The notes beneath the pieces were generated by a model. It searched no databases. It worked only from the letters and a program-made list of their open reading frames with translations, and had not been told where the DNA came from. From NCBI GenBank assembly GCA_001771975.1, contig MERE01000101.1, positions 1 through 40,466 of the forward strand: a DNA stretch of 40,466 bases, written 5' to 3'. The stretch is from Betaproteobacteria bacterium RIFCSPLOWO2_02_FULL_68_150. GTDB taxonomy: Bacteria > Pseudomonadota > Gammaproteobacteria > Burkholderiales > SG8-39. The position numbers and the translations under genes were made by a program. Below are positions 1-40,466 of the stretch, in pieces; positions within the stretch are counted from its first letter, which is position 1; each line of letters begins with the position of its first letter.

Positions 1-1201
1 CGCATTCGACCCGCAGTCTGAGCGGCGGCTCCACCGCCGGGCCGGGCCTCTGCAGCCGGATCCTGAAGTGTCCGGTGACACGCGGCGCAAACTCCAGCAG
101 CACGCGGCGGATCGCCTCGGGATAGATGTTCACGCCCTTCACGATCAGCATGTCGTCGGTGCGTCCGACGATCTTGAAGCGGATGCCCGGCATGCCGCAC
201 GTGCAGGGCCTGGTCCACACCTGCAGCAAGTCGCCGAGCGCGTAGCGCATGAAGGGGCCGCCCTCCCAGTCGAGGAAGGTAAACACCATCTCGCCGACCG
301 CGCCCTCGGCGATCTCGACCGGCTTGCGCGTCTGCGGGTCGACGAGTTCGAGCAGGCAGTGGTCCTCGGACACGAAGTGCATGCCCTTGTATTCCTCGGG
401 CGGCTCGTCGCAGGAAATGCCGTGGAACGCGTGCCCGCCGCCGGTATGATCGAAGACCTTGGCGCCGAAGCCGTCGGCAAGCTTTCGCCGCACCGCCGGG
501 TTGCCGCCGCCGGGCTCGCCGACGCAGAAGAACCGGCGAAAGCCGAGCTCGCGCGCCGGCTTGCCGGTGTGCTTCGCGCATTCGTCGATCAGGTACTGCC
601 CGAACGAAGGGGTCGCGATGAGCGCATTGGGCCGCGTGAGCGCGCTGAAATCGAGCACGCGTCGCGTGCCGCCCTCGATGCCAACCGGCACCACGCAGGC
701 GCCGAGGTGCTGGATGCCCTGCGAGAGCGGCAGGCCGCCCGTGAACATGGAGAGCGACACCGCCTGGATCATCACCTGCCCCGGACGGATGCCGGCCCGC
801 CAGTATTTTCGGGCGTGCATTTCGTTCACCACGCCTACGTCGTGCGCCGTGACCGTGTAAAGCGTCGGCATGCCGGTGGTGCCGGAGGTCGCGCTCACGC
901 GGACGATCTTCTCCGCAGGGGCGCAGGCAAGCAAAGCGAACGGCGTGCCGTGTTCCGCAAGTGAGCGCTCCTGGATCCTGCGGTGCTCGTCCTTGTCCAT
1001 CAACGGCACCCGGGCAAAGTCCTCGAAGCTGCGGATGTCGGCAGGCGCAATGCCGGCGACATCCATCCTTTCGCGATAATACGGCGAGCCGGCGTAGTTG
1101 TAGGCAACCTGGCGCTTCAGCCGCTCGAGCTGCAGCGCGTGCAGCTCGTCCCGCGACATGCGCTCGATACGCTCGTTCCAGAGGAGCCGCTCAGTCGCCA
1201 T
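1..1201 (-). CDS. Phenylacetate-CoA ligase-like (PaaK-type) adenylate-forming enzyme, 3' end beyond window
   Basis: Manual minus-strand reading from ATG at 1201: MATERLLWNERIERMSRDELHALQLERLKRQVAYNYAGSPYYRERMD...SATSGTTGMPTLYTVTAHD...GRTDDMLIVKGVNIYPEAIRRVLLEFAP; adenylation motif SGTTGMPT and PaaK-like C-terminus. Open to the window edge. The N-terminus may be frameshifted (see findings). Confidence 0.85.
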   Translation of the reverse strand, partial: MATERLLWNERIERMSRDELHALQLERLKRQVAYNYAGSPYYRERMDVAGIAPADIRSFEDFARVPLMDKDEHRRIQERSLAEHGTPFALLACAPAEKIVRVSATSGTTGMPTLYTVTAHDVGVVNEMHARKYWRAGIRPGQVMIQAVSLSMFTGGLPLSQGIQHLGACVVPVGIEGGTRRVLDFSALTRPNALIATPSFGQYLIDECAKHTGKPARELGFRRFFCVGEPGGGNPAVRRKLADGFGAKVFDHTGGGHAFHGISCDEPPEEYKGMHFVSEDHCLLELVDPQTRKPVEIAEGAVGEMVFTFLDWEGGPFMRYALGDLLQVWTRPCTCGMPGIRFKIVGRTDDMLIVKGVNIYPEAIRRVLLEFAPRVTGHFRIRLQRPGPAVEPPLRLRVEC

Positions 1202-1273
1202 GGACCGGCTGGCGGAATTCGGCACGCGGATCGGAATACGCCTCGGTGCTGACGGGATCGTTCCGGGGCCGCA

Positions 1274-3022
1274 TCATGCTTTCGCCTTTCGGATCGCCTC
1301 GGTCGCGTCTTTTTGCAAAACGAGAGAATCCGGATCGATCGCGACCCCGTAATCGCGGCGCGCGGCTTCGGCGCTGATCACACCGTTGCGCACGTCTTCG
1401 AGCACGCGATCGATCGGTCGCTCAAACGGCTCGCCGTAGCCGCCACCGCCGCCGGCAAGCTGTCTGAACACCGTACCGGCCGGAATGCCGCGCACGATCT
1501 CCTTGGTCTTCACCGGGCGCTCCTTCCCGTCAGGGAACTTCAGCGTGATCGCGTTCTTCCAGCCGGGCTTGCCGCCGAAAAAACCGAAAGCCCGCGCCTC
1601 TTCCTCGACGCCGTCGCCGAACGCCACGCCGGTGGCGTCCTCGCCGCGCATGACGAACTCGGTCTCCACGCCCAACCCGCCCCGCCAGCGCCCCGCGCCG
1701 GCAGAGTCGGTGAGGTACTCGTGCTTGATGAGGAAATGTGGATCGTGGATCTCGAACATCTCGTAGTCCTGCGCGAGAATCCCGCCCGCGCAGTTGATGA
1801 GGCCGATGTGGTCGTAGCCATCGGCCATCCAGGTACCGCCCGAGCCGCCCTTCAGGGAGAGGAAGAGAATGTCGACATACGGTGCGTTGTGGCGCGGGTC
1901 GTGTCCCGAGACCGCGAAGCCGAGAAAGCGGTTCCAGCCGGCGGTCACCATCTTCGGCAGCGCCAGGGAAAAGGCCCGGAAGATCGCGTCCGAGGTCGGC
2001 CCGGTGATCGAGTTGCCGAATGTCGTCGCCGCCGGAAAGCGGGCGTTCAGGAACGAGCCCTCGGGGTTCACGATGCGGATCGGCCGCAGGATCCCGGCGT
2101 TGTGCGGGATGTCGGGCTTGATCAGCATGAGGAACGTGAGCAGCAGCGCCGACGCAGTCGCCGAGTACGGCGCGTTGACGAAGCCCGGCGTCTGCGCCGA
2201 GGAACCGGAAAAGTCGAAGGTGACCGCCTCGCCCCTGATGGTCACCGCAAGGTTGATCTTCATCTTCGTGCCGTCGGTCACGCCGTCGTAAAACGCCCAC
2301 GACTCGCCGCGGTAAAGGCCATCCGGTATGGCCTGGATTTCCTTGCGCACCATCTTTTCCGCGCTGTCGAAAAGATGCCCGATCAACCCCGCCAGCTTGC
2401 GTTCGCCGAAGCGCGCAATGAGCTGCTTGAAGCCGCGCTCGCCTACCGTGCAGCCCCCGATCTGCGCCTTGATGTCCTCCTCGACGATCCGCAGCCGGAT
2501 GTTGGCGAAGATGAGGTTCCAGACATCCCGCCGCAGCTTGCCGCGTTCGTGGATCTTGACCGCCGGAATGCGCAGCGCCTCCTGCCAGACTTCGCGCGCC
2601 TCCGGGTTGTACCCGCCGCGCACCGCGCCGCCGATGTCCGCCTGGTGGCCCTTGCACGCGGCCCATGCGACCAGTTTCCTGCCGTGGAAGATCGGCTTGA
2701 ACACGGCGACGTCGTTGTTCTGGTTGCCGCCGCTGAAGACGTCGTTGTGCAGGATGACGTCGCCGGGATGAATGTCGTCGCCGAAAAAGCGCAGCACGTT
2801 CTCGCACGCCGGCTGCAGCGCGAACGCGAGCACCGGGATGTACTCGGTCTGCTCGAGCATCTGGCCCTTCGCGTCGTACAGGCCGGTGACGAAGTCGCGC
2901 GCCTCGTTCAGGATGGGCGAGCGCGTCGTACGCAGGAGCGTGAGCCCCATTTCCTCGGTGATCGACTTCAGCCGCCGCTGCAGCACCGAGACCTGGATCG
3001 GATCCGGTTTTGTCTTCTTCAT
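1274..3022 (-). CDS. Hydantoinase B/oxoprolinase family protein (HyuB-type)
   Basis: MKKTKPDPIQVSVLQRRLKSITEEMGLTLLRTTRSPILNEARDFVTGLYDAKGQMLEQTEYIPVLAFALQP...; typical HyuB N-terminus. Start chosen inside the longer 1274..4081 ORF; 4-nt ATGA overlap with the upstream hyuA-type stop. Confidence 0.9.
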   Translation of the reverse strand: MKKTKPDPIQVSVLQRRLKSITEEMGLTLLRTTRSPILNEARDFVTGLYDAKGQMLEQTEYIPVLAFALQPACENVLRFFGDDIHPGDVILHNDVFSGGNQNNDVAVFKPIFHGRKLVAWAACKGHQADIGGAVRGGYNPEAREVWQEALRIPAVKIHERGKLRRDVWNLIFANIRLRIVEEDIKAQIGGCTVGERGFKQLIARFGERKLAGLIGHLFDSAEKMVRKEIQAIPDGLYRGESWAFYDGVTDGTKMKINLAVTIRGEAVTFDFSGSSAQTPGFVNAPYSATASALLLTFLMLIKPDIPHNAGILRPIRIVNPEGSFLNARFPAATTFGNSITGPTSDAIFRAFSLALPKMVTAGWNRFLGFAVSGHDPRHNAPYVDILFLSLKGGSGGTWMADGYDHIGLINCAGGILAQDYEMFEIHDPHFLIKHEYLTDSAGAGRWRGGLGVETEFVMRGEDATGVAFGDGVEEEARAFGFFGGKPGWKNAITLKFPDGKERPVKTKEIVRGIPAGTVFRQLAGGGGGYGEPFERPIDRVLEDVRNGVISAEAARRDYGVAIDPDSLVLQKDATEAIRKAKA

Positions 3023-5091
3023 GTCGTCAGAATGCAGTTGCCGAGCGCATCGTACTCGGCCCGGTATCCCGTGGGCACGACAATGCTCGTGTTTACGCTC
3101 TCGAGAATGGCGGGGCCCGCGAGACGGTTGCCATGGCCGAGCCGGTCGCCATCGTAGACCGGCACCTTGCCGAACTTCCGATCGCCGGGCAGGTAGGCGA
3201 GGCGCGTGCCCTTCAAGGCGTGGCGCGGGCTTGCGCTCGCGCGCGCCCGGCGCTCGAGCCTCGGTTTGGCCGTGAGGCCGATTGCGCCGAGCCGCAGGTT
3301 GAGGAGCTCCACGGTGGTGCCCTCCTCGCGCAGCGAATAGCCGTAGAGCCGGTCGTGCTGCTCGTGAAAGCGCCGGCGGACCGCATTCCAGTCGGACTTG
3401 CGAACGGCCTGCTCCGGCACCTCGACGTTCACCTCGTGGTACTGGCCGAGATAGCGCAGGTCCATGCTGCATCGAAGGCGCTGGCGCCGGAGCGCAATTC
3501 CCTCCCCTTTCAGCGTGACGCGCGCCTCGGCCTGCATCTCGCGCAGGAGTTCGTGGATCCGCCCGCTGTCGCCGCCGCCGGCTGGCAAGGCGCCGGCGCA
3601 ACTCCGGACGTAGTCGTGCTTGAGGTCCGTGCGCAGCATTCCCGAGGCGCAGAAAATCGAGGATTCGCGCGGCATCAGGATGCGCCGGATGCCGAGCTCG
3701 GCGGCTATCGCGGCGCCGTGTATGGGACCGGCGCCGCCCGCGCAGATCAGCGGGAACTCGCGCGGGTCGTACCCTTTCTGCACCGAGATCTCGCGGATGG
3801 CGGAAGCCATGTTCACGTTGATGACGTGATACATGCCATGCGCGGCTTCGACGATATCCATGCCGAGCGGCTTCGCGATGCGGTCCCGGATGGCGCGCTC
3901 GGCGGCGCGCACGTCGAGCCGGATGCGTCCGCCGGCGAAAAACTCCGCGCAGAGGTAACCGAGCACCAGATTCGCATCCGTGCACGTGGGCTCCACCCCC
4001 CCGCGGCCGTAGCACGCCGGTCCGGGATCCGCTCCCGCGCTCTGCGGACCCATGTGCAGCAGACCGCCGTCGTCGATCCACGCGATCGAGCCACCGCCGG
4101 CGCCGACCGTGTTGATTTCCATCGAGGGCAGCGCAAGCGCGTAACGATTGACCGTGCCCGAGGTCGTGACCGCGGGCGCGCCATTCCTCACCAGGGCGGC
4201 GTCGAAGCTGGTGCCCCCCATGTCCACCGTGATGAAGCTCCGCTCGCGCTGCGCCGCCATGCAGGCGAGCCCCGCCGCCGGCGCAGCCGCCGGCCCGGAG
4301 AGCAGCGTCATCGCGGCCAGCCGCGCCACAGCCTGCGGCGAGGCAACGCCGCCGTTGGACTGCATGATGAGAAGCGTGCCACGGTAGCGCAACTCGTCCA
4401 GTTTGCGCGTGAGGCTGCGCAGGTAGCGCGACAGAATCGGCCCGACCCCCGCGTTCAGCACGGTGGTGCTGGTGCGCTCGTAGAAACGCACCTGGGGCAG
4501 GACCTCCGAGGACACCGAAACATAAACCTCCGGCAGCGCCTCGCGCACCAGCCGCGCCGCTTCGGCTTCGTTCCTGCGGTTCGCATGCGAGTGCAGAAAG
4601 CAGATGGCGACGGCTTCGACACCGCCGCTGCGGAAGCGCTCGATCGCCGCGGCGACGTCGGCGGCGGCGAGCGGCGCGACGATCGCGCCCCCGGCGTCCA
4701 CCCGCTCAGTCACCGGGAGACGCAGGTAGCGCGGGACGATGGGCGCGGGCGGGTGATAGCGGTTGTCGTACATCTCCTCGCGCACGCCCCGGCGCATCTG
4801 CAGGGCGTCGCGAAACCCGCGCGTGGTGAGCAGTCCCGTGCGCGCCGCATTTCCGGTGAGCACGGCATTGGTGGTGACCGTCGTGCCGTGCACGATGCGC
4901 TCGATCTCGCGAACGAAGCGCTCGAACGGAATCGACTGCCGCTGCGCGAGCGCGGCGAGCCCCGCCATGACGGCATTCGACGGATCGGCCGGGGTGGACA
5001 GCTCCTTGTGCACCGATGTGCGGCCGCCCCGTGCCATGAGCAGGAAATCGGTGAACGTGCCGCCGACGTCGATGCCGATCTTGAATCCCAT
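3019..5091 (-). CDS. Hydantoinase A/oxoprolinase family protein (HyuA-type)
   Basis: MGFKIGIDVGGTFTDFLLMARGG... (DVGGTFTD motif), HGTTVTTNAVL, GGTSFDAALV, GPACYGRGG, CAGGAGPIHG. Confidence 0.92.
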   Translation of the reverse strand: MGFKIGIDVGGTFTDFLLMARGGRTSVHKELSTPADPSNAVMAGLAALAQRQSIPFERFVREIERIVHGTTVTTNAVLTGNAARTGLLTTRGFRDALQMRRGVREEMYDNRYHPPAPIVPRYLRLPVTERVDAGGAIVAPLAAADVAAAIERFRSGGVEAVAICFLHSHANRRNEAEAARLVREALPEVYVSVSSEVLPQVRFYERTSTTVLNAGVGPILSRYLRSLTRKLDELRYRGTLLIMQSNGGVASPQAVARLAAMTLLSGPAAAPAAGLACMAAQRERSFITVDMGGTSFDAALVRNGAPAVTTSGTVNRYALALPSMEINTVGAGGGSIAWIDDGGLLHMGPQSAGADPGPACYGRGGVEPTCTDANLVLGYLCAEFFAGGRIRLDVRAAERAIRDRIAKPLGMDIVEAAHGMYHVINVNMASAIREISVQKGYDPREFPLICAGGAGPIHGAAIAAELGIRRILMPRESSIFCASGMLRTDLKHDYVRSCAGALPAGGGDSGRIHELLREMQAEARVTLKGEGIALRRQRLRCSMDLRYLGQYHEVNVEVPEQAVRKSDWNAVRRRFHEQHDRLYGYSLREEGTTVELLNLRLGAIGLTAKPRLERRARASASPRHALKGTRLAYLPGDRKFGKVPVYDGDRLGHGNRLAGPAILESVNTSIVVPTGYRAEYDALGNCILTT

Positions 5092-5098
5092 GCTGTGA

Positions 5099-6289
5099 CT
5101 ACCGCGACCAACGCACCGGCAGATTGATCACCGTAAGAACGGTGAGCATGAGCGCCACCACGACCGAGTAGAAAACCGCCGACGCGCGTCCCTCGTCGAG
5201 CAGCCAGCCGAAAAACACCGGCGTGACCATCGAGCCGACGTCGAGCCCGGAGTAGACGAAGCCGTAAACCTTGCCGGTCGCCCCCGGCGGCGTGGTCGTG
5301 CGCACGATCAGGTCGCGCGAAGGGTTGGTGATGCCGCTCGCAAAACCCGTAGCCGCCAGCAGCGGCGCGAGCATCGCCGCCGGCAGCCACGCGGCGGCGA
5401 GCACGAACATGAATGCCGCGCTCACCAGCATGCCGCTCACCGCCACCCGATCGTGGCGCTGAAAGCGCGCCGCGATGAAGCCGCCGGTGAAAATGCCGGC
5501 CGCGGCACCAAGGAGGTATGCGGTGAGCGCGGCCGAAGCGAGGGCTGCGCTCGCCCCGTAGAGCGCGATCAGGGTCGCGACCCCGAAGGTCTGGATGGCG
5601 ATGAAGCCGACCGCGATGAAGAGAAAGTAGCCGAAGCACATCAGCACCGGGGTCGACATCAGTACCTGCACGTCGGCGGCCAGCCCGCCAGCGCCGCGGC
5701 GCGCGTCGGCGGGCTCCACGTAGAGCGCGGCGCGCTGCGTGATGACGAACGCGGTCACCACCGCGCCGAGCGCTGCCGCGGCAAGGAGCGCACTGCGCCA
5801 ACCGAATGCGCTCGCCATGCCGGCGCTGAACCCGGGCGCCGCTGCATAACCGAGAAAGCCCGCGATGCCATGCCAGCTGAAAGCGTAACCGAGGCGGCCC
5901 GGATCGACGCGTGCATTCAGGATCGCGAAATCCGATGGATGAAAAACACTGTTGCCCAGTCCGCCGATGAGCGCCGCAGCCAGCAGCGCTTCGTAATCGC
6001 GCGCCAGCCCGGCGAGCAGCGCGCCCGCGACGCAGAGCGCCAGGCCGCCGAACAAGACACGGCGCGCACCGAAGCGGTCCACGGCAAACCCGGCCAGCGT
6101 CTGGCAGACCCCGGACACGACGTAGTAGAGCGCGATGGTCGCGCCGAGCGCGGCATAGGACACGCCCAGATCTTCGCGGATGAGCGGAAACAGCACCGCG
6201 GTCGCGATCTGGTAGAAGTGCGACAGGCCGTGTGCCAGCGCCACCAGCCCGATCACCCGGGCATCCCGCCGCAGGGCGTGCGCCGTCAT
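5099..6289 (-). CDS. MFS transporter
   Basis: 396 aa multi-TM protein, VIGLVALAHGLSHFYQIATAVLFPLIREDLGVSYAALGATIALYYVVSGVCQTLAGFAVDRFGARRVL; typical MFS A-loop. Confidence 0.9.
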   Translation of the reverse strand: MTAHALRRDARVIGLVALAHGLSHFYQIATAVLFPLIREDLGVSYAALGATIALYYVVSGVCQTLAGFAVDRFGARRVLFGGLALCVAGALLAGLARDYEALLAAALIGGLGNSVFHPSDFAILNARVDPGRLGYAFSWHGIAGFLGYAAAPGFSAGMASAFGWRSALLAAAALGAVVTAFVITQRAALYVEPADARRGAGGLAADVQVLMSTPVLMCFGYFLFIAVGFIAIQTFGVATLIALYGASAALASAALTAYLLGAAAGIFTGGFIAARFQRHDRVAVSGMLVSAAFMFVLAAAWLPAAMLAPLLAATGFASGITNPSRDLIVRTTTPPGATGKVYGFVYSGLDVGSMVTPVFFGWLLDEGRASAVFYSVVVALMLTVLTVINLPVRWSR

Positions 6290-6290
6290 T

Positions 6291-7046
6291 TCAGCCGAGC
6301 GAGCCGATGAAGCGCGTCAGGGCGGCGAGCACCGCCTCGGGTTGGTCGCGCTGCGGCGAATGGCCGCAGCGCGGCAGCTCGAGCAGCTCGCAGCGGGACG
6401 GCACCTGGCGCTGGATCGCCTCCAGCTGGGCCATCGTGCCGTACTCGTCGTCCGCGCCCTGGATCGCGAGCACCGGCGCGCGAATCCGCGGCAGGCATTC
6501 CTCGATGTTCCAGCGCCGGAACTCGGGATCGAGCCAGACGTCGTTCCACAGGTAGAAGGTCTTCGCCGGGTCGCGATGGTACTTTCCCAGCCGTTCGCGG
6601 ATGTCGCTCGATTCGAAGGTGTGTTTTGCCCGGACGATGCTGCGAATGCAGATATCCTCGACGAACACGTGCGGCGCCAGCAAAGCGAGGCCGCGTACCG
6701 GATGGCCCGCGCCGGCATGAATCAGCGCGATCGAAGCGCCGTCCGAATGCCCGACCAGGACCGGCGCCTCGATGCCGAGCGCGGCCAGCACCTGCGGCAG
6801 CGACTCGAGCGCCTCGTCGTGCATGAAGCGCACGCCGAGGCGCGGCTCGGCGAGCACATCCGAGAAGCCATAGCCGTAGCGGTTGTACACGAGCGCGCGG
6901 CAGCCGCTCGCCTGCGCTGCGCGCGCGGGAAAGTCGCGCCACTGCCGGATCGAGCCGAGCCCTTCGTGCAGGAAGACCAGCGCCGGCTCCGCGCCCTCGA
7001 TCCATTCGTACTCGAGCGACCGGCGGGCGGCAGTGAGAAAAGGCAT
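6291..7046 (-). CDS. Alpha/beta hydrolase
   Basis: 251 aa, LVFLHEGLGSIRQW, nucleophile elbow VGHSDGASIAL, C-terminal GHSPQRDQPEAVL. Confidence 0.9.
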   Translation of the reverse strand: MPFLTAARRSLEYEWIEGAEPALVFLHEGLGSIRQWRDFPARAAQASGCRALVYNRYGYGFSDVLAEPRLGVRFMHDEALESLPQVLAALGIEAPVLVGHSDGASIALIHAGAGHPVRGLALLAPHVFVEDICIRSIVRAKHTFESSDIRERLGKYHRDPAKTFYLWNDVWLDPEFRRWNIEECLPRIRAPVLAIQGADDEYGTMAQLEAIQRQVPSRCELLELPRCGHSPQRDQPEAVLAALTRFIGSLG

Positions 7047-7082
7047 CGGCGCAGGTTAGCACGCAGGTGATAATCGCCCGCG

Positions 7083-7976
7083 ATGCGTTTCACCGCGTAC
7101 CTCGTCCTGCTCGCCACGCTGGTCCTCTGGTCGGGGAACTGGGTCGTGGCGCGCGCGGTGCGCGACGATATCTCGCCGGGGATTGCCACCGCGGGCCGGC
7201 TGGTGATCGTGATCGCGCTCCTGGCGCCGTTTTGCTGGCGCGGCTTGCGCGAACCGCTCGGCAGCTTCACGCGCCGCGACTGGCAGGTGCTCGCCGCGCT
7301 CGGCTTCACCGGCGGCGGCCTGCACCTCGCCTGCCAATGGCTCGGCCTGCACTACACCACCGCGACCAGCGCCGTGCTCTACCTCTCTACGGCGCCCGTG
7401 TTCATTCTCCTGCTGGCGCGGCCGCTGCTGGGAGAACGCATCGCGTCGCGGCAATGGCTCGGGGTACTGATCTCGTTCGTCGGCGTCGCGGTCATCGGCA
7501 TGCAGGGCGAACTGGTCACGCCTTCCTTCAACCGCGGCGACCTGCTCGCGCTCCTCTCGATGGCGATGTGGGGCTCGTACACGGTGGTGCTGCGCCTGAG
7601 GCGCGACGCACTCGACACGCCGCAGTACCTCACGCTGCTGTGCGCGGCGGGCCTCGTTTTCATGCTTCCCTGGATCGCCTGGGAATTCGCCGGCAGCGCG
7701 AAACTTGCCCTGACCCCGATGGGTGCGCTCGGCGTGCTCTATTCCGCCATCGGTTCGCTGCTGCTCGCCTACGCCGGCTGGAGTTACGTCGTGACGCGGC
7801 TGGGCGCGGCGCGGGCCGGCGCCACGATGCATCTGATGCCCGCGATCGGGGTCGGGCTCGCGGCGCTGTTTCTCGGCGAAACTCCGCGCTGGTACCACTT
7901 CGCCGGCATTGCGTTGATCCTCACCGGCGTAGGGTTGTCCACCTTCAAAGCCTCACGGGCTTCCAGTAGCCGGTGA
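7083..7976 (+). CDS. DMT superfamily (EamA) transporter
   Basis: 297 aa; LVLWSGNWVVARAVRDDISPGIATAGRL and a second EamA repeat ending LGETPRWYHFAGIALILTGVGLS. Confidence 0.9.
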   Translation: MRFTAYLVLLATLVLWSGNWVVARAVRDDISPGIATAGRLVIVIALLAPFCWRGLREPLGSFTRRDWQVLAALGFTGGGLHLACQWLGLHYTTATSAVLYLSTAPVFILLLARPLLGERIASRQWLGVLISFVGVAVIGMQGELVTPSFNRGDLLALLSMAMWGSYTVVLRLRRDALDTPQYLTLLCAAGLVFMLPWIAWEFAGSAKLALTPMGALGVLYSAIGSLLLAYAGWSYVVTRLGAARAGATMHLMPAIGVGLAALFLGETPRWYHFAGIALILTGVGLSTFKASRASSSR

Positions 7977-8997
7977 GTTCGAGGTACCCGCGCCCGGCTT
8001 CGCGGCCGCGCTGCAGTGCGCGCACTGCGCCTTCCCAGTAGATCGTGCCGGTGCTGGCGCGCGCGTCGAGTTCCTGATCGTCCATGAGCGGCGCGAGTTC
8101 CCAACTCTCGCTCCCCGCGGTCACGCGCATCGCCACCGGATATTCGACCCCGGTGCGCGGCGAGCGCCAGCGGCGCCGGGGTTCGAATGCGATTTCGCCC
8201 GGTGCGAAGACGCGCCGATGCCCTTGCGCACCGAGCAAGGTGCCGCCGGCGTAATGCGCCGCGCCCTGCCGGTCGCGCATGCGAAACGCCATCAGCGCGC
8301 CGCCATCGGCGAGTTCGATTCCGACCCAGTCCCAGCCCGCGGCCTCCGGCGCCATCAGGGTGCTCGACCATTCGTGGTCGAGCCAAGCGCTGCCCGACAC
8401 CGGCTCGCTGCCGTTGCCGCGGTCCACGGCGCCGCGCGCGGCGAGCCGCGGTCGGCTGTAGTAGTAGCTTGCTTCGCCGGCGCGCCGGCCCTTGCGGCTG
8501 TATCCTGCCTCGCCTTGTTCGAGCGGCGGGTCGCTCGCCTCGAGCTCCAGTTCGAGCGAAAAATCCCGCGCCGCAAGGCGCGTGCGATAACGCCCGCCCT
8601 CCAGCGCCAGGCGCCAGTCGTCGAGCCACACCGCGGTGGTCTCCTCGCTCGCGCCCGCGAGTCCGAGCGCTACGCGCGCTGCGCGCTGGTCGTGGCGCAG
8701 GCGCCCGAACACCGGGTCGGCCAGCGCCGCGTGCGCGAGGAGGATCTGCCGCGGCGCTTGGCGGCTCGGATTGGCACTGTCGAACGGCGGCCGGGCGCGG
8801 AAGAAGGTCACCTGGAAGCCGAGTGGCTCGCTGCGCGCGGTATGCAACCAGCCCGTCAGGTACCACCACTCGCTGCGGTATTCGGGATGCGCGCCGTGAT
8901 CGCGCGGAAAGCTCAGGCCGCGCCGCGGCTCGACCGCCGGGTAGCGCACCTCGAGCGTCATCGCCCCGATCGCGGCAAGGAACTCGCGGCGCCTCAC
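7945..8997 (-). CDS. AttH/CrtC-like lipocalin-fold (carotenoid 1,2-hydratase-like) protein
   Basis: 350 aa: FPRDHGAHPEYRSEWWYLTGWLHT...LGFQVTFFRARP...AWLDHEWSSTLMAPEAAGWDWVGIELADGGALMAFRMR...YLELTGYWKPVRL; characteristic SEWWYxTG and DHEWS motifs. Confidence 0.88.
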   Translation of the reverse strand: MRRREFLAAIGAMTLEVRYPAVEPRRGLSFPRDHGAHPEYRSEWWYLTGWLHTARSEPLGFQVTFFRARPPFDSANPSRQAPRQILLAHAALADPVFGRLRHDQRAARVALGLAGASEETTAVWLDDWRLALEGGRYRTRLAARDFSLELELEASDPPLEQGEAGYSRKGRRAGEASYYYSRPRLAARGAVDRGNGSEPVSGSAWLDHEWSSTLMAPEAAGWDWVGIELADGGALMAFRMRDRQGAAHYAGGTLLGAQGHRRVFAPGEIAFEPRRRWRSPRTGVEYPVAMRVTAGSESWELAPLMDDQELDARASTGTIYWEGAVRALQRGREAGRGYLELTGYWKPVRL

Positions 8998-11495
8998 CAG
9001 TCCTCCTTGACCGCGCGCACGGGCGCCATGCCGGTGGCTTCGCGGCCGGAGACGTAGGCGGTGAGCAACGCCAATCCTATGAGCAGCAGCGACAATCCCG
9101 CCAGCAGGCCGTAGGGCAGATGCAGTTCCATGCCCCAGTTGAACGATTGGCGGTTGACTACATACACCAGCACCAGGCTGATGAGGGCGCCCAGTACCAG
9201 CCCCGCCGCCACGCCGAGCAGGGCCAGCAACCCGCCCTCGGCGGCGAGCATCGAGTTGATCTGCGCGCGCGTCATGCCGAGGTGGCGCAGCATGCCGAAT
9301 TCGCGGCGCCGCGACAGCACGATCGCGGCGACGCTCGATGAAAGGCCGAACAGACCCACCAGCACGGCGACCGCCTCGAGCGCATAGGTCACGGCAAAGG
9401 TGCGGTCGAACAGCCGCAGCGAAATGTCGCGGATCTCCCCGGGCGCCGCCATCTCGAGCAATTCGCCGCCCGGCAGCGCGCGCAGCGCCTGCATCGTGTC
9501 CGCTACGCTCGCTCCGGGCGCCAGCCAGAGCGTGGCGTCGTTGCTGCGCCGGTCGCCGGTCAGCTCTACGTAGAGCGCACGCTCCAGGACGATCGCGCCG
9601 TGCTGCCTGAGATAGTCGCGCCAGACGCCGGCAACCACGAACGGGTGATTGCGGCCGCCGACCGGCAGCGCGATGCGCTCACCGGGTGCGTAGCCGTACA
9701 GGTCCGCTACCGCCTCCGAGACCCAGGCCGGCGGCGGATCATCGCGCCTGCGTTGGTGGCGAGCGCCCACGAGCGGAAACACGAGCGCCGTCCCCTCGCG
9801 CGTCAGGTCGCGCGCCATGAGCGCGATCGGCGGGCGCCTCGCGTCGAGCGTGATGCGTCCGCTGCGGAGGAACTCCGCGCGCTGCACTTGCGGCAGCGCT
9901 TTCACGCGCACCTCGAGTTCCGGCTCGAGCCAGGCGGTCTCGCCGGCATGCGTGGTCCTGACGTACAGGTCAGCCGGCAGGACCGCGTCGAGCCACTGCT
10001 CGACCGAACTGCGCAGCGAAGCCACCATGATCGCCATCGCCACCATGAGCGAAAAGCTCGCCACGATCGCCGCGAGACTGACCATCGCCTGTCCGGGCGC
10101 GGCACGCAATTGCGCGAGCGCGAGCGCATACGGTACGCGCGCCGTGAGCGGGAGGCGCGCGAGCGCCGCCTGCGACAGCCACGGCATGAGCAGAATGCCG
10201 CCTACGAGCAGGCAGGCAATCGAGAGATAGCCGAACAGCGGAATGCCATCGAGCGGCCCGAATTGCGCCAGCACGGCGCCGGCCGCCAGCAGCGCCGCCC
10301 CCGGCCGCAACCCCGTCGCGCGCGCGAACAGACGCTGCTCGTCGCCGGCCTTGAGCGCCTGCGCCGGCGCCGTGCGCGCGGCATCGAGCGCGGGCAACAG
10401 CGCCCCGCCGGCCGCGATGGCGACGCCCGCGGCGAGATAGGCGATCGCGCTCCCAGCGGGAAAACTCAGCGCGGGCGCGACGCCGCGAAACATGCCCGCG
10501 CCGAGATCCGCGCCCGCAAAGCGCAGCGCCGCGCCGGCGAGCGCATAGCCGAGGGCGAGACCCGTCGCACTGCCGAGCACGCCGATCGCCGCCGCCTCGA
10601 CCAGCACCAGCCGCGTCACGCCGCGCCGCTCGAGCCCGAGCACGCGCAGCAGGGCATGCTCGCCGCGCCGGCGCGTCACCTCGAGCGCCTGCGCCGAAAA
10701 GACGAGAAAACCGCCCGTGAGAAGCGCCACCAGCGCCAGCACGTTCAGGTTGACGCGATACGCGCGCGACAACGCCGCGCCGCTGTCCTCGGCCATCTCC
10801 ACCGTGCTCACCAAGGTGCCGGCCGGCAGCAGCAAGGCGATGCGCGTGCGCATCGCCTCGCGATCGACGCCTGGCGCGAGGCGCAGGTCGACCCGGTTGA
10901 GCTGCCCGATCCGGTCGAGGCGCCATTGCGCCGTGGCGACGTCGGTGAGCGCGGCGGCGCCGCGCAAGGCCGACGCCGGCAGCACGCCCGCGATCTCCAG
11001 CTCTACGATGTCGAGCCCGGCCACGATGCGCAGCTTTTCTCCGGCGCCGAGCGCCAGCCGATCGGACGCCGCTGCCGAAAGGAAAACGACATCCGGCCGC
11101 AGCAGCTCGATGCGCCGCGCCGGATCGTCGGCGAACAGGGCCGGCTGCATTCGCGCCGCGCGCAGCGCATCGATCCCAACCAGGCGAATGGTGCGCTCGC
11201 CCGCGGCGAGACCGGCTTCGGCCTCAAGCACAGGACTCGCCGCCGCCACGCCGTCGAATTTCGCGAGCTGCACGTAGAGCGCCTCGTCGAATCCGCTGCG
11301 GCCGCCGCGCACCACCAGATCGGCTTCGCCGGCCAGCGAGCGCACGCCGGCGCCCAGCTCCTCCACCGCCGCGCGATTGATCAGGCTGACGGCAAAGCCG
11401 AGCGCTACGCCGAGCGCAATCCCGGCAATCGACAGCGCGGTGCGGCCCCACTGGTGGGCGAAGCGCGCGTTGAGAACGATGGCCAGGCGCCACAT
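8994..11495 (-). CDS. ABC transporter permease, FtsX-type (two FtsX/MacB core regions)
   Basis: 833 aa: MWRLAIVLNARFAHQWGRTALSIAGIALGVALGFAVSLINRAAVEEL... and C-terminal SRRREFGMLRHLGMTRAQINSMLAAEGGLLALLGVAAGLVLGALIS; overlaps attH-like gene by 4 nt. Confidence 0.88.
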   Translation of the reverse strand: MWRLAIVLNARFAHQWGRTALSIAGIALGVALGFAVSLINRAAVEELGAGVRSLAGEADLVVRGGRSGFDEALYVQLAKFDGVAAASPVLEAEAGLAAGERTIRLVGIDALRAARMQPALFADDPARRIELLRPDVVFLSAAASDRLALGAGEKLRIVAGLDIVELEIAGVLPASALRGAAALTDVATAQWRLDRIGQLNRVDLRLAPGVDREAMRTRIALLLPAGTLVSTVEMAEDSGAALSRAYRVNLNVLALVALLTGGFLVFSAQALEVTRRRGEHALLRVLGLERRGVTRLVLVEAAAIGVLGSATGLALGYALAGAALRFAGADLGAGMFRGVAPALSFPAGSAIAYLAAGVAIAAGGALLPALDAARTAPAQALKAGDEQRLFARATGLRPGAALLAAGAVLAQFGPLDGIPLFGYLSIACLLVGGILLMPWLSQAALARLPLTARVPYALALAQLRAAPGQAMVSLAAIVASFSLMVAMAIMVASLRSSVEQWLDAVLPADLYVRTTHAGETAWLEPELEVRVKALPQVQRAEFLRSGRITLDARRPPIALMARDLTREGTALVFPLVGARHQRRRDDPPPAWVSEAVADLYGYAPGERIALPVGGRNHPFVVAGVWRDYLRQHGAIVLERALYVELTGDRRSNDATLWLAPGASVADTMQALRALPGGELLEMAAPGEIRDISLRLFDRTFAVTYALEAVAVLVGLFGLSSSVAAIVLSRRREFGMLRHLGMTRAQINSMLAAEGGLLALLGVAAGLVLGALISLVLVYVVNRQSFNWGMELHLPYGLLAGLSLLLIGLALLTAYVSGREATGMAPVRAVKEDW

Positions 11496-11539
11496 GGCCC
11501 GTATCTTAATCGCCCGGGAGTGTTAGCCTTTGCGTCGCC

Positions 11540-13084
11540 ATGGGGCATATGCGGAGCATCGGCAGACGGGTCCTGGCTGATGTCGTGCTCGGGAATCTTG
11601 CGGGTGCGGTCCTCACTTTCCTTTATTTCCAGCTCCTCGACCCGGCAGCGCACGAGGGCGTCGGCCGCGTCGAGCGCGACGACCTGCTGTTCTTCGTGTT
11701 CGCTTCGGCCGCGATCGTCGCCGTCGGCTTCGCGTCCAGCGGCGGTTGGGCGCGCGCCGTGCTGAGATTCAGCGGAACGCCGCCGGCGGGAACCGACGGC
11801 GACGAGTTGCGCCGGCGTGCGTTGCTCGTCCCTGGCTTCTTCGCGCTGCTCTCGTTCGCCGCCTGGATGCTGGCGTCGCTCGTTTTCGGCGTGCTGCGGC
11901 CGCTGCTCAGCGACAGCTTCGCGGCCGGGCGGGCGCTGCGGCAGATCTTCGGCATCCTGTTCGTCTCCGGCACCATGGTCACGGCGCTCGTGTTTTTCCG
12001 CGTCGAGCGGCTGTGGCGCGACGAACTGCCGCGCTTTTTTCCCGACGGCGTCCTGAGCCCGATTCCGGTGCCGCGCTTGCGCGTACGCACGCGCATGCTG
12101 GTCGTCTTCCTGCTCATCGGCCTGCTGCCGCTCGCGGTGCTCGCGGTTGCGGCGCTCACCCGTGCGCGCGCCTTGCTCTCGGCCGATCCCGCGACCGCCG
12201 AAGAGATCATCCACAACCTGATCCTGGTCGTCAGCCTGCTCGCCGCCGCCGGCCTGCTGTTGTCGCTTCGGCTCGCGACCGCGCTCGCAGCGAGCGTTGC
12301 GCGTCCCTTGAGCGAGCTGCAGGCCGCCATGGCCCGCGTCGAGCGCGGTGCGCTCGATACACGCTGCGCGGTGCTGTCGAACGACGAGATCGGCGCGTTT
12401 GCCGAAGGATTCAACCGCATGGTCGCCGGACTGCGCGAACGCGAGGTGATCCGGGAAACCTTCGGCAAGTACATCAGTCCGGAAGTGCGCGACGAGATCC
12501 TCGCCGGACGCGTGCCTCTGGCCGGGGCGCTGCGCGAGGTTACGGTCCTCTTCGCGGACCTGCGCGACTTCACGCCCTGGGTCGAATCGACGCCCGCGAC
12601 CGAAGTGGTGGCCGACCTCAACGCCTACTTTACCGAGATGGACGGCGCAATCCGGGCGCATCGCGGCCTGGTGCTGCAGTTCATCGGCGACGAGATCGAG
12701 GCCGTGTTCGGGGCTCCGATCGCGGATCCGCAGCACGCCGATTCGGCGCTGCGCGCGGCGCTCGAGATGCGTCGCCGGCTCGAAGCCTGGAACGCCGCAC
12801 GGCGCGCGGCCGGCAAGATCGCCCTTCGGCATGGCATCGGAATCCATACCGGTACCGTGCTCGCCGGCAACATCGGCAGCGGCGAGCGCCTGTCGTACGC
12901 GCTGGTGGGCGATGCAGTGAATCTCGCCTCGCGCATCCAGTCGCTCAACAAGCAGCTCGGCACCGACGTTCTCGTCAGCGGAGCCACGCGGCAACGCCTC
13001 GGCAGCGGGTTCGACCTTTCGGCCCTGCCCGCGGTGCGGGTGAAAGGCCGCTCAGCGGAAGTCGAGGTCTACGCGGTCGCCTGA
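11540..13084 (+). CDS. Membrane adenylate/guanylate cyclase (HAMP + class III cyclase domain)
   Basis: 514 aa; N-terminal TM segments, HAMP-like region RPLSELQAAMARVERGALDTRCAVLSNDEIGAFAEGFNRMVAGLRERE, cyclase VTVLFADLRDFTPW...FIGDEIEAVFGAP...GIGIHTGTVLAGNIGSGERLSYALVGDAVNLASRIQ. Confidence 0.93.
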   Translation: MGHMRSIGRRVLADVVLGNLAGAVLTFLYFQLLDPAAHEGVGRVERDDLLFFVFASAAIVAVGFASSGGWARAVLRFSGTPPAGTDGDELRRRALLVPGFFALLSFAAWMLASLVFGVLRPLLSDSFAAGRALRQIFGILFVSGTMVTALVFFRVERLWRDELPRFFPDGVLSPIPVPRLRVRTRMLVVFLLIGLLPLAVLAVAALTRARALLSADPATAEEIIHNLILVVSLLAAAGLLLSLRLATALAASVARPLSELQAAMARVERGALDTRCAVLSNDEIGAFAEGFNRMVAGLREREVIRETFGKYISPEVRDEILAGRVPLAGALREVTVLFADLRDFTPWVESTPATEVVADLNAYFTEMDGAIRAHRGLVLQFIGDEIEAVFGAPIADPQHADSALRAALEMRRRLEAWNAARRAAGKIALRHGIGIHTGTVLAGNIGSGERLSYALVGDAVNLASRIQSLNKQLGTDVLVSGATRQRLGSGFDLSALPAVRVKGRSAEVEVYAVA

Positions 13085-13159
13085 GCGCTCAGCGCTGCGC
13101 GAGCGCATTTTCGAAACGCTTCAACGTGTCCCCGGGCGCGGGAAATTCTTCGGGACATC

Positions 13160-14140
13160 CTAGTCGATAACGCGGTGGGCGCGCTTCAGCAGCGCCGCCG
13201 GCAGCGTCAGTCCGAGCGCGCCCGCTGTCTTGAGGTTGAGCACCAACTCGAACTTTTCCGACTGCTCGACGGCAATCGCGGCGGGCTGCGCTCCCTTCAG
13301 GATGCGGCTCGCAATCCGGGCGCCACGCCGCAGCGAATCGGCGATATCGGCGCCATAGGTCAGCAGCGCGCCGGCGTCGGCCCATTCGACGCGGTGTGCG
13401 ACCAGCGCGAGCCCGTTGCGCGCCGCGAACATTCCGATGTCGCGCCGGCGCGCAAACAGCGTCAGCGAGGAGCCCACCACCACCACCGTGACGCCATCGC
13501 GCCGGAAGCCGGCGAGAAGCTTGGCCACTGCCTCGTAGTTCGTGAACTCCGCCAGCGAAAGTTCCAATTTGGCGCGTTGCGCGGCGTCCTGGTGTGCCTG
13601 CTTCTGGCGTTCGTAGTCGGGGGCACGGCGATCGAGGAGGTATCCAATTCGTCCCACGCCCGGCCGCGCCTCCTTGAGCAGAGCAAACCGCCTTGCAACC
13701 ACGTTGCCGGACGCCCGTTGCACGCCGGTGGCATTGCGCCCCGGCCGCGCCAGCGACGCCACCAGTCCGCTCGTCACCGGGTCCGAAGTCGTCGTGAACA
13801 CGACCGGCAGCTTGTCGGTCACCTTGATCGCCGCCAGCGCAATACTGGCGCTGGTCGCAAAGATCAGATCCGGCCCGCGATCGGCGGCAACGGACACCAG
13901 CTGTTCCAGGTAATCCCGCATGCCGCGACCGGAAAGGCGTTCATAGGCGATGTTGCGGTCTTCCACCCATCCGAGGCGGCGCATCTCGTCGAAAAACGGC
14001 CGCACCGCCGGCTCGTCGTCCTCGGCATCGCCGGCGAACAGGACCACCACCCGCGCCTGGCGCGCCGGCTGCGCCCAGGCGGCACGCGGTGCCGCGAGGC
14101 TGACGCCGATCGCAGCGAGCAACGCCCTTCGCGAGTTCAA
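13160..14140 (-). CDS. ABC transporter substrate-binding protein (ABC_sub_bind family), possibly lipoprotein/secreted
   Basis: 326 aa; signal-like N-terminus MNSRRALLAAIGVSLAAPRAAWAQPA; RLGWVEDRNIAYERLSGRG...LVSVAADRGPDLIFATSASIALAAIKVTDKLPVVFTTTSDPV. Confidence 0.88.
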   Translation of the reverse strand: MNSRRALLAAIGVSLAAPRAAWAQPARQARVVVLFAGDAEDDEPAVRPFFDEMRRLGWVEDRNIAYERLSGRGMRDYLEQLVSVAADRGPDLIFATSASIALAAIKVTDKLPVVFTTTSDPVTSGLVASLARPGRNATGVQRASGNVVARRFALLKEARPGVGRIGYLLDRRAPDYERQKQAHQDAAQRAKLELSLAEFTNYEAVAKLLAGFRRDGVTVVVVGSSLTLFARRRDIGMFAARNGLALVAHRVEWADAGALLTYGADIADSLRRGARIASRILKGAQPAAIAVEQSEKFELVLNLKTAGALGLTLPAALLKRAHRVID

Positions 14141-14152
14141 GCCTGCGACCTC

Positions 14153-15169
14153 CTAGAACCCTTCCAGCACCAGCTTGCCGACCACGTGCCCCTGTTCGAG
14201 CCGCTGGTGCGCCCGCTTCAGGTTGGCGGCATTGATGCTGCCCAGATTTTCCTTCAGCGTGGAGCGCAGCAGCTCCACCTCGACGAGCGCCGCGGCTTCG
14301 CAGAGCAGTTCGTGCTGCGCGATCATGTCGGCAGTGCCGAAGCTCGAGCGCGTGAACATGCCCTCCCACGAAAAGGCGAGGCTCTTCGGCTGCAGCAGCG
14401 CGAGATCCACGGGCCGCGCGTTGCGCACGATCGAGCCGATGCGGCCCTGCGGCTTGACCAGCCTGGGAAACTCCGCGAAGTAGCGGTCGGTGTCGCTGAA
14501 GCACACCACGTAGTCGACCTCCGGCTCGCCGAGCGCCTGCAACTGCTCGGGCAGCGCTCGCGTGTGATCGATCGTGGCATCGGCGCCGAGCGACCTGACC
14601 CACGCCGTCGACTCGGGTCTCGAGGCGGTTGCAATCACCTTCAGTTTCGCCAGTCGTTTCGCGAGCTGGATCGCGATCGAGCCGACGCCGCCCGCGCCGC
14701 CCAGAATCAGCAACGAGCGTCCGGCATGCGCACCGGATTTCGAGATTCCCATGCGCTCGAACATCAGCTCCCAGGCAGTGATCGTGGTGAGCGGCAGCGC
14801 GGCCGCCTCGGCAAACGACAGCGTCGCCGGTTTCCTGCCGACGATGCGCTCGTCGACGAGCTGAAACTCGCAGTTCGCGCCCGGGCGCACGATGCTGCCG
14901 GCGTAGTAGACCTCGTCGCCCGGACTGAACAGGGTCGCTTCCGGCCCCGCTGCCCGCACCACGCCTGCGGCATCCCAGCCGAGGATGCGCGGTGTCGTTT
15001 CCGCGGTGTCCTTCGGCGCGCGCTGCTTCGTGTCCAGCGGGTTCACCGAAACGGCCTTCACCTCGACCAGCAGCTCGCGCGCCTCGGCGACGGGCGTCTC
15101 GACGTCGAGATCGAGCAGCGCATCGGGATGGTCGATCGGAAGATAGCGGTACAGGCCGACGGCTTTCAT
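14153..15169 (-). CDS. Zinc-binding alcohol dehydrogenase/quinone oxidoreductase family (MDR) protein
   Basis: 338 aa; MKAVGLYRYLPIDHPDALLDLDVETP...ILGWDAAGVV...LLILGGAGGVGSIAIQLAKRLAKLKVIATASRPES. Confidence 0.9.
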   Translation of the reverse strand: MKAVGLYRYLPIDHPDALLDLDVETPVAEARELLVEVKAVSVNPLDTKQRAPKDTAETTPRILGWDAAGVVRAAGPEATLFSPGDEVYYAGSIVRPGANCEFQLVDERIVGRKPATLSFAEAAALPLTTITAWELMFERMGISKSGAHAGRSLLILGGAGGVGSIAIQLAKRLAKLKVIATASRPESTAWVRSLGADATIDHTRALPEQLQALGEPEVDYVVCFSDTDRYFAEFPRLVKPQGRIGSIVRNARPVDLALLQPKSLAFSWEGMFTRSSFGTADMIAQHELLCEAAALVEVELLRSTLKENLGSINAANLKRAHQRLEQGHVVGKLVLEGF

Positions 15170-15227
15170 GCGGGGTTCGGCAACGGGGTCAGAGTAAAAT
15201 CCTGCCGAATCATAACGCCCATTCTAA

Positions 15228-16910
15228 ATGGCCAAGCCTTCCCGGAGCCCGCAGCCGCCGTCCAGCTCCAATTTCATCCGCCAGATCATCGAGGCCGACC
15301 TCGCCTCGGGCAAGCACAAGCGCATTTGCACGCGTTTTCCGCCCGAGCCGAACGGTTACCTGCATTTCGGCCATGCCAAGTCGATCTGCCTCAACTTCGG
15401 GCTGGCGAAAGACTATGGCGGACGCTGCAACCTGCGCTTTGACGACACCAACCCGGAGAAGGAGGAGCAGGAGTACGTCGATTCGATCATCGATGCGGTG
15501 AAATGGCTGGGATTCGACTTCGGCGGCGCGGCGCTCTACGCGAGCGACTACTTCGACTTCATGTATCGCGCCGCCGAGTATCTGGTCGAGTCCGGCCACG
15601 CCTACGTCGACAGCCAGTCCGCCGAGGAGATGCGCGCCAGCCGCGGCACGTTTTCCGAGCCCGGCCGGGACAGCCCCTGTCGCATCCGCTCCCCGGCGGA
15701 GAACCTGCGCCTGTTGCGCGAGATGAGGGACGGGAAACACGCCGACGGCGCGCACGTGCTGCGCGCCAGGATCGACATGGCCTCGCCCAACATCAACCTG
15801 CGCGATCCGGTGATTTACCGCATCAAGAAAGCAACGCACCATCGTACCGGCGACACGTGGTGCCTCTACCCGATGTACACCTACGCGCATCCGATCGAGG
15901 ACGCGCTCGAGCACGTCACGCACTCGGTGTGCACGCTCGAGTTCGAGGACCAGCGGCCGTTCTACGACTGGCTGCTCGAGCGCCTCGCCGAGGGCGGCCT
16001 GCTCAAGCGGCCGCTGCCGCAGCAGATCGAGTTCGCGCGCCTCAACCTCACCTACGTCGTGTTGTCCAAGCGCAAGCTGGTCCAGTTGGTCCAGGAAGGC
16101 CATGTCGAGGGCTGGGATGATCCGCGCATGCCGACACTCATGGGCGCGCGCCGGCGCGGCTACACCGCCGAAGGGTTGCGCCGCTTCGCGGAACGCATCG
16201 GCGTCTCGAAGGCGAACCAGCTGATCGATCTTGCGGTGCTCGAGGACTGCATGCGCGAGCACCTGAACGAGGTCGCGCCGCGCCGCATGGCGGTGCTCGA
16301 CCCGGTGAAACTGGTGATCGAGAACTATCCCGATGATCGCGAAGAACAGGTGGACGTTCCCAATCATCCGCAGAAACCCGACTGGGGCAGGCGCCAGGTG
16401 CCGTTTGCGAGGGAACTGTGGATCGAGCGCGAGGACTTCATGGCAACGCCGCCCAAGGGCTACTTCCGGTTGTTTCCGGGCAATCGGGTGCGCCTGCGCT
16501 ATGCCTACGTCGTGGAGTGCATCGGGTACGACGTCGCGACAGAAACGGTTCGCTGCAGGCTGTTCGAAGATTCGCGCTCGGGAACGCCCGGCGCGGACCA
16601 GTACAAAGTGAAGGGCAACATCCACTGGGTGAGCGTCAAGCACGCCGGCGCCGCCGCAGTCGGGCTCTACGACCGCCTGTTCAAGGTACCGAACCCCGGT
16701 GGCGGCGAGCGGGATTTCCTGCTCGATCTCAATCCGGATTCGAAGAAGATGATCACGGCGAAACTCGAGCCCGCCCTGCGCAATGCGCAGGCGGGCGAAT
16801 GCGTGCAGTTCGAGCGGCACGGCTATTTCGTGGTCGACGGGCCGGATTCGGCGCCCGGCGCGCTGCAATTCAATCGCGCGGTGACTTTGAGGGATTCGTG
16901 GAGCCGGTAG
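15228..16910 (+). CDS. glnS: Glutaminyl-tRNA synthetase
   Basis: 560 aa; NFIRQIIEADLASGKHKRICTRFPPEPNGYLHFGHAKSICLNFGLAKDYGG (HIGH-type motif HFGH), VVLSKRKLVQLV (KMSKS-type motif), WDDPRMPTLMGARRRGYTAEGLRRF. Confidence 0.97.
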   Translation: MAKPSRSPQPPSSSNFIRQIIEADLASGKHKRICTRFPPEPNGYLHFGHAKSICLNFGLAKDYGGRCNLRFDDTNPEKEEQEYVDSIIDAVKWLGFDFGGAALYASDYFDFMYRAAEYLVESGHAYVDSQSAEEMRASRGTFSEPGRDSPCRIRSPAENLRLLREMRDGKHADGAHVLRARIDMASPNINLRDPVIYRIKKATHHRTGDTWCLYPMYTYAHPIEDALEHVTHSVCTLEFEDQRPFYDWLLERLAEGGLLKRPLPQQIEFARLNLTYVVLSKRKLVQLVQEGHVEGWDDPRMPTLMGARRRGYTAEGLRRFAERIGVSKANQLIDLAVLEDCMREHLNEVAPRRMAVLDPVKLVIENYPDDREEQVDVPNHPQKPDWGRRQVPFARELWIEREDFMATPPKGYFRLFPGNRVRLRYAYVVECIGYDVATETVRCRLFEDSRSGTPGADQYKVKGNIHWVSVKHAGAAAVGLYDRLFKVPNPGGGERDFLLDLNPDSKKMITAKLEPALRNAQAGECVQFERHGYFVVDGPDSAPGALQFNRAVTLRDSWSR

Positions 16911-16937
16911 CACTGGCGCGCCAAGCGTTTGATTTGA

Positions 16938-16966
16938 TTGACGGAGTGTCGTAATACCTGTATAAA
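16938..16966 (+). promoter_or_regulatory. Sigma70-like promoter for the cold-shock gene (TTGACG-N17-TATAAA)
   Basis: Direct reading: -35 TTGACG 16938-16943, 17-nt spacer, -10 TATAAA 16961-16966; predicts a roughly 130-nt leader before the csp ATG at 17107. Confidence 0.75.
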
Positions 16967-16972
16967 CGACCG

Positions 16973-17106
16973 GGCAGGATTCTCAAGCAGTGAAAAGGCC
17001 GGTCAGGCGGTAGCGTTCGCGCTGTGCTCATCAGGTAGATTTTCTCTTCCTTGATTTTCCGCAGGGCAGATCGCCCTTTTCTTTCATTCAGATCGAGGAC
17101 ACAGAC
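16973..17106 (+). promoter_or_regulatory. Long 5' leader of cold-shock gene (candidate thermo-responsive UTR)
   Basis: About 134 nt between predicted TSS and ATG, with hairpin AGGGC-AGATC-GCCCT (17063-17077) followed by a T-rich run; long structured leaders are characteristic of cspA-type mRNAs. Confidence 0.5.
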
Positions 17107-17310
17107 ATGAGTACCGGTACCGTGAAATGGTTCAACGACGCCAAGGGTTTTGGATTCATCACGCCTGACGACGGCGGCAAAGACCTCTTCGTTCACTTTT
17201 CTGCCATCCAGGCCGGCGGCTTCAAGTCGCTGAAGGAAAACGACAAGGTGCAGTTCGACGTGGGCCAGGGCGCGAAGGGTCCGAACGCCACCAACGTCAA
17301 GCCGCTGTAA
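17107..17310 (+). CDS. Cold-shock protein (CspA family)
   Basis: 67 aa [70 protein letters not shown]1 KGFGFI and RNP2 LFVHF. Confidence 0.97.
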
Positions 17311-17326
17311 TGAGGCAGGCAGGCTG

Positions 17327-17355
17327 AAAAAGGCCCGGACTTCCGGGCTTTTTTT
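17327..17355 (+). terminator. Intrinsic terminator after csp, immediately upstream of module copy 1
   Basis: AAAAAGGCCCGGACTTCCGGGCTTTTTTT: GC-rich stem, short loop, T-run. Confidence 0.9.
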
Positions 17356-17375
17356 GTTTCATCGGGGGACTCACC

Positions 17376-17612
17376 ATGCAAATCCTGGCACGCGGCCGAA
17401 TCGCGCACTGGAGCAGGGAAAAGATCGACACCTTGAGCACGCTCGAGCTGCGGCAGCTGCTCGCGAACGCGCAGCGGCTGCAGGAGACGGAAATCGCGGC
17501 GCTCTGCAACGAGTTGCTCGGCGCGCGCCCGAGAGGGCACGGCGTGGTGCGCCGGCAGAAGCCGAAAGGCAAAGCGGGCGCACCGGTTGCGCGCGGCAGG
17601 GCGACGGAATGA
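17376..17612 (+). CDS. Uncharacterised small protein, module copy 1 gene A
   Basis: 78 aa MQILARGRIAHWSREKIDTLSTLELRQLLANAQRLQETEIAALCNELLGARPRGHGVVRRQKPKGKAGAPVARGRATE; SD-like GGGGGA upstream; clearly paralogous to the N-terminus of 22147..22764. Confidence 0.85.
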   Translation: MQILARGRIAHWSREKIDTLSTLELRQLLANAQRLQETEIAALCNELLGARPRGHGVVRRQKPKGKAGAPVARGRATE

Positions 17613-17941
17613 GGAACCCTGTAGCCGTGCGCAGGCGTTACACGATCGGCAGGTACGAAATCGTCGCGCAGCCGATTCCGCACGCTGCGCAGATGTTCCG
17701 CTACACCGTGTTTGTCGACGGCAGGCGCATCGGGACGATGGCCAGCGTGCCCTCGGAGGCCGATTGCGTATCGATGGAGAAGCCGCCGATCGTTCCGCCG
17801 CTGGTGCCCTATCAGGTGGTCTATCGCCCGGGGCGCCCCAAGAAGGGTACCCCGCCGCGCACGACCGGCGATGCGGCTCCGCCGCCGCACGAAGACTTGC
17901 CGCACGGCATGTCGTTTCCCCAGGCCACGGACGAGCGCTAG
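17609..17941 (+). CDS. Uncharacterised small protein, module copy 1 gene B
   Basis: 110 aa from ATG at 17609 (ATGA overlap with gene A): MRNPVAVRRRYTIGRYEIVAQPIPHAAQMFRYTVFVDGRRIGTMASVPSEADCVSMEKPPIVPPLVPYQVVYRPGRPKKG...; paralogous to 22781..23125. Confidence 0.85.
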   Translation: MRNPVAVRRRYTIGRYEIVAQPIPHAAQMFRYTVFVDGRRIGTMASVPSEADCVSMEKPPIVPPLVPYQVVYRPGRPKKGTPPRTTGDAAPPPHEDLPHGMSFPQATDER

Positions 17942-18010
17942 CGGCAGCTTCCCTCTCGCCAACACGCAGCACCGTTGCCAGGTTTCGCGGACTCGCCTAA
18001 GTTCGGCGTC

Positions 18011-18724
18011 ATGCGCTACGAGCTCCATTACTGGCCGGACATCCAGGGGCGCGGCGAATTCATCCGCCTTGCGCTCGAGGACGCCGGCGCCGACTACGTC
18101 GACGTTGCGCGCCGGCCGCGCGGCGCGGCTACGCTGGAGCGGTTGCTGCGAAGCCGTTCCGTGGCGCGAGCGCCGTTTGCAGCGCCATTCCTGCGCGCGG
18201 GCAAGCAGGTAATCGGGCAGACCGCGAACATCCTGCTGTTTCTCGGCCCGCGCCTGCGGCTGGCGCCGAAACGCGAGACCGACCGGCTCTGGGTGCACCA
18301 GCTGCAGCTGACGATCGCCGACTGGCTCGGCGAAGCGCACGACACGCATCACCCGGTCGCGGGCAGCCTGCACTACGAGCAGCAGAAACACGAGGCGAAG
18401 CGGCGTGCCGCGAATTTCATCGGCGAGCGGCTGCCGAAATTCCTGGACTATTTCGAGACGGTCTTGCGACGCAACCCGGGCGGCTATCTACTCGGGAAGA
18501 GGGTCTGCTACGCCGATCTGTCGCTGTTCCAGATGGTCGAGGGGCTGCGCTACGCATTTCCGCGCGCGATGGCAAGGCTGGAGCGCGGGTATCCCCGAGT
18601 GATGGCGCTGCATGATCGCGCAGCTTTGCGCCCGCGCCTGGCCACGTATCTTGCATCGTCGCGGCGCATTCCTTTCAACCAGCAGGGGATCTTCCGCCGC
18701 TACCCCGAGCTGGATCCGGTCTGA
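18011..18724 (+). CDS. Glutathione S-transferase family protein
   Basis: 237 aa from ATG 18011: MRYELHYWPDIQGRGEFIRLALEDAGADYVDVAR...GKQVIGQTANILLFLGPRL...YLLGKRVCYADLSLFQMVEGL; GST N- and C-domain landmarks. Confidence 0.88.
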   Translation: MRYELHYWPDIQGRGEFIRLALEDAGADYVDVARRPRGAATLERLLRSRSVARAPFAAPFLRAGKQVIGQTANILLFLGPRLRLAPKRETDRLWVHQLQLTIADWLGEAHDTHHPVAGSLHYEQQKHEAKRRAANFIGERLPKFLDYFETVLRRNPGGYLLGKRVCYADLSLFQMVEGLRYAFPRAMARLERGYPRVMALHDRAALRPRLATYLASSRRIPFNQQGIFRRYPELDPV

Positions 18725-19269
18725 AAGCGCCACACCGCGCCATCGCGCACGATGTGCCCGCCGGTCGGGGTGGCGAAATGGGTGCCGAGCACCAGTACCG
18801 ACCGGTTCGAGCAGCGCTCCAGGAAAGCGCGCCGCGTGCGGCGCGCGGCGTGAGGATCGACGTCGAAGCGGTTGGCCCAGTCGGGCTCTGCGCACTGCAC
18901 TGGATGGTGCATGAGATCTCCCGTGATGACCGCCGCCTCGCCGCGCGAGGCGATGCACACGCTGACGTGGCCCGGCGTGTGGCCCGGGGTCGGCTGCAGA
19001 GACACCTCGCCGGTTATGCGGTGGTTCGTTGCCACCAGGTCGGCGAGACCGGAGTCGAGCACCGGACGCACCGAGTCGTCCCGCGCGTCGCGGTCCGGTC
19101 CCGGCAACTCCCGCGACCAGTGCTCCCATTCGCTGCGGCCGAAGAGGTAACGCGCGTTCGGAAACGTGGGCACCCAGCGGCCATCCACCCGCATCGTGTT
19201 CCATCCGACGTGGTCGACGTGCAAATGCGTGCACAGCACGGTGTCCACCTGCTCGCGACGGTATGGTGG
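18700..19269 (-). pseudogene. 5'-truncated MBL-fold metallo-hydrolase (possible GTG start at 19248)
   Basis: ...PPYRREQVDTVLCTHLHVDHVGWNTMRVDGRWVPTFPNARYLFGRSEWEHW...TPGHTPGHVSVCIASRGEAAVITGDLMHHP; HxHxDH motif lies about 10 residues from the possible start and the usual upstream MBL strands are absent. The frame is closed upstream by the enoyl-CoA hydratase TGA. Confidence 0.75.
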
Positions 19270-20088
19270 TCACCTGGGCGGCAGATCGGCGTATGCCGCC
19301 GGGGCACCGCCTCCTGCCGCGGCGATCGAGCGCTGGATGTCCTCGATGCTGAAGATTCCCGGCTGCAGCGCATTCAGGTATTCGAAACTCTCGGCGACGG
19401 AATGATCGCGCGTGTACGAGATCATCCGCTTGGTCGCTGCCACCGCGACCGGTGCCCTGGAAGCAATGCGCCGCGCGATGGCAAGGGCGCCCGCGACAAG
19501 CGTGTCGTGGCTCTCGAACAGCGCGTTCACGAATCCGAGCCGCTCGGCGCGCTCCGCGCCAAGGCGCTCCCCCGTATAGCCCAGTTCGCGCACCACACCC
19601 TCGGGAAGCTGCTTCGGCAGCCGGTTGAAAGTGCCGACGTCGGCCAGCATGCCGAGGTTGATCTCCTGGATGACGAAGAACGCGTCGTGCGTCGCATAGC
19701 GCAGGCAGCAGGCGGTGACGAGGTCGACGCCGCCGCCGATGCAACCGCCCTGCACCGCCGCGATCACCGGAAAGCGCGCTTCGGCCAGCGCGTGAAAACT
19801 CTGCTGCAGCTCCTCGAGCTTGGCGCGAAAGCGCGCCCGCGCCGCCACCGTAGCGGTGCCGAGCGGATCGCCGCCTGCGAACACCGCCAGATCCATTCCG
19901 GCGCTGAAGTGCGGCCCGCTCGACGAGATCACCAGCGCGCGCACGCCGCCGCGCGCATCGAGCTCGCGCACCGCCCGCGGCAACTCGCGCCAGAACCCCA
20001 GCGTCATCGCGTTGCGCCGCTCGGGGCGCGACAGCCGCAGGTGTGCTACCTGGCCCTCGACCGAGACCTCGAAACATTCGTGCGCCAT
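19270..20088 (-). CDS. Enoyl-CoA hydratase/isomerase family protein
   Basis: 272 aa; RLSRPERRNAMTLGFWRELPRAVRELDARGGVRALVISSSGPHFSAGMDLAVF...AAVQGGCIGGGVDLVTACCLRYATHDAFFVIQEINLGMLAD. Confidence 0.93.
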   Translation of the reverse strand: MAHECFEVSVEGQVAHLRLSRPERRNAMTLGFWRELPRAVRELDARGGVRALVISSSGPHFSAGMDLAVFAGGDPLGTATVAARARFRAKLEELQQSFHALAEARFPVIAAVQGGCIGGGVDLVTACCLRYATHDAFFVIQEINLGMLADVGTFNRLPKQLPEGVVRELGYTGERLGAERAERLGFVNALFESHDTLVAGALAIARRIASRAPVAVAATKRMISYTRDHSVAESFEYLNALQPGIFSIEDIQRSIAAAGGGAPAAYADLPPR

Positions 20089-20189
20089 GGCGGCGGCTCC
20101 TCGCGGAATCGAATGCGCGCGAGCTTAGCACCGCGCGTGCGCCGCCGCGCCCCGGTTTATCATTCGCGCGTCATGACTGCCCGCTCACG

Positions 20190-21746
20190 ATGAATTCGCC
20201 CGCCGGCGCAGACACGCTTTCCGATCTCATCCGCAGCCACGCCGCGCGCGACCCCGCGCACGCTGCGTTGCGGCAGGACGGCCGCGAGCTGAGTTACGGC
20301 GCGCTCGACGCGCTGATGGACCGCGTGGCTGCCGCGCTTCAGCGCGATGGGCTCGCGCCGCAGGATGCGATCGCGATCTGCGCCGGCACATCGCTCGAGT
20401 ACGCCGCGGTCTTCCTGGGAGCCCTGCGCGCCGGCATCGCCGTGGCGCCGCTGGCGCCGTCGTGCACCCCGAGCGAAATCGCTGACATGGCAACCGATGC
20501 CGGTGCGAGGCTCCTGTTCCTGGACGAGAGCGTCGCACAGGCGCTCGCGCCGGTGGCCACGCGACTCAAGGCGCGGTGCCTCGCGCTGGACGGCTCTGCC
20601 GCGGGCGCACCACTGCGGCACTGGCTGGCGGCCGATGGCACCGCCCCGGTGGCGATCGCCGTGCAGCCGCACTGGGCGTTCAACATCATCTACTCCTCCG
20701 GCACCACGGGGGTTCCCAAAGGCATCGTGCAATCGCATGCCATGCGCGGGGGCCACGTGCAGCGCGCCGCGATCTACGGCTACGGCCGCGACACCGTGAC
20801 GCTGCTCGCCACGCCGCTGTACTCCAACACCACGTTGGTGTGCTTCTTTCCTGCGCTCAGCGCCGGCGGCACCGCAGTGCTGATGGGCAAGTTCGACGCG
20901 GCCGCCTACCTGGCGCTCGCCGAGCGGCACCACGCGACCCACACCATGCTCGTGCCGGTTCAATACCAGCGCATCATGGCGCTGCCCGAGTTCGGCCGCT
21001 ACGACCTGCAGAGCTTTCGCTACAAGTTCTGCACCAGCGCGCCATTCCGCGCCGCGTTGAAGGCCGACGTCCTGGCGCGCTGGCCGGGCGGGCTGGTCGA
21101 GTTCTACGGCCTGACCGAAGGCGGCGGCACCTGCATCCTGGTTGCGCACGAACACCCCGGCAAGCTGCACACGGTAGGCAAACCCGCGCAGGGGCACGAC
21201 GTGCGCCTGATCGACGAGCAGGGCCGCGAGGTCCCACCGGGTGCATTGGGCGAAGTCGTCGGGCGCTCGCCGATCATGATGAACGGCTACCACAACCAGC
21301 CGGAAAGAACGCGCGAAGCCGAGTGGTACTCGCCCGCGGGTGAGCGTTTTATCCGCAGCGGTGACCTCGGCCGCTTTGACGCCGACGGCTTTCTCGTGCT
21401 GACCGATCGCAGGAAGGACATGATCATCACGGGCGGCTACAACGTCTACCCGAGCGACCTCGAGACGGTCATGCGCGGGCACGCCGAAGTGGCCGATGTC
21501 GCGGTGGTCGGCGTGCCTTCGGACCAATGGGGCGAAACACCGGTTGCGTTTGTCGTGCTCAAACCGGGTGCCCGCGCAAGCGCGCAGGCGCTGCTCGAAT
21601 GGACCAATTCCCGTGTCAACAGGATCCAGCGGCTGGCCGACCTGCAACTTGCCGCCAACCTGCCGCGCAGCGCAATCGGCAAGGTGCTGAAGCGGGAGCT
21701 GCGCGACGCCTACGAGAGTGTGCCGGCGTCCCGGCCGCCCGTGTAA
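20190..21746 (+). CDS. Class I adenylate-forming enzyme / acyl-CoA synthetase
   Basis: 518 aa from ATG 20190; IIYSSGTTGVPKGIVQSHAM, VEFYGLTEGGGTCIL, YHNQPERTREAEWY...SGDLGRFDADGFLVLTDRRKDMIITGGYNVYPSDLE, SAIGKVLKRELRD. Confidence 0.93.
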   Translation: MNSPAGADTLSDLIRSHAARDPAHAALRQDGRELSYGALDALMDRVAAALQRDGLAPQDAIAICAGTSLEYAAVFLGALRAGIAVAPLAPSCTPSEIADMATDAGARLLFLDESVAQALAPVATRLKARCLALDGSAAGAPLRHWLAADGTAPVAIAVQPHWAFNIIYSSGTTGVPKGIVQSHAMRGGHVQRAAIYGYGRDTVTLLATPLYSNTTLVCFFPALSAGGTAVLMGKFDAAAYLALAERHHATHTMLVPVQYQRIMALPEFGRYDLQSFRYKFCTSAPFRAALKADVLARWPGGLVEFYGLTEGGGTCILVAHEHPGKLHTVGKPAQGHDVRLIDEQGREVPPGALGEVVGRSPIMMNGYHNQPERTREAEWYSPAGERFIRSGDLGRFDADGFLVLTDRRKDMIITGGYNVYPSDLETVMRGHAEVADVAVVGVPSDQWGETPVAFVVLKPGARASAQALLEWTNSRVNRIQRLADLQLAANLPRSAIGKVLKRELRDAYESVPASRPPV

Positions 21747-21764
21747 ACTAAGCGTGAGTATTCA

Positions 21765-21793
21765 TGGACTAACCGCAGCCACGGCGGTATACT
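21765..21793 (+). promoter_or_regulatory. Candidate sigma70 promoter upstream of module copy 2 (TGGACT-N17-TATACT)
   Basis: -35 TGGACT 21765-21770, 17-nt spacer, -10 TATACT 21788-21793; placed between the acyl-CoA synthetase stop and the terminator at 21861. Confidence 0.6.
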
Positions 21794-21860
21794 ACGCGGG
21801 CAAACTGCTCGCACAGAGAACCGACATCCGGCCGGCCGCATGAGCGCGGCGGCGTGATCG

Positions 21861-21888
21861 AAAAAAGCCCGGAGGACCGGGCTTTTTT
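21861..21888 (+). terminator. Intrinsic terminator immediately upstream of module copy 2
   Basis: AAAAAAGCCCGG-AGGA-CCGGGCTTTTTT: perfect 12-bp inverted repeat including A/T tracts. Confidence 0.9.
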
Positions 21889-21910
21889 GTTTTTTTACCG
21901 GGGACAGCCC

Positions 21911-22144
21911 ATGGACAAGCGCAAGGTGTGGCGGGAACAGGAACAGCTGCTGGTGCAGCGATGGAACGCGGCGGCCACGCGCTACCAGGAACTGCAGGCG
22001 CGGATTTCGCGCCAGGCGGCCGGCGGCGATCCTGCGAACGAAACCCTGATGCGGGAGGCGGAACAGGCGCGCGCCGATATCGACGCCGTGAGGCGTCAGG
22101 TTGCGCGCCTCAAGGTCGAGTTCGTTTCCGGAAAGCGGTATTAG
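21911..22144 (+). CDS. Uncharacterised small coiled-coil-like protein, module copy 2
   Basis: 77 aa from ATG 21911: MDKRKVWREQEQLLVQRWNAAATRYQELQARISRQAAGGDPANETLMREAEQARADIDAVRRQVARLKVEFVSGKRY; charged, helix-rich; GGGGAC SD-like element upstream. Confidence 0.75.
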   Translation: MDKRKVWREQEQLLVQRWNAAATRYQELQARISRQAAGGDPANETLMREAEQARADIDAVRRQVARLKVEFVSGKRY

Positions 22145-22146
22145 CG

Positions 22147-22764
22147 ATGCGGATCCTGGGACGCGGCCGGGTTGCGATGTGGACCCGGGAAAAGATCAGT
22201 TCCCTGAGCACGCCCGAGCTGCGCCAACTGCACCAGAACGCCGAGCGGCTGCACGAAACCGAGGTCGCCACGCTGTGCGCCGAGGTGCTCGGCGCGCGGC
22301 CCCGCAGCCGGGCGGCGGTGCGCCGGCCCAGGCGCAAAGGCAGCGCGGGACGGCTCGTCGCGCGCAGCAAGGCGTTCGAATTGCGCGGTGTCAGCCTGCA
22401 AAACCGCTTCTGGAGCCGCGGCGGCGTGCGCCCGAGCGACGGGATGGTGGTGGTCGCGCTGTGGGCTGAGGACGTGCAGCGCGCCAACGCTGTCAGCAGC
22501 TGCCTGCTCTGGGCACCGAACGTAGCGGGCTCACGCCCCTGGTCGGACAAGCTCGGCGGCAAGGAGCGGCTGGCGCATTGCCGGCTCGCGGCCGAGCGCG
22601 GTGCTGCCGAAGGACTGCTCGTGTATGGCACTCGCCTCGAGGGATCGCTGCCCGAGGACCGGGCGCTCAGCGTGGACGGGGTGGATCCGGAAAACGTGCT
22701 CGAGCTGCGGGTAGACAGGCGTGGCGACGAGTACTGGGCCACGTGGGGCAACAGCAACATTTGA
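22147..22764 (+). CDS. Uncharacterised two-part protein, module copy 2 gene A (gene A-like N-terminus fused to an extra C-terminal domain)
   Basis: 205 aa from ATG 22147: MRILGRGRVAMWTREKISSLSTPELRQLHQNAERLHETEVATLCAEVLGARPRS... then KAFELRGVSLQNRFWSRGGVRPSDGMVVVALWAEDVQ...EGLLVYGTRLEGSLPEDRALSVDGVDPENVLELRVDRRGDEYWATWGNSNI. Confidence 0.85.
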   Translation: MRILGRGRVAMWTREKISSLSTPELRQLHQNAERLHETEVATLCAEVLGARPRSRAAVRRPRRKGSAGRLVARSKAFELRGVSLQNRFWSRGGVRPSDGMVVVALWAEDVQRANAVSSCLLWAPNVAGSRPWSDKLGGKERLAHCRLAAERGAAEGLLVYGTRLEGSLPEDRALSVDGVDPENVLELRVDRRGDEYWATWGNSNI

Positions 22765-22780
22765 TCGCCGAAGGAAACCT

Positions 22781-23125
22781 ATGAGCATCCCGGTCACCGA
22801 GCACAAGCGATTCTGGGTCGGCAAGTACGAGATCGTCGCCCGGCCGATACCGCATTCCACGCACATGCTGCGCTACACGGTGTTTCTCGGCGGCACGCGC
22901 ATCGGCGCGCTCGCCAGCATGCCGTCCGAATCGGATTGCCTGTTCCTCGAGAAACCGCCGGCCGTGCCGCCGCTCAAGCTCTATTCGACCGGTTATCGTC
23001 CGGGGCGCCCGAAAAACGGTTCACGGCCTCCGGCAGCGGCTGCCGAGAAGGCACCGCCGCCCCCGAGCGAAGACCTGCCGGACGGGCTTCCGCTGCCCGA
23101 CCCGAGGAACCCCGAAGAGCGCTAG
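22781..23125 (+). CDS. Uncharacterised small protein, module copy 2 gene B
   Basis: 114 aa from ATG 22781: MSIPVTEHKRFWVGKYEIVARPIPHSTHMLRYTVFLGGTRIGALASMPSESDCLFLEKPPAVPPLKLYSTGYRPGRPKNG...; paralogue of 17609..17941. Confidence 0.85.
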   Translation: MSIPVTEHKRFWVGKYEIVARPIPHSTHMLRYTVFLGGTRIGALASMPSESDCLFLEKPPAVPPLKLYSTGYRPGRPKNGSRPPAAAAEKAPPPPSEDLPDGLPLPDPRNPEER

Positions 23126-23200
23126 CAGGCCGCGTTGAGCCGCAAACAGCGGCTTGGCCGCGCAGCGCGGATGAAACACGACGGCGAGCGCCGCCGCAAA

Positions 23201-23389
23201 CTACTTCGGCAGTTCGCCTCCCGAAAGCGCGAGGCGCTTGAGCTTGCGGTCGGTCATGATCTTTTCGTAACACTCCGCGCAAACTTCCCGCTTGCGGTTG
23301 CCCCCCGGGAGGGTCCTGAAGCTGGCGCGCGGCTTGGAATGCTGGCCGTGATAGCAGTACTTGAGGGGGTTCAGGTTCGTCATCGTCAT
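23201..23389 (-). CDS. Small zinc-ribbon-like protein
   Basis: 62 aa MTMTNLNPLKYCYHGQHSKPRASFRTLPGGNRKREVCAECYEKIMTDRKLKRLALSGGELPK; CYH...H and CAEC putative ligands; ATGA overlap with upstream arfB. Confidence 0.7.
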   Translation of the reverse strand: MTMTNLNPLKYCYHGQHSKPRASFRTLPGGNRKREVCAECYEKIMTDRKLKRLALSGGELPK

Positions 23390-23802
23390 TCCGGTAGCGG
23401 CTTGCCTCGCAATGCTTTGATCCTACCGCGTCGTATCTTACTCTGGATACGCCTTCGCTTCGATGCCTGCGTGGGCCGGGTCGGCCGGCGCGGCCGGCGA
23501 GGGGTCGCAGCCCGACTGACCAGAAGCTGCAGGCGTTGGCGCGCCTCCGCGCGATTCAGTTCCAGGCTGCGGTGCCGCTGCGCCTTGATGACGATCACGC
23601 CATCGCGGGTGATGCGCTGGTCCCGCAGCGCGCGCAGCCGCGCCTTGACCGCTTCCGGCAGCGAAGAGGCGGCAACGTCGAAGCGCAGGTGCACGGCATT
23701 GGCGACCTTGTTGACGTTCTGCCCTCCCGCCCCGGTCGCGCGCACCGCCGTGATGCGGACCTCGTTTTCCGGTACCAGCAGCCGCTGCGATGGCGTGGTC
23801 AC
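23386..23802 (-). CDS. arfB: Alternative ribosome-rescue peptidyl-tRNA hydrolase (YaeJ/ArfB family)
   Basis: 138 aa; EVRITAVRATGAGGQNVNKVANAVHLRFDV (GGQ motif), basic C-terminal tail RRRIQSKIRRGRIKALRGKP; no full RF1/RF2 domains. Confidence 0.92.
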   Translation of the reverse strand: MTTPSQRLLVPENEVRITAVRATGAGGQNVNKVANAVHLRFDVAASSLPEAVKARLRALRDQRITRDGVIVIKAQRHRSLELNRAEARQRLQLLVSRAATPRRPRRPTRPTQASKRRRIQSKIRRGRIKALRGKPLPE

Positions 23803-23874
23803 GCAGGCAGTATAGCCGGGCGTTGACGTGCAGTCGCACCTTCATCCATCATCGCCGCATTACAAGGAGAGCCC

Positions 23875-24162
23875 ATGCGAACCGCACTGACGATACTGCT
23901 TGCCGCCGCCACGCTCGCCGCAAGCGCCGCCGTCGCCGCCGACTTCAAGATCACCGGCGGCGATACCATCGAGTCGGTACTGATGGCGCAGAAAGCCAAG
24001 CGCGTCACGGTGCGCCTGCGCTCGGGGCAGGAGATCACCGGAACGGTGCGCGAGCTCACGCCGCGCCTGGTGCAGCTCGGTGCGGTCAGCGGCCGTGACT
24101 TCTTCGACGCCGTGATCGCGCTGGAGGCGATCGAGGCGGTGGTGATCCGCACGCGCGACTGA
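23875..24162 (+). CDS. Small secreted/periplasmic protein of unknown function
   Basis: 95 aa with signal peptide MRTALTILLAAATLAASAAVAADFKITGG; C-terminus RVTVRLRSGQEITGTVRELTPRLVQLGAVSGRDFFDAVIALEAIEAVVIR resembles an Sm/PRC-like beta fold by eye. Confidence 0.75.
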   Translation: MRTALTILLAAATLAASAAVAADFKITGGDTIESVLMAQKAKRVTVRLRSGQEITGTVRELTPRLVQLGAVSGRDFFDAVIALEAIEAVVIRTRD

Positions 24163-24171
24163 TCCGCCGGC

Positions 24172-25515
24172 GTGCCCCGTCTGCTGCGCGTCACGCTGCT
24201 CTCGGCCCGTGACCTCCTTGCCGCGGCGGGGCCGTTCGTGCTCATCGCGCTGGTCCTGCTGGTCGGGGCGTATTTCCTCCTCAAGCCGACGCCACCCAGA
24301 CGCGTGGTGCTGGCGACCGGCCCCGCGTTCAGCGATTTCGAATCTTTCGGCAAGCGTTACCAGGACGAGCTGAAACGCCACGGCATCGAGGTAACGCTGC
24401 GCGCAACCGAAGGTTCCACCGCCAACCGCCGCCTGCTGCGCGACGCGAAGCACGACGTCGATTTCGGCTTCATGCGCGGCGGCACGAGCGAGACCGTGCT
24501 CGCTGCGGAAGAGGCCAAAGGCGGCATGGCGCTGGTTTCGCTCGGCAGCCTGTTCTACGAACCGGTGTGGATTTTCTATCGCACCGACGCGGCGAAGAAA
24601 CTTCCGGGCGGCAGGCTTGCCAGCCTGCTGCCGCTGCGCGACTGGCGTGTCAACACGGGCGCCCGGGGCAGCGGCCCCACCCCGATCCTGCTCAGGCTGT
24701 TGCAGGCGAACGGCATCGCGCGCGACGCCGTCAAGCTCGATCGCCAGGAGCAGGGCCCGGCGGTGGCGGCCTTTTTCGATGGTTCTCTCGACGCGCTGGT
24801 TCTCGTCTCTGCGCCCGAGGGTGCCGCGGTGCAGGTGCTGCTGCGCGAACCCGGCATCGCGCTGTACGAGTTCGATCAGGCGGAGGCCTATTCGCGCCGC
24901 TTTGCGTATTTGAACAGGGTGGTGCTGCCGCGCGGCATCGTGGATTTCGCCAAGGACTCGCCGCCGCACGACGTGCCGCTGCTGGCGCCGACCACGATGC
25001 TGGTGGCGCGCGAAGACACGCATCCCGCGCTGGTGCAGTTGTTCGTGCAGGCGGCGCACCGCATCCACGGCGAGCCGGGCTGGTTCGCGCACGCGCGCCA
25101 GTTCCCGAGCGCGCGCGATTCGGAACTGCCGCTGGCACGCGAGGCCGAGCGCTTTTACCGCAGCGGTCCGCCGCTGCTGCAGCGCTATCTGCCGTTCTGG
25201 CTAGCCAACCTGATCGACCGCATGTGGGTGGCGCTGCTGTCGATCATCGCGCTGCTGATTCCACTCGGGCGCATCGTGCCGCCGCTGTACCAGTTCCGGG
25301 TGCGCTCGCGCATCTTCCGCTGGTACCGGCACCTGCGCGGTATCGAGCAGGAGCTGGCGAGCGGGGGCACACCGCCCGCCGAGCTGCTGGCGGCGCTGGA
25401 GCGGCTCGAAGCGAAGGCCGAGCGCATCACCGTGCCGCTGTCCTACACCGACGAGCTGTACGCGCTGCGCAGCCATATCGGCATGGTGCGCGAGCGGCTG
25501 CGGCTGGCGAGGTAG
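24172..25515 (+). CDS. TAXI-type TRAP solute-binding-like protein with N- and C-terminal TM segments
   Basis: 447 aa; TM near N-terminus, VVLATGPAFSDFESFGKRYQDELKRHGIEVTLRATEGSTANRRLLRDAKHDVDFGFMRGGTSE; C-terminal TM FWLANLIDRMWVALLSIIALLIPLGRIVPPLYQFRVRSRIFRWYRHLR. GTG start inferred. Confidence 0.85.
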   Translation: MPRLLRVTLLSARDLLAAAGPFVLIALVLLVGAYFLLKPTPPRRVVLATGPAFSDFESFGKRYQDELKRHGIEVTLRATEGSTANRRLLRDAKHDVDFGFMRGGTSETVLAAEEAKGGMALVSLGSLFYEPVWIFYRTDAAKKLPGGRLASLLPLRDWRVNTGARGSGPTPILLRLLQANGIARDAVKLDRQEQGPAVAAFFDGSLDALVLVSAPEGAAVQVLLREPGIALYEFDQAEAYSRRFAYLNRVVLPRGIVDFAKDSPPHDVPLLAPTTMLVAREDTHPALVQLFVQAAHRIHGEPGWFAHARQFPSARDSELPLAREAERFYRSGPPLLQRYLPFWLANLIDRMWVALLSIIALLIPLGRIVPPLYQFRVRSRIFRWYRHLRGIEQELASGGTPPAELLAALERLEAKAERITVPLSYTDELYALRSHIGMVRERLRLAR

Positions 25516-25720
25516 GCTGCTTGCCGAGCAGTTTCGGGTTTGCGGCGATCGGACGATTGCCTGGCGGCGACACCATCGGTTGTCCGGGTGCGTATCCTGA
25601 GGAATCAACGCGGTAGCGCCACGCCACCCGGTGAACGGCGCTTACAACCTGTTTCAATTTTCCCCGCATCGCGGACAGCGACAAACCGGTCCAAGCGTTA
25701 TAGGGTCAGAGCAGCCCAAG

Positions 25721-27031
25721 ATGCGCATCGTCCGATTTCTCCTCGCCGCACTCATTGCACTGGCCGCGACCGCGCCCGTGCAGAGCGCGCATGCGCAGGC
25801 GCCGTACACGCAGGCCGAGCTGGACCAGATGCTTGCCCCCATTGCCCTGTATCCGGACGCCCTGCTCTCCCAGATCCTGCTCGCCGCCACCCGGCCGCTC
25901 GAGGTGGTCGAGGCCGCCCGGTGGTCGCGCGCCAATCCGGAGCTTCAGGGCGATGAGGCGGTGCAAGCCGTGCAGCGGGAGTACTGGGATCCGAGCGTGA
26001 AATCCCTGGTTGCGTTTCCGCAGCTGCTCGCGCGCATGGACGAAAAGCTCGAGTGGACCAAGGCGCTCGGCGATGCCTTCTTCGTGCAGGAGCCGGTGGT
26101 CATGGAAACGATCCAGGAACTGCGGCGGCGCGCACGCGCGGCCGGCCATTTGCTGCCGGACGATCGGCTGCGCGTTCGCGAGGACGGGCAGGCCATCGTC
26201 ATCGAGCCCGCGGTGCCGCAAATGCTGTACGTCCCCTATTACGATCCCTGGGTCGTTTATGGCCCGTGGTGGTGGTCTGCCTACCCGCCCATCGCGTGGA
26301 CGCCCTGGCCCGGATACGTGGTTCGCAGGCCGGGCGGTCCGGCCGGCTTCTGGTGGGGGCCGGGCAGCGGAGTCTCGATCCGGTTCATGATCGGCAGCGT
26401 CGACTGGTTCCATCGTCGCGTGCGCGTTCCGGTGCATCCCGGTTATTCGCGCCCGGTGACGATTCACCGCGATCCGCCGCTGCCGCGCCGCATCGCGCCC
26501 GATTCCGTGGCGCCCGAGCCCAGGATCGAGCCGCGGGCGCCGCGCGCCGAACGGCCCTATCCGCGGCGCGATTTCCGCCCGGACGCCGCTGCGCCCGAAG
26601 CGCGCAGGATCGAGCCGCGAGCGGGCCCGGTGGTCGATCCCGCCCCGCGGTTCACGCAGCGCGCGCCGCAAACGCAGCAGCCCGCGCCCGCGACACCTGT
26701 CGCGCCGGTGCGGGTCGAACGCCCACTTCGCACCGAAGTGCCGCGCGTCCAGCGTGCACCGCAAACTCAGCCGGCGCAATCACAAGCGCAGCGCATCGAG
26801 CGCGCCCCACAGCCGCAGCCTCAGCCGCCGCAATCGCAGGTGCAGCGCATCGAACGCGCCCCGCAGCCTCAGCCGCCGCACGCCAAAGCCTCTCGGTTCC
26901 AGGCACCGCAAGCCCTGCCGCCACGCGGCGAGCCTGCGCCCAAAGCGGCGCCAGCGCGCACCGAACCCGCATCGCGCAAGAACGGGCGCGACGCGCACGA
27001 TGCTCCGCCGCGCGGCGGCGTGCGACCCTAA
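25721..27031 (+). CDS. DUF3300-family secreted protein with Pro/Gln/Arg-rich C-terminal tail
   Basis: 436 aa from ATG 25721: signal peptide, [44 protein letters not shown]...[21 protein letters not shown]; repetitive [15 protein letters not shown] tail. Confidence 0.88.
26776..26879 (+). repeat. Intragenic degenerate tandem repeat encoding [16 protein letters not shown]
   Basis: GCAATCACAAGCGCAGCGCATCGAGCGCGCCCCACAGCC...(26776) repeated from 26830 as GCAATCGCAGGTGCAGCGCATCGAACGCGCCCCGCAGCC...; 54-bp offset, second unit about 6 nt shorter. Confidence 0.75.
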
Positions 27032-27075
27032 GTGCGCTACCATGCGCGCTTTTCGGCGCGCAGGGAGATTCGGCG

Positions 27076-27828
27076 ATGGACAAGGTCGCGGTAGTCACGG
27101 GTGCGGGCACGGGCATCGGCAAGGCCTCGTCGCTCGCGCTTCTCAAGGCAGGCTGGCGGGTGGTGTTCGCGGGACGTCGCGGCGACGTGCTGCACAAGGC
27201 GATCGCCGATGCGGGCGGCGACGCTGCGCGGGCGCTCGCGGTGCCCACCGATGTCGGCAACGCCGGTTCGGTGCGCCAGCTTTTCGCTGCCGTCAGGGAG
27301 CGCTGCGGCCGGCTCGACCTGCTGTTCAACAATGCCGGCATGGGCACACCCGGCAACATCAATCTCGAGGACCTGACGCTCGAGCAATGGCAGGCGGTCC
27401 TGGCGGCGAACCTGACCGGGGCGTTCCTGTGCACCCAGGAAGCGTTTCGCATCATGAAGCAGCAGGCCCCGCGAGGCGGACGCATCATCAACAACGGCTC
27501 GATTTCGGCGCACGCGCCGCGGCCCAATTCATTGCCCTATACGGCCACCAAGCACGCCATCACCGGCCTCACCAAGGCAGCGCAGCTCGACGGTCGCAAG
27601 TACGACATCGCGGTCGGGCAGATCGACATCGGCAATGCCGCGACGGAAATGACCGAGCGCATGGCCAAAGGCGTGGCGCAGGCCGATGGCAGCCTGAAGA
27701 TCGAAGCGCGCATGGACGTGCAGCACGTGGCGCAGGCGATCGTCTACATGGCGAGTCTGCCGCTCGAGTCGAACGTGCTGTTCATGACGCTCAAGGCGAC
27801 CCAGATGCCGTTCGAAGGGCGCGGCTGA
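27076..27828 (+). CDS. SDR family oxidoreductase
   Basis: 250 aa; [27 protein letters not shown] (TGxxxGIG), [17 protein letters not shown]. Confidence 0.92.
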
Positions 27829-27832
27829 GCGC

Positions 27833-28582
27833 ATGTTCGGACTCGCCGGAAAGGTGGCGATCGTCACCGGCGGCAATGGCGGCATCGGGCTGGGGATGGC
27901 GCGCGGCCTCGCCGGAGCCGGAGCGCGCGTGGTGGTCGCCGCACGCGACGCGAACAAATCGGAGGCAGCGGTGCGCGAGCTCGGCGCCGGCGCGCTGGCG
28001 ATCGCCGTCGATGTCACCGATGAGCGCTCGGTGGACGCATTGTTCCGCGACGCCGTCGCGCGGTGCGGGCGGCTCGACATCCTGGTGAACAATGCCGGCA
28101 TCAACATTCGCAAGCCGCCGCACGAGCTGTCGCTCGCCGAATGGCGCCAGGTCATCGACACCAATCTCACCAGCGCCTACCTCTGCTCGCACGCCGCGCA
28201 CCCCGCAATGAAGCGCGCCGGCGGCGGCAAGATCATCAACATCGGCTCCATGATGTCGATCTTCGGCGCGCCCTACGCGCCGGCCTATGCGGCGAGCAAG
28301 GGCGGCATCGTCCAGTTCACCAAGGCCTGCGCCGCAGCGTGGGCGCCGGACCAAATCCAGGTCAATGCCATCCTGCCCGGCTGGATCGACACCGATTTGA
28401 CGCGCAGGGCGCGCGTGCAAGTCGCCGGATTGCACGACAGCGTGCTCAGGCGAACCCCCGCCGGGCGCTGGGGCACGATCGACGATTTCCGCGGCATCGC
28501 GGTGTTTCTCGCCGGGCGCGCCTCGGACTTCATCACCGGCGCCGCGATCACGGTCGACGGCGGCTACTCGGTCCAGGGCTGA
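27833..28582 (+). CDS. SDR family oxidoreductase
   Basis: 249 aa; MFGLAGKVAIVTGGNGGIGLGMARGLAGAG, ILVNNAGINI, YAASKGGI, ITVDGGYSVQG. Confidence 0.93.
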   Translation: MFGLAGKVAIVTGGNGGIGLGMARGLAGAGARVVVAARDANKSEAAVRELGAGALAIAVDVTDERSVDALFRDAVARCGRLDILVNNAGINIRKPPHELSLAEWRQVIDTNLTSAYLCSHAAHPAMKRAGGGKIINIGSMMSIFGAPYAPAYAASKGGIVQFTKACAAAWAPDQIQVNAILPGWIDTDLTRRARVQVAGLHDSVLRRTPAGRWGTIDDFRGIAVFLAGRASDFITGAAITVDGGYSVQG

Positions 28583-28592
28583 AGCCCGCACC

Positions 28593-29360
28593 ATGGCGAC
28601 GCAGGGACGCCCACCGGTCAAGGCCTACCGCAACCGCGGTTTCCTCAACAGCAGGGAGGCGCGCGCGTTGCGCATCCTCGCCGAGTATCTCGAGCCCAAG
28701 AGCCGCTTCGAACGCCACCGCATCGACGACACCATCGTATTCATCGGCTCGGCGCGGATCCGGCCGCGCGGCGAAGCGCAGGGCGGCGTTGCCGGGATGT
28801 CCGGCTATTACGAAGCGGCGCGTGAACTCGCCTTCCGGCTCACCACCTGGTCCAAGGCGCTCGACTCGAAGGAGCGGCGCTTCGTGGTGTGCACCGGCGG
28901 CGGACCGGGAATCATGGAAGCCGCCAACCGGGGCGCCGCCGAGGCCCACGGCGTCAACGTGGGGCTCACGATTTCGATCCCGCTACCGGAATTCGAGAAC
29001 CGCTATGTGACGCGCGCGCTCGCGTTGCGCTTCCACTACTTCTTCATGCGCAAGTTCTGGTTCTACTACCCGGCCAAGGCGGTGGTCGTGTTCCCGGGCG
29101 GCTTCGGCACGCTCGACGAGCTGTTCGAGCTGCTGACGCTGGTGCAGACGCGCAAGATGACCAAGCCGATGCCGATCGTGCTCTTCGGCGACCAGTACTG
29201 GCGCCAGGTGGTCGATTTCGACGCGCTCGTGCGCCACGGCACGATCGATGCGCGCGACCTCGATCTGATGCACCGCGCCGACTCGGTAGACGATGCTTTC
29301 CACTGGCTCGTCGCGCAGCTCACCGAACACGCCCTCGGCCGGCCCGGCCCGATGCTCTAG
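28593..29360 (+). CDS. LOG family / TIGR00730-like Rossmann-fold protein
   Basis: 255 aa; [52 protein letters not shown] (PGGxGTxxE motif). Confidence 0.92.
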
Positions 29361-30130
29361 CCCTTCAGCTTCTTCGTCGCCTCCAGGATCGGCCCGATGA
29401 CGTCCATCGGGAGCGGAAAGACGATCGTGCTCGATTTGTCGCCCGCGATCTGGGTGAGCGTCTGGAGGTACCGGAGCTGCATCGCCTCGGCGCGCTGCGA
29501 CAGCATTTTGGCGGCCTCGAGCAGCTTTTCGGAGGCCTGCAGCTCGCCCTCGGCGTGGATCACCTTGGCGCGCCGCGCGCGCTCGGCCTCGGCCTGCTGC
29601 GCGATCGCGCGCACCATGGTCTCGTTCAGGTCGACATGCTTGATCTCCACGTTGGAGACCTTGATGCCCCAGGCGTCGGTCTGCGCATCGAGCACGGTCT
29701 GGATATCGAGATTGAGCCTCTCGCGCTCGGCGAGCAGCTCGTCGAGTTCGTGCTTGCCGAGCACCGCGCGCAGCGTGGTCTGCGAGAGCTGGCTGGTCGC
29801 CTCGAGGAAGTTCGCCACCTGGATGATCGCAAGCTGCGGGTCGACGACCCGGAAATAGACCACTGCGTTCACCTTCACCGAGACGTTGTCGCGCGTGATC
29901 ACGTCCTGCGGCGGCACGTCGAACACCACGGTGCGCAGGTCGACGCGCACGTACTGCTGGATGCCCGGGATGATGATGATCAGGCCCGGGCCCTTCACGC
30001 GCTGGAAGCGCCCGAGCAGGAACACCACCGCGCGCTCGTACTCGCGCAGGATCTTGATCGACGCCGCGAGCAACGCGACCACGAGGATCAGCGCGCCGAT
30101 GCCGAAATTGAACTCGAATCCCATGTTCAT
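29357..30130 (-). CDS. SPFH/band-7 (slipin/stomatin-like) protein
   Basis: 257 aa; [68 protein letters not shown]. Confidence 0.93.
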
Positions 30131-31458
30131 CTCCCTTCGCCGTTCTCGGCAACCACGATCAGGACGAGGCGCTCCATGCCGGTGACGCGCAGCCGTGCGC
30201 CGCGCCGCACCGGCCAGCGTGAGCGCACGCGCCAGTTCTCGCCGTGCACCCGCGCCCAGCCTTCGCTCTCGAAATCCTCCAGCGCCTCACCCGCGGCGCC
30301 GACCATCTGCTCGCGCCCGCTCACGACGGGCCTGCGCCGCTGGCGCACCAGCATGCCGACGACGAAGACCAGGAACGCCGCGCTCGCTGCCGCGACCCCC
30401 CCGATCAGTGCATAGGGAATCTCGAAGCCGGGCACGTCGCTCTCGATCAGCATGATCGAACCGAGCACGAAGGCGATCAGCCCGCCGATGCCGAGCGAGC
30501 CGAACGCGGGCAGGAACGCCTCGGCGACCATGAACGCGATGCCCAGCAGGATCAGCGCGAGCCCCGCATAGTTGACCGGAAGAAGATGGAAGGCATACAT
30601 CGCCAGCAACACCGAAATCGTGCCGACCACCCCCGGCAGCACCAGCCCCGGGTTGGTGAACTCGAAGATCAGCGCGTACGCCCCGAGCAGGAGCAGCAGG
30701 TAGGCGACGCTCGGATTGGTGATCACGGAGAGCACCCGCGTGCGCCAATCGAGCGGCATTTCGATCACCTGCGCGCCGGCGGTTTGCAGTTTCGAGACCC
30801 CCTCCAGCTTGCGCAGCAGCTCGGGCACGTCGCTGGCCATCAGATCGATCACCTTGAGCTTGAGCGCCTCGTCGGCGGGCAGGCTCACCGCCTCGCGCAC
30901 GGCACGCTCGCCCCAGTCCGCGTTGCGGCCGCGCAGTTTCGCCAGGCTGCGGATGTAGGCGGCCGCGTCGTGCGTCACCTTGCGCGTCATGGTGTCGACC
31001 GGATCGGCGCTCTCGTCCTTGCGGGGCTTGTCCTTCTTCGCGCTGCCCGGCTGCGTTTGCGGCATGCCGATCGACACCGGCGAGGCCGCACCCAGGTTGG
31101 TTCCCGGCGCCATGGCGGCGAAGTGCGCGGCGTACAGGATGAACGTTCCCGCGCTGGCCGCGCGAGCGCCACCCGGGGCGACAAAAGCCGCCACCGGCAC
31201 GGGCGAGGCCAGGATATCCTTGATGATCTCGCGCATCGAACTGTCGAGTCCGCCCGGCGTGTCGATGCGCAGCACGACGAGCGCTGCCTTGTCCTGCGCC
31301 GCGCGTTTGAGCGCGCGGCGCACGAAGTCGGCACTCGCCGGGCCGATCGCGCCTTCGAGCGGCACGACCATGACCGGTGCCGGCGCGGTGGCCGCGCAAA
31401 GCGGCCATAGCAGACCGAGCAGGAGGAACCGCAGAAGCGCCATGCCACGCGCCGCCAT
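30127..31458 (-). CDS. NfeD-family membrane-bound ClpP-class serine protease
   Basis: [98 protein letters not shown]-terminal TMs and OB-like domain; 4-nt overlap with SPFH gene. Start [15 protein letters not shown] chosen over ORF-track start. Confidence 0.92.
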
Positions 31459-31588
31459 ACCCGAACTATAGTCCTGCCCCGCCGCCTTTGGGGCAGTGCG
31501 GATACTGCGCACTGGCCAGAACACCTACCTAAGTCGTAAGACCATTGACCGACAGCGATGGCGAGCGCCGCGTGGTAAAACAGCCGGC

Positions 31589-32236
31589 GTGAGAATCCTG
31601 GTCGTCGACGATTACGCACTGGTGCGCGAGGGCTTGCGCCACGCACTGCAGGCACTTGGCGACAACGTCGAGGTCGTCGAGGCGTGCGACGCCGAGGAGG
31701 CGCTGCGCCTGATCGCCGAGATCCCCGCGCTCGACCTCGTTCTGCTCGACATCGGCTTGCCGGGCATGGACGGTTTTCTCGCCCTCGACGAGATGCGCCG
31801 CGGACACAGCTCCGTGCCGATCGTGGTCCTGTCCGCGTCGGCCGAGCAGCGCGACATATCGGCTGCACTGAACATGGGCGCGATGGGATACATTCCGAAG
31901 ATGGTGCCGCGCGAGGTGATGCTGCGCGCACTGCGCCTGGTGCTGGCGGGCGGGGTCTACATTCCGCCCCAGGCGCTCGGCATGCCCGGTTTCTCCGGCG
32001 CGCCGACAGGCGGTGCTGCCGCAGCGCCGAAATCGCTCGACGAACTCGGCCTCACCGGAAGGCAAAGGCAAGTGCTCGGCCTGATCGCCCAGGGCAAGCC
32101 GAACAAGGCCATCGCGAACGAGCTGCAGATTTCCGAGCCGACGGTGAAGGCCCATGTCACCGAGATCCTGCGCGCGCTCAAGGCCTCGAGCCGCGCGCAG
32201 GCGATGGTCACGGCGCGGCGCTTCGGCCTGCGCTGA
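31589..32236 (+). CDS. NarL/LuxR-family response regulator
   Basis: 215 aa from GTG 31589: MRILVVDDYALVREGLRHALQ...LVLLDIGLPGMDGF...LGLTGRQRQVLGLIAQGKPNKAIANELQISEPTVKAHVTEIL. Confidence 0.92.
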   Translation: MRILVVDDYALVREGLRHALQALGDNVEVVEACDAEEALRLIAEIPALDLVLLDIGLPGMDGFLALDEMRRGHSSVPIVVLSASAEQRDISAALNMGAMGYIPKMVPREVMLRALRLVLAGGVYIPPQALGMPGFSGAPTGGAAAAPKSLDELGLTGRQRQVLGLIAQGKPNKAIANELQISEPTVKAHVTEILRALKASSRAQAMVTARRFGLR

Positions 32237-32315
32237 GAACGCCTGGGCGAGCGGCCAGACTCAAGGCCGGCCGCGCAAGCGGTCGAATTCCTCCGCCACC
32301 CAGCCGATGCATGGC

Positions 32316-32336
32316 CTGAAACTTACCCTGTTTCAG
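32316..32336. repeat. Inverted repeat CTGAAAC-N7-GTTTCAG between convergent genes
   Basis: Perfect 7-bp arms 32316-32322 / 32330-32336 in the gap between the regulator stop and the acyltransferase stop; possible weak bidirectional terminator, no strong T-run. Confidence 0.45.
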
Positions 32337-32911
32337 AAATTGAGACCGCGTATGTCCTGGTACAGCGCCTGCAACCGGGGAAGATCGGCAGCGTAATCGC
32401 CGCCGGGCGAAAACAGGGGAAACAGGCGAATCGCGCGTCGCGAGAAATCGAACGCGACCGGCAGCAGCGGCACGTTCGCCGCAAGCGCGATTTGATAGAA
32501 GCCGCTGCGCCACGGCGCGCCGCGCGTGCGCGTGCCTGCCGGGGCGAGCCCGAGCAATACCTGCGGCTCGCGCTCGATCATCGCCGCCGCATCGGCCACC
32601 GCTCCCTGAGGCGTATCGCGCACGACCGGCACGCCGCCCAGCCAGCGCATGAGCCAGCCGAGCCACGGATTGAACAGGGTGTGCTTGCCGAGAAAGCGCA
32701 CCCGCAGCCCGAGCGCGAACACCGCCGCGATGCCGACGAAGAAGTCCCAGTTTGAGGTGTGCGGCGCGACGATCGCGATCATCTTCCTCTGGTCGGGAAT
32801 CTCGCCCTCGATGCGCCAGTCCGCCGCCGCGAGCAGCGAGCGGCCGAGCCAGCGCGTCAGCGTGTTGCCGCGGCGCGGCAGGTTCGGCGGCAGTTCCGGA
32901 ACCCGCGCCAT
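32333..32911 (-). CDS. Lysophospholipid acyltransferase family protein
   Basis: MARVPELPPNLPRRGNTLTRWLGRSLLAAADWRIEGEIPDQRKMIAIVAPHTSNWDFFVGIAAVFALGLRVRFLGKHTLFNPWLGWLMRWLGGVPVVRD; HTSNWDF (HX4D). Confidence 0.9.
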   Translation of the reverse strand: MARVPELPPNLPRRGNTLTRWLGRSLLAAADWRIEGEIPDQRKMIAIVAPHTSNWDFFVGIAAVFALGLRVRFLGKHTLFNPWLGWLMRWLGGVPVVRDTPQGAVADAAAMIEREPQVLLGLAPAGTRTRGAPWRSGFYQIALAANVPLLPVAFDFSRRAIRLFPLFSPGGDYAADLPRLQALYQDIRGLNF

Positions 32912-32918
32912 CGCCCCG

Positions 32919-34583
32919 CTACACCTTGAGCGGCCGGAAGCGGATGCGCCTGGGCCGCGCCGCCTCCTCGCCGAGGCGCTTGACCTTGTCGGCCTCGTAC
33001 TCGTGATAGTTGCCGGCGAAGAACACCGCCTGCGAGTCGCCCTCGAAAGCAAGGATGTGGGTCGCGATGCGATCGAGGAACCAGCGGTCGTGCGAGATGA
33101 CGAGCACGCAGCCGGCGTATTCGAGCAATGCCTCCTCGAGCGCGCGCAGCGTCTCGACGTCGAGGTCGTTCGAGGGTTCGTCTAGCAGCAGCACGTTGGC
33201 GCCGGAAGCGAGCATCTTGGCGAGGTGCAGGCGGCCGCGTTCCCCGCCCGAGAGCTGGCCCACCAGCTTCTGCTGGTCGGCGCCGCGGAAATTGAAGCGC
33301 GCCAGATACACCCGCGACGGCATGCGGAACGTGCCGACCGCGATCTCATCCTGGCCGCCGGAGACATCTTCCCACACGCTCTTGTCCGCGATGAGCGCGT
33401 CGCGCGACTGATCGACGTGCGCCAGCTTCACCGTTTTGCCGACGCGGATCTCGCCGGAGTCGGGCTTCTCCTTGCCGGTGATCATGCGGAACAGGGTCGA
33501 CTTGCCGGCACCGTTCGGCCCGATGATGCCGACGATCGCGCCGGGCGGCACCGCGAACGAGAGCTGGTCGATCAGCAGGCGCTCGCCGTAGCCCTTGGAG
33601 ACGTTGCTGAACTCGATCACCTCGTTGCCGAGGCGCTCGGCGACCGGGATGAAGATCTCCTGGGTCTCGTTGCGCGCCTGGTGTTCCTGCGACGACAGTT
33701 CCTCGAAGCGCGCCAGGCGCGCCTTCGACTTCGCCTGCCGGCCCTTGGGATTCTGGCGCACCCATTCCAGTTCCGCCTGCATCGACCGGATGCGCGCCGC
33801 CTCCTGGCTGGCCTCGACTTCGAGGCGCTTTTCCTTCTGCTCCAGCCACGAGGAATAGTTGCCTTGCCACGGAATTCCATGGCCGCGGTCGAGCTCGAGT
33901 ATCCAGCCGGCGGCGTTGTCGAGGAAATAGCGATCGTGCGTGACCGCGACCACTGTACCGGGAAAGCGCTGCAGGTACTGCTCGAGCCATTCGACGCTTT
34001 CGGCGTCGAGGTGGTTGGTGGGTTCGTCGAGCAGCAGCAGGTCGGGCTTGGACAGCAGCAGCCGGCAAAGCGCCACGCGCCGCTTTTCTCCGCCCGAAAG
34101 CTGCGCGACTTTCTGCTCCCAAGGCGGCAAGCGCAACGCATCGGCCGCGATCTCAAGCTGGTGCCCGACATCGCTGCCGCCCGCGCTGATCACTGCCTCG
34201 AGCCGCGCCTGCTCTTCGGCCAACTGGTCGAAATCCGCGTCGGGCTCCGAATATGCGGCGTAGACCTCGTCGAGCCGCTTTTTTGCCAGTGCGGTCTCGC
34301 CCAGGCCCTCCTCTACGCACTCGCGCACGGTGCGCGCCGGATCGAGCTGCGGCTCCTGCGGCAGATGGCCGACGCGGATCCCCGGCATGCGGATCACTTC
34401 GCCTTCGTAATTGTCGTCCTCGCCCGCCATGATGCGCAGCAGCGTCGACTTGCCCGAGCCGTTGAGACCCAGCACGCCGATCTTGGCGCCCGGGAAAAAA
34501 TTGAGCGAGATGTTCTTGAGGATGTTGCGCTGGGGCGGCACTTTCTTGCTCACCCGGCGCATCGTGTAGACGTATTTGGCCAT
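32919..34583 (-). CDS. ettA: Energy-dependent translational throttle protein EttA (ABC-F ATPase)
   Basis: 554 aa from MAKYVYTMRRVSKKVPPQRNILKNISLNFFPGAKIGVLGLNGSGKSTLLRIMAGEDDNYEGEV; two ABC cassettes, LSGGEKRRVALCRLLLSKPDLLLLDEPTNHLDAESVEWLEQYL. Confidence 0.96.
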   Translation of the reverse strand: MAKYVYTMRRVSKKVPPQRNILKNISLNFFPGAKIGVLGLNGSGKSTLLRIMAGEDDNYEGEVIRMPGIRVGHLPQEPQLDPARTVRECVEEGLGETALAKKRLDEVYAAYSEPDADFDQLAEEQARLEAVISAGGSDVGHQLEIAADALRLPPWEQKVAQLSGGEKRRVALCRLLLSKPDLLLLDEPTNHLDAESVEWLEQYLQRFPGTVVAVTHDRYFLDNAAGWILELDRGHGIPWQGNYSSWLEQKEKRLEVEASQEAARIRSMQAELEWVRQNPKGRQAKSKARLARFEELSSQEHQARNETQEIFIPVAERLGNEVIEFSNVSKGYGERLLIDQLSFAVPPGAIVGIIGPNGAGKSTLFRMITGKEKPDSGEIRVGKTVKLAHVDQSRDALIADKSVWEDVSGGQDEIAVGTFRMPSRVYLARFNFRGADQQKLVGQLSGGERGRLHLAKMLASGANVLLLDEPSNDLDVETLRALEEALLEYAGCVLVISHDRWFLDRIATHILAFEGDSQAVFFAGNYHEYEADKVKRLGEEAARPRRIRFRPLKV

Positions 34584-34598
34584 GTTTACCCAGCGCAT

Positions 34599-34628
34599 AA
34601 AAAGGGCGCCAGATTACAGGATGCGCCC
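34599..34628 (-). terminator. Intrinsic terminator downstream of 34644..35192 (minus strand)
   Basis: Minus-strand reading GGGCGC-ATCCTGTAATCTG-GCGCCC-TTTTT; sits between that gene and ettA. Confidence 0.75.
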
Positions 34629-34643
34629 GCGCGCGGGTACCGT

Positions 34644-35192
34644 TCAGCCGCGCGGCAGCAGGAATGCGAACACCGCCCCGAGAGTTCTCAGCAGGGTCAG
34701 CGTGCGCGGATCCCCCTGGCGCACCTTTGCGGCCGCTTCGACCCGGATTTCGGATGCGCGCAGCGCACCGGCGTCCTCTGGCGCGCAGAATAGACACTGA
34801 AGGTGAAAATCCACCACGGTGTTGCGCGGCAACGGGCGGATCTCGTAGACCAGGGCTTGCGCCACTTCCCGGTGAGCGATTACGGGATCCGGCCGGCGTT
34901 CGGTGCTGGCGCGAATGTCGAATACCCGCGTGCTGATCATCCAGCGCGAAGCCGCGGCCGGCAGGTGAAGGAGGACCACGTCCTGCTCGACGTTTCCAGT
35001 ATTCCCCACCGACACGCGCATCCAGGCCGCGCAGCCGCGCCCCGCGGGCGCATCGAAGCAGCCGAACTCGGTCAGCTCGCTCGAATAAAGCACTTCACGC
35101 GCCGGGATGAGCAGCGCCGCCACGCCGAGCGCGCAACCGACCGCGGCGGCGGCAATGCCCAACGCGACGCTCCTGTCCCGGCCCCAGCTCAC
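34644..35192 (-). CDS. Uncharacterised membrane-anchored protein
   Basis: 182 aa; N-terminal TM SVALGIAAAAVGCALGVAALLIPAREVLYSSELTEFGCFDAPAGRGCAAWMRVSVGNTGNVEQDVVLLHLP; C-terminal TM. Confidence 0.75.
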   Translation of the reverse strand: MSWGRDRSVALGIAAAAVGCALGVAALLIPAREVLYSSELTEFGCFDAPAGRGCAAWMRVSVGNTGNVEQDVVLLHLPAAASRWMISTRVFDIRASTERRPDPVIAHREVAQALVYEIRPLPRNTVVDFHLQCLFCAPEDAGALRASEIRVEAAAKVRQGDPRTLTLLRTLGAVFAFLLPRG

Positions 35193-35236
35193 GCCGGAGA
35201 GGTTACCTCAGGCGCCAGGCTTTCAGCCGGGGCGCC

Positions 35237-36487
35237 TCAGCCCGACGCCAGGCTGATGACGAAGCAGCATGCGGCGCGATCGTCCCCGACGCAGGTGGCG
35301 TCGCCGCCGTGCCGTCGCGCGATCTGGCGCACCAGCGCCAGCCCGAGGCCGGCGCCCTGGCCGGACCCGGGGCGGCGGTAGAACGGTTCGAACACGCGCT
35401 CGCGCTCGTCCTGCGGGATCCCGGCGCCGTGATCGCAGACCCGGATCTCGGCACCGCGCCCCGAATCCGCGACCCGTAGCTCGATCGGTGGCCTGCCGTG
35501 GCGCTGCGCGTTCTCGAGCAGATTGCGCACCAGCCGGCGCAGCAATCTCGGGTCGCCGCGCACCGTCACCGCCTGCCCGTCGAGCTCGGCCCCCTCGTAG
35601 CGCACGCACTCCTCGGCAGCGAGCGCCAGCAGATCGACCGGCTCGGCGGCTTCCAGCCCCTTCACCGCGTCGAGCCGGCTCGCGAGCAGAATCTCCTCGA
35701 TGAGCGCGTCCAGCTCGGCGATGTCCTGCTCGAGCTCCGCCTTGCGGCGCGGCTCGGCGCCCTGTTTCATCAGCTCGATCGCCATGCGGATGCGCGCCAG
35801 CGGCGTACGCAGTTCATGCGAGGCATTCGCCAGCAGGTTGCGGTGCGCGCCGACCAGCTGCTCGATGCGCGCTGCGGCGTCGTTGAAGCTCATCGCGAGC
35901 CGCGCCACCTCGTCGCGGCCCTCGACCTTGACGCGCGCCGCCAGATCGCCCGCGCCCAGCGCTTGCACGCCGCCGCGCAGATCCTCCAGCCGCCGCGTGA
36001 TGCGTCGCACCACGGGATAGGCGCCGACGCCGACCGCAAGCACGAGCAGCGCGAGGACCCATAACGGCCCCGGCCGGCGCGTGCGCCAGAAATAGTCGCG
36101 CGGAACGCGCGCGATCAGCCAGCGACCGTCGGCGAGCTGCACGCTCCATGCGGGCGGCCCGCCGTGACGGTAGATGCGTCCGCTATGGCTGCGCTCGGTC
36201 TCCGGCGGCGGCAACGGCCGGCCCGCCTGCGCGATCAGCGAGCGATCGGCGCCGTAGAGCGCCACATCGCCGCGCAGGCGTGCCGCGAGCCGGTCCACCG
36301 CCTCGCGCTGTGCCGCGGCTGGCGCGCCCGTCTCCGGCAGGCCCTGTCCCGCCTCGGCGACGACCTCTGCCGGATGGCGCGGTGCCATCTGATCGAGGTA
36401 AATCCACCACAGCGCTCCGGCGACCGAGGCGAACACCAGAAGGCTCGCCACGACGGTGAAATAGACCTGCAGGTACAGGCGCCTCAT
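35237..36487 (-). CDS. Sensor histidine kinase (RstB/CpxA-like)
   Basis: 416 aa; two TMs, HAMP, H-box LLANASHELRTPLARIRMAIELMK, N/G boxes RNLLENAQRHGRPPI, VCDHGAGIPQDERERVFEPFYR, GAGLGLALVRQIARRHGG. Confidence 0.94.
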   Translation of the reverse strand: MRRLYLQVYFTVVASLLVFASVAGALWWIYLDQMAPRHPAEVVAEAGQGLPETGAPAAAQREAVDRLAARLRGDVALYGADRSLIAQAGRPLPPPETERSHSGRIYRHGGPPAWSVQLADGRWLIARVPRDYFWRTRRPGPLWVLALLVLAVGVGAYPVVRRITRRLEDLRGGVQALGAGDLAARVKVEGRDEVARLAMSFNDAAARIEQLVGAHRNLLANASHELRTPLARIRMAIELMKQGAEPRRKAELEQDIAELDALIEEILLASRLDAVKGLEAAEPVDLLALAAEECVRYEGAELDGQAVTVRGDPRLLRRLVRNLLENAQRHGRPPIELRVADSGRGAEIRVCDHGAGIPQDERERVFEPFYRRPGSGQGAGLGLALVRQIARRHGGDATCVGDDRAACCFVISLASG

Positions 36488-37173
36488 GGGTCCTGCGCTC
36501 GGGCGAACACGTAGCCTGCGCCCCGCACGGTGAGAATGCGGCGCGGTTTTTTCGGGTCGTCCTCGATCGCGGCGCGAATGCGCGACACATGCACATCGAT
36601 CGAGCGATCGAACGCCTCGAGCGGCTCGCCCTTGACGAGATCCATCAGCTGTTCGCGGGAGAGCACGCGGCCCGCGTGCTCGGACAACGCGAGGAGCAGG
36701 GCAAACTGATAGCCGGTGAGCGGCTTGTCGGCACCGTCCAGCCGGACCGTGCGGGCATCGCGGTCGATTTCGAGCCGGCCGAAGCGCAGCGCGCCGCCCG
36801 CCGAACCGCGCGATCCACGCCGCAGGATGGCGCGCAGCCGGGCCAGCAGCTCGCGCGGCTCGAAAGGCTTGGGCAGGTAGTCGTCGGCGCCCATTTCCAG
36901 GCCTACGATGCGATCGGCAGGGTCGCCGCGCGCGGTCAGCATCAGGATCGGCAGCGCGCTCGCCTGCCGAACGCGCCGGCAGACCTCGAGTCCGCTGAGA
37001 TCGGGCAGCATCAAGTCGAGTACCAGCGCATCGAACGGCTCGCGTGCGAGCCGCTCGATGCCGGAGCCGCCGCGGGGTTCCACCGCAACTCGATAGCCTG
37101 CCTCGCCCAGGTATTCAGCCACCATGCCGGCAAGGCGGGCGTCGTCCTCGATCAGCAGGATGCGCTGCGGCAT
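36484..37173 (-). CDS. OmpR/PhoB-family response regulator
   Basis: 229 aa; MPQRILLIEDDARLAGMVAEYLGEAGY...LVLDLMLPDLSGLEV...LMLTARGD...GADDYLPKPFEPRELLARL; C-terminal winged helix FDRSIDVHVSRIRAAIEDDPKKPRRILTVRGAGYVFA. Confidence 0.95.
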   Translation of the reverse strand: MPQRILLIEDDARLAGMVAEYLGEAGYRVAVEPRGGSGIERLAREPFDALVLDLMLPDLSGLEVCRRVRQASALPILMLTARGDPADRIVGLEMGADDYLPKPFEPRELLARLRAILRRGSRGSAGGALRFGRLEIDRDARTVRLDGADKPLTGYQFALLLALSEHAGRVLSREQLMDLVKGEPLEAFDRSIDVHVSRIRAAIEDDPKKPRRILTVRGAGYVFARAQDP

Positions 37174-37182
37174 CCGGCGAGT

Positions 37183-37710
37183 CTAGCCCCGATGCATGCG
37201 CCCGCCGCCGCGCCCGCCCCTTCGCTGCTGAATGTGCTGGGCAGCTTTCTTGCGCTGTTCAGGGGTCAGCACGTCGGCAGCATCGGCGAGTGCCTGCGAC
37301 AGGCGCTTCGATGCGGCGTCCGCCGCCTGGATCTGCTCGCCGCGCAGCCGCTCGAGCGCGGCACGGTCGACCGTAGGCGCAGACAGCAGCTCCATGCCGC
37401 GCTTGCGCGCCTCCGTCACCTTCTGGCGCAGCGGATGCAGTTCCTTCGCTGCGGACTTGGCGATCTCTACGAGCTTCGCGCTCTGCTCCGGCGTGGCGTC
37501 GACTTCAACCGCGAAGTGCTTCACCATGCGCTCGATGCGCTGGTCCAGTTGCGCTGCATCGAACCGGCCACCCATGAAACCGCGCCCCTGCGGGCCGTGA
37601 CCCGGGCCGCCGTGCGCCCAGGCGTTGACGCCGATGCCGGCGGCCAGGCTACCGACCAGTGTTGCGATCGTTGCGCGCCGGAAGAAGCGGCGCCTGCTGT
37701 TGTCTTCCAT
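37183..37710 (-). CDS. Spy/CpxP-like periplasmic protein
   Basis: 175 aa; RRRFFRRATIATLVGSLAAGIGVNAWA signal, DATPEQSAKLVEIAKSAAKELHPLRQKVTEARKRGMELLSAPTVDRAALERLRGEQIQAADAASKRLSQALADAADVLTPEQRKK (LTxxQ). Confidence 0.88.
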   Translation of the reverse strand: MEDNSRRRFFRRATIATLVGSLAAGIGVNAWAHGGPGHGPQGRGFMGGRFDAAQLDQRIERMVKHFAVEVDATPEQSAKLVEIAKSAAKELHPLRQKVTEARKRGMELLSAPTVDRAALERLRGEQIQAADAASKRLSQALADAADVLTPEQRKKAAQHIQQRRGGRGGGRMHRG

Positions 37711-37793
37711 GATGGTTCCTTTCGTTGGGTGAAAACCGGGATTCCGGTGAGGTGCAGTCTGCCCCGGACCCGTAAGCCGAATATCTCGGCCGC

Positions 37794-37808
37794 GTAAAGT
37801 TATGTTAA
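37794..37808. promoter_or_regulatory. AT-rich direct-repeat box, candidate OmpR-family regulator site
   Basis: GTAAAGTTATGTTAA on + strand (minus: TTAAC-ATAAC-TTTAC), about 84 nt upstream of the Spy-like ATG; resembles the GTAAA-N5-GTAAA CpxR-type arrangement. Confidence 0.5.
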
Positions 37809-39199
37809 GCGCCGGGCAATGTCGCTGATTCGCCCAGGTCCCACATCAATCCCGCCATCAGGCGCAGCGCATCGCGTGCCACAGGCGCCAGGAGGTGCTC
37901 GTTGGGGGCGTGCTGGCTGCACGACGCGTAGGAATGCGGGATCCAGACCGTCGGCAGGCCGAGCAGGTCGGCGAAGATGTCGTTCGGCAGCGAACCGCCG
38001 AGGTTGGGCAGGATCGCCGGCCGAATGCCGGACGTACGCTGCAGCGACTGCGCCGTCCAGCGCACCCAGGGATGTTCCGGATCCAGCCGGGTCGCTGCAA
38101 AGTAGCCGTCGCGCGCCGGCGTCACCTTGACCGCGCCATGACCGTGCCGTTCCAGGTGGCGGCGCAATGCCGGAACGATGTCCGCGGGGTCGATGCCCAC
38201 GACGTAGCGCAATTGCACGTGCGCGCTCGCGCGCGGCGGAATCGCATTGACCGGGAAATCCGGGTTGCCGCAGGTAAAGGCAAGCACTTCGAAACTCGAC
38301 CAGCCGAAAACGCGCTCGGCGGGCGACAGCCCCGGTTCGCCCCAGTCGGTGTCGATTGCAGGTCCGTCCGCACCCCCGTCCACTGCGCAATCGGCGAGTG
38401 CGGCGAGCACCGACGCGGTAAGCGATTGCGGGCGCCATTCCGGCACCTTGATCTCGCCCTTGGGGCCGGTGATCGCAGCCAGCGCCTGCGCGAGGATGAT
38501 CCCCGGATTGGCGAGCAGCCCGCCCCAATTGCCGGAATGGTGGCCGCCGGCGCGCAGGTCGATCGAGAGATCCATGTTCATCGCGCCGCGCGTGCCGAGA
38601 AAAATCGTCGGCCGGCCGGGGGCGAGGCGCGGTCCGTCGGAAGCGATCAGCACATCCGCCCGCAGGGCCTCACGGCGTTGCGCGCAGACTTCGCGCAGGC
38701 CCGGCGAGCCGATTTCCTCGCCCGTCTCGATGAGCAGCTTGAGGTTGAAACCGAGTTTGCCGCGCGTCTCCAGCACCGCCGCGAGCGCGGCCAGGTTGAT
38801 CGTATGCTGGCCCTTGTTGTCTGCGGTGCCGCGGCCGTAGAGGCGGTCGCCCTCGCGCGTCAGCGTCCAGGGGTCGAGCCCCGCGCGCCACAGGGCCTCC
38901 TGGCCGCGGATCACGTCGCCGTGGCCATAGGAGAACACCGTAACCGTTGACGGATCTTCGATACGCTCGGCGAGCAGGAACGGTCCCCCTGCCACTACGG
39001 GGTTCTCCAGAACCCGGCAGCGAAACCCCAGGCTTTCGAGGCTCGGCTGCATTTCCGCGGCGAGATAGCGCCTCAGATCCTCCCTGCGCCCAGGGTTCTG
39101 GCTTTCGGTCGGAATCGCGACCCGGCGCGCAAGGTCGGCGAAGAACTCGCCCTGGTCGAAATGGCGCTCGGCGCGCTGGATGGCCTGTTCCCTGCTCAC
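37805..39199 (-). CDS. M20 family metallopeptidase (dipeptidase-like)
   Basis: 464 aa; TVFSYGHGDVIRGQEALWRAGLDPWTLTREGDRLYGRGTADNKGQHTINLAAL, ETGEEIGSPGL; GTG start inferred. Confidence 0.9.
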   Translation of the reverse strand: MSREQAIQRAERHFDQGEFFADLARRVAIPTESQNPGRREDLRRYLAAEMQPSLESLGFRCRVLENPVVAGGPFLLAERIEDPSTVTVFSYGHGDVIRGQEALWRAGLDPWTLTREGDRLYGRGTADNKGQHTINLAALAAVLETRGKLGFNLKLLIETGEEIGSPGLREVCAQRREALRADVLIASDGPRLAPGRPTIFLGTRGAMNMDLSIDLRAGGHHSGNWGGLLANPGIILAQALAAITGPKGEIKVPEWRPQSLTASVLAALADCAVDGGADGPAIDTDWGEPGLSPAERVFGWSSFEVLAFTCGNPDFPVNAIPPRASAHVQLRYVVGIDPADIVPALRRHLERHGHGAVKVTPARDGYFAATRLDPEHPWVRWTAQSLQRTSGIRPAILPNLGGSLPNDIFADLLGLPTVWIPHSYASCSQHAPNEHLLAPVARDALRLMAGLMWDLGESATLPGA

Positions 39200-39369
39200 G
39201 CAGGGATGGTACGACTCCCCGGGGTCCCGGGCGAGCGCAGCGCGGGAAGCTTGCGAAACTGCTCGGGCAACTCGACCCAGCCGGCAAACAGAACCTCCGG
39301 GCCGTAGCCGCCCGGCGGGGCCGCGCGGCGCGCCCGGAAGCGCGCGAAGATTCTGCCGAGAAGTCGCAT
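39196..39369 (-). CDS. Small uncharacterised ORF coupled to M20 peptidase
   Basis: Manual reading, 57 aa: MRLLGRIFARFRARRAAPPGGYGPEVLFAGWVELPEQFRKLPALRSPGTPGSRTIPA; GTGA overlap with the M20 start. Not in ORF track (below length cutoff). Confidence 0.35.
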   Translation of the reverse strand: MRLLGRIFARFRARRAAPPGGYGPEVLFAGWVELPEQFRKLPALRSPGTPGSRTIPA

Positions 39370-39440
39370 GGTGCGGGTCGCAGTTTAGGCAGCGGTCATT
39401 ACACTGCCATGAACGGTCTAACGTCTGTGGCGGGAAAAGG

Positions 39441-39807
39441 TTGAACGCGACTGCAAATTTTCATTTACACGGCGAACTCGTGGCGCTGCTGCAGCGCGAG
39501 CGGCGCGGTGGGATTTTTGCCTGCACCTGCGCGCGCGCTGCCAGCCTGAAGAACGCCATCGAGACGCTGGGCGTGCCGCATACCGAGGTCGGCCGGCTGC
39601 TGGTGAACGGCGCGCCCGCGACCCTCGCGCGCACGGTGCGCGAGGGCGATGCGATCGAGGTCTTCCCGTGGCGCCGGGATGCGGGGGCGCACGAGAATGC
39701 GCTTTCCGACGCGAACATCCGGCGGGCGACGCACGCACTACCAGCGGATGCAGGCGGTGCTGCAGGGACTGCTGCCGGACGCCCCTTCAGCCGACTTGCC
39801 TGGCTAG
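39441..39807 (+). pseudogene. Remnant of Mut7-C ubiquitin-like/RNase domain protein with central deletion and frameshift
   Basis: N-terminal ubiquitin-like part NATANFHLHGELVALLQRERRGGIFACTCARAASLKNAIETLGVPHTEVGRLLVNGAPATLARTVREGDAIEVFPWR, then an abrupt switch; in another frame THYQRMQAVLQGLLPDAPSADLPG* looks like the C-terminal tail after the zinc-ribbon (GSHYERM-like). Confidence 0.65.
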
Positions 39808-40466
39808 GCCCTCACATAGGCCCAGCCGCCCTGAAGACGCTTGACCACCTGGTCGAGCGCCGAAGGCGCGACCTCGACACCTGGCAGCAGCCGTACTACG
39901 ACGCCCTTCTCGCGCAGCCGGTCGATGCTCTGGTTGCACGCCACGAGGGTCACGCCGGGGTACGCGGCGCGTAGCGCAGCCAGCCGCTCCGGAAACGGGG
40001 CAACGTCGGAGCGCAGCATGTCGAGCCCGCTGCTGTTGGCGACGACCTCCACGCGCAGCCAGCGTCCATCCCGGCTCGCCGCGCGCAGCACATCCTCGAT
40101 CTCGTCCAGCGCCGTGCCAATCGTCTCGCGGCGCGAGGTACTGACGTGAACCAGAATGCGGTCGCCCACGACCTCACGCAGCGTCGCACCGGCCGTGAGC
40201 GCGCGCTCCAGCTCGATCGCCTCGGGGCCCCATGCCGAACGGCCCAGCCAGCCGGTCGCCACGCTCAAAAGGCAAACTGCCGCGATGGCGGCCCAGCGTG
40301 TTCCCCGCAAGGGTGCCCGGGGCGCGACCGCTGGCTGCGCGTATGCGTTCTGCACAAGGTCCTTCACCGCGCGGATGCCGCAAACCTGCGCGCGAAGACC
40401 CTCATCCTGCTGCAACCGCGCCGCGACACGGGCCCATTCGGCCTGGTCGAGCTCGCCGTCGACGAA
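39804..40466 (-). CDS. Anti-sigma-factor-like N-terminus + TM + DsrE-like C-terminal domain; 5' end beyond window
   Basis: Minus reading from window edge FVDGELDQAEWARVAARLQQDEGLRAQVCGIRAVKDLVQNAYAQ...TRWAAIAAVCLLSVATGWLGRSAWG (TM)...RILVHVSTSRRETIGTALDEIEDVLRAASRDGRWLRVEVVANSSGLDMLRSDVAPFPERLAALRAAYPGVTLVACNQSIDRLREKGVVVRLLPGVEVAPSALDQVVKRLQGGWAYVRA. Confidence 0.75.
   Translation of the reverse strand, partial: FVDGELDQAEWARVAARLQQDEGLRAQVCGIRAVKDLVQNAYAQPAVAPRAPLRGTRWAAIAAVCLLSVATGWLGRSAWGPEAIELERALTAGATLREVVGDRILVHVSTSRRETIGTALDEIEDVLRAASRDGRWLRVEVVANSSGLDMLRSDVAPFPERLAALRAAYPGVTLVACNQSIDRLREKGVVVRLLPGVEVAPSALDQVVKRLQGGWAYVRA

Follow-up and report, generated by a model that had tools for sequence, protein, structure and literature searches.

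Why would a gene module have a promoter, a short leader and an intrinsic terminator in front of its first gene, an arrangement in which transcripts would have to pass the terminator to express the module? This question is raised by a locus in the window (the whole 40,466-nucleotide stretch analysed, part of a fragmented genome assembly of 2.43 Mb). On the forward strand, downstream of an acyl-CoA ligase gene (20160-21746), lie a sigma70-like promoter, TGGACT-N17-TATACT (21765-21793; -35 box 21765-21770, 17-nt spacer, -10 box 21788-21793), a transcribed leader (21800-21860, its start placed from the -10 box only), a terminator with a perfect 12-bp stem, a 4-nt loop and a U tail (21861-21888; AAAAAAGCCCGG-AGGA-CCGGGCTTTTTT, then GTTTTTTTAC), and a Shine-Dalgarno-like GGGGAC (21901-21906). 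These are followed by the genes for X77, a 77-aa protein (21911-22144; MDKRKxWREQEQ...VARLKVEFxSGKRY), A2, a 205-aa protein (22147-22764), neither with an assigned function, and B2, a 114-aa protein with an AT-hook-like RPGRPKxG motif (22781-23125). The promoter, the 12-bp terminator, the Shine-Dalgarno sequence, the ATG at 21911 and the letters of a small ORF, MSAAA* (21840-21857; ATGAGCGCGGCGGCGTGA), were all found where the earlier note on this DNA had placed them. We refer to this locus as module copy 2. An intact relative of the arrangement, module copy 1 (16965-17941), lies in the same window and comprises csp (17107-17310, forward strand; PF00313, E = 5e-32), a terminator on the same strand between csp and A1 (17327-17354) with the same core hairpin, A1 and B1.

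The terminator of copy 2 is far beyond chance. Shuffling the intergenic stretch 2000 times and the whole window 20 times never gave a perfect stem of at least 10 bp followed by a T tail, and the strand from 21797 to 21913 folds with a z-score of -3.2. Its GC-rich stem and following U tract are those of an intrinsic terminator, for which termination in vivo is a prediction. The promoter match, taken alone, is near chance and is weak evidence: when the intergenic stretch was shuffled 2000 times, its score was equalled 110 times, and two promoter-grade sites occur in 12 kb (1.0 ± 1.1 in shuffles). The little space between the hairpin and the X77 start codon holds no promoter-like site, so X77-A2-B2 would have to be reached by read-through, either from the promoter at about 21800 or from ligase transcripts. 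The earlier note had named a second promoter inside 21889-21911 as one of the observations that would overturn its reading of the locus as a promoter-leader-terminator-ORF unit; the search returned none, and that reading, with the module reached only through the terminator, is supported by the sequence.

Conservation lends the promoter and leader more weight. Two congeners, G002 and G003, deposited as Betaproteobacteria MAGs, carry ligase, leader, terminator, X77, A2 and B2 at the same locus, and their alignment with the window confirms the expectation that promoter, leader and hairpin recur in front of homologous modules. In this three-way alignment the -10 box is identical at 6/6 positions and the -35 box at 4/6, while variation is seen in the promoter spacer (41% identical) and in the 10 nt that follow the -10 box (20%). 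The leader core (21804-21851) is identical at 45 of 48 positions in all three species, compared with 58% at the adjacent third codon positions of the ligase gene (binomial P about 3e-8), and we conclude that the leader is constrained and under selection. Recent transfer of the whole unit is not the cause of this conservation, because X77, A2 and B2 are only 71-80% identical among the three species. Nor is the leader protein-coding, since it carries a one-base deletion in G002 and neither relative has the MSAAA* stop. The comparison covers three species of one genus, whose genomes are all fragmented (completeness 73-88%); a search of 199 relatives found the leader in the window, G002 and G003 only, and a GTDB-wide scan in G002 and G003 only.

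The small ORF fared differently from the rest of the unit. The same ATG is present in G002 and G003 without that stop, the frame staying open for at least 200 and at least 121 codons, respectively; control by an upstream ORF was therefore rejected, and MSAAA*, which is peculiar to the window, is probably not functional. In the G002 locus (L094) the frame from the leader ATG runs through the terminator and, in another frame, through X77 into A2 (at least 200 codons); this is probably a coincidence of high G+C content, as G003 and the window lack such a frame.

The origin of the hairpin became apparent from its distribution. Within the 2.43-Mb genome, the core GCCCGG-N(3-8)-CCGGGCTTTTT occurs at two loci only, the csp/A1 gap of copy 1 and copy 2, and with AAA and TTT flanks at copy 2 alone. 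Across the bacterial family, a csp stop codon lies 26-45 nt before the hairpin in 16 of 30 sampled loci (the copy-2 loci of G002 and G003 are among the remaining 14), and copy 2 has the same AAAAAGCCCGG-N4-CCGGGCTTTTT pattern that is seen at this distance after csp stops. Over all the loci collected, it stands between csp and A, X77 or B, with the next gene starting 9-39 nt after it, a gap too short for a further promoter; in one genus (g8) the distance to the X77 start is 94-98 nt. Compensatory changes affect four stem pairs among 25 sequences, with a covariation score reached by 0 of 500 shuffles, and in the three-way alignment the 3' arm of the stem is 12/12 identical and the loop 1/4. The hairpin of copy 2 is thus, on comparative grounds, the csp terminator of the family, since it stands behind csp stops family-wide and before X77, A or B, with compensatory changes in its stem, and it recurs in front of the module. 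An intact csp directly upstream is absent from copy 2 in the window, in G002 and in G003. The earlier guess that a Csp could matter here gains support from this identity. The derivation of the terminator from csp, and probably that of the leader, could not be seen in the earlier sequence-only reading, nor could the fact that a congener has an empty site where the unit lies.

Other placements of these elements occur in genus g7. At two of its loci (L021 and L022) the csp-type hairpin lies inside the module, in the gap between B or A and X77, 9-16 nt before X77 and with no csp directly upstream. At two others (L020 and L062) X77-A-B lacks the terminator and follows a TATAAT-like box at a distance of about 100 nt, so that the module is ungated there; since these modules carry a promoter-like site and no terminator, the terminator gate is not obligatory.

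The leader itself is probably what remains of a csp 3' end. In a single frame, positions 21808-21843 (CTC GCA CAG to GCC GCA TGA, forward strand) read LAQRTDIRPAA*, to be compared with GAQATNVRPA*, the csp C-termini of sister genus g2. When the leader was scored with a profile built from the nucleotides of 49 csp C-termini, the best match fell at exactly these positions, 44 nt before the hairpin, and the csp-to-hairpin offset in most csp genes is 37-48 nt; 39 of 20000 shuffles matched the score at the position that this offset predicts (p about 0.002), and 203 of 20000 matched it at any position. At 3.9 bits it is far under the scores of true csp genes (at least 14.8), so that a relic here would be a decayed one. 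In alignments of the leader, 2 of 1000 shuffles equalled the result for one sister-genus csp 3' end (locus L102) and 2 of 1000 equalled the mean over 41 csp 3' ends; the maximum over all csp genes was not significant (102/1000). The likeness is short, and it is significant only at the expected position or against the sister genus. In that genus, csp-hairpin-X77-A loci have a spacing and a Shine-Dalgarno sequence (GGGGACC) matching copy 2. Derivation from a csp 5'UTR was rejected, as csp 5' regions show no similarity to the leader (318/400 shuffles). Taken together, we regard it as probable that the leader represents the last ~10 codons and the stop of a csp gene.

Copies 1 and 2 did not arise by recent duplication, because A1 and B1 are only about 62% and 56% identical to A2 and B2, respectively. 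The Csp of copy 1 shares 96% identity with its genus g7 counterpart, more than with Csp of its own genus, and copy 1 may have an outside origin. An Rfam match to the cspA thermoregulator (RF01766; 16965-17357) covers its csp gene; this element is absent from the copy-2 leader, which resembles no csp 5' region. All three module proteins (X77, A and B) are conserved; for none of them did Pfam give a match above cut-off, or NCBIfam any match. The B proteins (22781-23125 and 17609-17941) share an invariant AT-hook-like RPGRP motif and a disordered proline-rich tail, making DNA binding possible. Searches of solved structures with X77, A2 and B2 returned nothing convincing; the A2 model (pLDDT 79) had no confident structural match, its best being SRA domains at E = 0.19, which is not evidence, and a scan of the genome's contigs with A2 gave no match.

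The stretch from promoter to B2 behaves as a unit. In a further congener (G004, locus L116), only 4 nt separate the ligase orthologue from a convergent small gene (MTNLNPLKYCYHGQHSKPRASFRTLPGG...), and the unit is absent; in the window, 21747-23200 occupies the gap between the same two genes. The A2 and X77 genes of G004 are on another contig, after an intact csp. This distribution may reflect either a gain in three species or a loss in G004.

Given these patterns, we favour, with moderate confidence, the reading that copy 2 is a csp-terminator-X77 operon that has lost its csp gene save for the 3' relic, and that it now yields a ~90-nt RNA, with X77-A2-B2 expressed by read-through. The ancestral csp-terminator-X77-A-B operon would have lost all of the csp coding region but the final ~10 codons. 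From a sigma70 promoter of its own, with a start predicted at ~21800, the locus would then produce a ~90-nt RNA made of relic and csp terminator, at which most transcripts would end, and X77-A2-B2 would be made from read-through transcripts only, as in the csp-led copies with the same hairpin between csp and module, so that the terminator would set a low module output. Because no antiterminator fold is shared, read-through would be either intrinsic leak or the work of a factor acting in trans. The likeliest modulator would be a Csp supplied in trans, for example from copy 1, since intrinsic termination in E. coli is reduced by Csp proteins (PMC9765468). B. subtilis behaved in the opposite way to antitermination: several terminators let more transcripts through once CspB/CspD had been lost (PMC8307031). 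Dependence of the read-through on Csp is a tentative part of this reading, which we doubt more than we believe, and the termination efficiency and the expression by read-through are likewise predicted. What the genomes display is only that csp, its terminator and the module occur together; Csp antitermination and a trans-acting sRNA role for the ~90-nt RNA are plausible. A bolder and rather unlikely version would make the csp tail and terminator, once the coding region was gone, a selected RNA element that responds to Csp levels in trans, in which Csp melts the hairpin and opens X77-A2-B2, perhaps with an sRNA function as well; across the family the hairpin would then be a portable Csp-responsive gate before at least three different accessory genes.

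A plain leaky terminator inherited from csp, with a fixed small pass-through, no regulation and a functionless ~90-nt RNA, is unlikely in our judgement, yet by analogy it is a serious rival, as most E. coli terminators show at least 5% read-through (PMC6131387) and an antiterminator fold was not found; a leader conserved at 45/48 positions is, however, far above what a mere spacer would need. That same leader, non-coding, near-invariant and closed by a terminator with its U tail, is what a free-standing sRNA gene would look like, with a trans-acting ~90-nt RNA and only incidental read-through into X77, and the 5'UTR RNA Rli51 of Listeria, with cis and trans roles, provides a precedent (PMC11394854). 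We consider this quite improbable, given that the search turned up no further promoter for X77-A2-B2, that the leader is confined to three species of one genus and that it has no Rfam match above threshold.

The layout and the conserved leader could also suggest a classical attenuator or riboswitch, where a ligand- or ribosome-driven alternative fold of the leader blocks the terminator, and the earlier note had listed conditional termination among its expectations. With the terminator stem forbidden, the folds of the three species had no competing structure in common and the loss of the stem cost about 17-18 kcal/mol in each; the Rfam scan of the leader, at gathering and relaxed thresholds, gave nothing above the gathering score, and its sub-threshold matches share merely a GC stem and a U tail, so neither a riboswitch nor a known sRNA family was retained. 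Together with the unconserved small ORF, this leaves conditional termination by a competing fold or riboswitch not borne out, and very improbable. A CsrA-type GGA in the AGGA loop was dropped, the loop being TGTT in G002 and G003. To the idea that the hairpin just serves the acyl-CoA ligase gene as its terminator we give hardly any credence: it lies on the same strand, 114 nt after the ligase stop with no stronger terminator-like site in between, and it may also stop ligase transcripts, but it is not the ligase's by ancestry, because the G004 orthologue does without it, with a convergent neighbour 4 nt away, and elsewhere the hairpin belongs to csp loci.

The favoured reading, a csp-derived leader and terminator passed by read-through, has counterparts among known systems. 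The Csp-sensitive terminators of E. coli (metY-rpsO with CspA/CspC/CspE; SgrS, CyaR, GcvB and others with CspD; PMC9765468) likewise combine an intrinsic terminator before genes, a csp link and expression by read-through; at copy 2 the link is genomic only and the terminator is the csp gene's own. As in ChiZ and IspZ of E. coli (PMC7815308) and Rli51 of Listeria (PMC11394854), termination before the ORF would free a short RNA and read-through would feed the gene, whereas the copy-2 leader probably stems from the 3' end of a protein gene, and the antiterminator fold predicted for Rli51 has no counterpart found here. The csp-terminator-X77/A/B operons within the same bacterial family (L015, L016, L027, L006 and copy 1) share the hairpin, the spacing to the module gene and the module proteins; unlike them, copy 2 has no csp coding region and has a promoter and a ~60-nt leader instead. 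If the favoured reading is true, the family would offer a natural comparative test of the debated control of intrinsic termination by Csp, as many genomes have the same hairpin separating csp from one of three different genes, and one genus has it there without csp in cis. Copy 2 would then also illustrate how a protein gene's 3' end turns into a constrained regulatory RNA.
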